From assembly GCA_903916735.1 (NCBI GenBank), contig CAIWXX010000078.1, positions 1-64,000 of the forward strand: a stretch of 64,000 nucleotides of DNA. The letters are read 5' to 3'. This DNA is from an uncultured Acidobacteriota bacterium. GTDB lineage: Bacteria > Acidobacteriota > CAIWXX01. Below are positions 1-64,000 of the stretch, piece by piece. Numbering within the stretch: the stretch's first letter is position 1; every line of letters begins with the position of its first letter. The translations under genes and the position numbers were made by a program. A model generated the notes under the pieces. It made no database searches. It was not told where the DNA came from and saw nothing but the letters and a program-made list of their open reading frames with translations.

Positions 1-214
1 CAGTAGACCCGCCATCGCTCGAATTCCAGGTAGATTCGCCACCCCGCGGCCGACACGTCCCTGACTCGGCTCGTACGCTTGTCGTAGCGACCCCGGCACC
101 GATGGCCACAGCATGAGCAGACCGCAGTTTTTTTCGGCGCCGAAGCATGATCACACGAGCGAACCGGTCACCGAATACACCCTGCATCCTTCGGCTGGCC
201 GTGAATCCGGGCAT
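1..214 (-). pseudogene. ISL3-like transposase, N-terminal part, apparent frameshift
   Basis: The minus strand encodes a zinc-binding N-terminus of the ISL3 transposase kind. A basic MLRRRKK stretch is followed by CSCCG, a later GRYDKR, then RVRD and WRIYLEFERW, the usual order CxxCG, R-xx-RD, hydrophobic strand, RR-xx-C. The ATG at 214 reads into MLRRRKK in one frame, but the zinc-finger part continues in the -1 frame. The switch falls on a run of seven A (128-134, written T on the plus strand). This may be an assembly error, decay, or slippage at A-AAA-AAA. The gene continues beyond base 1, so length and the DDE domain cannot be judged. Confidence 0.6.
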
Positions 215-381
215 AGAATGGAGTTCTCGTAACGAAGTTGGAGACTTCATCAGATCAGCCTATCATGAAATCAAAAGCGACACCGATTCGTGGAGCCCCT
301 AAATGCTCGCAGACCCCTGTGGCACAAGGCCGCGATGCATGTTCTTCGACTCAAAGTACCCACTCATATCCACGAAGACCC
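1..381 (-). mobile_element. Edge of an ISL3-like insertion sequence (partial)
   Basis: The minus strand from about 381 downward starts with GGGTCTTCGT, which resembles the GGCTCTTC/GGGTCTTC start I associate with ISL3-family terminal repeats. It is followed by about 165 bases without a gene and then by the N-terminal part of an ISL3-type transposase running off the window at base 1. The DMT transporter gene at 364-1074 loses its C-terminal end exactly here. The IS boundary is inferred from this truncation and the GGGTCTTC start; the other end and any target duplication lie outside the window. Confidence 0.6.
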
Positions 382-1074
382 ATAATACATGACAAATGCA
401 ATCGCCGATCCGAAGATCGCGAGGAAGAGGAGACTTATCACGGAAATCATGTTCCACGTATAGGTTGCTTGGCGTTCATAAACCAGGCTGGTGATGAGCA
501 GCAGGACGCAGCCGATAGACATCTGAGTTGTTGCGTTGAGACGCGGTGGAACATGTCGTTGATAGCGTTGTGTGTTGACATTAGCCAATGCGGACGCGGC
601 TGCGCCGATGAGAAGGCCGACTTCTGCGGCAGTTTCGATATTTTTTCCACCGAACTGATCGAAAAAGAGGAAGAAAATTCCGACAAACCCGAGGCTGACC
701 CCCAGGACCTTCTTCGGATGCAATTTTTCTTTGGCCAGGATTCTCGCAAACAAAGAGACGAAGAGCGGAATGCTCGCGAATGCAATCGATGCAAAACCTG
801 CCGATACATCCTGTTCGCACCAAAATACCAGCCCATAGCTGACGAAGAATTGCAGAAACCCTGAGAGAAAAATGCTGCGCCACGGGAACGGGACGCCGAA
901 GAGCCGGGGCGGCCGAGCGAGGAGAAAGAGCGCCAGTGCCGCCGCTCCGATCAGGAAGCGGAGCCCGGCGAATCCGAATGGCGGAAGGAAACGAACGCCG
1001 ACCCGAATGGCCAGCCAGGTCGTCGACCAGATCAGGCAGAGCGCCGTGTACACTATAATTTCGCTCTTCTTCAT
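364..1074 (-). pseudogene. DMT/EamA-family transporter, 3' end cut off by the IS
   Basis: The 236-residue product has the hydrophobic pattern of drug/metabolite transporters: a start of the form SEIIVYTALCLIWSTTW, the LRFLIGAAALALFL second helix, and a second EamA half beginning near residue 135. Full-length members are about 290-300 residues. Here the protein stops after GSAIAFVMYY, in what should be the middle of the second half, and the last five residues come from the inserted element. At least one to two helices are missing, so it is probably non-functional. The start ATG at 1074 sits 6 nt after a -10 box. The GGAGG one base upstream is too close to act as a ribosome site. Substrate unknown. 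Confidence 0.75.
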
Positions 1075-1080
1075 GCCTCC

Positions 1081-1109
1081 TGTATATGCGAAGAGGAAGA
1101 CCAGGTCAA
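1081..1109 (-). promoter_or_regulatory. Sigma-70 promoter giving a leaderless DMT transcript
   Basis: On the minus strand TTGACC (1104-1109), 17 bases, TATACA (1081-1086). Only six bases separate the -10 box from the ATG at 1074, so transcription should begin at the A of the start codon. Confidence 0.6.
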
Positions 1110-1664
1110 AAGCCGTGAGGACTTGGTATCTGATCGGTGAAATCTGTGCACAAAATGGCAAAGGTTGTGATAGGACGGGATCGTGAATTCTTCTCAGGAA
1201 GAAAGGCATTTGGGAATGATTTATGAAACCACCGCTGCTCGATATAAAAATCCGTTCCTGCTTTCCACTCTTCCTGCATTCCTGGGAGGTTCGGGTGCGA
1301 TAGTTGTCGAAGCCACCTTGTTTGGTTGCGGCTATGCCGCGTTAGGCTGATAACAATGAATCGCGAGAGAGCGAGAAGATTTCTCGTTGGCAAATTCTCA
1401 ATCGATCCACCTTCCTTTTCTGTGATCTTGCCGGAGTCGAAAGGGGTTACAGAAAGGCCGTGGAGCACAGCCGCCCTAAGGTGGAGACTCGGCGCATCAG
1501 GGGGTGAATATCATCAGCATGAAGCCGAAAATAGAAATGTGAAAAAATTCATACGCCGCGGCCTACCAATATTATTGCATTCTACTGACGCCTTTTTACT
1601 TGGCCTTTTCAATCACGAACGTCGAATTCTCCGCGGCGCAGGTAGGCCTGATCAGGATGATTGT
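1110..1664. other. Non-coding stretch before the phosphohexomutase gene
   Basis: About 550 bases with no convincing gene. Open frames here lack family signatures and run against each other. It holds a short hairpin GCGGC-TAT-GCCGC near 1329-1341 and ends in a terminator-like stem (see 1665-1709) although no gene ends in it on the plus strand. A small RNA ending at that stem is possible, but I recognise no tmRNA, RNase P, SRP or tRNA features. Confidence 0.4.
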
Positions 1665-1709
1665 AAAAGCGACGGTGGCTATGGTACGATTCGGTGAGGT
1701 CGCTTTTTT
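1665..1709 (+). terminator. Terminator-like hairpin with T run just before the next start codon
   Basis: AAAAGCGAC (1665-1673) pairs with GTCGCTTTT (1699-1707) and is followed by T to 1709. The start codon of the phosphohexomutase lies only four bases later. A promoter candidate, TTGTAA (1661-1666), 18 bases, TACGAT (1685-1690), overlaps the stem. A transcript from it would carry only the right arm. Confidence 0.5.
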
Positions 1710-1712
1710 ACC

Positions 1713-3125
1713 ATGATCAAGTTCGGAACTAGCGGCTGGCGCGCATTGATGGGAGACGAGTTCACCTTCCAGAATGTGCGGGTCGTCGTTCAAGCATTAT
1801 GCAATCACTTGAAAGCCGAGGGGCTGACTCAGCGGGGAATCCTCGTCGGACGTGACACCAGATTTCTCTCCGACAGATTTGCAAAAGAGGCCGCCAAAGT
1901 CCTTTCCCATAATCACATTCTGTGCTACCTCTGCGGACGCGACGCGCCGACTCCCGCCATTTCTTATGAAATCATCCGCCGTAACCTCGATGGCGCAATC
2001 AACTTCACCGCCAGCCATAATCCGCCGGAATACAACGGGCTGAAGTTTTCAACCGACACGGGCGCGCCGGCGCTGCCTGATGTCACGCATCGCATCGAAC
2101 AGCACATCCGTCGAGTTGAAGCCGAGAAACAGCACCCGACGTATTATGTTAATGAAGAATACATTCATGAAGTCGACATCGCCGATTCCTATTTAAAACT
2201 GATCTCATCGAAGGTCGACTTCGAAAAAATTGCACGCTCCGGGCTGATCATCGCCGCCGACCCACTCTATGGCACAGCGCGCGACTATCTGGACCGGATT
2301 CTCATTGAGAACGGTTGTTCGTGCGAAGTCATTCACAATTTCAAGGATCCTTATTTCGGGGGGTATTCACCAGAGTGCTCCGAACAAAACCTGGCTGAAT
2401 TGCGGGAAGTGGTGCTGGAGAAGAAATGCCATCTGGCGCTCGCCACCGACGGCGATGCCGATCGCTTCGGAATTCTTGATTCCAACGGGGATTTCATCGC
2501 TCCCAATTACATTTTGGCGTTGTTGCTGAAGTACATCCTGCAGAGCCGGCCGAATCTCAAGGGAGGTGTCGCCCGATCCGTGGCCACGACACATCTCCTC
2601 GATCATCTCGCCGCACGCCACTCAGTGCCGCTCTATGAGACGCCTGTTGGGTTCAAGTATGTGGGCGAGCTGTTGTTGGAGGGCAAGCTGATCATGGGCG
2701 GCGAAGAGAGTGCCGGGTTCACGATGGGCCAGCATCTTCCGGAAAAAGACGGCATCCTCGCATGCCTGCTGGTCGCCGAGATGGTCGCGGCCTCCGGCAA
2801 CAAGCACCTCACGGAAATGATCCACGAGCTCTTCGCCGATGTGGGGCCACTCTACAATCAGCGCCTCAGTCTGAAGCTATCAGGATCCCATTGGGAAAAA
2901 TTGAATCGCGTTCTTGAACACCCGCCGGAAACTTTGAGCGGGCACCGGATCATCGCCGTCAATCGCCTTGATGGCGTCCAGCTGACATTTGATGATGGGA
3001 GCTGGATTCTGATGCGCCCATCCGGCACTGAACCGCTCGTGCGGATATATGCCGAAGCACCGACGCCCGAGGCGGTTAAATCGCTTCTTGAGGCAAGTAA
3101 GAATTACATTTTTCAATTCCAATGA
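1713..3125 (+). CDS. Phosphoglucomutase/phosphomannomutase family protein
   Basis: A 470-residue alpha-D-phosphohexomutase, full length for the family. It should interconvert hexose 6- and 1-phosphates in the cytosol, feeding glycogen and surface-sugar synthesis. All four active-site segments are present: the phosphoserine loop TASHNP with Ser101, the metal loop TDGDADRFG at 245-253, the sugar-binding GGEESAG at 329-335, and the phosphate-binding RPSGTEP at 435-441. The N-terminus MIKFGTSGWR is the normal family start, which fixes the ATG at 1713 although no ribosome site precedes it. Whether the true substrate is glucose, mannose or glucosamine phosphate cannot be told. The stop overlaps the next gene by ATGA. 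Confidence 0.93.
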   Translation: MIKFGTSGWRALMGDEFTFQNVRVVVQALCNHLKAEGLTQRGILVGRDTRFLSDRFAKEAAKVLSHNHILCYLCGRDAPTPAISYEIIRRNLDGAINFTASHNPPEYNGLKFSTDTGAPALPDVTHRIEQHIRRVEAEKQHPTYYVNEEYIHEVDIADSYLKLISSKVDFEKIARSGLIIAADPLYGTARDYLDRILIENGCSCEVIHNFKDPYFGGYSPECSEQNLAELREVVLEKKCHLALATDGDADRFGILDSNGDFIAPNYILALLLKYILQSRPNLKGGVARSVATTHLLDHLAARHSVPLYETPVGFKYVGELLLEGKLIMGGEESAGFTMGQHLPEKDGILACLLVAEMVAASGNKHLTEMIHELFADVGPLYNQRLSLKLSGSHWEKLNRVLEHPPETLSGHRIIAVNRLDGVQLTFDDGSWILMRPSGTEPLVRIYAEAPTPEAVKSLLEASKNYIFQFQ

Positions 3126-3433
3126 AATTTACAAGTGGACTCCGCCGCAAAATATTAATCCTGTTGCTATCGGCAATGGGTCTCTCTTTCATCGTCAAAT
3201 CCGTCTTCGGCGAAAAGGGGCTAGTAGATATTTATCGCAAGCGCCAGAGCCTCGAACAAACTCGACAAGAAATCACAAAAATCCGCCGGGAGAATATCGA
3301 TCTCAGACACGAAATCAGTCGTCTTCAGAAAGACCCCGCCGCCGCCGAAGAAATCGCTCGCCGCGATCTCGGCCTCATCCGCAAAGACGAATACGTCATT
3401 GTCGTCCGGGATAAGCGGAAGCCGGGGCAGTAG
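3122..3433 (+). CDS. FtsB/DivIC-like septum formation protein
   Basis: A 103-residue single-pass membrane protein: a short basic N-terminus, a membrane helix at about residues 9-25, then a coiled coil (about 38-70, rich in R, E, I and L at heptad positions) and a C-terminal ARRDLGLIRKDE segment. The form (A)R-x-x-LGL-x-x-x-DE after the coil is typical of FtsB/DivIC proteins, which join FtsL and FtsQ at the division septum. It overlaps the mutase gene by four bases and is probably translated by coupling. Size and layout support the family; assignment to FtsB versus another coiled-coil DivIC member is not certain. Confidence 0.75.
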   Translation: MKFTSGLRRKILILLLSAMGLSFIVKSVFGEKGLVDIYRKRQSLEQTRQEITKIRRENIDLRHEISRLQKDPAAAEEIARRDLGLIRKDEYVIVVRDKRKPGQ

Positions 3434-3456
3434 AGGGCAGAGAGCTTTTAGGCGAT

Positions 3457-3515
3457 ACGCTGAGATTAGGCCGCCTGCCTCCGGGAAGGCAAATACTCAT
3501 CAGCGTTCATTTTTC
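3457..3515 (+). terminator. Probable terminator after the FtsB-like gene
   Basis: An outer stem ACGCTGA (3457-3463)/TCAGCGT (3500-3506) encloses an inner TGCCT/AGGCA hairpin (3476-3491) and is followed by TCATTTTT. It lies between two convergent transcription units. Confidence 0.5.
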
Positions 3516-3684
3516 GCCATCGTTCTAGCTCTTGAATATACCTTTGTCTGATGCGGGCGGAAGCTTTTGTCATGTCCCGACAACGAAGAAAATCATCGAC
3601 GATGCGGATCGCGTGAGAGAATATTCGATGCGATTTGGGTTGAGCTGGAGTGATGTTTCTTCGAAGCCGTATGAGGAGAATCGT

Positions 3685-4656
3685 CTACCGATTCCAAAAA
3701 TATTTCCGGTCGCTGAGCCGGGGCTCGATCCAGAGGGCGTAGGTCGGGTATGCCAGTTTCTCATAACCGGCCGTGACGCTGAAGATAATCTTGACATCCT
3801 GCCCCACCCATTTTTTCAGGTCGATTGAAGAGTCAAACAACTTGTGATGACTTCTGCGACGACGCGGGTCGATGAATTGATCATAGAGAAGAATTGAGGA
3901 GTCGCCGCCGGATTGCAGCGTCACCCTGAAGCCGGCGCCCTCGACTTCGGGCCGGTCTTCGGGAGCAAATCCACATTCGAAGGTGAGACGCGCATTCTCG
4001 GGAATCCGTAAAGCAAAGATCCTCTCCCCTGGTACTCGCTGCACGATGAAGTCGCGGCCGGCCTTCCGCAGTTCATTCAAATATTGAGGCTCTTCAGCTC
4101 GTGCCATCTTCACTTCGCGTTCCTGCAGATTGTATGGAGCGATGAGGATCGAATCGAAGCAGGATGCCAGTGTCCGGGAATCGTTGGGAGGGACTTCAGT
4201 AACGGCGAAACTCAGCCCGAGCACATTTTGGCCGGCTTTCAGAAATCGAACCGGCACAAAGACCTGGTACTTTGTGAATTCCGGCTTGAGCTCGATCGGC
4301 GCACCGACATCATTCCCGTTGACATCACATCGCACCAGCTGCTTTTGTCGGCTCGAATCCAGCCACCGGCAATTCAGGATCACTTCCAGATCTTGCGGCT
4401 CAATCACTCCGAAAGCAACCTCGGCTCGCGGTTCGATTGCCCACACGAATGTTCGGCCGTAATTATCTCTTTCGTCGATCGACCAGCCGCGAACCAGATA
4501 GGGCCGGCCAAGGGGTATTCCGAGATCGATATAGGGGGTGTCCTCGTGCTGAATCGCTCTCGCCTGTTCCTTGGCAAAATCGAACAGCGGTGTGTCCGTA
4601 TAGAAGTGACACCCGGCTAGGAGAAGCAAGACAAACGCCGACGCACATTTCTTCAT
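3685..4656 (-). CDS. Lipoprotein of unknown function
   Basis: A 323-residue protein with a lipoprotein signal: KK, a hydrophobic core, and the lipobox LLAGC with Cys16. The rest is beta-rich and soluble, with several Trp/Tyr-rich strands and no known motif that I can name. It starts 101 bases after the transaldolase stop on the same strand and may be the last gene of the hslVU operon. Family unknown; a surface or periplasmic role is inferred only from the signal peptide. Confidence 0.75.
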   Translation of the reverse strand: MKKCASAFVLLLLAGCHFYTDTPLFDFAKEQARAIQHEDTPYIDLGIPLGRPYLVRGWSIDERDNYGRTFVWAIEPRAEVAFGVIEPQDLEVILNCRWLDSSRQKQLVRCDVNGNDVGAPIELKPEFTKYQVFVPVRFLKAGQNVLGLSFAVTEVPPNDSRTLASCFDSILIAPYNLQEREVKMARAEEPQYLNELRKAGRDFIVQRVPGERIFALRIPENARLTFECGFAPEDRPEVEGAGFRVTLQSGGDSSILLYDQFIDPRRRRSHHKLFDSSIDLKKWVGQDVKIIFSVTAGYEKLAYPTYALWIEPRLSDRKYFWNR

Positions 4657-4757
4657 CTATGAAAGCACCAGTTAAGAATCAAAACAGAATGATGGTGCAA
4701 GAGCATCGCTTTCCTCAATAATTCGCCCCCGAAAACACGGGAACCGATTTTCATCGA

Positions 4758-5417
4758 CTAGGTGATCTTCGTATCGCCGTAGGCCTTGCGGTAGTCGGAC
4801 AAGAAGCGCTCGATGCCGAGATCCGTTAACGGATGATTGAGAAGGCTCATGATCACCTTGTACGGGATGGTGGCGACATCGGCTCCGGCCATGGCGCATT
4901 GCAGCACATGCATCGGATGCCTCAGCGAAGCGGCCAATACCTGCGTCCGGAAATCATAATTATTAAAAATCGTGCGGATTTCTTCGAGGAGTTTCATACC
5001 ATCAGTCGAGATGTCATCCAGTCTTCCCAGAAACGGGCTGACATACGTCGCGCCGGCCTTGGCGGCCAGCAGTGCCTGCGTGGCCGAGAAGATGAGGGTC
5101 ACATTTGTGCGAATGCCCATTCCCGTCAGCGTCTTCACAACTTTCAGTCCCTCTCGTGTAATCGGCACCTTGACGACGATATTTCCGGCAATGGCGCTCA
5201 GCACCTGCGCCTCGCGAATCATCTCCGGCGCTTCAGTCGCAAGAACTTCCGCACTGACCGGCCCCGGCACGATCCGGCAGATTTCGCGCAATAATGCGAA
5301 GGGGTCCGTCCCTTCCTTGGCCAGCAGTGATGGATTTGTCGTGACGCCGTCAAGCACTCCGAGGCTCTCGGCTTCCTGAATCTCTTTCACATTTGCAGTG
5401 TCGATAAAAAACTTCAT
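4758..5417 (-). CDS. tal: Small transaldolase (fructose-6-phosphate aldolase type)
   Basis: A 219-residue member of the short transaldolase class, which forms a single TIM barrel and transfers dihydroxyacetone units in the pentose phosphate pathway. The start FIDTAN, the DGVTTNPSL loop, and VVKVPIT with the Schiff-base Lys83 are all present, followed by NVTLIFS and YVSPFLGR. Length and sequence match the TalC/MipB group rather than the long TalA/B type. Enzymes of this group can be transaldolases or fructose-6-phosphate aldolases, and sequence alone does not decide. It lies five bases after the FAH-family gene in the same operon. Confidence 0.9.
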
Positions 5418-5422
5418 GCGGG

Positions 5423-6208
5423 TTAAACCTCTCTGACTTTCATGACGGTGTTTGTGAGAGTCCCGATGCCTTCGATCGTCACGTCGACATGATCTCCGGG
5501 GGACATCGGTCCGATACCTGATGGCGTGCCGGTGGAGATCACGTCGCCGGGCTCCAGTGTCATGACTCTCGAAATAAATCTCACGAGAAAATCTGCCGGG
5601 AAGGCCATATTCTTGGTGTTTGATGACTGATGAACCTTGCCGTTGAGGCGGGTTTCGATATTAAGTGCCTTCGGATCGATGCCACAAGCGATGCAAGGGC
5701 CGATCGGCGCGAAGGTGTCAAACCCCTTGGCGCGCCCATATTGGACGTCGCGTTCCTGCAAGTCGCGGGCACTGACGTCGTTTGCGCAGGTGTATCCAAG
5801 AATATAGTCGTCGACAGGATCGCTGTCGAGCAGATGCCGGGCTCGTTTCCGCATGACCACGGCCATCTCCCCCTCGTAATCGACCCGCTTGCTGGCTCGT
5901 GGATAGATGATTTCATCGCCCGGGCCGATGATCGCCGATGGCGGCTTCAGGAAAATAACCGGTTCGGCCGGCATCGGCTTGTTACGTTCCGCCGCGTGAT
6001 CCCGATAATTAAGCGCGACGGCGACGATTTTCGTCGGCTGGCAGGGCGCAAGAAGAACAACATTCTTGAGCGGGATCATCTTGCCGGTGGTTTCGAGAGA
6101 CTCATAAGGCTCTCCTCGAAGCACATCCAGCACACCGTCGACAACGCCTACTCGTTCGATCCCGTACCGTACCCGCGTCCGCTGCCGGAAGCGATAAATG
6201 CGAATCAT
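5423..6208 (-). CDS. Fumarylacetoacetate hydrolase (FAH) family protein
   Basis: A 261-residue FAH-superfamily enzyme. These Mg-dependent proteins hydrolyse, decarboxylate or isomerise acylpyruvate-like compounds. The metal ligands are visible as DYEGE (Glu112, Glu114) and NDVSARD (Asp144), and the C-terminal signature GTPSGIGPM is intact. The short N-terminal domain places it with acylpyruvase and hydroxyhepta-dienedioate isomerase relatives, but the substrate cannot be read. It overlaps the upstream fibronectin lipoprotein gene by four bases (ATGA). Confidence 0.88.
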
Positions 6209-7479
6209 GGCACGTATTCCTTTGCTTCATTCGAATAGGCGCTTTCATTTGGTGGCGTCGACCGGTCGATGGCCGTCACCACATAGTAGTAGGTTGTTTT
6301 CGGGCGAACGGTTGTATCCATAAAGGTGTTCTTTAGAACCAGTGTCTGTGTAATGAGTGTCAATTTCTCATTGCCGGTGCGCCGATAAACCTTGTAGCCG
6401 GAAAAATCCTTCTCCTGGTTGGCGCTCCAGAGCAGATTGATGCCGCTTTTAGATGCCACGGCCACCAGGTCCTGCGGCGGCTTCGGTGGGAAAACATCTT
6501 TGGGCTGAATGTCAGCATCGTTGCTCCGTGCCGTCTCCTGGTAAGGTCGCGTGGCCGTGCTCGTGCCCTTGATCATGTATTCATATTTCACATCGAAGGG
6601 GACGCCGGCGTCGACATAATACGGTGGAGGCACTGGCGCCGGGTTGATTGGATCGAGCGGGTAATAATTATCGTCCGCCTTTTTGCGATAGATGTTGTAC
6701 CCGATGGGAGTAGGCTGAGTCGTGCCATCGATGTTTGTGAGAGGTGGCGTCCATGTCAGAACGATGCCAATTTCCTGCACCGTGGCCTTCAGTTCCTTCG
6801 GCGGGTCGCCGACTGCCACGAAGTCAAGCGTGACACGATTGCTGAAGCCGGGGCCGTGGTTTTTTCGATTGGCTGGCTGTACGGCGTATGTGATGCGCTT
6901 GTGAAAGCATCTTGGAGGCTGGAAGTTTGCGAGATCATCGAAATAAACAAGAAAAGCGTCTTGTCGAAAATCCGCGATCTTCTGCACATCGATTGACCCA
7001 ATCAGCGCGGCACGGCTGGCAAAATCCTCAACGGCGACTTCGGGGATCGGCACCGGCACGAGCGACACCGGAGGGGGCGTGGCTGGGGGTGGCGGAGGCG
7101 TCCCGGGGACAGCCGGCTGCCCTGGGGCAGAGGGCGGAGTTTGCGGTGCCGCCTGTTGGCTCTGAGGAGCAGTCGGCTGCGTCTGAGGAGCAGCCGGTTG
7201 GCTCTGAGGAGGCGCTGGAGGCGTGTCTTCAACGATGCGGTAGATATCCACACGCTGAAGATCGACAAGGCGTGAGCCATCGCTGTTGGCGGTCGGCTCG
7301 CTGAAAAACAATCTGTAATGCGTGCCTTCCTGCCGTACAGTGAGATCGCGGACAAGGGCAGGAACAAGGACAATCGGCGGGAGCGGATCCGCCTTCTTGC
7401 CGCAATCGACCAACAACCCGGCCAGGAGAAGCGAACCGGCAAACCATGATCCAACTTTGATACAAATTCGCATCTTCAC
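6205..7479 (-). CDS. Lipoprotein with a Pro/Gln-rich linker and fibronectin type III domains
   Basis: A 424-residue exported protein. The signal peptide ends in LLVDCGKKADPLPP with acylated Cys26; a CG-K-x-x-PLPP start is common in diderm lipoproteins. Residues about 95-140 are a Pro/Ala/Gln linker built from 7-residue units (DNA repeats at 7157-7219). Two or three fibronectin type III-like modules follow, with the typical L-x-W and YKVYRR, TYYYVV-A-D motifs; the clearest is at about 325-420. Function unknown, probably adhesion or envelope scaffolding. It stands between hslU and the FAH-family gene. Confidence 0.8.
   Translation of the reverse strand: MKMRICIKVGSWFAGSLLLAGLLVDCGKKADPLPPIVLVPALVRDLTVRQEGTHYRLFFSEPTANSDGSRLVDLQRVDIYRIVEDTPPAPPQSQPAAPQTQPTAPQSQQAAPQTPPSAPGQPAVPGTPPPPPATPPPVSLVPVPIPEVAVEDFASRAALIGSIDVQKIADFRQDAFLVYFDDLANFQPPRCFHKRITYAVQPANRKNHGPGFSNRVTLDFVAVGDPPKELKATVQEIGIVLTWTPPLTNIDGTTQPTPIGYNIYRKKADDNYYPLDPINPAPVPPPYYVDAGVPFDVKYEYMIKGTSTATRPYQETARSNDADIQPKDVFPPKPPQDLVAVASKSGINLLWSANQEKDFSGYKVYRRTGNEKLTLITQTLVLKNTFMDTTVRPKTTYYYVVTAIDRSTPPNESAYSNEAKEYVP
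7157..7219 (-). repeat. Three tandem 21-bp repeats in the lipoprotein linker
   Basis: Three units of 21 bases (7157, 7178, 7199), each containing TCTGAGGAG in plus-strand reading, encode an APQ-S/T-Q-x-A type 7-residue repeat. Units differ by only a few bases, which suggests recent slippage growth; the repeat keeps the frame. Confidence 0.75.
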
Positions 7480-7503
7480 AGTGCGACCTCTCTCTTTTCT
7501 TTG

Positions 7504-8913
7504 TTACAAAATGAACCGGCTCAGGTCTTCGTCCTTGAGGATGTCATCGAGCATTTTATGCACATAGGCGGCATCGATGACATATCGCTCACCAGCATGT
7601 CCCGAGGCCTCAAACGAGATCTCATCCAGCAATTTTTCCATGACCGTATGCAGTCGGCGCGCGCCGATGTTTTCGGCCGTCTCGTTCACTCGAGTGGCTA
7701 CCTCGGCGATGACTTCGATCGCTTCCTTGGTAAACTCGATCTGGACATCTTCAGTGGATAAAAGCGCCTGGTATTGTTTAATGAGCGCGTTTTTCGGCTC
7801 CTGCAGAATCCGGATGAAATCAGATTTGGTCAAAGATTCCAATTCGACGCGGATCGGAAAGCGGCCCTGCAATTCGGGGATCAGATCGGACGGCTTACTC
7901 ACGTGGAACGCACCCGCGGCGATAAAGAGAACATGGTCCGTCTTCACGATGCCGTACTTCGTGTTGACGGACGTGCCTTCGATGATCGGCAGCAGGTCGC
8001 GCTGCACACCTTCGCGGCTCACGTCTGGTCCTCGCCCCGATTCACGCCCCGCCACCTTGTCAAGTTCGTCGATGAAAATGATTCCCGACTGCTCTACTCT
8101 TTCAATCGCTGTCCGCGCGAGCTGTTCATTATCCACCAATTTTTGCTGTTCTTCGTGAGTCAGGTGCGCCAGTGCATCCTTGATTTTCATCCCCCGCCGC
8201 TTGGATTTGCCCGAGAGCATGGTCGGAAGCATATCCTGAATGTTGCTGACCATCTCTTCGACTCCGCTGCCCGAGAAGACCTCGAAGTGAAAAGGCGAGC
8301 TTTTTTCGTGGATTTCGACTTCAACAAGACGATCATCAAGCTTTCCGGCGCGCAGCTGCGTTCGCAGGCGCTCACGTGTCTCCCGAAACCCGGCTTGCTC
8401 CTCGACGGCCGGAACCGTTTCCGCGCGCTCATATGTCGGCTGCTTGATCGGCGGAAGGAGCAGGTCGAGCAGCCGGTCCTCGGCATTGGTGACGGCATGT
8501 TCACGAACTTCTTCGATTTTCTCAGCTCGTACCATCTGCACAGCGATCTCGGTTACATCCCGCACCATACTATCGACATCGCGGCCGACATAGCCGACTT
8601 CGGTGAACTTGGAAGCTTCCACTTTGAGGAAGGGACTGGAAGTGAGGCGGGCCAGGCGTCTCGCAATTTCCGTCTTTCCGACTCCTGTCGGGCCTATCAT
8701 GAGAATGTTTTTCGGAGAAATTTCCTCGGCAACCTGCTTCGGAAGCCTCTGTCGTCGGATTCGATTGCGAAGGGCGATTGCCACTGCACGCTTAGCATGG
8801 TTCTGGCCGACGATGTAACGATCAAGCTCTTGCACAATGCGCGGCGGCAAAAGCTCGTCGGCGCGCAATTGCAGAGGAATGTCATCATCACCGGACTGCA
8901 TGTAATAAACCAT
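7504..8913 (-). CDS. hslU: ATP-dependent protease ATPase subunit HslU
   Basis: A 469-residue AAA+ unfoldase that feeds substrates to HslV. It has the VGQ[11 protein letters not shown] N-terminal motif, Walker A GPTGVGKT at about 74-81, the pore loop GYVGRD at about 107-112, Walker [10 protein letters not shown], and a C-terminus ending RFIL that inserts into HslV. I place the start at the ATG at 8913: GAGGAG lies eight bases upstream, whereas the in-frame GTG at 8919 is only two bases from it. The GTG would overlap the hslV stop. Coupled translation with hslV is likely. Confidence 0.96.
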
Positions 8914-8915
8914 GC

Positions 8916-9458
8916 TCACAACTCCTCGACCACAATTTCCTTGTTTGTGTAGATGCAGATGTCCGATGCGATCAGGATGGATTCCTCAGCAATCTCGCGG
9001 GCGGAAAGCTGCGTATGGTGGAGCAGCGCGCGCGCAGCGGCAAGCGCCACCGAACCGCCGGAGCCGATGGCGAGCACCTCATCATCAGGCTCGATCAGGT
9101 CGCCGGTGCCGGAGAGCAGAAATGAACTCTTGTCGTCGGCGACGATCAACAAAGCCTCAAGGCGCCGCAGGGCTTTGTCCATGCGCCAGTCTTTGGCAAG
9201 TTCAACAACGGCTCGATGGAGGTTACCACGGAATTCTTCAAGCTTCGCTTCAAAGCGCGCGAAGAGCGCGAAGGAGTCGCTGGCAGAACCCGCGAAGCCG
9301 GCCAGGATCTTGTTTTGATAGAGACGCCGGATCTTGCGGGCTTTATGTTTGACGACGGACTGGCCGAGCGTGACCTGCCCATCTCCCGCCATAGCCACCC
9401 GGCCGCCATGCCGGATGCAGATGATTGTCGTTGATCGAAAAGTTTTATCCTCGCGCAT
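8916..9458 (-). CDS. hslV: ATP-dependent protease proteolytic subunit HslV
   Basis: A 180-residue N-terminal nucleophile hydrolase that forms the proteolytic double ring of HslUV. The nine-residue leader MREDKTFRS precedes [10 protein letters not shown]; processing would expose Thr10 as the catalytic residue. [14 protein letters not shown] and [14 protein letters not shown] are the usual family segments. It heads the operon, with a good promoter at 9477-9505 and a predicted leader of only about a dozen bases without a ribosome site. Confidence 0.96.
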
Positions 9459-9476
9459 TCTTACCCAAGATCAGCG

Positions 9477-9505
9477 ATTCTATGGGCGAGGGCCGAGCAA
9501 GTCAA
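9477..9505 (-). promoter_or_regulatory. Promoter of the hslVU operon
   Basis: Minus strand TTGACT (9500-9505), 17 bases, TAGAAT (9477-9482). Transcription should begin near 9470, about 12 bases before the hslV ATG. No heat-shock operator (CIRCE) is visible. Confidence 0.6.
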
Positions 9506-9631
9506 ACGGGCTGTGAGTCAGATGCGACTCTTAACGAGATACTTCATTTGTTTGCTTTCTTGATCCGGAATCAGTCGCGCTGCCCGGCCGAATCCCCCGC
9601 CACTCCTCACAGTCAGCTTTGCCGCGTTACT

Positions 9632-12199
9632 CTACGCCCACGCAATTAGGCCTCGTTGGAAGGGCATGACGAGGTCGGGATGGTTCGGGAGGATGCGGAG
9701 AGAGAAGCCGCGCAACCCTGTTGTGCTCAGCTCGATTTCCCCGGTGAACTCGAAGGTGCCATGCTGATTTTCGAGACCAACGGGAGTCATGAGCGTCGTA
9801 CGGGCGTTAGTGATATGTCCATCCTCATCGAGACTGCCTTCATAGACTTCGATTCTCACATCTCGGGGATTGATTTCGCCGAGGAAGATTTTTGCATTGA
9901 TCTTGAATTTTGCACCGATCGGCGCTTCGACGGACCGATCTCCATCAACCTCGATGACACGCACCGACGGCCAGTGGCGGGTCATATGCGCCCGCCATTG
10001 AGCGAGCTCTTTCGAAGCCTTCAATCCATCCGAGATGAGGTGCAGATGGTTCTCTGTTGCCGGCGCGTAAAACATCGTGAAATAGTCCTGCACCATTCGT
10101 TGCGAATTGAAGAACGGTATGAGGGACTGTTGGGCCTTCCGCATCATATCGGTCCAGCCACGGGGCACTCGGTCACTACCCCGTTCATAGAAGAGCGGCA
10201 CGACCTCCTTTTCCAGCAGATCATAGATAACCTTCGATTCGATTTCGTCTTGTAAATCTTCGTTCGTGTAAGTTTCGGCGTTTCCGATGGTCCATCCGGC
10301 ACCTTCACGAACAGCCTCGTCCCACCACCCATCGCGCGTGCTCATGTTGAGGACGGCGTTGACGGCCGCTTTCATTCCGCTGGTGCCGCACGCTTCAAGC
10401 GGGCGGCGTGGTGTATTCAGCCATAGATCGACGCCCTGCACCATTGAGCGCGCGACGGCGCTGTCATAGTCTTCAATAAAAACAATCCGGCGTCGCAGCT
10501 TTTTATCCTTGATGATCTGAATGATCTTGCGGATGATCTCCTTGCCGGCCATGTCCTTCGGATGAGCCTTCCCGGCCATGACCAGCTGCACGGGCCGATC
10601 ACGATTTTCGAGGATGTGAATGAGGCGGTCCGGATCGCGGAAGAGCAGCGCACCGCGCTTGTAAGTGGCCGATCGCCGCGCGAAACCGATGGTCAGCGCC
10701 GTTGGGTCCAGAGCCTCGGCCGCTTCGACAAGCTCATAGTTGGCGGCGCCCCGCGCCTGTAGCTGTTCCCGCAGTCTCCGGCGGGCAAACGCCACTACCC
10801 GTTCGCGGCGGCGTTCATGTGTTCGCCACAGTTCTTCAGCCGGAATATCATTGATGCGAGACCAGACACCTGGATCGGATGCCTGTTCACTCCAGTGCGG
10901 GCCGAGGTATGTATCGTAAAGACCGTTCATGTCCTTGGATACCCAGCTCGCCGGATGGACCCCGTTCGTGATGGAACAGATCGGGACCTCCTCAGCCGAG
11001 ATTCCCGGCCATAATCCTCTCCACATTTCGCGTGAAACACTTGCATGAAGCCTGCTGACACCGTTGCAGCGCTCACTGAGCCTAATGGCCAGGATTGCCA
11101 TGTTGAGAGGCTCGGAGGAGTCGATATGGCCGCCCGGTGCGCGTCCCAGGTTCAGGAACTCGGCCGTCGTGAGGCCCAGCGCGCGAAAGACGCTTCCGAG
11201 ATAGCGCTCGACAAGAGACACGTCGAATTTATCGATACCGGCAGGAACGGGCGTATGTGTCGTAAAGACGCTGCCCACAGAAGCCGCTTCACGCGCCTCC
11301 GCAAAAGTAGCGCCGGTCGAGGACATGAGCATTCGAATCCACTCGAGTGCCAGAAACGCCGCATGTCCTTCGTTCATGTGGCAAACGGTCGGCGCTTTCC
11401 CAAGAGCCGCCAGCGCCTTCATCCCACCGATTCCCAGAACAATCTCTTGCTTGATTCGTGTTTCCGCATCACCGCCGTAAAGCTCGTCGGTGATATCCCG
11501 ATCGGCCGGCTCATTCTGAGGGATATTCGTATCGAGCAGATACAGTGGGACACGCCCGACCTGCGCTCGCCAGACTCGGGCCCAGACGGGTTTTCCATTC
11601 ATCTGCACTTCGACGCGGACGAGTTCCCCTTGAGCATCGCGCTCCGTCCGTATCGGGATGTGATAGAAGTCGTTGATCGGGTAGAGTTCCTGCTGCCAGC
11701 CTTCATTGTTGAGGTACTGACGAAAATAGCCCTTCTGATAAAGAAGCCCGACACCGACCAGAGGCAATCCCATATCGCTCGCCGATTTCAAATGATCGCC
11801 GGCGAGGATGCCAAGGCCGCCGGAGTAGATCGGGAGGGTTTCACTCATGCCGAATTCAGCCGAGAAATATGCAATGAGCAGCGCCTTGGGTTTTTCAGGC
11901 GGATTTTCATACCATGTGTCCTTCCCCGCCATGTACATTCGATAGTCTTCCCAGACTCTCGTCATGGTCGCCAGAAAGGCCCTATCGCGAGCTGCAGCTT
12001 CCAGCTTCGCTTGCGGAATCAATCCCAGCATCTTGACCGGGTTTCGTCCGCTTTCGTTCCAGAGAAGGTTATCGAGTCTCCTGAAGAGATCAACGGTTTG
12101 GTGATCCCAGGTCCAGCGAAGATTGTAGGCGAGATCCTGCAGGCATCGGAGTGGCTCCGGCAACCGCGGGACGACATTGTAAACATGTATCGGGTTCAC
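9632..12199 (-). CDS. glgP: Alpha-glucan (glycogen/maltodextrin) phosphorylase
   Basis: An 855-residue GT35 phosphorylase that releases glucose 1-phosphate from alpha-1,4-glucans in the cytosol. It belongs to the DUF3417-containing group: the N-terminus LQDLAYNLRWTWDH precedes the catalytic part. Visible motifs are YFSAEFG (111-117), the GGLGILAGDHLK loop, MNEGHAAF, TTHTPV, and the PLP site EACGTSGMK with Lys610. The start is a GTG at 12199 with AAGGGGG upstream. A possible promoter TTGTCA-15-TAGAAT has short spacing. The phosphohexomutase at 1713 could pass its product on to glycolysis. Confidence 0.95.
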   Translation of the reverse strand: MNPIHVYNVVPRLPEPLRCLQDLAYNLRWTWDHQTVDLFRRLDNLLWNESGRNPVKMLGLIPQAKLEAAARDRAFLATMTRVWEDYRMYMAGKDTWYENPPEKPKALLIAYFSAEFGMSETLPIYSGGLGILAGDHLKSASDMGLPLVGVGLLYQKGYFRQYLNNEGWQQELYPINDFYHIPIRTERDAQGELVRVEVQMNGKPVWARVWRAQVGRVPLYLLDTNIPQNEPADRDITDELYGGDAETRIKQEIVLGIGGMKALAALGKAPTVCHMNEGHAAFLALEWIRMLMSSTGATFAEAREAASVGSVFTTHTPVPAGIDKFDVSLVERYLGSVFRALGLTTAEFLNLGRAPGGHIDSSEPLNMAILAIRLSERCNGVSRLHASVSREMWRGLWPGISAEEVPICSITNGVHPASWVSKDMNGLYDTYLGPHWSEQASDPGVWSRINDIPAEELWRTHERRRERVVAFARRRLREQLQARGAANYELVEAAEALDPTALTIGFARRSATYKRGALLFRDPDRLIHILENRDRPVQLVMAGKAHPKDMAGKEIIRKIIQIIKDKKLRRRIVFIEDYDSAVARSMVQGVDLWLNTPRRPLEACGTSGMKAAVNAVLNMSTRDGWWDEAVREGAGWTIGNAETYTNEDLQDEIESKVIYDLLEKEVVPLFYERGSDRVPRGWTDMMRKAQQSLIPFFNSQRMVQDYFTMFYAPATENHLHLISDGLKASKELAQWRAHMTRHWPSVRVIEVDGDRSVEAPIGAKFKINAKIFLGEINPRDVRIEVYEGSLDEDGHITNARTTLMTPVGLENQHGTFEFTGEIELSTTGLRGFSLRILPNHPDLVMPFQRGLIAWA

Positions 12200-12363
12200 G
12201 ACTTCATACCCCCTTCGATGGGAGAAATTCTAACACAGCTTCGAGTATGACAACGCTCAATGGATTATCGGCGCCTGAAAAAACACCCGCCTCTCTTCTG
12301 GAAAGAAGGTGGCCGGGCGCCCGATGGCCGCCAATCAATCGATAGCAGACAAATCCTCGGCGC

Positions 12364-12392
12364 TTGATTATGCGCGTGCAGGCCTCTATGAT
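12364..12392 (+). promoter_or_regulatory. Promoter placing the radical SAM start at 12400
   Basis: TTGATT (12364-12369), 17 bases, TATGAT (12387-12392), then seven bases to ATG at 12400. The earlier in-frame TTG 12364 and ATG 12370 lie inside this promoter and have no ribosome site, so 12400 is the more likely, leaderless start. Confidence 0.65.
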
Positions 12393-12399
12393 CGAATCG

Positions 12400-13593
12400 A
12401 TGCCGATGAAACAACTCCTGAGAAAAATGATCGCTCGAACGCCTGCCGTGAACTGGATCGTTCATAATGCCTACCGATCACGGCAGATATCCCGACGGCG
12501 GGAGGATGTGCGGCGAGCGCTTCTCGGGGATCTCTTCGGTGTTCACCAATTCGATGGGCGCAAGTACTCGGTGGCCCATGAGCCGACGATCCGCTGCAAT
12601 CTGAAATGCAAAATGTGCTATCAGGCCAATTTCCGTGATGACATCAACACGATGCCGCTCATGAATTACGGCGCAGAGCTGGGGACGGAAGAAATCAAGC
12701 GCCTCTACGATCGATTAAACCTCAGCTTCATCGGACTAGTTGGCAGCGAGATCTTCATCCGGAGGGATATTTTCGAGCTTCTCACTCATCTACAGCGGGC
12801 GAACGTGCCATTTACAATTTTAACGAATGGGACGCTCATCAACGAAAAAAATATCGATGCGCTGCTCTCCGTGAGAAGCTCGGTTCGGCGGATAATTTAT
12901 TCGATCGATGGACCGCGGGAGCTTCACAATGAGATTCGAGGAACCCCGCAGGCATTCGACCAGGTCTGCCGGGCCATTGAATTGACGAAACGCCTTTTCA
13001 CAGTGTCCGTTAACACGGTTTTGCTGGCGGATAATCTCGATCGGCTTGAAGAGACGGTGATGATCATCAAGGATCTCGGTCTCCCAACACTGAATCTGAC
13101 CTTCGAAGAGGTTTACAGTTCCCGCGAGATCGCACGGACCCGGCAGGTTCTGATCGAGGATTTCGGATGGAAAGAAGGTGAGTTCGATATATCAACTCAT
13201 GAGCGCAACGGATTCCCTTACTCTCTGGAGTATTTAAAAAAGCGACTCAAGGATGTTCGGCGCTTCGCCGAGTCGAACGGAGTCTTCGTCAACTTCACAC
13301 CTTACACTTGGGAAGAAAATGTTGATGAGTACTACAACGGAACTGGTCATCAGAAGCTAAGACTCATCTGCCCAAAAATTTTTGAACCGTCCGCTCGCAT
13401 TGATCATTTGGGAAATGTCGTTTTTTGTGGTGTCCTTCGGAAAAGCTGGGGGAACTTGCTGGAGACTTCATTCGAACAGATCTGGAATGACGAAGGCTTT
13501 CGCCAGTTCCGCAGAAAGCTCCTTGACGGCAACCTGCTCGCAATCTGCCGGCGTTGTTGCAAAGTCGATTCGCTGGTGAAAGCCGGGGCTTGA
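12400..13593 (+). CDS. Radical SAM protein with SPASM-like C-terminus
   Basis: A 397-residue radical SAM enzyme. The cluster motif RCNLKCKMCY gives CxxxCxxC (Cys66, Cys70, Cys73). It is followed by a GSEIFIRRD strand, TILTNGT and YSIDGP, as in MoaA/peptide-modifying relatives. The C-terminal part has ICPKIFEPSARIDHLGNVVFC and CRRCC, a shortened SPASM/twitch pattern that could hold an auxiliary iron-sulfur cluster. The substrate is unknown: no precursor peptide or partner gene is adjacent. It is divergent from glgP and upstream of polX, with separate promoters. A cofactor, sugar or peptide modification role are all possible. Confidence 0.85.
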   Translation: MPMKQLLRKMIARTPAVNWIVHNAYRSRQISRRREDVRRALLGDLFGVHQFDGRKYSVAHEPTIRCNLKCKMCYQANFRDDINTMPLMNYGAELGTEEIKRLYDRLNLSFIGLVGSEIFIRRDIFELLTHLQRANVPFTILTNGTLINEKNIDALLSVRSSVRRIIYSIDGPRELHNEIRGTPQAFDQVCRAIELTKRLFTVSVNTVLLADNLDRLEETVMIIKDLGLPTLNLTFEEVYSSREIARTRQVLIEDFGWKEGEFDISTHERNGFPYSLEYLKKRLKDVRRFAESNGVFVNFTPYTWEENVDEYYNGTGHQKLRLICPKIFEPSARIDHLGNVVFCGVLRKSWGNLLETSFEQIWNDEGFRQFRRKLLDGNLLAICRRCCKVDSLVKAGA

Positions 13594-13626
13594 TGGATCC
13601 TCACCAGGGCTCGATGCTTCCTCTCG

Positions 13627-13655
13627 TTGACAAATACCAACCCCTCCTCTAGATT
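13627..13655 (+). promoter_or_regulatory. Strong promoter of the polX operon
   Basis: TTGACA (13627-13632), 17 bases, TAGATT (13650-13655), with transcription predicted near 13662. The short leader carries GGGAG ahead of the polX ATG. Confidence 0.65.
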
Positions 13656-13675
13656 CGGTGTTCGGGAGCGGTGAA

Positions 13676-15403
13676 ATGAAAAAAAGTGACATCATCGACA
13701 TACTTTCTGAGATTGCGGTCTTGCTGGAGCTGAAGGGAGAGAACCCTTTTAAGAGCAGATCGTATTCAAATGCGGCACGCATCCTTGAATCGGCACCGGA
13801 AGATTTGACGACTCTCATCCAGACGGAAAAATTGGATACGCTGAAAGGCATCGGCGAATCGATTTCGAAGAAAATACACGAATTCGCTGAAACAGGAGAA
13901 CTTGCCTACTACAATGAGCTGAAGAGCAGTTTTCCTCAGGGGCTTCTCGAGATGCTCCGCATTCCGAATCTCGGTCCTAAGCGCGTCAAGGTACTCTTCG
14001 AAAAACTCGGCGTAAAAAGTATCGCCGAGTTGGAATATGCGTGTCACGAGAATCGCCTCCTGACGTTGCCCGGCTTCGGTGTGAAGTCGCAGGATAACAT
14101 CCTCAAGGGCATTGATTTCGTCAAGAAGAGCGCGAACCAGTTTTTATGTAGTGTCGCGGCCGAGGAAGCCGAGATTCTCGTCGCGGCTCTCCGGGGTTCC
14201 GATCAGGTGCGGAACGCCAGCATCGCCGGCAGTCTCCGGCGTCGCAAAGAGATCGTCAAAGACATTGATATCGTCGCCAGTTCCACATCGCCTGAACGTG
14301 TCATGGATCTCTTCTGCTCACACGAGTCCGTTGAAGAGATTCTTGAAAAAGGGGCGACAAAATCAAATGTGCGGCTTCGACGAGGCATCAGCGTCGATCT
14401 GCGGATCGTTCCGCCGGAATCCTATCCATTTTTGCTTCATCACCTCACCGGCAGCAAGAACCACAACATTGCGCTGCGCGCACGAGCTCAGAAGATGGGC
14501 CTGAAAATGAGTGAATGGGGATTGTTCGGCACGGACGGAAAATCGCTGGCCTGTGCAGATGAAAATGAGATCTTCGCCGCACTGGGGCTCGATGAAATTC
14601 CCCCTGAATTGCGAGAAGATTTGGGCGAGATCGAAGCGGCCGAGAAGCACTCTCTGCCATCCCTGCTCACCGAAGACCAGCTCGCCGGAATCATCCATGT
14701 CCACACGGCGCACTCCGACGGCATCAATACTGTCGAAGAGATGGTCACAGGGGCCGTTCAGATGGGCGCCACATACATCGGGATTTCCGATCACAGCCAG
14801 TCGGCACTCTATGCCGGCGGCCTCAAAGAGATCGCCCTCGAAAAACAATGGAAAGAGATCGACGCTGTCCAGAAGAAACTCCCGCAGATTCGGATTTTCA
14901 AAGGAGTTGAGAGCGACATACTGGGCGACGGGAATCTTGATTACCCGGAACGAATCCTGAGAAAATTCGACTTTATCGTCGCATCGGTCCATAGTCGCTT
15001 CAACATGGGTGAGGAGGAGATGACGAAGAGAGTCATCACGGCCATCGAGAATCCCCATACAACCATTCTGGGGCATCCTACCGGCCGCCTGTTGCTCGGG
15101 CGCGAGCCGTTCCAGATCAATCTTGAGAAGATTTTGGCGGCTGCCGCACGTCACGGCGTGGCCATTGAACTGAATGCCAATCCCCAGCGCCTTGATCTCG
15201 ACTGGCGTCACCTCAAACACGCCCGCGAAATGGGCATCCCCATCTCGATCAACCCCGACGCTCATAGTTTGACGGGCCTCGCCGATACACGCTACGGTGT
15301 TGGCATCGCCCGCAAGGGCTGGCTGACAGCCGCCGATGTTCTGAATACACGCGACGCCGGCGCATTCGCCGCATTCTGTGAAAAGAGAAGGAGAGCGATA
15401 TGA
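13676..15403 (+). CDS. polX: Family X DNA polymerase with PHP domain (PolX)
   Basis: A 575-residue bacterial PolX, which fills short gaps in base excision repair. Helix-hairpin-helix segments lie near 55-65 (LKGIG) and 97-105 (PNLGPKRV). The polymerase site has GS at 185-186 with DIDIV (Asp197, Asp199) and Asp241. The C-terminal PHP phosphoesterase begins IHVHTAHSDG (His341, His343, Asp348) and continues with later His/Asp ligands to the end. Length matches Bacillus YshC-type enzymes. The ATG at 13676 follows GGGAGCGGTGAA; a longer frame upstream has no ribosome site. It overlaps nth by four bases. Confidence 0.94.
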   Translation: MKKSDIIDILSEIAVLLELKGENPFKSRSYSNAARILESAPEDLTTLIQTEKLDTLKGIGESISKKIHEFAETGELAYYNELKSSFPQGLLEMLRIPNLGPKRVKVLFEKLGVKSIAELEYACHENRLLTLPGFGVKSQDNILKGIDFVKKSANQFLCSVAAEEAEILVAALRGSDQVRNASIAGSLRRRKEIVKDIDIVASSTSPERVMDLFCSHESVEEILEKGATKSNVRLRRGISVDLRIVPPESYPFLLHHLTGSKNHNIALRARAQKMGLKMSEWGLFGTDGKSLACADENEIFAALGLDEIPPELREDLGEIEAAEKHSLPSLLTEDQLAGIIHVHTAHSDGINTVEEMVTGAVQMGATYIGISDHSQSALYAGGLKEIALEKQWKEIDAVQKKLPQIRIFKGVESDILGDGNLDYPERILRKFDFIVASVHSRFNMGEEEMTKRVITAIENPHTTILGHPTGRLLLGREPFQINLEKILAAAARHGVAIELNANPQRLDLDWRHLKHAREMGIPISINPDAHSLTGLADTRYGVGIARKGWLTAADVLNTRDAGAFAAFCEKRRRAI

Positions 15404-16074
15404 AGCCGAAATCGAAACCTCAGTGGAAGCAGATTGATACAGCAACCAGAGCCGTTGAAATTCTCAAAATCCTCAAGAAACACTACCCTCAATCGCACAC
15501 GGCAATCGGTCACGAGAACCCTTTCCAGCTTCTCATCGCCACCATCCTTTCAGCCCAGTGTACCGATGAACGAGTCAATATGGTCACGCCTGGGCTTTTT
15601 GCAAAATATCCAGGGCCACAGAATTTGGCCGACGTGAGCCAGGAAGAGCTGGAACGCGAAATCAGGTCGACGGGCTTCTATCGGAACAAGTCGAAACTCA
15701 TCCGCGGATGCAGCCGGGACATTATCGGGAAATTCGGCGGCACGGTACCGGAAACGATGGAGGAGCTCCTCACGCTTCCGGGTGTCGGTCGAAAGACCGC
15801 CAATTGTGTGCTCGGCAATGCTCTCGGCAAACTCTGCGGCATTGTTGTCGATACGCATGTGCACCGGATCGTGGTGCGGCTCGGACTCTCCGATAAAAAA
15901 AATGCTGACAAGGTCGAAGAAGATCTAATGGCGATTTTTCCCAAGAGGAGCTGGATCGATCTGAGCAACATGCTGATCGATCATGGACGAAAAATCTGCA
16001 ATGCACGGAAGCCGCTCTGTGCGCAATGCCCACTACTCCCGGCCTGCCCGACCGGCGCGGAGAACGTATGCTGA
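15400..16074 (+). CDS. nth: Endonuclease III (DNA glycosylase/AP lyase)
   Basis: A 224-residue Nth protein that removes oxidised pyrimidines. It has the ILSAQCTD segment, the helix-hairpin-helix LPGVGRKTA with catalytic Lys132, VVDTHVHR with catalytic Asp151, and the 4Fe-4S pattern C-x6-C-x2-C-x5-C (Cys200, 207, 210, 216). It is complete. It overlaps polX by four bases, so two base-excision-repair enzymes are translated together, and it overlaps moeA at its 3' end. Confidence 0.96.
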   Translation: MKPKSKPQWKQIDTATRAVEILKILKKHYPQSHTAIGHENPFQLLIATILSAQCTDERVNMVTPGLFAKYPGPQNLADVSQEELEREIRSTGFYRNKSKLIRGCSRDIIGKFGGTVPETMEELLTLPGVGRKTANCVLGNALGKLCGIVVDTHVHRIVVRLGLSDKKNADKVEEDLMAIFPKRSWIDLSNMLIDHGRKICNARKPLCAQCPLLPACPTGAENVC

Positions 16075-17273
16075 CAGTCAATGAAGCACAATCCATCGTC
16101 ATCGAGAGTGCTGAAAACAGCCGGATTGTTGAAACGGAAACGCTTAATTCCCTCGGCGGCATCCTGGCCGAGGACGTTCTGGCTGATCGTGATCTGCCGC
16201 CATTTGATCGGGCGATGATGGATGGATACGCCGTCATCAGTCGAGACCTGGCCACTCCAGCCACTCTGGCGCTCATGCCTCAGGTCCTCGCCGCCGGCAC
16301 ATGGCCCGAGTTCACACTCGAAAGCGGCTCGGCCGTCAAAGTCATGACGGGCGCGCCTCTGCCTCCAGGAGCCGACGCCGTTCAGAAGATCGAAGAAACG
16401 CGCACGAACGGCAGTCGCGTCGAATTCCTCAAAGGCGTCATCGCCGGCGAGAATGTCGATCCTCGAGGCGCCGAGATCAAGCAGGGGGATATTGCCGTGC
16501 CGCGCGGCACAAAAATCACCTCCTCCGTGCTCGGCGTGATCGGTTCTTTCGGACTGCAGAATGTTGATGTACACCCGCCGCCGTCGGTTGCCGTTCTGAC
16601 AACGGGAAGCGAGATCGTCGAATTTTTTGAATCCCCGGGCCCGTCGCAAATCCGCAACAGCAACAGCCTGACCCTCCTCGGCCTTCTGTGGCGACACGGT
16701 ATCGAAGGCCGCTACATGGGGAGAGTCAAGGACGATCTCCAGGAAACCGCCACGGCCCTCAAGAGCGCACTCGATTGCGATCTCGTGCTCATCACCGGCG
16801 GGGCATCGATCGGCGATTTCGACTTCGTCGAAGCGGCGCTTCAAAAGATCGGGGCACAGGTATTATTCAACAAGGTTTCCGTGAAACCGGGCCGGCCTGT
16901 CACCTTCGCACGCCTCGGGGAAAAAGCAATCTTTTCGCTGCCCGGCAATCCGGTCTCAGTCGCCGTCACATTTCTGCTTTTCGTCGATCCCTTTATCAAG
17001 AAGTGCATGGGCTGCAATCATGTCCTGCCGACCACCTATTATGCCCGGCTGGCTGTTCCTTTCAGGAAAAAGGGACACCGCCCCTTCTACGTCGCCGGCA
17101 TCTGTACGAAATCTCATGCGGGCATTGAAGTGCGCCCTGTCCCGATGAGGGGGTCGGGTGACCTCGTGGCCTTTGCCCGCGCCAATTGCCTCATCATCGC
17201 ACCCGAAGGCGATGTGGCATGGAATGCCGGGCAGGAGGTTGAAGTGCTGCCGCTGGAGGCTCCTCATGGATGA
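16068..17273 (+). CDS. moeA: Molybdopterin molybdenumtransferase MoeA
   Basis: A 401-residue MoeA that inserts molybdate into adenylylated molybdopterin. Seen are PPFDRAMMDGYAV (residues 45-56), GAPLPPGADAV, the TTGSEIV strand that opens the MogA-like domain, GGASIGDFD and SLPGNPVS, plus the C-terminal beta domain. The start at 16068 is chosen because GGAG lies six bases upstream and the Met begins MLTVNEAQ as in the family; it overlaps the nth stop. No MogA, MoaA or MoaE gene is in the window. Confidence 0.95.
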   Translation: MLTVNEAQSIVIESAENSRIVETETLNSLGGILAEDVLADRDLPPFDRAMMDGYAVISRDLATPATLALMPQVLAAGTWPEFTLESGSAVKVMTGAPLPPGADAVQKIEETRTNGSRVEFLKGVIAGENVDPRGAEIKQGDIAVPRGTKITSSVLGVIGSFGLQNVDVHPPPSVAVLTTGSEIVEFFESPGPSQIRNSNSLTLLGLLWRHGIEGRYMGRVKDDLQETATALKSALDCDLVLITGGASIGDFDFVEAALQKIGAQVLFNKVSVKPGRPVTFARLGEKAIFSLPGNPVSVAVTFLLFVDPFIKKCMGCNHVLPTTYYARLAVPFRKKGHRPFYVAGICTKSHAGIEVRPVPMRGSGDLVAFARANCLIIAPEGDVAWNAGQEVEVLPLEAPHG

Positions 17274-17745
17274 AAAATTGACTCACCTTGACGAACATGG
17301 TCACGTTTGGATGGTCGATGTCGGAGGGAAAGAATCCACGCGGCGAGTCGCGATCGCGCGCGGGTTCGTGCGGATGAAACGGTCGACCGTGGAGCTCATT
17401 TCCGAAGGACATGCGGCGAAGGGCGACGTACTGGGCGCTGCCCGCATAGCCGGCATGATGGCTGCCAAGAAAACATCCGACGTCATTCCGCTGACTCACC
17501 CGATCGCACTCACGCATGCCGCCGTGGATTGTGTCATCAAAGAGGATGGGGTGGCGATTGAAGCGAGGACGGAATGCTTCGGGCCGACCGGCGTCGAAAT
17601 GGAAGCCATGATGGCCACGGCCGCAGCCGCGCTCACAATTTATGACATGTGCAAGGCTGTCGACAGGGGAATGGTGATCGAATCAATCTATCTGGCGTTC
17701 AAGGAAGGCGGCAAATCCGGCGTCTATGAAGCAAATCAAAAATGA
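17266..17745 (+). CDS. moaC: Cyclic pyranopterin monophosphate synthase MoaC
   Basis: A 159-residue MoaC, the second enzyme of molybdopterin synthesis. Lys52, His78 (IPLTHPI), Asp127 and Lys130 (YDMCKA) match the catalytic set of the E. coli enzyme within one position. The ATG at 17266 has GGAGG six bases upstream inside the moeA end, with an eight-base overlap. A short weak stem followed by T5 (about 17757-17778) may end the operon before larE. Confidence 0.95.
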   Translation: MDEKLTHLDEHGHVWMVDVGGKESTRRVAIARGFVRMKRSTVELISEGHAAKGDVLGAARIAGMMAAKKTSDVIPLTHPIALTHAAVDCVIKEDGVAIEARTECFGPTGVEMEAMMATAAAALTIYDMCKAVDRGMVIESIYLAFKEGGKSGVYEANQK

Positions 17746-17818
17746 TAGATAGCCGGCCAAACGTCATTGGGCGCTTTTTCCTTTTATTAAATAACGCCTC
17801 CCATCACCTGGCACAGAA

Positions 17819-18655
17819 ATGAATAAGACTTCAGAGACAGAAAGCAGTGCCCTCCAGGAAAAGGAGCAGCGGCTTGTCGAGAGTCTGCGAGCATTCGGGT
17901 CCGTCCTCGTCGCTTACAGCGGCGGAGTCGACAGCGCCTACCTCGCATACACCGCACATCGTGCGCTGGGTGATCGGATGCTGGCGGTCACCGCGGTCAG
18001 CCCATCACTCTCGGGTCATCAAAAACAAAAAGCCGAATCCTTTGCCCGGCAGTACGGCATTCCACACCTCTTCATTGAATCGCACGAATTCGAGAACGAG
18101 GCCTATCTGGCCAATACTCCAGATCGGTGCTACATCTGCAAAAGCGACCTCTTTGAACATCTCGGCAAAATCGCCGCCTCGCGCAGGCTCTCCTCCATCG
18201 TTCACGGCGTCAACCTGGACGATCTGAACGATTTCAGACCCGGGCACAAGGCTGCCGATGAACACAGTGTCAAAGGGCCGCTCCTCGACGCCGGCCTCTC
18301 GAAACTGGAAATCCGCAAATTGTCGGCCATGCACGATCTGACGACAAGTGAGGATCCGACGTCGCCCTGCCTCGCGTCGCGCATCCCCTATCTTGAAAGA
18401 ATCGATCTTGAAAAAATCCGGCAAATTGAAAAGGGCGAGGACCTATTGCGTGAATGCGGCTTCCCGGAGATGCGGCTCCGCCATCACGGCGACATGGCAC
18501 GGATCGAAGTTCCACTTCAGGATCTCCCGCACATTGTCGAATCGGAATGGCGCTCGAAGATTTGTTCCGGCATGCATGGACTCGGATTCAAGAGGGTAAC
18601 GGTCGACCTCGACGGCTTCCACTCCGGTTCGCTTTCCCTGGAGTTCAAGAAATGA
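17819..18655 (+). CDS. larE: ATP-dependent sacrificial sulfur transferase LarE
   Basis: A 278-residue N-type PP-loop protein. SGGVDSAYLAY (34-44) is the ATP loop, and SPCLASRIP carries Cys184 at the position of the sacrificial cysteine of LarE, whose sulfur goes to the nickel-pincer cofactor. A CYIC pair lies at 104-107. Related ExsB/GMP-synthase-like proteins lack the PCLASR segment, so LarE is the best call. No larA, larB or larC is in the window. It overlaps bshC by ATGA. Confidence 0.85.
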   Translation: MNKTSETESSALQEKEQRLVESLRAFGSVLVAYSGGVDSAYLAYTAHRALGDRMLAVTAVSPSLSGHQKQKAESFARQYGIPHLFIESHEFENEAYLANTPDRCYICKSDLFEHLGKIAASRRLSSIVHGVNLDDLNDFRPGHKAADEHSVKGPLLDAGLSKLEIRKLSAMHDLTTSEDPTSPCLASRIPYLERIDLEKIRQIEKGEDLLRECGFPEMRLRHHGDMARIEVPLQDLPHIVESEWRSKICSGMHGLGFKRVTVDLDGFHSGSLSLEFKK

Positions 18656-20238
18656 GGGCGATCGGGCATGTCGCATTCAGTTCTCTTCCGAGCTCCAACA
18701 GGATTTCAACCGATTACATCGAACATCCCGAACGGCTGAAAGGGCTTTACTCATGGGATTTTCGGAATGATGCCGACTGGAAGAAAGTGGCCGCCCTGCG
18801 GTCGATCCCTCACAGGCAGGATTTATCCCGGATCCTCCTGGAACAAAATCAATTATATGGGGCGTCTAAAGAAACGCTCGAAGCGGTGCGGCGCATTGAA
18901 AAAAATTCTACATTTGTAGTAACAACGGGCCAGCAACTCTCGATCTATGGCGGCTGCCTCTTCTATTTCTACAAAACAATCACCGCGATCAAACTCGCGC
19001 AAAAACTCTCAGCTCTTCTCGGTGTCGATGTCGTGCCGATTTTTTGGATGGAAGGCGAGGATCACGACCTGCCGGAAGTCGATCATTTGTATCTCCCGGG
19101 TGATGAATTGCCTCTCCATCGTCTTGGCGGGATCGCGCCGGGTCGGCAACCAATTTCGACGCGCGCGCTGCCTGCTGATATCGAGGCATTCCATTCAGAC
19201 ATCATCGCTCATCTGCCGCGCACGGATTTCATGGAACCGCTGGCACAGCAGCTCGGCTCGTTTTATCAACCGGGCAGGAATTGGGTCGAGGCCTTTGGCC
19301 GCCTGTGGTCATATCTTTTTCCAGGGCTTGTACTTCTCAACCCATCAGATCCCGGTATCAAAAAACTCGCTCGACCGATTTTTCAGCAGGAGGTGCAGCG
19401 CGGGGGTAAGATCATCGATGTCACTGCTGCACGGGATCGCGACCTGGAGAACATCGGCTATGACGTTCAGGTCCGGACCGGCTATCCGAATTTTTTCTGG
19501 ACTCGAGATGGCGAGCGACAGGCTGTGCGGCACAGTGAAGGGCGGTTTTTCCTCGCCGAGAACGACACCGAAATCACGGCCGATCTGGGAAAGCTCGACT
19601 GCTTTTCTCCCAAAGTTCTCCTGAGGCCAGTCGTGCAGGATTTTCTGCTGCCGAATCTGGCGACTATTACCGGCCCCGGGGAAATCGCCTATTTTGCGCA
19701 GGCCGAGGCGCTGTATGCGGCTCATGGAATCACTCCGTCAGTTGTCTATCCGCGAGCTGCCGCCACGATTCTTGAAAAAGCCGCCCTGAAGCTCTTTGCG
19801 GGATCTCCGCCGGTGACCCTGGATCTTTTGGCCAAGGGGCCTGCCGCTGTCTTCGATCGTCTACGGAAGGCTCATCCAGAGGAGGCTCTCTTCGCATCGG
19901 CGCTCGACGCCATTCATACACTGGAAACAGATCTTCACTCGATCGCCACCGAGGCTGATACGACACTCGTAGGCGCGATCGACACGGCGCGCGAGAAAAT
20001 CGTCTACCAGATCACCAACCTGAAAAATAAATTCAATCGGGCTCGCTATCAGCGTGATGAAGTACTCACACGCCGGATCGAATCCGCCTGCGCTCAATGT
20101 TTTCCTCTCGGGACCCCTCAGGAGCGAGTGATTGCCGGTATCTACTATCTTGCGAAGTATGGCTTGCCCTTTTTGGAAGAGCTCCATGGTGCGCTCGACA
20201 TAGGGGATTCGATGCATAAGGTTCTGGCAATTGATTGA
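18652..20238 (+). CDS. bshC: Putative cysteine ligase BshC (bacillithiol synthesis)
   Basis: A 528-residue BshC. Family marks include the early FSSLPSSN, TTGQQLSIYGGCLFYFYKTITAI, the FWMEGEDHDLPEVDH strand, LLRPVVQDFLLPN, ITGPGEIAYFAQ, and a long coiled coil near 410-470. BshC is thought to add cysteine to GlcN-malate in the last step of bacillithiol synthesis. The start at 18652 overlaps the larE stop. bshA follows after 226 bases, with its own promoter candidate. bshB is not in the window. Confidence 0.93.
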   Translation: MRAIGHVAFSSLPSSNRISTDYIEHPERLKGLYSWDFRNDADWKKVAALRSIPHRQDLSRILLEQNQLYGASKETLEAVRRIEKNSTFVVTTGQQLSIYGGCLFYFYKTITAIKLAQKLSALLGVDVVPIFWMEGEDHDLPEVDHLYLPGDELPLHRLGGIAPGRQPISTRALPADIEAFHSDIIAHLPRTDFMEPLAQQLGSFYQPGRNWVEAFGRLWSYLFPGLVLLNPSDPGIKKLARPIFQQEVQRGGKIIDVTAARDRDLENIGYDVQVRTGYPNFFWTRDGERQAVRHSEGRFFLAENDTEITADLGKLDCFSPKVLLRPVVQDFLLPNLATITGPGEIAYFAQAEALYAAHGITPSVVYPRAAATILEKAALKLFAGSPPVTLDLLAKGPAAVFDRLRKAHPEEALFASALDAIHTLETDLHSIATEADTTLVGAIDTAREKIVYQITNLKNKFNRARYQRDEVLTRRIESACAQCFPLGTPQERVIAGIYYLAKYGLPFLEELHGALDIGDSMHKVLAID

Positions 20239-20271
20239 ATGCTCGCTGACGTCGATGGGACAAAATTCTTA

Positions 20272-20299
20272 TTGGAATCATTGCCGGCAACATTATAAA
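20272..20299 (+). promoter_or_regulatory. Promoter candidate before bshA
   Basis: TTGGAA (20272-20277), 16 bases, TATAAA (20294-20299). It leaves a leader of about 160 bases before bshA in which I see no clear regulatory structure or convincing gene. Confidence 0.45.
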
Positions 20300-20464
20300 A
20301 TTCTATATATGAAACCGGGGTTTGGTTATGAACGTTGAAATGACGACCCGATACACACAACGGATTCCGATTGGCGGAAAGAGAAATCGCTCAGGTGAAA
20401 GGTTCGCTGATTCTTTGGTCATTATTAAATTGAGTGCGCCATGCGTTGCGCGTCCGACTGAAAT

Positions 20465-21589
20465 ATGCCGCTAAGAATCGGCATCACGTGCTACCCGACT
20501 TACGGGGGGAGCGGCATCGTCGCGACCGAACTCGGGAAGGAACTTGCCGAGCGCGGGCACAGAGTCCATTTCATCACATATGCCCTCCCGCAAAGGCTGA
20601 CACGGTTCCATCCTCGCCTCTTCTATCACGAAGTCGAAATCATGAGTTATCCGCTCTTCGAACATCCTCCATACGTGCTGGCGCTCGCATCGAGGATGGC
20701 AGAAGTCGCCAAGTACGAGAAGCTGGATCTGTTGCACGTGCATTATGCAATTCCGCATGCCGCCGCTGCGTACCTCGCCAAGAAGATCAACGGCGACAAT
20801 CTCCGTGTCATCACAACATTGCACGGAACGGATATCACTCTTGTCGGCCTCGATCACACATTTCTGCCAGTGACTCGGTTTTCGATCGAGCAGAGCGATG
20901 GTGTGACGGCGGTTTCGCGATTCCTGAAGCGGGTGACGCTCAAGGAATTTGCACCGAACACCGATATTCGCGTCATCCCGAATTTTATCAACACACAAGT
21001 GTGGCGCCGAATCAGTATCGATGGATGCCGCGGCAAATTGGCTCATCGTGGCGACAAAGTTCTCATCCACGTGTCCAACTTCCGTCCTGTCAAGCGGATC
21101 GCAGATGTCATTATGATCTTCAAGGCGGTCTCAAGAAAAATCCCGAGCACTCTGCTGCTGGTCGGGGATGGACCTGAGCGGAGTCGTATTGAAGAGCTCG
21201 TGCGCAAGGAACGGTTGAGCGAAAAAGTGCAATTCCTTGGGAAACAGGAATCGGTTGTCGAGTTGCTTTCGTGCGCCGATTTGCTGCTTCTGCCGTCGCA
21301 AACTGAAAGCTTTGGCTTGGCCGCGCTTGAAGCCATGAGCTGCGGCGTGCCCGTGATTGCATCGAAGACGGGCGGGTTGCCTGAAGTCGTCACGCACGGC
21401 AAGACGGGTTATCTGCACTCGGTGGGCAATGTCGAAGCAATGGCCGAATCAGCGATCTCGATCCTCAAGAGCGATCGGCTCTGGGCGAGGATGAGCGCGG
21501 CGTGCAGGAAGTTCGCCGTCGATGTGTATTCCACAGAACGCATCGTGCCAAAATATGAGAAATACTACGCCGAGATCATGAACCGCTGA
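20465..21589 (+). CDS. bshA: N-acetyl-alpha-D-glucosaminyl L-malate synthase BshA
   Basis: A 374-residue GT4 glycosyltransferase that joins GlcNAc to malate, the first step of bacillithiol synthesis. The start PLRIGITCYPTYGGSGIVATELG is nearly diagnostic for BshA. HVHYAIPHAAAAYLA, TLHGTDITLVG and the C-terminal ESFGLAALEAMSCGVPVIAS donor site follow. Association with bshC supports the call over a generic glycosyltransferase. Full length. Confidence 0.94.
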   Translation: MPLRIGITCYPTYGGSGIVATELGKELAERGHRVHFITYALPQRLTRFHPRLFYHEVEIMSYPLFEHPPYVLALASRMAEVAKYEKLDLLHVHYAIPHAAAAYLAKKINGDNLRVITTLHGTDITLVGLDHTFLPVTRFSIEQSDGVTAVSRFLKRVTLKEFAPNTDIRVIPNFINTQVWRRISIDGCRGKLAHRGDKVLIHVSNFRPVKRIADVIMIFKAVSRKIPSTLLLVGDGPERSRIEELVRKERLSEKVQFLGKQESVVELLSCADLLLLPSQTESFGLAALEAMSCGVPVIASKTGGLPEVVTHGKTGYLHSVGNVEAMAESAISILKSDRLWARMSAACRKFAVDVYSTERIVPKYEKYYAEIMNR

Positions 21590-21671
21590 TTGACAGGGCT
21601 CAGGGCCGGCCAAGCTTCCATCTGCCGCAGACATCAACAGCTTTTCCGCGAGCCCTCCTTCCACGCAGCAT

Positions 21672-21701
21672 TTGAAGCAATGGCGCACATTCTGATATAA
21701 A
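21672..21701 (+). promoter_or_regulatory. Promoter of the histidine phosphatase-argS pair
   Basis: TTGAAG (21672-21677), 18 bases, TATAAA (21696-21701). The leader of about 28 bases carries AGGGAAGA before the ATG at 21736. Confidence 0.6.
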
Positions 21702-21735
21702 TGCAAGTTTGACCCTGAACCAGGGAAGATGAAGT

Positions 21736-22380
21736 ATGATCTTATATTTGATTCGCCATGGAGAAACAACCTGGAACTCACAGAATCTTGTCCAGGGGTG
21801 GTCCGAATCGGATCTGAATGAGGTTGGACGGCGACAGGCAGAATTAGTCGCACAGCGGCTGATTGCATCTGACCATCAGCCGACGGCCATTTATTCGTCT
21901 CCACTCCATCGAGCGACGCAGACGGCTCAACCAACAGCGGCGGCCCTAAATCTCCAGCCCGCCTATGAAGATGATCTTCGTGAAATGAGATGCGGGTTAT
22001 GGGAGGGGCTCAATTTCGATGATCTCAAAGCCACCCGGCGCGAGGAGTATCTGACATGGGCGAATTCTCCGGATAGTCCAATTCCCGGTGGCGGCGAGAG
22101 CATTCGGAACCTCTACGACCGCGCCTCCACTGCTCTTCGGCGAATTCTCGATGTTCACAATGACGAGGATAGTCTCGCAATATTTACTCATGGTGGTGTC
22201 ACACGGATTCTCCTGGCGTACCTCCTTGGTATCGATCTGCAGATCGCGCGGCGCTGCTACCAGGACAACGCCACGATCAATCTATTTGTCCACCGCGCCA
22301 ACATGTTTTTCCTCAATCGCTGGAACGACACATCCCATCTCATGACCGGTTCCAACGGCCGGGCTCTGACACAAATATGA
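21736..22380 (+). CDS. Histidine phosphatase family protein (phosphoglycerate mutase-like)
   Basis: A 214-residue acid-phosphatase-fold enzyme. LIRHGETTWN holds catalytic His8, SSPLHRATQTA gives Arg59, LWEG gives Glu90, and FTHGGVTR gives the second His152. Members include cofactor-dependent phosphoglycerate mutase, alpha-ribazole phosphatase and broad phosphatases. The size and GLWEG suit a CobC/PhoE-like phosphatase, but the substrate is not fixed. It overlaps argS by four bases. Confidence 0.88.
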   Translation: MILYLIRHGETTWNSQNLVQGWSESDLNEVGRRQAELVAQRLIASDHQPTAIYSSPLHRATQTAQPTAAALNLQPAYEDDLREMRCGLWEGLNFDDLKATRREEYLTWANSPDSPIPGGGESIRNLYDRASTALRRILDVHNDEDSLAIFTHGGVTRILLAYLLGIDLQIARRCYQDNATINLFVHRANMFFLNRWNDTSHLMTGSNGRALTQI

Positions 22381-24296
22381 TTGATTATTTGAAAACCCTC
22401 CGACAGGAAGTTATCAATCGGATCCCGGCCTTCGGCGAAATCACATTCTCTTTTGAATATCCGCCCAATCCGGCCTTCGGTGATCTTTCGATTGCGGCAT
22501 GCTTCGACATGGCGAAGAGACAGAAGAGAAAGCCGCGTGAAGTCGCCCTCGAAATGGCGGCATTGCTTCAGGGACTGCCCATGGTTCGCAAAGTCGACAT
22601 TGCCGGCGGGGGATACATCAATTTCCATCTCGACCGGCCCGCCTTCCTTCGCTACCTCCTCACTCATGAGAAATCCATCGCCAGACAGGCAGACGAAAAG
22701 ATCATTGTCGAGCATACGAATATCAATCCCAACAAAGCGGCCCACGTCGGCCATCTGCGCAATGCTGTTCTCGGCGACACCCTTGTCCGACTCCTGCGCC
22801 ATCAGGGATACGAAGTCGAAGCCCAGAATTACATTGATGATACCGGTGTACAGGTCGCCGATGTCGTCTGTGCTTTTCAGCAGATCAGAAAGATGACGAT
22901 CGAGGAAGTCAAGGCGATTCCCGATCCCTTCGACTATTACTGCTGGGACCTCTATGCCGACTTTTCGGGGCGGCTCGCAGCCGACAGCGCGCTGCAGGCT
23001 CTCCGCGAACAAACCCTGCAGCTCATCGAACATGGCGGCAATCCGACCTCGGAACTGGCGCATCTCATCGCTACACGCATCGTCACGGCCCATCTGGCGA
23101 CGATGCGGCGCCTCGGCGTTCGCTACAACTTGCTCGCCTGGGAAGGCGACATTCTGCACCGACGATTCTGGACCACGCTCTTTTCACTTTTGAAAGAAAA
23201 AAACGCCATCCAGTTGGCCACAGAAGGGAAAAACGCCGGGTGCTGGATCATGGAATTGCCGGATCTGCCGGAAGCCGAAAAGGTCATCGTCCGGAGCAGC
23301 GGAGTCGTGACCTATGTCGGCAAGGACATTGCTTACCAGATGTGGAAGTTCGGCCTGCTGGGGTTGGACTTTCACTACGCCCCGTGGGGCCATGATGACG
23401 AAGGGCGCATCATCTGGACTACGGCTCGCGAACCCCACGATGATCATCCTCCCTTCGGGCGCGCCTCACGCGTTTATAACGTTATCGATGTGCGGCAGAG
23501 CTATCTTCAAAAGGTCGTCTCCAAAGGCCTGCTGGCACTCGGATTCACAAGTGCCTGCGAGAACTCGATCCACTTCTCTTATGAAATGGTGGCGCTGACT
23601 CAACAGTGCGCACGCGAACTTGGATATGATCTGTCTCACGAGGATGAAGGCCGGCCTTTTGTGGAAGTCTCGGGGCGAAAGGGGCTCGGAGTCAAAGCCG
23701 ATGATCTCCTGAATGCCCTCGAACGTCAGGCCCATTCTGAAGTCGCCGGCCGCAATCCACAGTTCGATGAATCAGTCCTGCGCGACATCGCCCGATCTGT
23801 CGCCGGTGGAGCTCTCCGCTATTTCATGCTGAAGTTCGGTCGATCCAAAGTGCTGGCTTTTGATTTCCGGGAAGCCCTGAACTTCGATGGCGAAACCGGC
23901 CCCTACCTCCAATACTCGGCTGTTCGTGCACGCAATATTTTTTCGAAGCTCAGGGAGCGCGAAGGGGTCGATGCATCCGTTATCAGCGAAATAATCCAGG
24001 ATGCCGGGAGCTACGAGTACCTCAACGAAGCGACCGACATCTGGGAGCTCATTCTCACGGCCGCGAAGGTTGACGAAATCGCCGCGCTCTCGATCGTATC
24101 ACTCGAGCTCTCCCTGTTCGCTAAACATTCCTATACATTGGCGCAAAAATTCAACGCTTTCTATCACAAACATGCAATACTTCACGAAACGGATCAAAGT
24201 AAAAAACGGTTACGACTCCTGGCAGCCCACTATCTTTCATCAACCATGCAAACCGCCCTCAATCTGATGGGGATCGAATTGCCGACGCGTATGTAA
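22377..24296 (+). CDS. argS: Arginine--tRNA ligase
   Basis: A 639-residue class I ArgRS. The N-terminal Add-1 domain is followed by VEHTNINPNKAAHVGHLRN with the HVGH signature at 123-126, a long catalytic domain containing GPYLQYSAVRARNI, and the DALR anticodon-binding domain at the C-terminus (ending ALNLMGIELPTRM, the usual family end). It is complete and coupled to the upstream phosphatase gene. No second argS is seen. Confidence 0.96.
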   Translation: MIDYLKTLRQEVINRIPAFGEITFSFEYPPNPAFGDLSIAACFDMAKRQKRKPREVALEMAALLQGLPMVRKVDIAGGGYINFHLDRPAFLRYLLTHEKSIARQADEKIIVEHTNINPNKAAHVGHLRNAVLGDTLVRLLRHQGYEVEAQNYIDDTGVQVADVVCAFQQIRKMTIEEVKAIPDPFDYYCWDLYADFSGRLAADSALQALREQTLQLIEHGGNPTSELAHLIATRIVTAHLATMRRLGVRYNLLAWEGDILHRRFWTTLFSLLKEKNAIQLATEGKNAGCWIMELPDLPEAEKVIVRSSGVVTYVGKDIAYQMWKFGLLGLDFHYAPWGHDDEGRIIWTTAREPHDDHPPFGRASRVYNVIDVRQSYLQKVVSKGLLALGFTSACENSIHFSYEMVALTQQCARELGYDLSHEDEGRPFVEVSGRKGLGVKADDLLNALERQAHSEVAGRNPQFDESVLRDIARSVAGGALRYFMLKFGRSKVLAFDFREALNFDGETGPYLQYSAVRARNIFSKLREREGVDASVISEIIQDAGSYEYLNEATDIWELILTAAKVDEIAALSIVSLELSLFAKHSYTLAQKFNAFYHKHAILHETDQSKKRLRLLAAHYLSSTMQTALNLMGIELPTRM

Positions 24297-24589
24297 CATA
24301 GAAACTCAATCATCAGAAAAGGATGGCAATTGTGATTTCACGAAGAGTGTGCACCTTTGGAATGCGTCAATTCACAGAAATGGCGCATTTTGTGCAACCC
24401 AGCCTTGTTGGGCTGCGTTAATAGAAAGTGGGGAAGATTTTATTGAAGCAGTACAAAAAAATTCGGCATGGGGGAGAGTCCTTCTGCCATGCACAAATGG
24501 GGAATCCTGCGAAGGGCGCGGGGACTGGTTGAGATCCCGGCCCGGCTTTTTCCCCATTGACACGGATAGCAATGTGAACGGGAGGAAAT
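24297..24589 (+). other. Structured non-coding leader before the Gld-type ABC operon
   Basis: These 293 bases hold several inverted repeats: CAGCC/GGCTG near 24400-24416, GCATGG/CCATGC near 24467-24493, and GGGA/TCCC followed by CCGGCCCGG and CTTTTT near 24522-24551. The last resembles a terminator about 40 bases before the gene. I could not match it to a riboswitch I know (not glycine or c-di-GMP by conserved cores). No coding sequence is convincing. Confidence 0.4.
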
Positions 24590-25543
24590 ATGATCGAGGT
24601 TGAAAACCTTGGCAAGAAGTACGGCAATAATTTTGCCGTACGAAATCTGAATTTTTCGGTCAAAAAGGGGGAAATCCTGGGATTCCTCGGCCCCAACGGA
24701 GCCGGCAAGACGACAACGATGAGGATTCTAACCTGCTATCTGCCGGCAACGGAAGGATCCGCGCGCGTCGCCGGCTTCGATGTCTTCAAGGAAGGCTTGC
24801 AGGTTCGCAAGAGAATCGGCTATCTCCCTGAGAACTCGCCTCTTTACCGCGAGATGTCCGTCACCTCTTTTCTTGATTTCATCACGCGGATCAAGGGTGT
24901 TCCGCGCCGCAAACGCAAAGATCGCATCGCCTCTGTCCTCGACCGGTGCAAGATCGACGAAGTAAAAAACCGCCTCATCCAGCACCTATCAAAGGGCTAT
25001 CGGCAGCGGGTCGGCCTCGCCGCCGCTCTCATCCATGACCCCGAAGTTCTTATTCTGGATGAGCCGACGATCGGTCTTGATCCAAAGCAGATCATCGAGA
25101 TTCGCGAGTTGATCAAATCGCTCGCCGGCGATCACACGGTGATCCTGTCGACGCATATCCTGCCCGAGGTCACGCAGACGTGCCAGAGAGTCGTCATCAT
25201 CAACGAAGGCAAAGTCGTGGCCGAGGACACTTTTGAAAAATTGCAGGAGAGACTGCGCAAGGCCGAACGCCTAAGCGTGCGCGTCAAGCGTGATTCTTCA
25301 ATCGTTCCGCAGAAGCTCGCGTCGATTGGAGGTGTAGTTTCTGTTGCCCCCATCGACGCCGCGCCCGGCGGCTATATCGTCGAATCAACTCTGGGCGCAG
25401 ACGTCCGCGAGGAAGTCGCGCGGATCGTCGCCCAGGAAAATTGGGGGCTCCTCGAAATGAAGCCGATGGTCATGAGTCTGGAAGACGTCTTCCTCAAGCT
25501 GACAACCGAGGAAGAGGGAATTCCGTCGAACCAGGAGTCGTAA
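24590..25543 (+). CDS. ABC transporter ATP-binding protein, Gld/ABC-2 type
   Basis: A 317-residue ATPase of the CcmA/GldA class. Walker A GPNGAGKT spans 34-42, the signature LSKGYRQR is near 133-140, Walker B LILDEPT near 154-160, and ILSTHILPEV is the switch region. A C-terminal extension of about 90 residues follows the ABC core. A textbook GGAGGAAAT precedes the ATG. It is the first of four genes; the permease, GldG and DUF4340 genes follow within a few bases and likely form one exporter. Confidence 0.92.
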   Translation: MIEVENLGKKYGNNFAVRNLNFSVKKGEILGFLGPNGAGKTTTMRILTCYLPATEGSARVAGFDVFKEGLQVRKRIGYLPENSPLYREMSVTSFLDFITRIKGVPRRKRKDRIASVLDRCKIDEVKNRLIQHLSKGYRQRVGLAAALIHDPEVLILDEPTIGLDPKQIIEIRELIKSLAGDHTVILSTHILPEVTQTCQRVVIINEGKVVAEDTFEKLQERLRKAERLSVRVKRDSSIVPQKLASIGGVVSVAPIDAAPGGYIVESTLGADVREEVARIVAQENWGLLEMKPMVMSLEDVFLKLTTEEEGIPSNQES

Positions 25544-25548
25544 AAGAA

Positions 25549-26316
25549 ATGAGAAATATCTGGGCTATTCTGCTTCGGGAGCTGAAGGTCTATTTCGCCT
25601 CCCCGATTGCCTATGTCTTTACCGCGGTCTTTCTCATCGTCTCGGGATTTTTCTTCTGGAGCATCCTGCAGATGTTCAATACATGGTGTATGCAGGCTAT
25701 GCAGTATCCGCAATACGCAGGCCAACTGAACATCAACGAGATGGTGATACGGCCGCTTCTCCAAAACATGAGCGTTGTGTTTTTGATGATCATCCCCTTC
25801 CTGACGATGCGGTTGTTTTCGGATGAGCGGAGAACCGGTACCGATGAGTTGCTCCTGACATCGCCGATCACGATGAACCAAATCATCCTTGGAAAATTTT
25901 TCGGAGCGTTATCGGTTGTCGTGGTGATGCTTCTCCTGACAGGGCTCTATCCTCTGTTTGCATTCCAATACTCGAGCCCCGAATTGGGGCCGGTAATGAG
26001 TGGCTACCTGGGGCTTGTTCTGCTGGCAGCGTGCTTCATCCCAATCGGTCTTCTCTGCTCGGCGCTCACCGAAAACCAGATTGTCGCGGCCGTTCTCACG
26101 TTCGGCTGCCTGCTACTGCTCTGGGTGATCGGCTGGTCGGCCGAATCGGCCGGTTATATGACTCGAGAGATCATCCGGTATCTCTCGCTGACCGACCATC
26201 TGGAGGACCTGGCCAAGGGTGTCATCGACACAAAGGATATCGTTTTCTATCTGAGTTTTTCGGCCATGGGACTATTCCTGACGAAAATGGCGCTCGAAAG
26301 CCGGAGGTGGAGGTAA
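25549..26316 (+). CDS. ABC-2 type permease (GldF-like)
   Basis: A 255-residue membrane protein with six predicted helices. The N-terminus IWAILLRELKVYFASPIAYVF and the MRLFSDERRTGTDELLLTSP loop are typical of ABC-2 permeases of the GldF kind. The start at 25549 is five bases after the ATPase stop; a longer frame would run back into that gene. The ATPase, this permease and GldG form the core of Gld-type ABC systems. In Bacteroidetes they are needed for gliding, but in many other phyla the role is unknown. Confidence 0.9.
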   Translation: MRNIWAILLRELKVYFASPIAYVFTAVFLIVSGFFFWSILQMFNTWCMQAMQYPQYAGQLNINEMVIRPLLQNMSVVFLMIIPFLTMRLFSDERRTGTDELLLTSPITMNQIILGKFFGALSVVVVMLLLTGLYPLFAFQYSSPELGPVMSGYLGLVLLAACFIPIGLLCSALTENQIVAAVLTFGCLLLLWVIGWSAESAGYMTREIIRYLSLTDHLEDLAKGVIDTKDIVFYLSFSAMGLFLTKMALESRRWR

Positions 26317-26322
26317 ATCGCT

Positions 26323-27915
26323 ATGAACCGCTCTATTGATTGGAAATCCTACCTGGGAATCGCCGGCTTCGCACTTCTGGTTGCGGCGTTCATCGCATTC
26401 CGTGTGAAACCTGATTGGAAGATCTCCTGCATGATTGCCGCCGGACTCGGAATCGCCTCGTTCATCGCGTACATCGCTTTCAACCTCCGTGATGTGAAAG
26501 ACGCACTCGGGGGACGGACAGCGCTCTACAGCCTGAATACGTTGCTCGCAATCGTCATCGTGCTCAGCATCCTCGGGCTGATCAACTTTCTCTCTGTCCG
26601 CCATCACAAACGATGGGACATCACACAAGGCAAAATCCACTCGCTTTCGGACCAATCGTTGCGTATTCTGCAGAACCTCGATCGAGTGCAACGTGATGTG
26701 GAGATCACGGCCTTTTTCAGAGAGGGCGACCCATCTGAGGCGAAAATGAGGGACCTCCTCGAAATGTACACCGCGGCCTCTCATCGCTTGAAAGTCCAAT
26801 TCTTCGATCCCGCGAAAAGCCCCGGCCTTGCAAAGAGGTACAACATCGAGGAATACAATACGGCCGTTTTTTCGAGCAAGGACAAAGAAGCCAAGATCAA
26901 GGGCCAGACTGAAGAGGAGATTACGAATGCTTTGATCCAGGTCAGCCGGGATGCGAAGAAGACGGTCTATTTCCTTCAGGGACACGGTGAGGCGTCGATT
27001 GATGAGACACGTGAAAACGGCTATTCCCATATCAAGGAGGAGCTCGAAAAGGAGAACTTCATCGTCAAGAAATTAGTCCTCCTGAATGAACCGGGCATAC
27101 CGCACGATTGCTCAGTGCTCGTCATTGCCGGCCCGAAAGTTGCCATTACACCTCAGGAACTCAAGGTCATCAATGAGTACTTGGTTATGGCAGGCCGCGC
27201 GCTGTTTCTGGCGGATCCTCGCGAGACAACCGGCCTCGAGAATTTCCTGCTCCCATGGGGCGTGAAACTGGGGAATGATGTCATCATCGACCGTGTTGCA
27301 CGGGCTCTCGTCGGAAGCGAATTGATGCCCGTTGCGACTCAGTATGAGGAACATCCGCTCACCAGGAATTTCAGATATGCGACGGCTTATCCCATGGCGC
27401 GGTCAGTCGATGTCACTGACAAAAATGATCATGGAGCAGCCGACACGGTCATTGGCAGAACCAGTCCTCAAAGCTGGGCTGAAACGGATCTCAGCACTCT
27501 TTTCGAAAAAAATGCCGCGGACTTCAATGCCGACAAAGATCGCCAAGGGCCGATACCATTGATTGTCGCCGCAACAGCGCCAGGGAAAATGCCTCCAGAG
27601 GAAACTCCAGGAGAAACGGGCAAGAAGCTGGAAGAAAAGGTTCCGGAGACACGAATCGTCGTCATTGGTTGCAGCCAGTTTCCGAACAATCAGTATTGCA
27701 GTTTCCCTGGAAACAGTAACTTCCTGATGAACACAATTGCCTGGTTGGCCGAAGAGGAAGATCTGATCAGCATCCGGCCGTCGACACAGTCTCCAAAGAC
27801 GATTTCGCTCACGCGCGAACAGGCAAGCCTTGTTTTCTATTCATCACTCTTCGGCTTGCCCGGTGCCGTGCTGATCATCGGCATCGTTGTCTGGGTCCGC
27901 CGGAGAAACCGGTAA
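26323..27915 (+). CDS. GldG-family ABC accessory protein
   Basis: A 530-residue protein with membrane helices near 9-27, 33-50 and 68-88, a large extracytoplasmic domain, and one C-terminal helix near 503-522 ending RRRNR. SVRHHKRWDITQGKIHSLSD after the third helix, FFDPAK, VYFLQGHGE and LFLADPRE are characteristic of the GldG/DUF7088-type domain. Between 425 and 465 lies a charged, low-complexity insert. It is thought to work with the ABC permease outside the membrane; the substrate is unknown. Confidence 0.9.
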   Translation: MNRSIDWKSYLGIAGFALLVAAFIAFRVKPDWKISCMIAAGLGIASFIAYIAFNLRDVKDALGGRTALYSLNTLLAIVIVLSILGLINFLSVRHHKRWDITQGKIHSLSDQSLRILQNLDRVQRDVEITAFFREGDPSEAKMRDLLEMYTAASHRLKVQFFDPAKSPGLAKRYNIEEYNTAVFSSKDKEAKIKGQTEEEITNALIQVSRDAKKTVYFLQGHGEASIDETRENGYSHIKEELEKENFIVKKLVLLNEPGIPHDCSVLVIAGPKVAITPQELKVINEYLVMAGRALFLADPRETTGLENFLLPWGVKLGNDVIIDRVARALVGSELMPVATQYEEHPLTRNFRYATAYPMARSVDVTDKNDHGAADTVIGRTSPQSWAETDLSTLFEKNAADFNADKDRQGPIPLIVAATAPGKMPPEETPGETGKKLEEKVPETRIVVIGCSQFPNNQYCSFPGNSNFLMNTIAWLAEEEDLISIRPSTQSPKTISLTREQASLVFYSSLFGLPGAVLIIGIVVWVRRRNR

Positions 27916-27931
27916 TCGCGAGGTATCACGT

Positions 27932-29344
27932 ATGAGTTTCAGAGCCACAATTGGTTTATTTCTTGTTCTGGCCGCGCTGGGCGGCTACGTTTACTGGTCG
28001 GAGATTCGCGGCAAGGAATCACGCGAGGAAGCTGAATCGAAAAAGGATCGAGTTTTCGATTTCAAAACAGAAGATGTCTATAAGCTCGACGTCCTCGCCG
28101 TGGCCGATGAAAAAGCGCCAGTCGTCATTACCAAGGACGGTGCTACCAACTGGAAAATCCTTTCACCGCTTCAGACTGAAGCCGACAGCTACGCAGCCGA
28201 CGGATATGTCTCAAGCTTGATGTACCTCACCTACCAGCGAGACGTTGAAGATAATCCAAAGGATCCTGGTACGTACGGATTGAAAGACGCAAAGAAGCAT
28301 ATCTCGATCTGGTTGAAAGGCAAGAAGAACCCTCTCATTCTGCTCATCGGTGAAAAAAGCGGAATCGGCAACTCCTATTATGCGATGCGTACTGATCAGA
28401 AAAAGGTGCTCATCCTGGACGCGTCATTTGATTCGAGCCTCGCCAAGGGCTTTTTCGAGTTCCGCGATAAAAAGATCTTTCCGATCGACGAGGAAAAAGT
28501 TGAAAAGATCGATATCAAGCGCGAAAAGGATTCGCTGACCATTGAGAAAGCCTCCGATGGTACATGGCACCTAACGCAACCACTCAATGTCGAAGCTTCA
28601 AAATCAACCGTCGAGGACGTTCTCCGCGAGCTGAAGAATCTGCAAGCGACGAAGTTCGCCGAAGAGGAGCTCACCGATCCGAAGCCCTTTGGTTTCGACA
28701 AGCCTCAGATAACGGCTCGAATCGAATTTGAAGGGTCGACCGTGCCTGCCGATGTCGTCATCGGTTCAAAGGGCACACATGAGAATGATCTCTTCGCACG
28801 ATCGTCGATCAGAAAACCTGTGGTCATGGTCAACGAATCCATCTTCAAAACACTCGCCAAGCCCATCTCTGAATTCCGTGAAAATCATGCGCTGGCATTC
28901 GATCAGTATGAAACTCAGAAGATCTCCCTCATCTATCCGGACAAAACAATCACCTGCGCGAAATCCAACGAAACAGAGTGGAAGCTTGAATCCCCGGTCA
29001 AGGGCGAAGCCGAAGGGTCCGAAGTGGATAACATCCTCTACGGCGTCGAGGGGTTGCAGGCCAAGGATTTTATCGACAAGCCGGATAGCAACCTGGCGAC
29101 GTATGGACTGGATAAGCCACGAGTGCGAATCCAAATCTGGCAGAAGGGAGACAAGATTCCGCGGGAGGTGATGGTTGGCGGAGAAGACAAGAGCAAGAGC
29201 CTCACCTTTGCCAAGAATTCGAAATTCCAATACCTCTACCTGGTTGAAACAAGCACAACTCAATCCTTGTTCCCGAAGATCGAAGATTTGAAGAAGAAGC
29301 CCGTCGACAAGAGCAAGCCGGCGGAAGAGATGCCTAAAGAGTGA
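27932..29344 (+). CDS. DUF4340 domain protein, membrane anchored
   Basis: A 470-residue protein with one N-terminal membrane helix (about 4-21) and a long exported region of repeated beta modules. Each module runs roughly as I-x-K-DG-x-W-x-L-x-P followed by a helix and L-x-x-L-x-A, seen at about 70-130, 210-260 and 345-400. The repeated phrases YGL-D and GFDKP mark each unit. DUF4340 genes regularly follow GldFG-type genes. The start at 27932 has GAGGT upstream; the reading frame is open further back but overlaps GldG. Confidence 0.88.
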   Translation: MSFRATIGLFLVLAALGGYVYWSEIRGKESREEAESKKDRVFDFKTEDVYKLDVLAVADEKAPVVITKDGATNWKILSPLQTEADSYAADGYVSSLMYLTYQRDVEDNPKDPGTYGLKDAKKHISIWLKGKKNPLILLIGEKSGIGNSYYAMRTDQKKVLILDASFDSSLAKGFFEFRDKKIFPIDEEKVEKIDIKREKDSLTIEKASDGTWHLTQPLNVEASKSTVEDVLRELKNLQATKFAEEELTDPKPFGFDKPQITARIEFEGSTVPADVVIGSKGTHENDLFARSSIRKPVVMVNESIFKTLAKPISEFRENHALAFDQYETQKISLIYPDKTITCAKSNETEWKLESPVKGEAEGSEVDNILYGVEGLQAKDFIDKPDSNLATYGLDKPRVRIQIWQKGDKIPREVMVGGEDKSKSLTFAKNSKFQYLYLVETSTTQSLFPKIEDLKKKPVDKSKPAEEMPKE

Positions 29345-29354
29345 TTTGCAAAGT

Positions 29355-29400
29355 AGCAGGCAACTGACCCTCGTTCAAGCAGCTGCCTGCTTTTCCTTTT
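29355..29400 (+). terminator. Terminator of the Gld-type operon
   Basis: AGCAGGCA (29355-29362) pairs perfectly with TGCCTGCT (29384-29391), followed by a T-rich tail. It begins about ten bases after the DUF4340 stop. Confidence 0.75.
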
Positions 29401-29416
29401 TCGCAGTGTAGTCAAG

Positions 29417-29464
29417 GCCCAAAAATTTGGGCATTTGAAGTTCGAGGTTTTGGCCTCTTTTTTT
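29417..29464 (+). terminator. Second terminator-like pair of hairpins
   Basis: GCCCAAA/TTTGGGC at 29417-29432, then GAGG-TTTTGG-CCTC (29444-29457) with seven T at 29458-29464. This may be a back-up stop or a boundary element between two plus-strand units. Confidence 0.5.
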
Positions 29465-29553
29465 CATCGACTCCATCAAACCATATTATGGTCCCTTGAA
29501 TACCCACCGATCGACAGCGCTCCTATTTGCATTTTGCTTTCTCGGATGGTATT

Positions 29554-29574
29554 CACCGCATTCCGGTGTATAAT
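29554..29574 (+). promoter_or_regulatory. TATAAT box next to an inverted repeat
   Basis: A perfect -10 box TATAAT (29569-29574) follows CACCG-CATTC-CGGTG (29554-29568), an inverted repeat that occupies the spacer. There is no good -35 box, so an activator or repressor could bind the repeat. The GTG start is 11 bases after the -10 box, giving a leader of only about four bases. Confidence 0.5.
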
Positions 29575-29585
29575 AGCGTCTGCTT

Positions 29586-30347
29586 GTGATTAAGAAATTA
29601 CTCGCGCTACTATTGTTAGCACTCTCGACAACCGCATGCTATCCAAAATTTCAGCTTCGGGCGTATACCGAAATCGGCGATGATGGATGGGTTTCAAGGT
29701 CTCTCACATACTCCGGCGACACAATCCCTCCGATCAAACTCCCGGCCGATCCACCATGGAAGCTTGAACAGAAGCCGGAATTTCTCAAGATCACGGGGCT
29801 CTTCAGGAATTCCGCCGATTTAAAAACCGACTTCGCTTTTCCGAAAAGCTACCCGGATGAAAAGACGTTCACGGGAAATGACCGCGAGCTCCTTGCCGAC
29901 CTCCGGATAAAGGAATTCACCCCCGAGACATTTTTTTCCAGGAATGCGATCTCTATCACACGTCGCAACTGGGTCTTTTTTACGGTTTATCGCTATAACG
30001 AATCCTTCGAAAACCGCAAAGTGATCGAAATGCTGAGAAAGCTGGAAGGGATCGATTCTTACAAGTTCAAGATCCTCGGGAAGGATGATAATCTGGAGCG
30101 CATTCTTGCTAATTTCCAATTTGTCTACGAGGTTAAAATGCCTGGCAGCCTCATCAAGACAAGTTCCAATAATATCAACGGCGACTATTGCTCCTGGTCT
30201 TTCACGATGGCGGATTTCTATTGGGGCTATCGAGAATACAAGCTCAAGGCCACATCCATCAAAACAAATATCGTGGCCATCATCATTTTCGCTTTTTCAG
30301 TCATCGCCTTCGTCTTCGGCCTTTTCTATATTCGCAACAGGCGATAG
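29586..30347 (+). CDS. LppM-like lipoprotein with a C-terminal membrane helix
   Basis: A 253-residue protein with a lipoprotein signal (lipobox STTAC, Cys18), a soluble middle and a membrane helix at about 226-247 followed by RNRR. The segment MPGSLIKTSSNNINGDYCSW recalls the vPG-x-I-x-x-N-x-x-xx-W pattern of LppM/DUF3153 proteins, but I would not assign it firmly. The start is GTG and there is no ribosome site; the transcript is predicted to be nearly leaderless. It is convergent with selA. Confidence 0.7.
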   Translation: MIKKLLALLLLALSTTACYPKFQLRAYTEIGDDGWVSRSLTYSGDTIPPIKLPADPPWKLEQKPEFLKITGLFRNSADLKTDFAFPKSYPDEKTFTGNDRELLADLRIKEFTPETFFSRNAISITRRNWVFFTVYRYNESFENRKVIEMLRKLEGIDSYKFKILGKDDNLERILANFQFVYEVKMPGSLIKTSSNNINGDYCSWSFTMADFYWGYREYKLKATSIKTNIVAIIIFAFSVIAFVFGLFYIRNRR

Positions 30348-30463
30348 CGCGTCATCGTTGAGTGAATCCCTGGAAGATTCGGCATTTGTACTTTGGCGCC
30401 ATCGCAAGAAAGTGGTGCATTGAGCTTGGTGCGGTTGATAGCCCGGAGATGCCTTCCCGAGAT

Positions 30464-30492
30464 ATCACAGCCACCGATGATTATGCTGTGAT
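30464..30492. terminator. Strong hairpin between convergent genes
   Basis: ATCACAGC (30464-30471) and GCTGTGAT (30485-30492) form an eight-base stem with a 13-base loop between the lipoprotein gene and selA. No T run follows on either strand, so factor-independent stopping is uncertain. Confidence 0.4.
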
Positions 30493-30511
30493 GACGCTGC
30501 CCTGTGACGCA

Positions 30512-31936
30512 TCAGATGTCGTTGTTGACCGATAGAGCATCCACGATCACCTTCGCAACAAGTCCATCTTCCTCAGGCGGGACCGTGCGAAGATCGATTA
30601 GGACATTGTTTTTCTCGGCTCGTGCGATGACGGGCGTCCTGGCTGAACGCATCGCCTGCAACAGGGAGGTATCCGACAGAGTTCGGGGCCGAATCAGGAC
30701 GAGGCATGTTGGAATCCGCAGATCGGTTGAAGATCCGCCACCCATAAGCGACTCGCCCGAACGGATCTCCACTGCCGCCACATGTTTGAGTCGTTCGGCC
30801 AAGGCCGCGGCACGCTCTTCAATCTCTGAGAGCCCTGCAAGCGCCGCTCTGAGCAGAGGGATTTCTCTCAATCGATCCGATGCATTGAGGATTAGTGTTT
30901 CTTCAAGGATAGCGATGGTCAGCTTATCCGGGCGCAGAGCGCGGTAAAGAGGATTCCGGCGCAATAAATCAATGAAGCGCGGCTTGCCCAGGATAAGGCC
31001 GGCCTGGCAGGAGCCCATCAATTTATCCGCTGAGAAGCAAACGAGCGAGTAACCCTGGCGAAGATAATCGGCAGGAGATGGCTCATGCCCCAGGATGCCG
31101 GGCAGTTCGATGAGACTCCCACTCCCCGCATCTGCAACAACCGGGAGGTGACGACGACGACCGAGCACTGCCAGATCTTCCGGATCGACCCCTTCGGTGA
31201 AACCAATAACACGAAAGTTGCTTGGATGAACCTTCAAAAGAAGCCCGGTTTCTTTGCCGATGGCATTCGAATAGTCGGACAAGCGGGTCCGATTTGTAGT
31301 CCCAACTTCGATGAGCCTTGCGCCGCTTCGGCCGCAGATGTCGGGAATCCGGAAGGATCCTCCGATCTCGACGAGCTCGCCGCGCGAAACAATGACCTCT
31401 TTGCCGGATGCTAATGTATTCAGAATAAGAAAAACGGCCGCTGCGGTGTTGTTGACGACGAGGCCTGCCTTCCCTGGTACAAGAGCCGCGATACTCTTTT
31501 GGAAATGAACCGTACGACTCCCGCGTTTTCCAGCGAGAAGATCCAATTCGAGGTTCGAATAACCGGCGGCGCGCTTCGAGGCTCGCGCAATCAGCGCCTC
31601 AGACAACGGCGCCCGCCCCATATTCGTGTGCAGGAGCACTCCGGTTGCATTGATAAGATGCGTGATGGAGGGCCTGAGAGATTCTTCCGCCAGGCGGAGT
31701 GTTTCGGCGCGAAGCCATCCGAGATTATTGGCCGGAGGTTCAAGGCCACTCAGAACCTGTCGCCGAAGTCGCGATGCAGCCACTCGGCATGCGCGTAGAA
31801 CAGCAGGCCTCCCATATCGGTCAATACCGGCGATGATGTCGGCGCCGCTGAGGATTTCCTCAATCGATGGGAGACGTCGCAGTGCAGAGGTGTCCTTCTT
31901 GGAATTGACGCCGATTTGAGTCCGTTTCTCCTTCAC
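30512..31936 (-). CDS. selA: L-seryl-tRNA(Sec) selenium transferase
   Basis: A 474-residue PLP enzyme that converts seryl-tRNA(Sec) to selenocysteyl-tRNA(Sec). INATGVLLHTNMGRAPLS, NLELDLLAGKRGSR, HPSNFRVIGFTE and VVADAGSGSL are present, and CFSADKLMGSCQAGLI carries the PLP lysine (Lys305 from the chosen start). I prefer the GTG at 31936 because AAAGGAG lies eight bases upstream; an ATG at 31969 is in frame but has no ribosome site. No selB, selD or tRNA(Sec) is in the window. Confidence 0.94.
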   Translation of the reverse strand: MKEKRTQIGVNSKKDTSALRRLPSIEEILSGADIIAGIDRYGRPAVLRACRVAASRLRRQVLSGLEPPANNLGWLRAETLRLAEESLRPSITHLINATGVLLHTNMGRAPLSEALIARASKRAAGYSNLELDLLAGKRGSRTVHFQKSIAALVPGKAGLVVNNTAAAVFLILNTLASGKEVIVSRGELVEIGGSFRIPDICGRSGARLIEVGTTNRTRLSDYSNAIGKETGLLLKVHPSNFRVIGFTEGVDPEDLAVLGRRRHLPVVADAGSGSLIELPGILGHEPSPADYLRQGYSLVCFSADKLMGSCQAGLILGKPRFIDLLRRNPLYRALRPDKLTIAILEETLILNASDRLREIPLLRAALAGLSEIEERAAALAERLKHVAAVEIRSGESLMGGGSSTDLRIPTCLVLIRPRTLSDTSLLQAMRSARTPVIARAEKNNVLIDLRTVPPEEDGLVAKVIVDALSVNNDI

Positions 31937-32046
31937 TCGCTTATCTCCTTTGATCAACGCCACCGACATTCATCCCGACAATGGTCTTCCACCGGCTGGG
32001 GCAGAACGTTTATACTCTACATGAATTTTCTTTTATGAGGTGGATG

Positions 32047-32628
32047 ATGTATCGAAGACGATGTCTTTTGGGCATGGTACTGTTTTTGGCAGCGGCCTCC
32101 AGCCTCCGCGCGTATGACGATTCCCGGCTCTCACGGGAAGCCGCCGAGAAGATGGATCGCGTGCTGAATGACCTCCTTAAAAAGAAGCATGAAGGGAAGC
32201 CCCTCCCTGCGGTCGTCGTGTTTTCGCAGAAAGAACTGAATTCATATCTCTACTACAAAGCGGGCACCCAGCTGCCGCCCAACTTGAAAAATATTGACAT
32301 CTCCCTTTTGCCTGGATCGGTCGTCGCGCAGGCGGATCTCGATCTGAGCCAACCAGGCGGATCTTCCAAGGTTCCGGAGATGTTGCAGCGGCCAGTTTCC
32401 ATATACCTGACCGGGAAGCTGACGACCAAAAAGGGCTGGGGGTATTTCCAGCCGCAGACGTTCAGAATCGCCTTTCTGCCGATTCCCGTCACCGTCCTGG
32501 ATTCCATTGTTCAATATCTGACGGAGCATCAATCCGGGAAAGCGCATTCATTGAATGACTGGTTTGCACTCCCCTATGGAATCAAAGAGGTGACTATCCA
32601 AAAAGAAAGGCTCATCATCGTCCCATAG
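32047..32628 (+). CDS. Exported protein of unknown function
   Basis: A 193-residue protein with a signal peptide (MYRRRCLLGMVLFLAAASSL, cleavage near RAY). The mature part has SQKELNSYLYYK, a string of beta strands (IDISLLPGSVVAQADLDL) and LPIPVTVLDSIVQYL. The alternation suggests a lipid-binding fold like LmeA/DUF2993, but that is only a resemblance. GAGG at 32037-32040 favours ATG 32047. A weak promoter TTCCAC-18-TATACT (31987-32016) is divergent from selA. rsmD begins one base after its stop. Confidence 0.65.
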   Translation: MYRRRCLLGMVLFLAAASSLRAYDDSRLSREAAEKMDRVLNDLLKKKHEGKPLPAVVVFSQKELNSYLYYKAGTQLPPNLKNIDISLLPGSVVAQADLDLSQPGGSSKVPEMLQRPVSIYLTGKLTTKKGWGYFQPQTFRIAFLPIPVTVLDSIVQYLTEHQSGKAHSLNDWFALPYGIKEVTIQKERLIIVP

Positions 32629-32629
32629 A

Positions 32630-33163
32630 ATGATCATCATCAGCGGGATACATCGTGGCCGACGGCTGCTCGCGCCGCCGCCATTCGTGCGCCCCATTCC
32701 GGTGCTCCTCCGAAAGAGCCTGTTCGATATGCTTGGGAATCGAATCCGTGGATGCGCATTCCTCGACGGGTATGCGGGGAGCGGCATTGTGGGCATGGAG
32801 GCCATTTCGCGGGGCGCCGCCCATGTCGATTTCGTTGAGTCGGACAAACATGTGGCCGCAGCAATCGAGAGGAACCTCGATCGCCTTGCTGCCAGTGAGC
32901 AATCGTGTGTGCACGTGGTTCACTACGAAAATTTTCTTGCCTGTGGCAGCCGCCTATACGATTTCATTTTTATCGATCCACCATACGAACAGGGGACGCC
33001 TGACGAGGCGGTGCAAAAGACATTCTCCTGTAGCAGGCTGTCGCACGACGGGCAGCTTATAGCCAAAGCACCTGCGAGCTGGTCCCGGCCGCAGGAACAC
33101 CCGCGCCTCACTCGATCGAAAATTCAGGGAAGAAACGGCCTCTTCTTCTTCAGTGACGCATGA
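32630..33163 (+). CDS. rsmD: 16S rRNA (guanine(966)-N(2))-methyltransferase RsmD
   Basis: A 177-residue SAM-dependent methyltransferase. It begins ISGIHRGRRLLAPP as RsmD does, with FLDGYAGSGIVGMEAISRGA as the SAM loop and FIDPPYEQG as the catalytic motif IV (DPPY). The segment normally RPT-xxx-REALF is here RPIPVLLRKSLF, so two usually conserved positions (Thr and Glu) differ. It is a little shorter than usual but complete. It is probably translated with the preceding exported protein. Confidence 0.85.
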   Translation: MIIISGIHRGRRLLAPPPFVRPIPVLLRKSLFDMLGNRIRGCAFLDGYAGSGIVGMEAISRGAAHVDFVESDKHVAAAIERNLDRLAASEQSCVHVVHYENFLACGSRLYDFIFIDPPYEQGTPDEAVQKTFSCSRLSHDGQLIAKAPASWSRPQEHPRLTRSKIQGRNGLFFFSDA

Positions 33164-33208
33164 GATAGGGGCATTATTCTTCGATTGCCTGCCGAGTATC
33201 CAAAATAT

Positions 33209-33237
33209 TTGCCCCCTTCCAGAAGCTGTGATACGGT
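33209..33237 (+). promoter_or_regulatory. Promoter of the GH57 gene
   Basis: TTGCCC (33209-33214), 17 bases, TACGGT (33232-33237). Six bases separate the -10 box from the TTG at 33244 and twelve from the ATG at 33250, so the transcript has no or only a six-base leader. Confidence 0.45.
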
Positions 33238-33243
33238 GCTTCC

Positions 33244-34839
33244 TTGAACATGCACCGGGGATATCTCTCGATAATACTGCACGCTCACCTGCCCTTCGTG
33301 CGACATCCTGAGCATGCACGCTTCCTGGAGGAAGACTGGCTGTACGAGGCCATATCGGAAACATACATTCCTCTGCTAGCCCTGTTCGACAAATTGGCCG
33401 AGGACGGAGTGCCTTTTAAAATCACGATGTCGATCACTCCTCCGCTCTGCGAAATGCTGACGGATGAACTCCTCATGAGCCGTTACCTTCGACATGTCGA
33501 GGCGTTGATCGAGCTTTCAGGCAAGGAGGTGATCCGGCATCGGGCTCATCCGGAATTTGAGGAGTCGGCGCATTTATATCTACGGCATTACTCGAAGGCC
33601 CGCAGTCTCTTGTTGGACACATACAAGTGCAATCTTCTTCAAGGATTCCGCCGACTACAGGAAGCCGGCTATTTGGATATCCTGACCTGCGGAGCCTCTC
33701 ATGCGTTTATTCCTCTGATCTCTCGCGAAGAGGCCAAGCGGGCTCAGATCCTGATCGCCTGCCGAAATTACAACAAGCACTTTGGAAAATCACCGACGGG
33801 AATCTGGCTGCCCGAGTGCGGGTATGTGCCTGGCGACGATCGGCAGATGAAGGAAGCCGGGCTCACCTATTTCATCATTGACTCGCATGGCATCGTTTAC
33901 GGGGCACCCAGGCCGCGATACGGAATCTTCGCCCCAATTCTCACCGATCACGGCCTCGCCGCCTTCGCGCGGGATGTCGAAAGCAGCCGACAGGTCTGGA
34001 GTGCCTCTGAAGGATATCCGGGCGATCCCGAATATCGCGAGTTTTACCGTGATCTCGGATACGATGCCGATTACGATTACATTCAACCATATCTGCATCC
34101 CGACGGCATCAGGCGTAACATCGGAATCAAATATCATCGGGTCAGCGGAAGGGCGGATCTCGACAAGAAAGAGCTCTATGTGCCGCGGCGAGCCGCTGAG
34201 CGAGTGATCATTCACGCCGGCAATTTCATGTTTAATCGTGAGCTCCAGATCGAATATCTCGCCGATCTGCTCGAAAGAAAACCCATCGTCGTTTCAGCAT
34301 TTGATGCCGAGCTATTCGGTCACTGGTGGTTCGAGGGCCCGCAATTTTTAGATTCGCTTATCCGGAAGATTGCCTCGGAACAGGATCGGATCTCTCTGAT
34401 CAACCCATCGGGATATTTGAGCGAGGACACTGGAATCCAGCAGGTGGCCCCTTCGATGTCCACATGGGGAGCCGGTGGATACAACCGGGTCTGGCTGAAT
34501 GGCGGAAATGAGTGGATCTATCGACATCAGCACATCGCCGAAGAACGAATGGTTGAACTGGCCAATTCGTTTCCAGCGGCGTCAGGGACGTTGGAACGAG
34601 CTCTTAACCAGGCCGCCCGAGAGCTTCTCCTCGCCGAAAGCTCGGACTGGGCCTTCATCATGACGACCGGCACGACAGTCCCTTATGCGCAAAAGCGATT
34701 CAAGGATCACATCCACCGTTTCACGAGGATCTATGAAGGGATCATCAAGAATGATCTCGACCTCCAATGGCTCGCCGATGTTGAGTCAAAGGATAACATC
34801 TTTCAGGAAATTGATTACGAAGCTTACCGCACGCTGTGA
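33244..34839 (+). CDS. GH57 family 1,4-alpha-glucan branching enzyme-like protein
   Basis: A 531-residue GH57 protein. The start GYLSIILHAHLPFVRHPE is typical. The nucleophile lies in WLPECGY (Glu191 counted from the TTG), and the acid/base aspartate in FDAELFGHWWFEG (Asp354). Those spacings fit GH57 branching enzymes rather than amylases or 4-alpha-glucanotransferases. The C-terminal helical part ends near 530. It could work with glgP at 9.6 kb in storage-glucan metabolism. Start may be TTG 33244 or ATG 33250; the TTG fits the leaderless geometry seen at other genes. Confidence 0.9.
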   Translation: MNMHRGYLSIILHAHLPFVRHPEHARFLEEDWLYEAISETYIPLLALFDKLAEDGVPFKITMSITPPLCEMLTDELLMSRYLRHVEALIELSGKEVIRHRAHPEFEESAHLYLRHYSKARSLLLDTYKCNLLQGFRRLQEAGYLDILTCGASHAFIPLISREEAKRAQILIACRNYNKHFGKSPTGIWLPECGYVPGDDRQMKEAGLTYFIIDSHGIVYGAPRPRYGIFAPILTDHGLAAFARDVESSRQVWSASEGYPGDPEYREFYRDLGYDADYDYIQPYLHPDGIRRNIGIKYHRVSGRADLDKKELYVPRRAAERVIIHAGNFMFNRELQIEYLADLLERKPIVVSAFDAELFGHWWFEGPQFLDSLIRKIASEQDRISLINPSGYLSEDTGIQQVAPSMSTWGAGGYNRVWLNGGNEWIYRHQHIAEERMVELANSFPAASGTLERALNQAARELLLAESSDWAFIMTTGTTVPYAQKRFKDHIHRFTRIYEGIIKNDLDLQWLADVESKDNIFQEIDYEAYRTL

Positions 34840-35082
34840 CTGACTCTGATCCGGCAGCAATTTTGGAACAATTTGATTTCGGCAGCGCCGTCAGCCATCG
34901 CGCATGTGATCACGCTGCTCCGATCCAGCATAAGGGCGCCACGGTGCAAAGCTGATCAACGGCTAGGCATCTTCGCACATCGTCGTAAAAATGGGGGGTG
35001 ACCGCATCGGCGGGGATGTGGGGTCGATGCCGTTGGATTTTGGATTGACAATGGCACAAGCGTCGCCCCGTTCCGAAATGAT

Positions 35083-35790
35083 TCAGGCGGTCAGTCGCCT
35101 GACGAGCCCCATCCCGGTGAGCGTTTTCTGTCCAACCGACGCATAAAAGGCGAAATCGGCCAGCGCGTTAAGTTCATGGAGAATATCACGGTGGATAGCA
35201 CCGCTCACACGGTAGGTCACATGACCGACGATTCCGACCTTGGTTGTGCGTTCCTCTTTGAACGGATGTGATTCAATTTTCAAGGAGTGAATCTGGAGAT
35301 GATGATCAGAAGCATCGATCACCTCTTCATGAAGCGCGATACGCGTGTGTGAGTGTTTCCACCGTCTGTAAAGCCCGGCGAAAAGAGGTCGCGGCAGAGG
35401 GAGCAGAACATCCATGTCGGCATGGTGAAAACAGGTTGGCGTGAGAAACTCGAATCGAAATTCCTTGGATGCTGCCGATGTCTTTCGATAGATATCTTCG
35501 TAGGAATGCCGGCCTGCAAGAGGATGGGGTGAGACGCGCGCCACACTCTCCCCATCAATCGATTCAATAGAAATCCCGTCCAATGCCTGATCCAGCTTTT
35601 CATCGATGGTCGCAATCCTCAAGAGAGGCTGCCCCTGTTCGCCTTCAAAGATGGCAGCCGTAAACGCCTGCATCTCCTGCTCAACCAGGTCTTCAATAGT
35701 GATCTTCGAAACCGCGAGACGCAGGATCCGTAGCACGTCGATTGCCTGCGCCTCTTTATGGGGGAGTGTCAATACGATGGCTGATGGCAT
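35083..35790 (-). CDS. cas6: Cas6-like CRISPR RNA endoribonuclease, isolated
   Basis: A 235-residue RAMP-fold protein. The second half matches Cas6: FEFLTPTCFH, PLPRPLFAGLYRRW, a VGHVTYRV strand, and the glycine-rich end FAFYASVGQKTLTGMGLVRRL, the (G)-x-x-x-G-K/Q-T-x-x-GMG signature. The first half includes LLRIATIDEKLDQAL, like the RIT-LDD strand of Cas6, but the region that usually carries GHxLHxL is hard to see, so the catalytic histidine is uncertain. The start at 35790 has AGAAGGG upstream. No CRISPR repeats or other cas genes occur in the window. It may serve a distant array, or be a remnant. Confidence 0.72.
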   Translation of the reverse strand: MPSAIVLTLPHKEAQAIDVLRILRLAVSKITIEDLVEQEMQAFTAAIFEGEQGQPLLRIATIDEKLDQALDGISIESIDGESVARVSPHPLAGRHSYEDIYRKTSAASKEFRFEFLTPTCFHHADMDVLLPLPRPLFAGLYRRWKHSHTRIALHEEVIDASDHHLQIHSLKIESHPFKEERTTKVGIVGHVTYRVSGAIHRDILHELNALADFAFYASVGQKTLTGMGLVRRLTA

Positions 35791-35903
35791 GGCCCTTCTG
35801 CCTCCTTCAAATCCTCCGGTGTGCTCGCTTTCATAAGACAGTCCCGAATCCATTCCAGAACCGTCGCAACATGTGCTCCAATTCTCTCCAAAAGGACCGC
35901 CAT
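35769..35903 (-). CDS. Possible 44-residue protein overlapping the cas6 start
   Basis: The frame from ATG 35903 reads MAVLLERIGAHVATVLEW and on through ASTPEDLKEAEG, an amphipathic helix followed by an acidic tail, and ends 22 bases inside cas6. Composition looks protein-like and the 3' end carries the cas6 ribosome site. No ribosome site precedes the ATG. It may be a small partner, a displaced N-terminal part of Cas6 (GxH/helix pattern), or chance. Confidence 0.35.
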   Translation of the reverse strand: MAVLLERIGAHVATVLEWIRDCLMKASTPEDLKEAEGPCHQPSY

Positions 35904-36147
35904 CTTCAAGTGGCCCGACGGCAATTGACCAGACGAAGACAGGGACCTGTTCCAATTCGCCGCGCAGGCACTTCCTCCTATCGGGTTCCGTTTTCGCCCA
36001 AATGATCGCTCATTGAATCGGGAACCGGATACCGAAGGATGAGTCAACATAAGAAAAAATCCAGGGAATTCTCCCATCAGTCTGCGCCGCTCCCAATCTT
36101 TGACAGGATCGAGAAAGATCCGATCTGAACCGCTCTGTCGTAGCCGA

Positions 36148-37959
36148 TTATTTCTGCAGTTTATCTGATGCTTTCCTAAGGATTGATTTCAGGAGTCCCT
36201 TCTCTTCGGGCTTCATCGCGGCGATTTCCCGCAATGCGACAGGATGGTTGTCGTTGAGTTGAAGCGCTTTCAGGAACATCCCCTCAGCTCGCTTCTGCAT
36301 ATTGTACGTCTTGTAGAGAAGCCCGAGCGAAGCATAAATGTCAGAATTGAACCGATCCAGCTCAATGGCCTTCAAATAGGTTTCCTCGGCCTCACGCCGG
36401 TTGTTATTTTTGACCTGGGCATTGGCCAGGAGGAAGAAGTAGTTGCCTTTAATCGGATTGAGACGCGTTGCAGCCTTCAAGAGCTGTATGGCCTCTGCAA
36501 ATTTGTGCTGCTCGTAAAGCGTCTTCGCCATACGGAAGTTCCTATCCGCGATCTGCTCGTCTGTCTCCTTCGAAATGCCTTCACGTTCTTCAAATTCCGC
36601 TCTCGCGCCACGGTCGTCATAGGCACTTCGGCGCTCCGGATTCCGGAGGACTTCATAGGCTTTGTTGATCTGCGCAAAGATCTCTTCCATGAGCTTCTTG
36701 AGATCACGAAGATGAGATGCAGCGGCGCGATCCGGGTGATATTTTTTGGCCAGCATAAAATAGGATTTGCGGATCTCCTCATCACTGGACTTTTTATCCA
36801 CTTCCAAGAGAGTGTAATAATCCATGAGAGAAAGCCGCCTATGAACTTCCTGTATCTGCCCCTTCTCTGCTGCATCCTGCTCCGAAGAACGCGCCTCAGG
36901 GGGAGGAGCCAACGGTGGGGGAGGCGACGGGGGTGATGACTGTTCGGGCGGCTCCTCATAGGGAGATTCATTTTCAACCTCCGGCGGAGGAGGCTCGAAG
37001 ACCGGCGCTGGAAGTGACGCTGGTTTGGGAGGAGGTGTCGCTGGCGGCGCTGCGGGTTGAGGCCGGGTCGGCGCAGCGGGACGAGTCGCCACTGGACGTT
37101 GAGGAATCGCCGGCGCCCGCGATGGCAGGGTCGCCGGCCGTGTCACAACGTAGTCATCCGGTACAAGTGGGTCGGAGAAAAGATCATCAGGGATCTCAAA
37201 CTCATTCCGGCTCACAGAAGGCGCCGCAGCGATAACGGACTCAGCTGCACGCATCCCTGACGACGGTCGCTCCAAAATGCCCGCTGTCATGAGACCACAG
37301 AGGAATTTCAGCGTGGCGTCCTTATCCAGTGGACTAACTTCACAAATCTCTTCAGTCGTTGTGAAGTTGTTGATGCAATTAAGAACCGATGCCTCCTCTT
37401 CGGTGAATTTGATTTTTTGGAATCGCAGAATCGGATCCATGGCGAATCGGAGGGGTTCTTGAAGATTGCCGAGAGCCTGGATGGCAATCGATGTGAGAGG
37501 AATGTGACGTGCCGCGTCAAGAAAAACGTCGGCGGTGGCAATATCGATGACAACATCCTCAATATCCGTATTCTCACTTTCAGTAAAGCGGACCCGACCG
37601 TCTTTCCACGAAAAGATGGCGATCGTAATACGGCGTATGTAGGATTCAACGATCTTGATGAGGCGTTCAGGAGTCAAAAGACCCTCCGCAACCATGATCC
37701 TGCCGGTACGCTTGCCGGGGCCGACGACCTTGAGAACGGCTTCGAGCATAATCGGATCGACAAGTCCGGCATTCAAAACCAACTGACCGATCCTCTCGGC
37801 ATCCATATTTGTCGATGCGAAAATCAACTCTCCCTCTCGAAAATAGAGACGCCTCTCCTCATGAGGTCGCAAGCACTGCAGATCTCCAGTCTTCCTGCCC
37901 GTGACGATCTCGGAGACAACGTGCGACAAACCGCCCTTGTTGATCATCCCCTCATTCAT
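36148..37959 (-). CDS. DUF4388-DnaJ-TPR multidomain protein
   Basis: A 603-residue cytosolic protein. Residues 8-130 form a DUF4388 (PATAN-like) domain (KTGDLQCLRPHEERRLYFREGELIFA). A helical and winged segment follows to about 235. Residues 275-360 are a Pro/Ala-rich linker. A J domain follows at about 380-450, with YYTLLEVDKKSSDEEIRKSY and HPD at 408-410. TPR units run at about 465-590. The HPD means it could stimulate an Hsp70. DUF4388 proteins often occur in signalling or cell-polarity systems. A clear promoter and AGGAG leader precede it. Confidence 0.88.
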   Translation of the reverse strand: MNEGMINKGGLSHVVSEIVTGRKTGDLQCLRPHEERRLYFREGELIFASTNMDAERIGQLVLNAGLVDPIMLEAVLKVVGPGKRTGRIMVAEGLLTPERLIKIVESYIRRITIAIFSWKDGRVRFTESENTDIEDVVIDIATADVFLDAARHIPLTSIAIQALGNLQEPLRFAMDPILRFQKIKFTEEEASVLNCINNFTTTEEICEVSPLDKDATLKFLCGLMTAGILERPSSGMRAAESVIAAAPSVSRNEFEIPDDLFSDPLVPDDYVVTRPATLPSRAPAIPQRPVATRPAAPTRPQPAAPPATPPPKPASLPAPVFEPPPPEVENESPYEEPPEQSSPPSPPPPLAPPPEARSSEQDAAEKGQIQEVHRRLSLMDYYTLLEVDKKSSDEEIRKSYFMLAKKYHPDRAAASHLRDLKKLMEEIFAQINKAYEVLRNPERRSAYDDRGARAEFEEREGISKETDEQIADRNFRMAKTLYEQHKFAEAIQLLKAATRLNPIKGNYFFLLANAQVKNNNRREAEETYLKAIELDRFNSDIYASLGLLYKTYNMQKRAEGMFLKALQLNDNHPVALREIAAMKPEEKGLLKSILRKASDKLQK

Positions 37960-37986
37960 TAATCCGCTCCTGGGTATCCTATCGGC

Positions 37987-38014
37987 ATCTTAGCATATGT
38001 GGTTAGAGCGTCAA
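37987..38014 (-). promoter_or_regulatory. Promoter of the DUF4388-DnaJ-TPR gene
   Basis: TTGACG (38009-38014), 16 bases, TAAGAT (37987-37992) on the minus strand. Transcription should begin near 37980, leaving about 20 bases with AGGAG seven bases before the ATG. Confidence 0.65.
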
Positions 38015-38571
38015 TGCATATCGCGATTTCCCCGATTATCGAGTCGGCATTTTATCTCGATCGAGTTCAAAACTAGAAACCCGTCCAGGTCCCCATACCG
38101 GCTCTTGTTCACGACTCGATTTGCAGGGGGGCCTCAAGCAAGCTATCGGGAACTGTCGCGGCAGTGGGTAGGGGATCAAATAAGAGCAAGGATGATTTCC
38201 AGCAACACGTGCCCCCATATCAATGAGTCGAATTTGCGTTTTGAGAGGAGCACGGGCATCCCCGCAAATTGCTCGCGATTCAAAAAGGTGGTTGCTCTCC
38301 GCAGATGCAGGCAACTTCCTCGGGAGCAACGCGATCCGTGCATATGATCAGCCTTGATACTCAGGCGATCAAGCTCGACTGGGGCCAGCCATGAACCAGG
38401 TCCGCCCGTTTCAGCCGATATCCAACCACCGATTGAATAATCAGTACGTGATTCAATTCCACCACATCTATTTGAAAACCTTGCCAAAGGGGATATCGCA
38501 AAACCCCCAACGGTGATTCATTCAATTAATGGAAACTCGTTATCTGCCGATAAGTGCTGAGAGGATTGAAT
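38015..38571. other. Non-coding stretch between divergent genes
   Basis: About 560 bases upstream of the winged-helix gene. Frames here lack motifs and run against each other. No tRNA, repeat array or strong hairpin was seen. The last 60 bases are A/T-rich (ATTCATTCAATTAATGG) and likely hold the operon promoter, though no hexamer pair is strong. GAGAGG precedes the ATG at 38572. Confidence 0.4.
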
Positions 38572-39192
38572 ATGGTCAAAATAAGTGATTTCACCTTTTT
38601 CCAAGCGACGCCGGAATTGCGGGAATTGACTCTCTTGCAGGAAATATCAAAAGACCCTAAGGTGACACAGGAGAAGCTGGCGCGCAGCGCTGGGATCGCA
38701 ACATCCATGGCCAATGTCTACATTAAGGACTTCTGCGATCGAGGCCTTATCACCAAAGATGGGGATAACAGGAGAAACATGGACTACCACATCACCGCCA
38801 AAGGCGAAGAACGCAGGCAGGAGCTTTCAACGTTCTTCATCATTGAAACAGTGATGCTTTATAAGCGCAGCAAAGAGCTGTTTTCCACTCAGATCGGTGA
38901 ATTGCGGCTATTGGGCATCGAGGAAATTATGCTTTTCGGAGCGAGCGATACGTGCGAGATGGTTTCGGCTGTCGCCGAACGATACGGCTTGAAGGTTCTC
39001 GGCATCGTCGACTCCGATCCGAATAAGCACGGTTCAACCTTCTGTGGGCGACAGGTACAAGATCCCTCATTGATCCTCAAACTGAAACCTCAAGCGGTCA
39101 TCATCACCTCGAGTGGCAATATCGACGAGATCGCGGCTTCTCTGACAGAGGCCCAAGCACATGGAATCAAAATCGTCAAACTACAGGTGTAG
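38572..39192 (+). CDS. Winged-helix regulator fused to a Rossmann-like domain
   Basis: A 206-residue protein. Residues 1-85 form a winged helix-turn-helix of the MarR kind (ELTLLQEISKDPKVTQEKLA, then GLITKDG and YHITAKGEERR). Residues 105-206 resemble a nucleotide/CoA-binding or PglD-N-like Rossmann domain (MLFGASDTCEMVSAVAERYG, LGIVDSDPNKHG). Similar fusions sit at the head of surface-sugar clusters and may sense a nucleotide or sugar. It starts the operon that ends with motB, so it is a likely local regulator. Confidence 0.8.
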   Translation: MVKISDFTFFQATPELRELTLLQEISKDPKVTQEKLARSAGIATSMANVYIKDFCDRGLITKDGDNRRNMDYHITAKGEERRQELSTFFIIETVMLYKRSKELFSTQIGELRLLGIEEIMLFGASDTCEMVSAVAERYGLKVLGIVDSDPNKHGSTFCGRQVQDPSLILKLKPQAVIITSSGNIDEIAASLTEAQAHGIKIVKLQV

Positions 39193-39240
39193 AATGAGTT
39201 CTGGGAGCCGAATCAATCACCGTCGAGACTGAGTCAAGAG

Positions 39241-40170
39241 ATGAAAGGCCCGCGTATTCTGTTCATCACACAATGCGGGGCCAAACTCGGTTTTGGCCAC
39301 CTGGTCCGCTCTCAACGCCTCGCTCGGGCTTTGTCCCCCAGATATCAGATTGCATTTCTGGCTGAAGGGATTAAAGGTTTCGAGAAATTCATTCGCCCAC
39401 ACGACATCTGGCAGAAGATCAAGCCGTCGGCATGCATCGTGACAGACCTCGTGCAACCACAACGACTCAAGTATTTCGCCGAGATTGTGCAGCATCACCC
39501 CATCATCAGCATCCATGACATGGGGCTTGGTCAATTCGATTCCGATTGCGCTATCGACGGCTCGATCGTGCAGATCGTGCCCTATCCTCAAAATCGCAAG
39601 AATCTATTTTTCGGTGCGCGATATATGATCCTGGATCATCTTCCTGAGCGGAGGAGGGGGTTTCAGGCTCATCGCGAAGCCATTATTATGAATTTCGGCG
39701 GTGGCGACGTCGCACCCATTTATCGCAAGGCGTTGAAAGCCATGCGGCTGTTGAAGGATCCTATGGAAATTCGCGCGTGCCGTGGGTATATGTCTTGGGA
39801 TTCGATCAAGTGTCCGGCGGTAAAATGGTACGGTCCTGGAGACAATATGTGGGATGCCATCGATGGGTGTCAGATAGGACTATGCGCCGGGGGAATCTCG
39901 CTGTACGAGCTAGCGGCATCTGGTGTTCCAGCGCTGGTCATTTCACATCACCGGGCACAGGAGCGGACGGCGAAGGAATTCGAAAGCCGAGGGGCGGCGA
40001 TTTCACTCGGAACAAAAAGGAGAGTCACCATTGATCTGATCCGACGCGGAGTCGAAACGTTACGATGTGCGGTCGAAACACGGCGAAAAATGGGCCGAGC
40101 AGGCCGACAACTTGTCGATGGACATGGAATTGACCGTGTCTGCAAGATCATTGAAAGGTATGCATCATGA
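39241..40170 (+). CDS. PseG-like UDP-sugar hydrolase/glycosyltransferase
   Basis: A 309-residue GT-B-type protein. FGHLVRSQRLARAL near the N-terminus contains the GxGH-xx-R pattern with His20, the base in PseG. LCAGGISLYELAASGVPALVI in the C-terminal domain is the donor-phosphate region. PseG removes UDP from the trideoxy sugar before NeuB-type condensation. The next gene is a NeuB-family synthase with a four-base overlap, which supports that role. The overall match to characterised PseG is loose, so a LegG- or MurG-like relative is possible. Confidence 0.78.
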   Translation: MKGPRILFITQCGAKLGFGHLVRSQRLARALSPRYQIAFLAEGIKGFEKFIRPHDIWQKIKPSACIVTDLVQPQRLKYFAEIVQHHPIISIHDMGLGQFDSDCAIDGSIVQIVPYPQNRKNLFFGARYMILDHLPERRRGFQAHREAIIMNFGGGDVAPIYRKALKAMRLLKDPMEIRACRGYMSWDSIKCPAVKWYGPGDNMWDAIDGCQIGLCAGGISLYELAASGVPALVISHHRAQERTAKEFESRGAAISLGTKRRVTIDLIRRGVETLRCAVETRRKMGRAGRQLVDGHGIDRVCKIIERYAS

Positions 40171-41189
40171 AAATCGGTCGGAAGAAAATCGGCAATGGAC
40201 AACCTCCTCTTATAGTCGCCGAGATCGGCATCAACCATAACGGCGACGGTTCGTTGGCGATGAGGATGGCAGAAGCCGCTGCTGTTGCGGGAGCCGATGC
40301 GGCCAAGTTACAGGCCTTTCGGACAGTTCGCCTCCTGGCCGGTGGCAACGCGTCATTGAGCCACGTGAGCGGGTCGGTCCATGAGTTTTTCCATCAGATG
40401 GAGCTCGCCCCTCGACAATTTGACCGGGTTGCAAGGGCATGTCACCGCTGTGGTATTTTATTTATCGCGACGCCATTCGATGAAATCAGCGCTGACATGC
40501 TGGTAGAGGCCGGGATAGACTCTTTCAAAATTGCATCCGGCGATATCACTCATTTCCCGCTTCTTTCGCATGTTGGAGCGAAGAAAATTCCGGTGATTTT
40601 ATCGACGGGCGCTGCGACGATCGAGGAGATCCGCGATGCGATCCGTGTCCTCAAACAATCGGGCGCCACCGACATTTGTCTCCTCCACTGTGTCTCCGCT
40701 TATCCAGCTCCAGTCGAAGAGATGAACCTGCGAGCCATAACGGCCATGGGGAAACGATTCAGAATTCCTGTCGGGCTGTCCGACCATACCATGGGAATCA
40801 CGATTTCGCTGGCTGCCGTTGCCTTGGGTGCCGCCCTCATCGAAAAGCACTTCACGCTGAGCCGCCAGCTGCCAGGTCCGGATCAGAAGCTGTCGATCGA
40901 ACCCGGCGAACTGCACGAGCTTACTCAGAAGGCTCGTGAGATACATTCCGCCATGGGGAATGGGAAAAAAGTACCTATGCCGTCGGAAGCCGAGAGCCGG
41001 CGCCAGGGGCGACGAGGGCTATACTTGATCAGGGACATCGAAGCGGGAGAGAAGATCAAAGCCACTGATCTGGCGGTATTAAGGCCTGCGGCGGGGCTAT
41101 CGCCAATATTTATTAAGCACCTCAGAGGAAAAAGAGCTCGACGGAGGCTTCAAGCGGGGCGGCCGCTCGGACCCAACGATCTGGCATGA
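40167..41189 (+). CDS. neuB: NeuB-family nonulosonic acid synthase
   Basis: A 340-residue synthase that condenses phosphoenolpyruvate with a hexosamine to make a nine-carbon acid (sialic, legionaminic or pseudaminic). Visible are AEIGINHNGD (18-27), FIATPFDE, FKIASGD, VILSTGAAT, VGLSDHTMG and IEKHFTL, plus the C-terminal antifreeze-like SAF domain from about 280 (GLYLIRDIEAGEKI). Which acid it makes cannot be told. It is complete. Confidence 0.93.
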   Translation: MKIGRKKIGNGQPPLIVAEIGINHNGDGSLAMRMAEAAAVAGADAAKLQAFRTVRLLAGGNASLSHVSGSVHEFFHQMELAPRQFDRVARACHRCGILFIATPFDEISADMLVEAGIDSFKIASGDITHFPLLSHVGAKKIPVILSTGAATIEEIRDAIRVLKQSGATDICLLHCVSAYPAPVEEMNLRAITAMGKRFRIPVGLSDHTMGITISLAAVALGAALIEKHFTLSRQLPGPDQKLSIEPGELHELTQKAREIHSAMGNGKKVPMPSEAESRRQGRRGLYLIRDIEAGEKIKATDLAVLRPAAGLSPIFIKHLRGKRARRRLQAGRPLGPNDLA

Positions 41190-41219
41190 TCATTGCTTAC
41201 AATCTAAGAGAGAGGGAAT

Positions 41220-42251
41220 ATGCAGCCTGTCAATGTACTCATCACGGCGGCATCCAGAAGGGTCGGGTTGATCCGTGCCTTCTCGCGAGCCTTACGCAAT
41301 CTTAAGAATCCGGGCCAGATCATCACCACAGATATGAATCCGTTTTCGCCGGGCCTCTATTTCAGCAGCCGGCACTATATGGTCCCTCTGACGACTCACC
41401 CAAACTACATCCCCACCATCAAATCCATTTGTGTTCATGAATCGATATCTCTTCTCATTCCGACGATTGACGATGAAATCCCTATTTTTGGCGCCCATCG
41501 AGCAGAGTTCGCTCAGATCGGAACTCGGGTAGCCTGCTGCAGCGCTGAACATGCTACGATCTGCAATGACAAATATGCCACCTATGTCTTTCTAAAGGAA
41601 AAGGGGTTTCCAGTCGCCGAGACCTATCTGCCCGAGAAAGGGCTTCCACGCACCTTTCCGCTCTTCATCAAGCCCAGGTTCGGGCGTGGCAGTATTGGTG
41701 CGCATCCGATCTCGAACGAGCGGGAGCTCGCTTTCTTTCTCCACTATGTGCAGGATCCCGTCGTCCAGGAATATCTCACAGGCCGGGAATTTACGATCGA
41801 TGTTTGCTGTGATTTTGAAGGCCACGTCCTGGAGGTTGTGCCACGGGAAAGGCTAGTGATCAGGGCGGGAGTGAGCGATCGTGGAATCACTGTAAAGCAT
41901 CCTGCCTTAATGGATATCGGTGAACGTGTTGCCACGGCTCTCGAAATCGTCGGTGTGATCAATGTACAAGTGAAGATGGAAGAACACTCCGCCAAGATTT
42001 TTGAAATCAACCCACGATATGCAGGAGGGATCCCGCTTACGATCGCTGCGGGCGCCGATTTCCCGAACTGGCAGGTCAGGATGGTAATGAAGCGCAAAAT
42101 AAAACCACGGATCGGGACGTTTCGGGATGGGCTCATCATGGCCTGTTTCGAGGACGCGCTTTTCCTGAGCCAGGAGCAGATCAAGGAAAAAAGCCTCGTC
42201 AACGATCCTCTGAAAACCAAGCGCAGCTACGAATCCATCCGGGTTCAGTAG
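41220..42251 (+). CDS. ATP-grasp family ligase
   Basis: A 343-residue ATP-grasp enzyme of the carbamoyl-phosphate-synthase-like group. The N-terminus NVLITAASRRVGLI is a Rossmann pre-grasp fold; FIKPRFGRGSIG is the ATP loop, VQEYLTGREFTIDV the next strand, and KIFEINPRYAGGIPL holds the metal ligands (E, N). It should join a carboxylate to an amine or thiol with ATP. Its place among nonulosonic-acid genes suggests amino-acylation or amidation of the sugar, which I cannot show. GAGAGGGA lies upstream. Confidence 0.82.
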   Translation: MQPVNVLITAASRRVGLIRAFSRALRNLKNPGQIITTDMNPFSPGLYFSSRHYMVPLTTHPNYIPTIKSICVHESISLLIPTIDDEIPIFGAHRAEFAQIGTRVACCSAEHATICNDKYATYVFLKEKGFPVAETYLPEKGLPRTFPLFIKPRFGRGSIGAHPISNERELAFFLHYVQDPVVQEYLTGREFTIDVCCDFEGHVLEVVPRERLVIRAGVSDRGITVKHPALMDIGERVATALEIVGVINVQVKMEEHSAKIFEINPRYAGGIPLTIAAGADFPNWQVRMVMKRKIKPRIGTFRDGLIMACFEDALFLSQEQIKEKSLVNDPLKTKRSYESIRVQ

Positions 42252-42268
42252 GTTGAGGAGGATTGGGG

Positions 42269-42976
42269 ATGAAAGCGGTGATTCTGGCCGGTGGCCGAGG
42301 AACTCGTCTGGCCCCCTACACGACCGTGTTCCCCAAGCCACTCGTCCCCATATCCGATCGGCCGATCATCGATATCATCCTGCAACAGCTGGCTCAATAC
42401 GGTATCACCGACGTGACCATTTCACTCGGGCACCTCGGGCACCTCATCCAGGCTTATTATGCAGCAGGTTCAGTCTACGGCCTGCGGCTGAGTTATGTCT
42501 CTGAATCGCAACCTCTTGGAACAGCGGGGTCACTCACGCTCGTTCCTGGTTTGGATTCCACCTTCCTTGTCATGAACGGAGATATTCTGAGTACGCTGGA
42601 TTATCATGCTTTGATCTGCCACCATCGCACCGTTGGAGCCGGCCTCACCATTGCAACCCACCTCAAAGAGGTCCGCATCGACTTGGGGGTGTTGGAAACC
42701 GGCGCCGAGGATCTTGTGATCGGCTATCATGAAAAACCGGTCAAGCATTTTCCAGTCAGTATGGGAATTTATATTTATGAGCCTCGGATTCTGAAACTCA
42801 TTTCGCCCGGAGAATACCTGGATTTTCCTGATCTCGTGACACGAGCCATCAACGCCTGTGAAAAGGTTGTCGCCTATAAAAACGATGCCGTGTGGCTCGA
42901 TATCGGACGACGCGAGGACTACGAAGACGCTCAACGTGTTTTCGAAGAAAGGCGGAGGGAGTTCATTGATTTCTGA
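42269..42976 (+). CDS. Sugar-phosphate nucleotidyltransferase
   Basis: A 235-residue single-domain enzyme. LAGGRGTRLAPYT and FPKPLVPI are the nucleotide loops, FLVMNGDIL holds the metal aspartate, and WLDIGRREDYEDA the C-terminal motif of the glucose-1-phosphate thymidylyl/guanylyltransferase class. In legionaminic acid pathways a similar enzyme (PtmE) makes GDP-glucosamine. Substrate and nucleotide are unknown here. AGGAGG fixes the ATG at 42269. Confidence 0.88.
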   Translation: MKAVILAGGRGTRLAPYTTVFPKPLVPISDRPIIDIILQQLAQYGITDVTISLGHLGHLIQAYYAAGSVYGLRLSYVSESQPLGTAGSLTLVPGLDSTFLVMNGDILSTLDYHALICHHRTVGAGLTIATHLKEVRIDLGVLETGAEDLVIGYHEKPVKHFPVSMGIYIYEPRILKLISPGEYLDFPDLVTRAINACEKVVAYKNDAVWLDIGRREDYEDAQRVFEERRREFIDF

Positions 42977-43745
42977 AGTGAATCCTGCCGTCCGCGGCAT
43001 TCTTCAAGCGCGCATGGGATCGTCCCGCCTGCCCGGGAAAGTTCTCATGCACCTGGCCGGAAAGACGATTCTGGCCCATTGCATCGATCGTATGAAGGAA
43101 TCGAAAATTTTCAAAACGATCATCGTCGCGACCACTACCTCCGAACATGATACAGCCATCTGCGACGAAGCTCAGAGGAACGCCGTTTCCTTTTTCCGCG
43201 GCCCCGAAGAAGATGTCCTCGGACGGTTCCTTGGAGCCATGGCGCTATTTCCTTCGGACATTGTCGTCAGAGTAACCGGCGACAACCCTCTCACAGACCC
43301 GGTATCAATCGCACGTTGTGTCGATGAACTCCGGCATGGTCAATGGGATTATGTGGCCGAAGAAGGACTCCCATTTGGCGCAGCATCCGAGATCATAACC
43401 GGAGATGCACTCCGTCTCATCGGGCAGCTAGCTCGCTCTCCCGCGCACCGCGAACATGTCACTCTCTATCTCCGGGAAAATCCACAGGAGTTTCGAATTA
43501 AGTTTTTGAAAAGCCCTGCCGAACGTGAGGGGACTGATGTTCGAGTCACCGTCGACACTGAAAAAGATCTCCTACGATTGCGTTCTTTCATGGGCCAAAG
43601 TATTTTAACTTTTCACCCATTCTCCATGAAGGATTTCCTCGATCGATTACGGCAATTAAAGCCGGGCGCCGGCTGTGCCGATATAGTAGGGGGAACGGGA
43701 GGGGCGAAGTGTGCCCGGATGCAAGCTAATGGAGAGCGAGGATGA
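42966..43745 (+). CDS. SpsF/CMP-sugar cytidylyltransferase-like protein
   Basis: A 259-residue protein of the cytidylyltransferase family. GILQARMGSSRLPGKVL is the nucleotide loop typical of SpsF; VVRVTGDNPLTDP and a VRVTVDTEKDLLRL segment follow. In this setting it probably activates the nine-carbon acid with CMP. The start is a TTG at 42966, with GGAGG seven bases upstream, overlapping the preceding gene; a GTG at 42978 is an alternative. The last residues (GGAKCARMQANGERG) extend beyond the usual end. Confidence 0.82.
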   Translation: MISEVNPAVRGILQARMGSSRLPGKVLMHLAGKTILAHCIDRMKESKIFKTIIVATTTSEHDTAICDEAQRNAVSFFRGPEEDVLGRFLGAMALFPSDIVVRVTGDNPLTDPVSIARCVDELRHGQWDYVAEEGLPFGAASEIITGDALRLIGQLARSPAHREHVTLYLRENPQEFRIKFLKSPAEREGTDVRVTVDTEKDLLRLRSFMGQSILTFHPFSMKDFLDRLRQLKPGAGCADIVGGTGGAKCARMQANGERG

Positions 43746-44023
43746 TCAAACTAACACGGCTCAACTCGAGCGAGATCATCGTCAACTCGGATCTCATTGA
43801 GTTCATTGAGCTCACGCCTGATACCATCATCTCCCTCACAACGGGAGAAAAAATTCTCGTGAAGGAAAAGGCAGACGAGATCATCAACAAAATCGTGGAA
43901 TATAAGAAGTTGGTCTTGAGTCGTGAAATCCCACTTCGCGTCAATTCATCACAGAGCCCCGAGGGCGTCGATGAAGAGAGGCTTGTAGAAATGCCACGTC
44001 TGAAGGTGGTCGAAAGGGACTGA
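43742..44023 (+). CDS. flbD: Flagellar protein FlbD
   Basis: A 93-residue protein. The first 60 residues, MIKLTRLNSSEIIVNSDLIE followed by ITGEKILVKE-like strands and VEYKKLV, are the FlbD pattern. FlbD genes usually precede motA/motB, as here. The role is poorly known but linked to flagellar assembly or motor function. The C-terminal 35 residues are variable. It overlaps the SpsF-like gene by ATGA and so belongs to the same operon. Confidence 0.92.
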   Translation: MIKLTRLNSSEIIVNSDLIEFIELTPDTIISLTTGEKILVKEKADEIINKIVEYKKLVLSREIPLRVNSSQSPEGVDEERLVEMPRLKVVERD

Positions 44024-44026
44024 GAT

Positions 44027-44827
44027 ATGGACCTCACATCAGTCGGCGGCTTGATCCTCGGCATAGCTGCCATACTGCTTGGTCAGGTACTTGAAGGAGG
44101 CCGGATCGGCTCCATTTTGCAGCCGACGGCCGCCCTCATCGTCTTTGGGGGAACAATCGGCGCTACCATTTTAGGGTTCCCCCTGCATGTCGTCATGGCT
44201 GCCATGAAAGCAATTACTTCTGTATTCACCGAAAAAAAGGTTAACCCGGAAGCGGTCATCGAAGAAATCATCCGGTTTGCCAATAAGGCAAGAAAAGAAG
44301 GCATCATCTCTCTTGAAGGAGAAATGGACAGCGTCAAGGATCCCTTTTTAAAGAAGGCCTTGATGTTGGCCATTGATGGAACCGATCCTAGAGTTCTCCG
44401 CCAGACGATGGAAGTCGAGCTGGCCTATCACGAGGAGCATGGGGAGCAGCCGGCGAAAGTCTTTGAGGCAGCCGGCGGATTTTCGCCGACGATCGGAATT
44501 CTGGGCGCCGTCCTCGGGCTCATTCACGTCATGGAAAATCTCGCCGATGCATCCAAGCTCGGCGAAGGGATCGCCGTTGCTTTTGTCGCGACGGTCTATG
44601 GTGTCGGTTTGGCTAACCTGATCCTACTGCCGATGGCCTCCAAACTGAAAGCCAAGCACCGAGCCGACATGGTCATGCAGGAAATGATGTTGGAAGGTTC
44701 AATGTCGGTTCAGGAGGGCCTGAACCCGCGAATCATAGAAGAGAAGCTAATTTCGTTCCTGACAGAGGAACAGAAGTTGCGCTGGAAGGAAAAGGCCGGC
44801 GCGAAAACCAAGAGAAAGGCCGCCTGA
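44027..44827 (+). CDS. motA: Flagellar motor stator protein MotA
   Basis: A 266-residue inner-membrane protein with four helices (about 7-23, 33-55, 150-170, 183-205). GGTIGATILGFP follows helix two, and GGFSPTIGILGAVLGLIHVMENL holds the conserved proline of helix three. The cytoplasmic loop includes DP-x-x-R charge pairs. It pairs with MotB to form the ion channel. Sodium versus proton use is not evident. Confidence 0.94.
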   Translation: MDLTSVGGLILGIAAILLGQVLEGGRIGSILQPTAALIVFGGTIGATILGFPLHVVMAAMKAITSVFTEKKVNPEAVIEEIIRFANKARKEGIISLEGEMDSVKDPFLKKALMLAIDGTDPRVLRQTMEVELAYHEEHGEQPAKVFEAAGGFSPTIGILGAVLGLIHVMENLADASKLGEGIAVAFVATVYGVGLANLILLPMASKLKAKHRADMVMQEMMLEGSMSVQEGLNPRIIEEKLISFLTEEQKLRWKEKAGAKTKRKAA

Positions 44828-45699
44828 TGCCACGTAAAAGAAAAGAAGAACACGCCAATCACGAGCGGTGGCTGGTGTCGTACGCGGATTTCATCACACT
44901 TCTCTTCGCATTCTTCACGGTCCTCTACGCCATCTCATCAGTGGATTCGAAGAAAATGGGGAAAATGGTCGTGGCCATGCAGATGGCTTTTGACACAAAT
45001 GGATTCGCGGCCAAGGATTCCAAGGTTGGATTGTCCCAGTCGGAGGGTGCCGTCTCCATCGAAGAACAATTAGCAAGGGGGATCATGCCCCCATCCTCGA
45101 CCGCATCATCGAGACGCCTTACGCAAAATCGTGACAAGAAGAATTCCGTGTCGGCCCAGAAGATCAACATCGAAATCATCAAGTCGCGCGTCGAGGATGC
45201 GATCAAGGATGAGAATCTCAAGAACCGAGTGAGCATCGTCAAAGAGGATCGCGGGCTGGTGATCTCGCTGGCCGAACAGGGATTTTTCGACCCAGGCAAG
45301 GCGTATGTCAGGAATGAAGCGATTCCGATTCTCTATAAAATCGGCTCTTCTCTGATGGGACTCCCCAACCAGATCCGGATCGAAGGGCACACTGACAACA
45401 GGCCGATCAATACGCTTTTATTTCCTTCTAATTGGGAGCTTTCAACGGGGCGAGCAACCTTTATCATACAGTATCTGCTCTCGAACTTCCCCTATTCGCC
45501 CGAGCTTCTTTCTGCTGCCGGATACGGGGAATATCGGCCTGTCGACACGAATGATACCGTGGACGGCCGTGCCAAGAACCGTCGGGTCGACATCGTCATC
45601 CTGAACGAAGTTTATAGCCGAGCCGAAGAGCCTGTTCCCTATCCGAAGACAATTCCCGAAGATAACGCCAGAAAGGATCTGTCGAATCCCGCTTTGTGA
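44827..45699 (+). CDS. motB: Flagellar motor stator protein MotB
   Basis: A 290-residue stator protein. One N-terminal helix contains SYADFITLLFAFF with the ion-carrying Asp21. A linker of about 100 residues follows, then an OmpA-like peptidoglycan-binding domain from about 150 (IRIEGHTDNRPI, NWELSTGRA, GYGEYRPV, NRRVDIVI). Its ATG overlaps the motA stop by one base. Its stop is ten bases from that of the convergent aminotransferase. Confidence 0.94.
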   Translation: MPRKRKEEHANHERWLVSYADFITLLFAFFTVLYAISSVDSKKMGKMVVAMQMAFDTNGFAAKDSKVGLSQSEGAVSIEEQLARGIMPPSSTASSRRLTQNRDKKNSVSAQKINIEIIKSRVEDAIKDENLKNRVSIVKEDRGLVISLAEQGFFDPGKAYVRNEAIPILYKIGSSLMGLPNQIRIEGHTDNRPINTLLFPSNWELSTGRATFIIQYLLSNFPYSPELLSAAGYGEYRPVDTNDTVDGRAKNRRVDIVILNEVYSRAEEPVPYPKTIPEDNARKDLSNPAL

Positions 45700-45709
45700 G
45701 TGCCCGGCG

Positions 45710-46873
45710 TCATATCGCCGGCCGTGCTTTCCGTCTGGCGCCTGCAAGTGCTTCTTTCAGGCAGCGAACCACCCAGGTCAATTGTCCCTCGGTCATATGA
45801 GGGAAAAGTGGCAAGGTCAGCAGTCGAGGCGCAACGGCTTCCAAACATGGCAGATGCGTCTCTTTCCCGATTATCCGTTGGTAATATGTGAAAGTATGAA
45901 TCGGACGGTAGTGAATGCTCGTCTGTATTCCATGCTCACGAAGAAACACCATGACCGCATGACGATCCGCACCTGGAGGGAGCAGGATCGACATGATGTG
46001 ATAGGTTGGACGACCTTTGCACCCGGCGAACGGCACAATCAATCCACTGATTGGCGCAAGCTCTTTCCGATACCTCGTGACAATCCTTTCGCGGCGTGCG
46101 TTCTGTTGTTCAAGGCGCTGGAGCTGCGCGATGCCAAGGGCCGAACGAAGCTCATCGATGCGGTAATTATGGCCGGCCAGCAGTACGTCGTAATCGAATG
46201 AGTGCCCTTGGTGGCGTTCGTAACTCAGCGTCGTCATCCCGTGCGACCGGAGCAAGCGGAGTCGGCCGGCCAGGTGATCATCTGAGGTGACAACCATGCC
46301 GCCCTCGGCCGTGGTGATGTTCTTATTCGAATAGAAACTGAAGCAGCCGACGTCGCCCAGGGCCCCGCACATACGGCGATTCAATTGCGCGCCGATCGAG
46401 TGCGCCGCGTCTTCGACGATGGCGATTCCTCGTTTTCGCAGGTGTGGAGCGATCCGTGACAGGTCGACGGGATAGCCGGCGTAATCAACTGTTGCGACTG
46501 CTTTGGTTTTCGGAGTGATCTTTCGCTCGATGTCTTCGGGAGAGATGTGGAGGCATCGACTGCTCACGATGTCAACAAAAACGGGCGTTGCTCCGGTCAT
46601 CACAACGGCGTTGGCTGTCGCAACAAAGGAAAGCGATGGGCAGAGGACTTCATCTCCGGGCCCGACACCGATCGCCGCGAATGCCATATGAAGGGCAGCC
46701 GTTCCGGATGAGACGGCGAATGCATATCGAGTTCCAACGAGCTGTGCGACCCGTCTTTCAAATTCTTCGGTGATGGGACCCATCGTAATCCAATTGGTCG
46801 CCATTGCCCGGTCGACGGCCCGGCGATCTGCCGCGCCGAGGCGTAGGTCAAAGAGAGGCACCTTCCATTTCAT
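45710..46873 (-). CDS. DegT/DnrJ/EryC1/StrS family aminotransferase
   Basis: A 387-residue PLP-dependent sugar aminotransferase. The N-terminal VPLFDLR, SSGTAALHMA phosphate site, DYAGYPVDL, VEDAAHSIGA and YSNKNITTAEGGM with the PLP Lys184 are all present. Such enzymes make amino-deoxy-sugars for surface glycans, including the LegC/PseC step. The gene lies at the end of the minus-strand glycan cluster, against the nonulosonate operon, so it could complete that pathway. The substrate is inferred only. Confidence 0.92.
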   Translation of the reverse strand: MKWKVPLFDLRLGAADRRAVDRAMATNWITMGPITEEFERRVAQLVGTRYAFAVSSGTAALHMAFAAIGVGPGDEVLCPSLSFVATANAVVMTGATPVFVDIVSSRCLHISPEDIERKITPKTKAVATVDYAGYPVDLSRIAPHLRKRGIAIVEDAAHSIGAQLNRRMCGALGDVGCFSFYSNKNITTAEGGMVVTSDDHLAGRLRLLRSHGMTTLSYERHQGHSFDYDVLLAGHNYRIDELRSALGIAQLQRLEQQNARRERIVTRYRKELAPISGLIVPFAGCKGRPTYHIMSILLPPGADRHAVMVFLREHGIQTSIHYRPIHTFTYYQRIIGKETHLPCLEAVAPRLLTLPLFPHMTEGQLTWVVRCLKEALAGARRKARPAI

Positions 46874-46886
46874 GATGAGGATCCTT

Positions 46887-47768
46887 TCATCGACGGAGAT
46901 GGCAAAAGTAGGCAGCGAGCCGCCAAAGAACGCGTGGTGATCTCAATGCGGTGTAGCCGAGCAATCCGACATCCTTGGCGAGGATGGCTGGGAAATGGAG
47001 GAGGAATCCAGCGAGAGTGTCGTTCTTCATCATTGTCAAATAACGGTTCTTCAAAATATGGAATCTGATTTCCGGGCTTTTCCTGGCGAAAGAGAAACGG
47101 CCGGACCCCGAACTTCCTCCGCGAAAGTGATAAGCCCTGGCCACCGGCACATAATACGCCCGCCAACCCGCTCTCTGTGCTCGCCATCCGACATCCAGAT
47201 CTTCATAGAAGGCGAAGTAGCGGGAATCGAAAAAATCGCCGTCGTGGCTCAACTCCTGAATCATCTCCCGTCGATAGAGCGCACACGCACCGCATACCGA
47301 AAATACATATTCGTTGTGATCATACCGGCCTGTATCTACCTCTCCAAACCCGCGCTCACGTGGCCACCTTGAAGCCGATAGGAACTGTCCTGTCGAGTCA
47401 ATGGTGCGACGGTCGAAGCGGAGGATTTTGCCCGTGATCATGCCGATCAGCGGATTGGTATCGAAGTGCGGAGCCGACTTCTCGAGAAAATCCAATTCAA
47501 GCGTGATATCCGAATTACAGCAGAGAACATGACAACCAGCCGTCATCCGGAGAGCCTTGTTATTGGCGACAGCGAATCCTTCATTATGTGAATTCATCAA
47601 CAGTTCAATTCGACTGATCCCTCGCAGCCTCTCACGAGACCCATCGGTGCTGGCATTATCCACCACAATGATCCGCTGGAAGGGCAGCGTTTGCGCAAGG
47701 AGAGAATCAATGCAATCGAATATGAATCGCCTGCTATTGTAATTGACAACAATGGCTGCAATGTTCAT
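46887..47768 (-). CDS. Family 2 glycosyltransferase
   Basis: A 293-residue GT2 enzyme. AAIVVNYNSRRFIFDCI, VVDNASTDGS and CCNSDITLE (the DxD-type site) open the catalytic domain; SVCGACALYRREM and FAFYEDLDVGWRAQRAGW close it. This is the rhamnosyltransferase-like layout. Hydrophobic segments near the end may bind the membrane. I start at 47768 because the frame above it runs into the ABC ATPase gene. Confidence 0.86.
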   Translation of the reverse strand: MNIAAIVVNYNSRRFIFDCIDSLLAQTLPFQRIIVVDNASTDGSRERLRGISRIELLMNSHNEGFAVANNKALRMTAGCHVLCCNSDITLELDFLEKSAPHFDTNPLIGMITGKILRFDRRTIDSTGQFLSASRWPRERGFGEVDTGRYDHNEYVFSVCGACALYRREMIQELSHDGDFFDSRYFAFYEDLDVGWRAQRAGWRAYYVPVARAYHFRGGSSGSGRFSFARKSPEIRFHILKNRYLTMMKNDTLAGFLLHFPAILAKDVGLLGYTALRSPRVLWRLAAYFCHLRR

Positions 47769-47772
47769 GGAC

Positions 47773-48534
47773 TTAGAACGAGGCATGGTGGAAGACGGAA
47801 TGGGAGCGCTGATTCGTGTGCTTCTCGAAGACGACCTCCGTCGGGCCTTCATCGACGATCCTTCCAGCGCCCATCACAAGAATTCTCCTGCTCATCCGCC
47901 GAGCCAGGCGTATATCATGGCTGATCAACAGCACGGCCATTCGTCTCTGCTGTTGCAGCCGCTGGAGAAGGTCGATGACCTGAACAGCGGTGACCGGATC
48001 AAGAGCTGAAACGGGTTCATCCGCCACGACAAAATCGGGTGAAAGCGATAGAGCACGCGCAACCGAAGCTCTTTGGCACTGCCCGAGAGAAAGCTCATGT
48101 GGGTAGCTCACCATGTGCGCCGGGCGGAGTCCGACTTCATTCAACAGATCTTCTGCGACCTCACGATGATGCGCATACGATTCATCGGGGAAGTGGATCC
48201 GAAGCGGCTCAATCACCTGCTTAATCATCGGCATTCTGGGGTCAAGCGCCGGATCCTGAAAAATGATCTGCATGCGTCGCCGCAGTTTCCTCATCCGTGG
48301 GCCATCGAGCTTGATCAGATCACATCCTTCAAAGATGACATGGCCCGAGGTTGGTTCGATCAACCGGAGGAGAAGGCGTGCCAGCGTCGATTTGCCACAC
48401 CCCGATGGGCCGATGAGCCCCACAACTTCGCCTTGCCCAACCGCCATCGTCACCTTATCCACAGCCTTAATGATCCTCCTGCTACCGGACAAACGGAAGT
48501 GCTTTGACAACGACTCAGTTTGTACGAGTGTCAT
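47773..48534 (-). CDS. ABC transporter ATP-binding protein, DppF type
   Basis: A 253-residue ATPase of the oligopeptide/nickel family. Walker A GPSGCGKST, Q-loop IFQDP, Walker B VVADEPVSALD and HDIRLARR are seen. The signature is LSLGQCQR instead of LSGGQ-x-QR, an unusual Leu for Gly. The C-terminus is shorter than typical DppF and lacks the cysteine-rich tail. It overlaps the upstream ATPase gene by 20 bases. A long frame upstream is the shadow of that overlap. Confidence 0.85.
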   Translation of the reverse strand: MTLVQTESLSKHFRLSGSRRIIKAVDKVTMAVGQGEVVGLIGPSGCGKSTLARLLLRLIEPTSGHVIFEGCDLIKLDGPRMRKLRRRMQIIFQDPALDPRMPMIKQVIEPLRIHFPDESYAHHREVAEDLLNEVGLRPAHMVSYPHELSLGQCQRASVARALSLSPDFVVADEPVSALDPVTAVQVIDLLQRLQQQRRMAVLLISHDIRLARRMSRRILVMGAGRIVDEGPTEVVFEKHTNQRSHSVFHHASF

Positions 48535-49540
48535 TTCTTTCACTGTTGAGAAAGCACCGGCTCCAGGAATCACCATGCTGATATAAAGCCGGCGACGCGT
48601 CGGAACAGCACGGCAGCCGATGAGGACAGCGAGGATGAAAAGCACACCCGGAGGGAATGTCAAAAAGATCCGGCCCGGCCTCAGCAAAGTCCACATCACT
48701 CATCCGGCTTGCATCGATCAGCATCGATGTGTAAGGGTGGCGAGGTGCCCGGAGAAGGTCGCACGGACCTTTTTCGACGATCTCTCCGGCATACATCACA
48801 GCGACGCGGGAACAGAGTCGCATGGCTAGTTCAATGTCATGCGTGATGATCAGGAGGGAGAGTCGATCACGAAGCCCGGTGAGCAGATCCGTCAATTGGG
48901 ATCGCAATGGCGGATCGAGCGCAGCGGTTGGTTCATCCGCGAGAAGCAATGAAGGCGCGGCTGCGAGTGAGATAGCGAGCATGGCCCTCTGACGCATGCC
49001 GCCACTCAATTGGTGAGGAAAGAATTTCGCACAGTCCACATCGAGGGCGACCATGTCCAGAATTTCCATGACTCGCGCCTTGCGATCGCACTCAAGATGA
49101 TGGACATCTAGCACTTCGCTGATCTGCGTCCCGATTCGTTGAAGCGGATCAAGCGCCGAAAGAGGGTTCTGAAAAACCATCCCAATCTCGCGCCCGCGAA
49201 CCCGTCGCATCTCAGCCGAATCCAGCGAAAGCAGATCCGTTCCTTTGAGAAAAATGCGCCCCGATATTTTCCCCGAGACCGGCAGCAAGCGAAGTATGGT
49301 TGACGCCAAGGTTGACTTGCCGCCTCCGCTTTCTCCAACGATTGCAACCCCCTCGTTATAATCAACATCCAGATTGATATTCTTCAATGCTGCAACATCC
49401 CCCCGCCGCGTGTGCAGAGTCACGTCCACCGAGCGAAGCGAAAGAAGCGGCGCCTTCACATCAATCGCTTTTGTGGACAAACAACCGGAAGAAGACTCAT
49501 TCGTATTCACAAGAGCCTCGTTGGTGGAGCTGTTATGCAT
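48515..49540 (-). CDS. ABC transporter ATP-binding protein, DppD type
   Basis: A 341-residue ATPase. Walker A GESGGGKST, signature LSGGMRQR, Walker B LLADEPTAALD, and the C-terminal oligopeptide-family tail GCAFHPRCPHRLPCC (with its Cys pattern, possibly an iron-sulfur site) are present. It pairs with the DppF-type gene. No permease or substrate-binding gene for this system is in the window. Confidence 0.9.
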   Translation of the reverse strand: MHNSSTNEALVNTNESSSGCLSTKAIDVKAPLLSLRSVDVTLHTRRGDVAALKNINLDVDYNEGVAIVGESGGGKSTLASTILRLLPVSGKISGRIFLKGTDLLSLDSAEMRRVRGREIGMVFQNPLSALDPLQRIGTQISEVLDVHHLECDRKARVMEILDMVALDVDCAKFFPHQLSGGMRQRAMLAISLAAAPSLLLADEPTAALDPPLRSQLTDLLTGLRDRLSLLIITHDIELAMRLCSRVAVMYAGEIVEKGPCDLLRAPRHPYTSMLIDASRMSDVDFAEAGPDLFDIPSGCAFHPRCPHRLPCCSDASPALYQHGDSWSRCFLNSERNDTRTN

Positions 49541-49585
49541 GAAGGTGCAATTCCATTCTCACGCGACTTGTGATTCGCAATGGTA

Positions 49586-50761
49586 TCACGATTTTCGATC
49601 AACACCATAGGGGATGGAAAGCGTCATGAGGAAAGCCATGACAATTTCCGAATCACCGAAATTGAAGTCAAAAAGTCCAGCGACCAAAAAACTGATAACC
49701 GCCACGAACGAGCCTGTGATGAAAATGGCTGATTCATCGGTTACGGTGTCGTCATGCAGTTGGCGCCACGTTTTATGAAAAAAAGAGGCAAGCATCAGAC
49801 ACCAGAAAAGCAGGGCGATCAATCCGCGTTCGGCCGCGATCTGGACCAGATTGTTGTGCAAATGCGGGCTGATACGCGGAAAAGAACCGGGAGCCTTATA
49901 GAGCAGGTACACACGGCTCACCATGTTTGGACCGACACCCAGCACTGGATTGTCGCGCACCATCCGAAGCCCAGCCTGCATGAGATCGATTCGATCGCGG
50001 TTGCTTTGATCATGCAGCGAAAATATTGACATCATTCTCGAAAAAATACTCAGTGGCGCCAGCAGAACCAGCATCAGAAGAGCCACCGGGAGGACAATCA
50101 GGTATCGTTTCTTCTTCAGCCCCAAAAGCACTCCGAAGGCTGCCAGCATTCCGACCCATGCGCCTCGGACAAAGCTGAGTCCCATCGCGGCGGTTGATGT
50201 CATCCACAGCACAGCAGCGAGAGCGCGGCGGCGCGGGCGAGTTCGCGCTAGCAGGACGGCCATTGCAAACGTTCCTGCCAACATGAGGAACTGGCCGTAT
50301 GTCATGTAAATGCTGAAAAAGCCGTGGGCGCGCGTCGAAATTCCAGCGGCACCGAGGAGGACATAGTATTGGAAGATCCCGTAGAGCGATGCAAGTATGG
50401 TGGTGATCGAGAAGACGCCGAGAAAACCCCACCACTGACCGGATGTTTCGAGAAAGAGGAGAGCGGCAATCGGTATCAGCAGCAGGAGCAGGTTCTTGCA
50501 ACCGATGAGGCTTTCAAGAGGATCCTGGGAGAATGAGGCCGAAAGAATTGTGAAGAGCCCATAGCCGGCTGCTCCCACATAAAACCAGGACATCTTCGCG
50601 GATCGAATTTCGCGCGGAATCGAACGCCAGAGGAGCGATACGATCAACAAATCGACTGCCAGGAAAGCCTGGCTGAGGCTGATGGAAAATGGAGCGGTCG
50701 CGGCGTAGCCCAGGAGAGCGCCGTATCCGATGCGCTTGAGCTTCAGGTGATCTCGGAACAT
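49586..50761 (-). CDS. O-antigen ligase/polymerase-like membrane protein
   Basis: A 391-residue integral membrane protein with about ten helices. The large periplasmic loop has the Wzy/WaaL pattern: RDRIDLMQAGLRMVRDNPVLGVGPN, then SPHLHNNLVQIAAERGLIALL, with the H-N-x-x-x-x-x-x-x-E-x-G motif. It joins or polymerises O-antigen or glycan units. The ATG at 50761 has GGAGGA eight bases upstream. Substrate unknown. Confidence 0.85.
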   Translation of the reverse strand: MFRDHLKLKRIGYGALLGYAATAPFSISLSQAFLAVDLLIVSLLWRSIPREIRSAKMSWFYVGAAGYGLFTILSASFSQDPLESLIGCKNLLLLLIPIAALLFLETSGQWWGFLGVFSITTILASLYGIFQYYVLLGAAGISTRAHGFFSIYMTYGQFLMLAGTFAMAVLLARTRPRRRALAAVLWMTSTAAMGLSFVRGAWVGMLAAFGVLLGLKKKRYLIVLPVALLMLVLLAPLSIFSRMMSIFSLHDQSNRDRIDLMQAGLRMVRDNPVLGVGPNMVSRVYLLYKAPGSFPRISPHLHNNLVQIAAERGLIALLFWCLMLASFFHKTWRQLHDDTVTDESAIFITGSFVAVISFLVAGLFDFNFGDSEIVMAFLMTLSIPYGVDRKS

Positions 50762-51036
50762 GTCGCAGCTCCTCCAAACGAGAAGCCGGAAATACCGGGT
50801 GCCGGATGAAACCACGATGCATCGGCATAAAAATTACATTTGGGAATCCTGTTGTTCCTACAGCGATAGAGGTACGGAGGAGTGGTGATGCAGATGGGCG
50901 TGCTCTCCTCCACCCCTCTGCACTTCGGCTCCTCTGCCGCAACCAACGTCTCACCCAACCAATTAAATCATTCCCAGGAAATCCGGCGGATTCCAGGATT
51001 GTATCGGAATCAGGGGAATCACAGCCGGCTGGATTT

Positions 51037-52323
<1,287 letters not shown>

Positions 52324-52356
52324 TCAGCCTCCATCACTTCTTTTTTAGAGAACCTT

Positions 52357-52384
52357 ATCCTAGCACCAAGGAAAGTGGAATCAA
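52357..52384 (-). promoter_or_regulatory. Promoter of enolase
   Basis: TTGATT (52379-52384), 16 bases, TAGGAT (52357-52362) on the minus strand. The leader is about 30 bases and holds GGAGG before the start. Confidence 0.65.
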
Positions 52385-52404
52385 AGGAAGAGTTAATTTG
52401 GCAA

Positions 52405-52755
52405 TCAGCGACATTCCGATGTTGCGTATGGGCATCTATCAATCCCTCGACGACGGCGTCTGTGAATATCCCCACTTCCACATTTATCAAGAGGATTCAA
52501 CGAGCCGAAATGAGCGCAGTTGATGGCGATGCGATAAAGCCATGTCTTGAAAGTCGCCCATTGTTCGAAGTGATCGAGTCGGCGGTAGGCTCGAATAAAC
52601 GTCTCCTGCACAGTATCCTCCGCATCCTGCTCGTTCCCGGTTAATCGATATGACAGTCGAAAGATGCTCCGGCTGTGGCGCTCGACGAGTTCGCGAAAAG
52701 CCTCGGTATCGCCCTCGCGAATCCGGGCAACCGCCGCCACATCACGTTCTTCCAT
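52405..52755 (-). pseudogene. Truncated ECF-type RNA polymerase sigma factor
   Basis: The 116-residue product has sigma region 2: FRELVERHSRSIFRLSYRLT, DAEDTVQETFIRAYR and FKTWLYRIAINCA. It should then continue with a linker and region 4, but after NCA the frame carries unrelated sequence and stops, and neither of the other two frames restores it. Region 4 (-35 recognition) is therefore absent and the gene is probably a remnant. Start ATG 52755 or GTG 52758. Confidence 0.8.
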
Positions 52756-52770
52756 CACTTCATTTAGACG

Positions 52771-52787
52771 CCTGAATCACATTCAGG
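52771..52787. promoter_or_regulatory. Perfect palindrome upstream of the sigma remnant
   Basis: CCTGAAT-CAC-ATTCAGG, a 17-base perfect inverted repeat 13-29 bases before the sigma start. It could be an operator, or a stem in the leader. Confidence 0.4.
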
Positions 52788-52970
52788 TTGGCTTCATTAG
52801 GTCAAATCATAAGCGCTGGTCCGGAAGAGCTCGATACATTGATCTCTCATGCGAACAGCCGAAATCCTCACATGATATGGAATAATTGGATTATCGTATT
52901 CGCTATATCAATGATTAATCCTGAAGCAACCCCCCTGGAGATCTTGAGGCCAGATGGTTTCGGCTGATCG

Positions 52971-53288
52971 TTAATGCGGGGGTTCGTCGCAGAAATCCTC
53001 TTGAAACAGCCTGGAGAAACCCGAATAGGCTACGAGAGGCATGATGTCAAAGGTGATCAGGTTCTCTTCAACTAGCGGCAATGTGCCGAGTACTTTTCTC
53101 GCTTCATCAGCATCGGCACACTCAAGAATGAGCACGGCGCCGTGCCAATCCTGGCGAAAATGGAGCTCGCGGATGACCCCCTTTTGATGCAGATCCCATG
53201 CTCGAGCCGCCTCCTTTTTCAACAGAGAAGGCACAAATTGATCATCCTTGACACCCGCAACTTCTTTCTCAATCGCCAGGATTTTCAT
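52971..53288 (-). CDS. YciI-like small protein
   Basis: A 105-residue protein with a dimeric alpha/beta-barrel pattern: MKILAIEKEVAGV, a central helix ARAWDLHQKGVIRELHFR, and a GAVLILECADADEARKVL beta-alpha-beta stretch ending in LPLVEENLITFDIMPL. This is the YCII/muconolactone-isomerase-like arrangement. Function unknown. AAGGAACAC precedes the ATG. The last residues (about 20) carry Phe, Asp, Pro and His. Confidence 0.75.
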   Translation of the reverse strand: MKILAIEKEVAGVKDDQFVPSLLKKEAARAWDLHQKGVIRELHFRQDWHGAVLILECADADEARKVLGTLPLVEENLITFDIMPLVAYSGFSRLFQEDFCDEPPH

Positions 53289-53347
53289 TCGGTGTTCCTT
53301 TTTGCAGAATTTGGGTGGCGCCCTAAAGAGATCAGCAGCACTGCAGC

Positions 53348-53704
53348 CTATCTCGTCTTCCGCCCCTTCTTCCGATGTTCGACCGTCACGGTCGTGTGAA
53401 TACCTCCTCGCACGTAGAAGTCACCGGTGACCTTCATATAACGAGGCCGACAGACGCCGACCAGATCATCCAGTATCTTGTTTGTGACGGCCTCGTGAAA
53501 AGCGCCCTGATTGCGGTAGGACCACAAATAGAGTTTCAGTGACTTGAGCTCAATACAAAGCCGGTCGGGAAAATAATGGATATCAATCCGAGCAAAATCA
53601 GGCTGACCGGTCCGAGGGCACAGGCAGGTGAACTCAGGGCACTCAAAATGTATCTCATAATCACGCCCGGGAGTTGGATTCGCGAATGTTTCAAGTATCT
53701 TCAC
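53348..53704 (-). CDS. queF: NADPH-dependent 7-cyano-7-deazaguanine reductase QueF
   Basis: A 118-residue type I QueF that reduces preQ0 to preQ1 for queuosine in tRNA. The catalytic [10 protein letters not shown] gives Cys29 and Asp36; the NADPH segment [16 protein letters not shown] follows, then FHE with His70. I start at the GTG at 53704, six bases after a -10 box (TATCGT). The reading frame stays open to 53788, but that extension is not QueF-like and has only TTG/GTG starts. Other queuosine genes are not in the window. Confidence 0.93.
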
Positions 53705-53710
53705 ACTCCT

Positions 53711-53740
53711 ACGATAGCCGCCCTTGGGAGCGCAGGTCAA
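53711..53740 (-). promoter_or_regulatory. Promoter of queF
   Basis: TTGACC (53735-53740), 18 bases, TATCGT (53711-53716), then six bases AGGAGT to the GTG. AGGAG is one base from the start, too close for ribosome pairing, so leaderless translation is likely. Confidence 0.55.
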
Positions 53741-53830
53741 GAGAAGGCGAAATACCAAAATTCGTCTCGTGGAGAAACGAGCGATCAATATTGAGGCCAG
53801 TCAGGCGGCTACCGATTAGCCCGCCCACCG

Positions 53831-54492
53831 TAGATGGACGCATCATGCCGGTCGAACAATATGGCGTGAAGGTCATGTCGATGGGGTTCTTTCTTCAGGA
53901 TGATCAGGCCGTGATCTGGCGTGGGCCGATGCTGGCGAAAATGGTCGGGCAATTTATTGCCGGAGTCGAATGGGGGCCTCTTGACTATCTCATCATCGAC
54001 CTGCCTCCCGGCACAGGCGATGTGCATTTGACTCTCTGCCAAAAATCCCCCTTACCGGCGCCGCCATTGTTTCGACACCCCAGGATGTCGCGCTGCACAT
54101 CGCCGAGAAAGCAATTCATATGTTCCGGCAGCTCAACACCCCCGTGCTCGGCTTGATCGAAAACATGAGTCACTACATCTGCCGGCATTGCGGCAAGCGC
54201 GATGATGTCTTTGGTACCGGCGGAGTGAGGCGAGCGAGCGTAAAAACTCGGCGTCCCCTTCCTCGGCGAGATCCCCTTGGCCGGAAGTATCTGCGAGGAG
54301 ACGGATCGCAGGAGGCCGGCCGTGATCTCGGATCCGTCCTCAGTTTATTCCAAGGCATTCCTGCAGGTCGTCGAAAATCTCGCGGGTCAAATCAGCATTT
54401 CCAATATGCAGGAAGAGCTGGCCGGCAACGTCAGGGTTTCACTATTAAAAGAACCCCGGCTCTCATTCCAATACACCTTCAATCGGAAATAA
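53831..54492 (+). pseudogene. mrp: Mrp/NBP35-type ATPase, 5' truncated with two opposite indels
   Basis: The fragment matches the second half of Mrp, an iron-sulfur carrier ATPase: DGRIMPVEQYGVKVMSMGF, AVIWRGPMLAKMVGQF, LDYLIIDLPPGTGDVH, then STPQDVAL, PVLGLIENMS and ICRHCGK, and later GVPFLGEIPL. The P-loop half is missing. The frame shifts at an A run near 54042 (one A short) and back near 54245 (one A extra), so the first and last pieces share a frame. Homopolymer read errors or decay could both explain it, but the missing 5' half, replaced by divergent queF, points to real loss. Confidence 0.75.
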
Positions 54493-54517
54493 GAGCCGGC
54501 ATGGGATTGGAAACGAA

Positions 54518-54861
54518 ATGTCGAAATTGACACCCACGCCACGTGTTATTACAAGAGCCAATAGGGAAGATGTGAAGATCATCTGGAGTGATAACCACCA
54601 GAGCATATACCCGGCGCGCGTCCTTTGCGCCTGCAATGTCCATGTGCTGAGTGTATCGAGGAAATGACGGGGCAACGACTGCTCGATCCGAGCTCCATCC
54701 CTCACAGTGTGTACCCTTTTGCGATCAACCTCGTCGGCTGCCACGGAATTCAAATCGATTGGAGCGATCGGCATTCAACAGGAATCTACACGTTCGAGAC
54801 TTTGCGGAGACTCTGCCCTTGCGAAAATTGTCGGCCTACGGCAAGCGGACCAGTGAAGTGA
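54518..54861 (+). pseudogene. DUF971 protein gene with a frameshift
   Basis: From ATG 54518 the frame reads VKIIWSDNHQSIYPARV and then breaks at a T run near 54617. The continuation in another frame is LRLQCPCAECIEEMTG, INLVGCHGIQIDWSDRHSTG, IYTFETLRRLCPCENC. Together this is a full DUF971 domain with its two CPC pairs. DUF971 genes commonly neighbour or fuse to Mrp. One base appears missing (or two extra). Its end overlaps the convergent next gene by 26 bases. Confidence 0.75.
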
Positions 54862-56344
54862 AATCGATAGACGGGAGGCAGTAAATCTCGGTGCCGACTA
54901 TTTTCCCTCGTGCATCGATCCAGAAATAGTTGGCTCCTCCGGCGATCGTGATGCTTTGCTTTTTCGCGGGATCGTCGACTGTCATCATGGAATTCGATTC
55001 TTCCACATCCAGTCCAGTCGGTGGCCGATTTTTGGCCCAATATGAATCGATCAGGCTCTGAGCAATCCGCCCACCGGCGTGATCAAACATTTCCGGTGCT
55101 TTTCCTGCAAGTCGCTCCTGGGAGGCCCACCAATCATGGCGAAATCGGAGAGTCCTGAGAATCCTCTGGAGAACCGTCCGTGCCTGTTCCATGCGATCCG
55201 GTGTCGCGAGGATATTGTAGAAGAACGGCGCAAACCATTCGCCCCCGCCGACATCGGACGACATGAGAACCGTGCCGGTGAAACAGAACCCATAAAATGA
55301 ACGGCCATCGGCCGAACACGTATAGGCGATCTCCCCGACACTCACTCGCTGGCTCACCATCCCGCCCTGCTTCATAACCCGTCGGATGGTTTCTGCAAGA
55401 TCGGGCCGGCCTGTCGCCTCCTTGAGGATGAGATCAGTGTATCCACGCCCTTTCACGAACTCCGTTGCAAACTGGAGGCCCGCCATAAAGGGGCGAATTT
55501 CGAATTTGGCACCGGATTCCTTGATGAACCAGGAACCATCGCTGAGGCCCTGGCCGAGGAGAATCGGATCAGGTACGAGAAAATCCGTGACTCTGCTGTC
55601 ACCCGCGGTGATAACAATCTGATGATCAGGAGAAACGATTTGACAAGAGGGCCTGCCGTCGCCTGATGTCGATCGAGTGAGGCCGCCAGTCACATTCCAT
55701 TGAACAGGAATGTCCATCGTGAACGCTTGCTCTTTCGGATCGACCCATGGGACAAATTTGAGTTTTTTTTCTTTTTGCGGCGGAGAACCAATCACTCGAA
55801 AGCTGCCGATGATACGGGAACATGTTGTCTCGAAAGTGCCGAATTTCCCAACATGAGCGCTGATCACAGAAGCGACCGCCGCACTCCCGCGGGGACTCGA
55901 TACCCATGTCAGAAGAGCCAGAGCATCGGTATCAGGTGTGTCGCCTCGCAAACGCACAGCGGTCATCCCATTCGTCGGAAGCATTCGCCACTCAATCTGC
56001 GGGAGCACGCGTTTTGCAAGATTGACAAGAACAACCGACGCGCTTGCTTCATCGAGTTTTGTCGATATCCAAACGGGCCAGAGGAGCACACTCTCGCCAT
56101 TATGACTGCGCACTTCAATGCGGCTTGTGGCCTGATCTCGCTTGAGTGTCCAGTCGGTCGGCAGATCGATTGAAAAGCCGGCTGGGTCATTGATCGTTCT
56201 CCAAACGACGGGGTCCGGCTTCGGGGAGCTCTGACGCCCAATTTCAGCCAGGCGACGTTGTGTTCCGCGTCCCGCCTGATAGCCCAACCAGACAAGAAAC
56301 ACAATCCCGACGATGGCCACAACCCATCGAATGTAGACTCTCAT
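54836..56344 (-). CDS. Membrane-anchored protein with two similar modules, function unknown
   Basis: A 502-residue protein with one N-terminal helix (about 7-25) and an exported remainder. Two modules begin alike: NDPAGFSIDLPTDWTLKRD near 52-70 and AFTMDIPVQWNVTGG near 207-222, each followed by a hydrophobic strand and a SWF/W-rich helix; the pattern recalls PsbP/DUF1795-like domains. A TLRFRHDWWASQERLAGKAP segment near 395-415 precedes the C-terminal part. I do not recognise the family. A good promoter and GGAG lie upstream. Confidence 0.65.
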   Translation of the reverse strand: MRVYIRWVVAIVGIVFLVWLGYQAGRGTQRRLAEIGRQSSPKPDPVVWRTINDPAGFSIDLPTDWTLKRDQATSRIEVRSHNGESVLLWPVWISTKLDEASASVVLVNLAKRVLPQIEWRMLPTNGMTAVRLRGDTPDTDALALLTWVSSPRGSAAVASVISAHVGKFGTFETTCSRIIGSFRVIGSPPQKEKKLKFVPWVDPKEQAFTMDIPVQWNVTGGLTRSTSGDGRPSCQIVSPDHQIVITAGDSRVTDFLVPDPILLGQGLSDGSWFIKESGAKFEIRPFMAGLQFATEFVKGRGYTDLILKEATGRPDLAETIRRVMKQGGMVSQRVSVGEIAYTCSADGRSFYGFCFTGTVLMSSDVGGGEWFAPFFYNILATPDRMEQARTVLQRILRTLRFRHDWWASQERLAGKAPEMFDHAGGRIAQSLIDSYWAKNRPPTGLDVEESNSMMTVDDPAKKQSITIAGGANYFWIDARGKIVGTEIYCLPSIDFTSLVRLP

Positions 56345-56381
56345 CAGATCACTCCAACCCGGAAGCCATGATTGCTATCGG

Positions 56382-56410
56382 ATTCTAGATGGACCCGGCG
56401 TGAAGGTCAA
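56382..56410 (-). promoter_or_regulatory. Promoter of the two-module protein gene
   Basis: TTGACC (56405-56410), 17 bases, TAGAAT (56382-56387). The leader is about 30 bases with GGAG seven bases before the ATG. Confidence 0.65.
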
Positions 56411-56767
56411 TTATTCTCTGCGACTCAGGATCGACTGTTGTGCGTCGGAGATGCCGTGCCAAATCGGCCGCGCATCATTTGTCCAGTTTTGTGCCCCTCT
56501 CCAAGCAAACGCAGACACAGACGTTTCCATCGACGATGATCCTGTTAACAACTATTCTCGACGGGGATTCCTCTCCGTCTTTTCTTGCAGAGGCAGGGGG
56601 GCAGAGGAGTTTCGTGGTTTCACATTTCGGAATTTCCAGAAGCCGAACCCGAGCTCTTTGAAAAGAACTCCAGATCGGATTCCCGACTATCATTGGCTTT
56701 GGAGCAATCGCCTTCTTATGGAATTGGTCAGGAGGGAGTGGATACGGCTTCTCGGCCGGCTCGCCGT
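56411..56767. other. Non-coding gap after the nucleoside permease genes
   Basis: About 350 bases between the permease stop and the promoter of the next gene. Frames here lack motifs. A short GACGG/CCGTC repeat near 56564-56583 is the only structure seen; no clear terminator. Confidence 0.35.
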
Positions 56768-57688
56768 TCATTGCTCGAGTGGCCGGCCGAGCGCCGATGG
56801 TTCGTTCCATCTGCCTTTTCTCCATGGCCAGATCCGACCGGCGATGACGGCGATGAGTGTCGCCACATACGGCATCATGTCCAGAATCGACGCGGACAAC
56901 TTCACACCGATAATCTGAAAACGGATTTGCAGTGCATTCACCGCGGCCAGCAAAAGGCAAAACAACATGACCCGCCCGGGCCGCCAGCCGGAGAGTGGGA
57001 CGAGAGCGATGATGATCCATCCCATTCCATTCGGCATGGTACTCGTCCATGTCTGGGCGTAAGCCAGCGACAGAATGGCGCCGGAGAGGCCTGCGAGCAT
57101 ACCTCCCACTAGGACACAACTCGATCGAACAGCCCGCACCCTCACCCCAAGCGCCTCGGCCGCTTCGGGTGAATCCCCAGAAGCGCGGATGGCGATGCCC
57201 AAGCGACGGCCGGATAGAACCGACACTGCTATCAATCCCAATGCAAGTGCGAGGTAGGTGGTCGGTGGGAATCCCAAGAGAGCCTTGTAGCGGCTCGCGG
57301 ATAATTCCGATATGAATGCCGGTTGACTCCGCCATGTGATCCACATTGGGCCCAGGAATGCCGCCGCTCCAGTCGCAGCCAAACTCATCCCCAATCCCGC
57401 GACAATCTGATCGGCGCCAATCCAGACAGCCAGAGCGGCATGCACCGCTCCCAGCAGCAACCCCACCCCGCCCCCTGCTGCCAGCCCGAGCCATGCACTT
57501 CCATGGTCGGCTGAGACTCCATATCCGACCAGCGCACCGACGGCGATCATCCCTTCCAATCCGAGATTCATCACGCCGGCTCGTTCCGAGATGACCTCGC
57601 CAAGGGCAGCCAGCATCATCGGACTCGCGTAGGCAACAGCAGCCATCCAGATGGCTGTGGCCATGTTCATCGCCGGCCAGTCCATCAT
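56768..57688 (-). CDS. Nucleoside-type ABC transporter permease 2
   Basis: A 306-residue permease with about eight helices. MMLAALGEVISERAGVMNLGLEGMIAVGAL is the N-terminal mark of the BMP/NupQ-YufQ class, and the EAAEALGVRVRAVR loop is the ATPase contact. It forms a heterodimer with the gene just upstream (four-base overlap). Related systems import purine nucleosides, or sometimes sugars. Confidence 0.9.
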   Translation of the reverse strand: MMDWPAMNMATAIWMAAVAYASPMMLAALGEVISERAGVMNLGLEGMIAVGALVGYGVSADHGSAWLGLAAGGGVGLLLGAVHAALAVWIGADQIVAGLGMSLAATGAAAFLGPMWITWRSQPAFISELSASRYKALLGFPPTTYLALALGLIAVSVLSGRRLGIAIRASGDSPEAAEALGVRVRAVRSSCVLVGGMLAGLSGAILSLAYAQTWTSTMPNGMGWIIIALVPLSGWRPGRVMLFCLLLAAVNALQIRFQIIGVKLSASILDMMPYVATLIAVIAGRIWPWRKGRWNEPSALGRPLEQ

Positions 57689-58701
57689 GTCAGGTTACCT
57701 CGGAAGCGCCGGAACCATCGCCTTCCGATCCACACCGATGTCAGCCAGCAGAGTAGGCAGATGCCTTCCAGAGCCGTGCTGAAGGCTTGAGGGATCTGAT
57801 AGGAGACTTCGAGATCTTCCGCGCCGACCTTGAGCATCGCCCAGAAAGGTGCCACGATAAGCACGCCCAAAGGATGACGCCCGGCGAGGCAGGCAATGAT
57901 AATCGCCGTGAACCCATCTCCAACGCTGATACCGCTGATGAGCCGTCCTGCTGTGCCCGTCACTTGAACAGCTCCGGCCAAACCGGCGAGTCCCCCGGAA
58001 ATCATCCCAACAATCGCCAGACAACGGCCGACGTGGATTCCTCCATACCGCGCCACATCCCGGCTTTCGCTGAGCACCGACATCTCAAATCCAATGACGG
58101 TTTTTTTCACAAGCAGCGCGCAGATGATTGCTCCCACTCCGGTCAGGATAGCGATCCAGACGAGGGACACATGAAGACTGGCGGAGAGAGGGGCTGAGCC
58201 GGGGAACCCATATCCTTGAGGATCTCTCCAGGGCCCCAGATAGAGATATTCCAGCAATCGCTTCGCCACATAAACCAACATGAGCGTCGTGACGACTTCG
58301 CTGACTTGCCATTTGGCTCGAACGAGCGCCGGCCCCAGGCACCAGAACGCGCCGGCCAATGTTCCCGCCACCAGAGCGAGAGCCGTCCATAGCCATGGGG
58401 CAGGCCATAGAGAAGCCGGAGCTACGTACAATCCAATTCCGGCGGCCGCGATAGCTCCTACGCACAGCTGACCTTCGGCGCCGACATTCCAGAAGCCGGC
58501 CCGAAACGCAACCGAAATCCCAGTTCCTAAAAGGCAGAGAACGAGTGCCTTCGCGGCCGTGTCCATTTTTCGAGCCCAGCAGAGAGCGAGCATTCCTTTG
58601 CAGGCGTCGAGCGGCGGCACATGCAAAATCCAGAGAACGACAAAGCCGAGAAGAAGCGCAGCCAACAACGCGAAGACAGCGGCGACCAGATGCTTCAACA
58701 A
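57685..58701 (-). CDS. Nucleoside-type ABC transporter permease 1
   Basis: A 338-residue permease with about nine helices. GISVAFRAGFWNVGAEGQLCVGAIAA and the ESRDVARYGGIHVGR loop match the NupP/YufP class. The stop overlaps the second permease by ATGA; its start is three bases after the ATPase stop. Confidence 0.9.
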   Translation of the reverse strand: MLKHLVAAVFALLAALLLGFVVLWILHVPPLDACKGMLALCWARKMDTAAKALVLCLLGTGISVAFRAGFWNVGAEGQLCVGAIAAAGIGLYVAPASLWPAPWLWTALALVAGTLAGAFWCLGPALVRAKWQVSEVVTTLMLVYVAKRLLEYLYLGPWRDPQGYGFPGSAPLSASLHVSLVWIAILTGVGAIICALLVKKTVIGFEMSVLSESRDVARYGGIHVGRCLAIVGMISGGLAGLAGAVQVTGTAGRLISGISVGDGFTAIIIACLAGRHPLGVLIVAPFWAMLKVGAEDLEVSYQIPQAFSTALEGICLLCWLTSVWIGRRWFRRFRGNLT

Positions 58702-58704
58702 AGC

Positions 58705-60180
58705 TTAACCTCCACCGAGCAACTGGCCCAGTCGTGCCGCGGAAGCCTGGCCCGGTTCCACTGAACCGATAATCCGGCCTCCACTCATGGCGATGATTCG
58801 ATCTGAGAGATCCAGCAGCTCGCGGAGATCTTCGGAGATCAGCAGAACAGAACCTCCCGCACGCCGGCTCTGGAGAAGGATCCGGCGAGTCTGCGACACG
58901 GCCCGCACATCCAGCCCCCGCGTCGGATAGACAGCCACGAGCAGGCGGGGGCTCGCATCGAGTTCGCGGGCCAGGATCAGTTTTTGCAGATTGCCCCCTG
59001 AAAGATGGCGTGTCTGAAAATCGAGCGGCCAGTCGGCAGAGACCGTTTTCATAAGATCGGTTGCAAACTGCTTCCAGATCCGGCTCCTGATCCATCCTTT
59101 GGGGCTGAGCGCCGATTCCCGATAACGCCGCAGACAGAGGTTGCCGTAAACAGGGAGCGCCCCGGCAGCGCCATATCGACGCCGGTCGGCAGGCACATGA
59201 GCCAAGCCAAGACGGTGTCTTCGAGCGGGTGAGTGATAAGTGACATCATGATCTAAAAATAGAATCTTTCCCGATTCCGGCGACTTCAGACCCGTCACAA
59301 CCTCTGCAAGCGGTTCCTGTCCATTGCCGCTGACTCCTGCGACGCCGAGGATTTCACCCGAATGCACCTGCAACGACACATCCGTCAGTCCTGCGGTCCC
59401 GGCGCTTCCGGAACAACTCACATTCTGTACATCAAGCACAACATCGCGGCCACAATTGGGCAAGCAGTTGTGATTCGATGGAATGCTGATTTCGCCGATC
59501 ATCGCGTCGCTGATAGCAGCAGCATTCGTTTCGTGGATAGGCCAATTGCCGACAATCCGGCCTTGGCGCATCACAACAACGCGATGAGCGCATTCGAGAA
59601 CGTCGGAAAGCTTGTGAGTGATGAGCACGACCGCGTGGTCAGAGAGAGCCAGGCTTCCGGCGAGGCGGCGGACAGCATCGGCATCTTGTGATCCAAGAGC
59701 GGCAGTCGGTTCATCCAGCAATAAATATTTGCAATTCTGGACGAGCGCCCGCAAGATCTCCAGCTGCTGCTGAAACGGTACAGGGAGTTGATGGATCGGC
59801 TGATCGAGTGGAACCTGCAGTCCAAGTCGATTGATGATCTTTTGGGCTCGCTGAACCAAGTCCCGCCGGTTTCCACCAACTGCAAGCCAAATGTTTTCGA
59901 GTCCGGTCAAGCTCGGTACCAGAGCAAAATGCTGGTGAACGGCCGCAATTCCCACTGAGACGGCTTGGCTGACCGAATGGAAGGCCTCGGGGCGGCCATC
60001 CACAACCAAAGTCCCGCTATCGGGCTTCAGTAGGCCGCAGAGAATCTTTACGAGAGTCGATTTGCCGGCGCCGTTCTCGCCAACGATGGCCAGAATTTCA
60101 CCCGGTGAAATCTCCAAATCAACGGCGTCGTTAGCGCGAGTAGCGCCAAAGCATTTGGTGATCGCACAAGCTTCCAACAT
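58705..60180 (-). CDS. Nucleoside-type ABC transporter, double ATP-binding protein
   Basis: A 491-residue protein with two ABC domains. The first has Walker A GENGAGKST (34-42) and LLLDEPTAAL. The second has a degenerate Walker A, GVSGNGQEP, as is usual in this family, the signature LSGGNLQK and YPTRGLDV. It should energise the two permeases. The ATG at 60180 lies 14 bases after a -10 box and has no ribosome site, giving a leader of about eight bases. Confidence 0.92.
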   Translation of the reverse strand: MLEACAITKCFGATRANDAVDLEISPGEILAIVGENGAGKSTLVKILCGLLKPDSGTLVVDGRPEAFHSVSQAVSVGIAAVHQHFALVPSLTGLENIWLAVGGNRRDLVQRAQKIINRLGLQVPLDQPIHQLPVPFQQQLEILRALVQNCKYLLLDEPTAALGSQDADAVRRLAGSLALSDHAVVLITHKLSDVLECAHRVVVMRQGRIVGNWPIHETNAAAISDAMIGEISIPSNHNCLPNCGRDVVLDVQNVSCSGSAGTAGLTDVSLQVHSGEILGVAGVSGNGQEPLAEVVTGLKSPESGKILFLDHDVTYHSPARRHRLGLAHVPADRRRYGAAGALPVYGNLCLRRYRESALSPKGWIRSRIWKQFATDLMKTVSADWPLDFQTRHLSGGNLQKLILARELDASPRLLVAVYPTRGLDVRAVSQTRRILLQSRRAGGSVLLISEDLRELLDLSDRIIAMSGGRIIGSVEPGQASAARLGQLLGGG

Positions 60181-60194
60181 GAGCGAGAAGGAGC

Positions 60195-60223
60195 ATGATA
60201 CACCGCGCTTAGTGCGGTGTCAC
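60195..60223 (-). promoter_or_regulatory. Promoter with an inverted repeat as spacer
   Basis: GTGACA (60218-60223), 17 bases, TATCAT (60195-60200). The spacer and box edges form ACACCGC/GCGGTGT (60200-60220), a seven-base inverted repeat centred between the boxes. A repressor binding here would block the promoter. Confidence 0.55.
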
Positions 60224-60587
60224 TCTCGGCCCTCAAGAGATCAGGGTAGCATCAAAGTCAAGCCGGTGCCTCATCACCCTTATCCGCGAGTAAGCACACG
60301 CCTATTGCGACAAAATGGCTTCGGAGCCTCTGCTGCACGGCCCTCGCGAGGATGCCGAGCCGTCATGCCGGGTCTATTGAGACTATCTGATGGCTTGCCG
60401 CCATTCCTTATCCGCGGATTTCGGTCATCAGGAAATTTTGAATTGGTGAAGTCACAGTAAAAAGGAACCCCTCAATCAATACGCTTCCCGAAATTTTTGC
60501 TTTTTACTTCGTACAATCAGCGCATTATTGCCGACCACGACGTGGCCTTGCAGAATAGATCCGCCTTCGGCTGCTGCGTGCGATCTT
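60224..60587. other. Gap between the BMP-protein gene and the ATPase gene
   Basis: About 360 bases without a convincing gene. No purine-riboswitch core was recognised. A/T-rich stretches near 60450-60510 might hold promoter elements, but none is clear. Confidence 0.35.
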
Positions 60588-61685
60588 CTACTCCGAGGTC
60601 CCCACGATTCCATCGACCTGCCAATCCATGGATCGCAGCATCTCATCTGATAGGGTCAATCCCGCATTCACGCGGACTGTCCCGTTGCGATCTTTGATTG
60701 GGCCGCCAAAAGGCTGAAACTTCCCATTCCTGATGGCATCGCGCTTTGCAGCAACGAGGGCCCGAACATCGGCCGGAACTTTGCTGTTGATCGGTGCCAG
60801 GTCGATGATCCCATCTCGGATGCCACCCCAATAATCCCGGCTTTGCCACTTTCCATCGCGCCAATTCCGGACGACCTGGCGATAATATACCGACCAATCC
60901 CAAACGGGGGCTGTGAGAACAGAAGGACTGTTCGGGCTAACACTGTTATAGCCAATCGCCAGCACTCCTCGCTGATCCGCCAGTTGATCGGCGGCATTTG
61001 AATCACTCTCTCGCGCCAGCACATCAACGCCGGCATCGATGAGAGCCTGCGCCGCTTCGCGTTCCTTCACAGGGTCAAACCAGGAGTTGATCGTGACAAT
61101 CCGGCACGTCACGCGAGGGTTGACGCTCCGTGCACCCAGCGTGAAAGCGTTGCTATTGCGAGTGCATTCCGGAATCGGATATGGCATGACATACCCGATG
61201 ACATTTTTTTTCGTCATTTTGCCGGCAACCAGCCCTGCCAGATACCAACACTCATAGCCACGGCCATCATAGATGCTGACGTTTTCCGCTCGCTTATATC
61301 CCGTACAATGTTCGAATTTGATTGCCGGGAATTCCTTCGCCACTTTGATGACGGAATCCATGTAACCAAAGCTGGTCGCAAAAATGACCTGGCACCCCTT
61401 GGCGGCCAATGTCCGCAAGGCTCGTTCAGCATCCGGCCCTTCTGCAACCTTTTCCATATAGGAAGTTTCGACTCCCATTTCCTTGATCAACTTCTGTCGT
61501 CCCTGATCGTGCGCCCAGCTCCATCCCACATCACTCACTGGGCCCACATACACGAACCCGACCCTTGGCGGCTTTGGGGTCGTATTGGGAACAGCAGCAG
61601 CGCCGGCACTGCAAGGGCACAAACCGGCTCCAATCAGCAGCAATAAGGCCACAAAAGCGGGTTGCAGCATCAATCTCCACACCAC
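60588..61685 (-). CDS. BMP-family ABC transporter substrate-binding protein
   Basis: A 365-residue periplasmic binding protein. After a signal peptide (ending near SAGAAA) come PRVGFVYVGPVSDVGWSWAHDQG, VIFATSFGYMDSVIKVAKEFP, FEHCTGYK and RGYECWYLAGLVAG, the PnrA/Med family pattern. No lipobox cysteine is correctly placed, so it is probably soluble, which is less usual. It should capture a nucleoside or related compound for the genes at 56.8-60.2 kb. AGGAGG lies seven bases before the GTG start. Confidence 0.9.
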   Translation of the reverse strand: MVWRLMLQPAFVALLLLIGAGLCPCSAGAAAVPNTTPKPPRVGFVYVGPVSDVGWSWAHDQGRQKLIKEMGVETSYMEKVAEGPDAERALRTLAAKGCQVIFATSFGYMDSVIKVAKEFPAIKFEHCTGYKRAENVSIYDGRGYECWYLAGLVAGKMTKKNVIGYVMPYPIPECTRNSNAFTLGARSVNPRVTCRIVTINSWFDPVKEREAAQALIDAGVDVLARESDSNAADQLADQRGVLAIGYNSVSPNSPSVLTAPVWDWSVYYRQVVRNWRDGKWQSRDYWGGIRDGIIDLAPINSKVPADVRALVAAKRDAIRNGKFQPFGGPIKDRNGTVRVNAGLTLSDEMLRSMDWQVDGIVGTSE

Positions 61686-61796
61686 TCAACAGCCTCCTCT
61701 CAATCTGCCATTATGCCATAAATACACGCAGCAGAATTTCGGCTGATGAAGCAACCGTACCTCGCCGATGAAAAGGCGTGTGTTCGTTGGGCTCCA

Positions 61797-62690
61797 CTAA
61801 CTCTTGATCCAGTGGACAAAATCGGCAACGGCATCGAACAAAGCCTTGCCGAATTCAGTCAGCTCGATATCTTTGTCACGGGTGCGATCGGAAAAGAGAG
61901 GGTGCGGTCCTGTGAATGAAGAGCCGGCCTGAACAATCTGTTTTCTTTGCTCTTCCAAGCGCCGGAGCTCAATCTCTTTGCTTCGCCGCAATCCGCCACT
62001 GGCAACATACTCCGCGATCTTGTGCAATTCATCCCGGTCCAGCCAGATACCGTCGTTTTTGCATTCATCGATGATCACGCCGCTTGCATGGGCAAAATTA
62101 CGACGATTCATAAACTTTTCGCAGAGAGGGCATTTGATGTATGTGATGCGAGTGTCGGTTGCTGAGGGCGAGCAGGTCCGTATTTCGTGTGAATAAACCT
62201 TTTCTTCCCTTTCGCGTGCCTGCTGATTGACGATCCTTTCGAAAACGCCTTCACCAATCCACATTCCGCCGCACACTCCACATTCATCCACCTGAAATGC
62301 GCCGATCTCACGATTGAGGAGTCGCGGCTTCAGGCACCTCGGACAGAGGAGCTGCCCGGTGCGATGATCGAGTGTCGCCGGCTGGATGGATTGGCCGCAG
62401 GACTGGCAGAACATGCTTTCGTCGGCTGTGCGGCAGAGGCAGTGAGGGCACACGAGGCTCATGCGAGACGATGTCAGCGTCGGCTCCGCGCCGCAGTATT
62501 GGCAGGCGAGCTTTGTTGGTGTGCGGGGAGCGCCGCAGGATTCGCAGTGCTGAATGGCTGGTGCATACGATTTCACGAGCGGCACCTCCATCAGAAACCC
62601 GCACAGGCAACGAAGTTTCTGCCCAATTTCGTAATTCGTGACGTCCCATTGCCGCTTGCACTCCTGGCAGAGAAGAATTCGCTTGACCAC
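61797..62690 (-). CDS. Multiple zinc-ribbon protein (zf-TFIIB type)
   Basis: A 297-residue protein rich in CxxC pairs: Cys8/11, 49/52, 63/66, 81/84, 95/98, 116/119, 137/140, 187/190. The segments CPRC...VDECGVCGGMWIGEGVF and CPLC...IDECKNDGIWLDRDEL are two zf-TFIIB units; in the second the fourth ligand is Asp (CKND) rather than Cys. The C-terminus is helical. Function unknown; nucleic-acid or protein binding is possible. The start is GTG at 62690, 36 bases after the dgt stop. Confidence 0.8.
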   Translation of the reverse strand: MVKRILLCQECKRQWDVTNYEIGQKLRCLCGFLMEVPLVKSYAPAIQHCESCGAPRTPTKLACQYCGAEPTLTSSRMSLVCPHCLCRTADESMFCQSCGQSIQPATLDHRTGQLLCPRCLKPRLLNREIGAFQVDECGVCGGMWIGEGVFERIVNQQAREREEKVYSHEIRTCSPSATDTRITYIKCPLCEKFMNRRNFAHASGVIIDECKNDGIWLDRDELHKIAEYVASGGLRRSKEIELRRLEEQRKQIVQAGSSFTGPHPLFSDRTRDKDIELTEFGKALFDAVADFVHWIKS

Positions 62691-62726
62691 GCTTTACAAC
62701 CCACCCATTGAAATCATGAATATCCT

Positions 62727-63878
62727 TCAGACTCTTTCATGTGGATCAAAGAGTCGTTTGTGCTCATCAAGCGCATAACGGTCGGTCATGCCGGCGAGGT
62801 AATCGCAGATCGCGCGATGCAGGCCTTCATCATCCTGCCTCGACTGTATATTGGGAGGAAGCTGCATCGGATTGGCGACATACGTCTGGAAGAGATCGGT
62901 GAGAATCCGCCGAGCTTTGTTGCCCATCCGAATGACTCGGTAGTGATGATAGAGTTTTTCAAAAAGGCGGGACTTCAATTCATCCTTCTTCGCCAGCATT
63001 TCATCGCTGAATGCAACAAGCCGCGCCGGATGATTCCGGACATCTTCGATCGAAGCGGCATGTTTATGAAGTTGCCGGGAAGTTTCTTGGATGAGATCGG
63101 TGGTCAGCGAGTTGATGAGGCCGCGAACGGTCTGGTATATCACGATTTGTTCATCGGTCGTGGTTGTCATCCGCTTATTCAGCCCTTCCCGTGTATCGGC
63201 CCAGAGACGCACAGAGGCGAGGCTATCCGGTTCGAGCATCCCGCTGGCCAAGCCGTCGTCGACATCATGTGTGATATATGCGATCTCATCGGCGAAATCG
63301 ATAACCTGGGATTCGATACACGGCGATTTCTCCGGCTCATACTCTGAATCAGCCAGTTTTTCGTGGCCGGGAGAGTGCTTGATGACTCCTTCGCGCACTT
63401 CCCAGGTCAAGTTGAGCCCCGGGAACTCCGGATACCGTCGCTCAATGACCTCCAAAATCCGCAGGCTCTGCCGATTATGCTCGAACCCCCCGTGATCCCT
63501 CATGAGATCGCGCATGGCTTCCTCGCCCGCATGACCGAATGGTGTGTGCCCGAGGTCGTGAGCAAGAGCGAGGGCCTCGGTGAGATCCTCGTTGAGTCGC
63601 AACGCACGAGCGATGGTGCGGCTGATCTGGGATGCTTCCAGCGTATGAGTCAATCGTGTACGATAATGGTCTCCCTCATGATTGACGAAGACCTGAGTCT
63701 TGTATTCGAGACGCCGGAAGGAAGAGCAGTGAACGATACGATCACGGTCCCGTTGGAAGCAGGTCCGGAAAGGATGCTCGGCCTCCTGATACCGTCGGCC
63801 TCGACTGCTGGCGCTCAGCATTGCCCACGCGCCAAGGTGCTCGATTTCGAAAGCCTCCCATTCCTCTCGGTGTAGCAT
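62727..63878 (-). CDS. dgt: dGTPase-like HD-domain triphosphohydrolase
   Basis: A 383-residue HD hydrolase of the deoxyguanosinetriphosphate triphosphohydrolase group. RDRDRIVHCSSFRRLEYKTQVF, TRLTHTLEASQI (His78), LAHDLGHTPFGHAGE (His107, Asp108) and VIDFADEIAYITHDVDD hold the metal ligands. It likely removes triphosphate from dNTPs. The ATG at 63878 is seven bases after a good -10 box. The reading frame stays open to 63980, but that part is unlike the family and lies in and above the promoter. Confidence 0.92.
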   Translation of the reverse strand: MLHREEWEAFEIEHLGAWAMLSASSRGRRYQEAEHPFRTCFQRDRDRIVHCSSFRRLEYKTQVFVNHEGDHYRTRLTHTLEASQISRTIARALRLNEDLTEALALAHDLGHTPFGHAGEEAMRDLMRDHGGFEHNRQSLRILEVIERRYPEFPGLNLTWEVREGVIKHSPGHEKLADSEYEPEKSPCIESQVIDFADEIAYITHDVDDGLASGMLEPDSLASVRLWADTREGLNKRMTTTTDEQIVIYQTVRGLINSLTTDLIQETSRQLHKHAASIEDVRNHPARLVAFSDEMLAKKDELKSRLFEKLYHHYRVIRMGNKARRILTDLFQTYVANPMQLPPNIQSRQDDEGLHRAICDYLAGMTDRYALDEHKRLFDPHERV

Positions 63879-63885
63879 GTTCCCT

Positions 63886-63914
63886 ATCATAAAGAGATAC
63901 TCTACATACTTCAA
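63886..63914 (-). promoter_or_regulatory. Promoter giving a leaderless dgt transcript
   Basis: TTGAAG (63909-63914), 17 bases, TATGAT (63886-63891), then AGGGAAC and the ATG at 63878. Confidence 0.65.
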
Positions 63915-64000
63915 ATTTCCTCTTGGTACCACGGCGGAAAAAACTTGAGCCATTTTACATTTTTTGAAAAGGCATGCCACGACCTCGCATCAGGGAATCC

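Follow-up and report, generated by a model that had tools for sequence, protein, structure and literature searches.

A conserved run of nonulosonic acid and flagellar stator genes with an ATP-grasp gene at its core in Acidobacteriota

Genes for a nonulosonic acid and genes for the flagellar stator follow each other on one strand of an Acidobacteriota contig, which raises the question of whether they form one unit and what the sugar is made for. The window, that is, the whole stretch of DNA analysed here, covers 64 kb from the start of contig C78, one of the 183 contigs that make up a 5.37-Mb genome. ORF calling and domain scans confirmed nine same-strand genes at positions 38572-45699, which encode, in this order, a winged-helix/Rossmann protein, a PseG-like protein, NeuB, an ATP-grasp protein, a sugar nucleotidyltransferase (NTPt), the cytidylyltransferase SpsF, FlbD, MotA, and MotB. 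The initial annotation had described nine consecutive genes with overlaps or gaps of less than 50 bases, and all nine were found where it had placed them, the widest gap (48 bp) separating the winged-helix gene from the PseG-like gene. The PseG-like and NeuB genes overlap by 4 bp, gaps of 30 bp and 11-17 bp separate the ATP-grasp gene from the NeuB gene and the NTPt gene, respectively, and the NTPt and SpsF genes overlap.

The gene order was surveyed in 396 genomes of the phylum by searching with the ATP-grasp protein and reading the neighbourhoods of the matches, a design by which clusters without an ATP-grasp gene would be missed. The order PseG-(HAD)-NeuB-ATP-grasp-(NTPt-DegT)-SpsF-(FlbD)-MotA-MotB, where brackets mark variable members, was present in 17 genomes (G000, G001, G014, G053, G112, G124, G174, G190, G195, G198, G202, G249, G268, G273, G324, G332, and G366) from seven families (f1, f14, f23, f27, f32, f45, and f57), and is thus not confined to the single genome in which it was first noted. 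A search of genome contigs for related loci gave one solid named relative, the Acidobacteria MAG 13_1_20CM_2_55_15 (L044, MNKP01000112), in which the genes run PseG-NeuB-ATP-grasp-FlbD-MotA-MotB with no SpsF in the run. The mean pairwise identity within the set is about 53% for the ATP-grasp protein, 46% for NeuB, 50% for MotA, and 34% for PseG, and the conservation of the order at such divergence argues that it did not arise by chance. Chance clustering of sugar and motor genes is ruled out by the recurrence in seven families. There is a modest correlation between the distances among the ATP-grasp proteins and those among the MotA proteins (Mantel rho 0.35, 1 of 2000 permutations).

The block holds a NeuB-family synthase and a CMP-sugar cytidylyltransferase, two of the enzymes expected of a nonulosonic acid cluster. 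The nonulosonate synthase (40167..41189, plus strand; PF03102, E=8.7e-81), which also carries a SAF domain (PF08666), is the sole strong NeuB match in the genome and scores 337 bits with TIGR03569 and 286 bits with PseI, both below the cut-off. Its relatives in PDB are SpsE (1vli), SiaC (1xuu), and a Pse synthase (8h2c). SpsE, the top match, is part of the SpsC-SpsG spore-coat polysaccharide set of Bacillus subtilis, which comprises a DegT protein, NeuB (SpsE), a CMP-transferase (SpsF), and a PseG-like protein (SpsG); the enzymes are similar to those of the block, but they serve the spore coat rather than the flagellum. A PseG-like gene precedes the NeuB gene in all clusters whose neighbourhoods were read, and in the window it encodes a putative PseG/LegG-like NDP-sugar hydrolase (39241..40170, plus strand) with a weak match to TIGR03590 (E=6.3e-12, 45.7 bits, under the cut-off of 153.6). 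The SpsF/NeuA-like CMP-nonulosonate cytidylyltransferase (42966..43745, plus strand; PF02348, CTP_transf_3, E=7.6e-34) has a TTG start, with an alternative GTG at 42978, and across the clusters its gene is placed directly after that of the ATP-grasp protein, NTPt, or DegT. The sugar-1-phosphate nucleotidyltransferase NTPt (42269..42976, plus strand; PF00483, NTP_transferase, E=7e-37), for which a PtmE-like role is proposed, has mannose-1-P guanylyltransferase as its best NCBIfam group, below the cut-off.

The initial annotation had expected the missing dehydratase and acetyltransferase to lie elsewhere and the convergent DegT gene to supply the aminotransferase, and candidates were found in each case. 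In G001, which belongs to the same family as the window genome, a LegB-type dehydratase is encoded inside the operon, between the ATP-grasp and NTPt genes (TIGR04180, 391 bits, cut-off 475). The window genome encodes a LegB-type dehydratase on contig C117 that is 64% identical to the one in the G001 operon and for which TIGR04180 is by far the best family (396 bits, below the same cut-off). The DegT/PseC-LegC-like gene (45710..46873, minus strand; PF01041, E=3.9e-108), convergent with the block and 10 bp past motB, encodes the probable pathway aminotransferase. It matches PseC (TIGR03588, 333 bits) better than LegC (234 bits), both below the cut-off. Of the proteins in its genome, it is the one that best matches (45%) the DegT protein inside the operon of G202 (family f27), and it has a 68% orthologue downstream of the operon in G001. 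GNAT acetyltransferases of one family are encoded near most clusters, and the candidate in the window genome, located in the fliS-fliD-fliC cluster on contig C65, is a distant member that shares only about 22-29% identity with those encoded near the clusters. None of the PseG, NeuB, ATP-grasp, LegB, and DegT proteins reaches its NCBIfam equivalog cut-off, so that these matches do not fix the exact sugar.

The distribution of LegB follows that of NTPt. LegB was found in six of the seven genomes whose cluster has NTPt, counting the window genome, the exception being 81% complete, and in none of the 11 whose cluster lacks it (Fisher's exact test, about 0.0004, calculated by hand); the two groups coincide with two clades, so that the association may represent one evolutionary event. 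In several of the NTPt-less clusters, MotB or SpsF is followed by a PseB-like gene that falls well short of the PseB cut-off, and no PseB-type dehydratase was found in the surroundings of the window's operon. We read the block as one unit in two flavours: clusters with NTPt and a genomic LegB, as in the window's lineage, would make a legionaminic-like acid, and the NTPt-less clusters, often with a PseB-like gene, perhaps a pseudaminic-like one.

A candidate for each step of the pathway can be named from the sequence, and we infer the substrates as follows. NTPt would make an NDP-amino sugar, which LegB would dehydrate, the DegT enzyme would then add an amine, and the GNAT encoded beside fliC would acetylate the aminosugar. 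The PseG-like hydrolase would release the sugar, NeuB would condense the freed sugar with phosphoenolpyruvate, and SpsF would activate the resulting nonulosonic acid with CMP, after which a Maf-type glycosyltransferase encoded outside the block would transfer it to flagellin. The ATP-grasp enzyme would probably link an amine on the sugar to a carboxylate, for example that of an amino acid or a similar compound.

The gene for this enzyme (41220..42251, plus strand), a putative PylC-like ATP-grasp carboxylate-amine ligase of the PRK12767 group (PF21360, PF02655, and PF15632), is located between NeuB and SpsF or NTPt in every copy of the unit. The protein matches the ATPgrasp_Ter, PylC-like_N, and PRK12767 models, with PF21360 and PF02655 over the cut-off and PRK12767 at 293 bits, below the cut-off of 390. 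It thus combines the PylC-like N domain, the ATP-grasp domain, and the conserved metal/ATP-site residues that characterise PylC-like ligases. Its closest solved relative is PDB 2pn1 (E=1.9e-38), PylC itself (4ffl) is a weak match, and a tblastn search of plasmids gave relatives of about 30-34% identity at best. The residues K118, K151, E262, and R266 are invariant in all 19 ATP-grasp sequences and N264 is present in 18 of them, a pattern that fits an active ATP-grasp site. The predicted structure was too poor for use (mean pLDDT 38).

With moderate confidence, we favour a role in which the ATP-grasp enzyme attaches an amino acid or another carboxylate to the sugar amine. It may instead work outside sugar acylation, for example in the modification of flagellin or a peptide or in an unrelated ligation, since PRK12767 is a functionally undefined group and peptides can be substrates of ATP-grasp ligases (cited in PMC3765264). 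However, the constant position of the gene between NeuB and SpsF or NTPt is the place expected for a pathway enzyme, and we consider such an outside role somewhat unlikely. That the enzyme stands in for the missing acetyltransferase was also considered, an idea weakened by the GNAT genes near most clusters and beside the genome's own fliS-fliD-fliC genes. Extending the favoured role as a sugar amidoligase, one could tentatively suggest that, throughout the phylum, the unit couples the making of the stator with that of an unusual nonulosonic acid. The enzyme would add an amino acid or another carboxylate to a sugar amine ahead of the CMP step, and the product would be a flagellin glycan of a new class.

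The flagellar half of the block consists of flbD (43742..44023, plus strand; PF06289, E=6.7e-26), motA (44027..44827, plus strand; PF01618, MotA_ExbB, and PF20560), and motB (44827..45699, plus strand; PF13677, MotB_plug, and PF00691, OmpA). The MotA stator subunit scores 304 bits with NF006583, above the cut-off of 237. The genome has a second MotB_plug gene besides the motB of the block, so that the stator encoded here may not be its only one. The sugar half is joined to the flagellar half by a 4-bp overlap of the SpsF and FlbD genes and a 3-bp gap between flbD and motA, and motA and motB overlap by 1 bp. A scan for sigma-70-like promoters performed at chance level (8 found against 5.2 +/- 2.6 expected) and gave no plus-strand promoter-like site from neuB to the end of motB; the block has no convincing internal promoter. 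The nine genes are therefore a probable operon, and the spacing is consistent with the single transcript that we infer.

The sugar and stator genes could also be two adjacent units that are expressed separately and held together by proximity only. In a few relatives, spsF lies farther from the flagellar genes, for example at about 0.4-0.5 kb in G202, and in G142 the sugar block with SpsF is followed by a PseB-like gene, with MotAB absent from that position. However, neither the overlap of SpsF with FlbD in the window, where no promoter-like site was seen, nor the persistence of the adjacency over seven families is what separate units would lead one to expect, and this explanation appears quite unlikely.

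The genes next to the block in other genomes bear on the destination of the sugar. Among the 15 MotAB-bearing clusters from phylum genomes outside the window's family, 13 are adjoined on the opposite strand by fliC, and usually also by fliD; in the other two (G014 and G195), the stretch that was read ends at PseG. Flagellin is also divergently adjacent to the sugar block in G142, and four clusters have a Maf-like gene as a neighbour (G014, G273, G249, and G190). No flagellin gene was found in the short stretch upstream of the L044 block. The window genome carries the genes for flagellin, Maf, LegB, and GNAT on contigs other than that of the block: flagellin, FliD, and FliS are encoded on contig C65, and a Maf_flag10_N/MptE-like protein that scores over the cut-off is encoded on contig C120, unlinked and beside cell-division genes. 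The suggestion of the initial annotation that the sugar decorates flagellin gains support from the relatives in other families, nearly all of which have the block next to flagellin or fliD; this backs it more directly than the window itself does.

We therefore consider it likely that the block is a co-transcribed unit in which the upstream genes make a CMP-nonulosonic acid for flagellin, here a legionaminic-like one, and the downstream genes flbD, motA, and motB provide the stator. A nonulosonic acid destined for a surface polysaccharide (EPS, capsule, or LPS), with the flagellar genes as mere neighbours or co-regulated for surface attachment, would agree with the MarR_EPS- and NeuD-like features of the first gene, with the glycosyltransferase-like genes near the genome's own LegB, and with the separate location of its flagellin, but is quite unlikely given that in most relatives the neighbours of the block are flagellin or fliD, and sometimes Maf, and not a cluster for polysaccharide export, and that the window genome has a Maf-type enzyme of its own.

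The preferred explanation, a joint unit for the flagellin sugar and the stator, places the block close to the flagellin glycosylation islands of Campylobacter, Aeromonas, Clostridium, and Geobacillus, where genes for CMP-pseudaminic or -legionaminic acid lie beside flagellin and Maf-type genes. Sugar genes beside flagellar genes are thus of a known kind, and the pseudaminic acid flagellar island of Clostridium beijerinckii also contains MotA and MotB (PMC13317340). The remark in the initial annotation that motor and sugar genes are rarely one unit needs to be qualified, both by this island and by the recurrence of the arrangement in the phylum. The block differs from the known islands in that sugar genes and, after them, stator genes form one tight run that is conserved in the phylum, with an invariant ATP-grasp gene between NeuB and SpsF, and in that flagellin and Maf are unlinked in the window genome. 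This conserved, tight sugar-stator unit with an ATP-grasp enzyme at its core seems to be new, and a limited search of the open-access literature found no description of such a cluster in Acidobacteria.

Two described systems offer leads, by analogy, for the role of the ATP-grasp enzyme. The sfmABCDE operon for flagellin modification in Shewanella oneidensis, compared here by its description, encodes a PseI-like protein and an ATP-grasp protein (SfmE) together with a reductase and a methyltransferase, in a species without PseG, PseI, and PseF proper (PMC3765264). It differs from the block in that no stator genes are mentioned in that paper. In the type B flagellin island of Clostridioides difficile, likewise compared by description, the ATP-grasp (carbamoyl-phosphate-synthetase-like) protein CDR20291_0245 is encoded downstream of the flagellin glycosyltransferases (PMC5207246), and the flagellin glycan of strains with this gene carries an amide-linked taurinyl-Ala-Gly (PMC5207245). 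The sugars are different, with no nonulosonic acid in the glycan as described, and the cited passage contains no stator genes. Nonulosonic acids on flagellin have been studied mostly in pathogens, and a conserved unit that serves both the filament sugar and the stator, in bacteria that are mainly environmental, would offer a clean setting for asking why motility is coupled with the synthesis of a glycan. An undescribed sugar chemistry, open to direct tests, is suggested by the invariant ATP-grasp enzyme.

The first gene of the block (38572..39192, plus strand), with possible starts at GTG 38554 or ATG 38572, encodes a MarR_EPS-like winged-helix protein (HTH_24, E=2.2e-7; TIGR04176, 1.2e-7, below the cut-off) fused to a Rossmann-like domain and is a putative regulator of the operon. 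Residues 119-202 weakly resemble the N-terminus of NeuD/PglD (TIGR03570, 2.5e-5, below the cut-off), and the predicted structure was too poor for use (mean pLDDT 55). As a guess, the protein might be a regulator that senses a sugar nucleotide. Related proteins occur in 26 of the 396 phylum genomes, and among the clusters read, G000 and G001 are the only ones in which such a gene comes first in the operon, the orthologue in the same place in G001 being 52% identical.

The protein encoded by the first gene of the nonulosonate-motor operon (38572-39192 in the window; also in stretches L110-L129) consists of a NeuD-N-like Rossmann domain joined to a winged helix. Related proteins were matched in 26 of the 396 genomes of the phylum, and the fusion possibly represents a family of sugar-nucleotide-sensing regulators. 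Most relatives have a gene for a HAD-family hydrolase between PseG and NeuB (L095 7364-8044 and equivalents), but it is absent from this position in the window, in the same-family relative G001 and in the Acidobacteria MAG 13_1_20CM_2_55_15 (L044).

Other contigs of the window's own genome, G000, encode a GNAT acetyltransferase adjoining fliS-fliD-fliC (G000:C65:2452-3381; L106 2452-3381), relatives of which are located near most nonulosonate-motor clusters, and a Maf-type glycosyltransferase (G000:C120:36101-37945; L086 9101-10945). The neighbours of the latter are genes for cell division and murein, ftsZ/ftsA among them, and not flagellar genes. A fragment of 45 amino acids that is 78% identical to the start of the legionaminic-type dehydratase LegB (G000:C24:5758-5892; L087 5758-5892) is apparently the leftover of a second LegB copy. 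On C64, a contig separate from that of the window, a LegB-like dehydratase (30%) comes immediately after a second ATP-grasp paralogue (34%) (L088 1342-3265). Since a second MotB_plug gene is present on C92 (G000:C92:11792-11944), G000 may have two stator sets.
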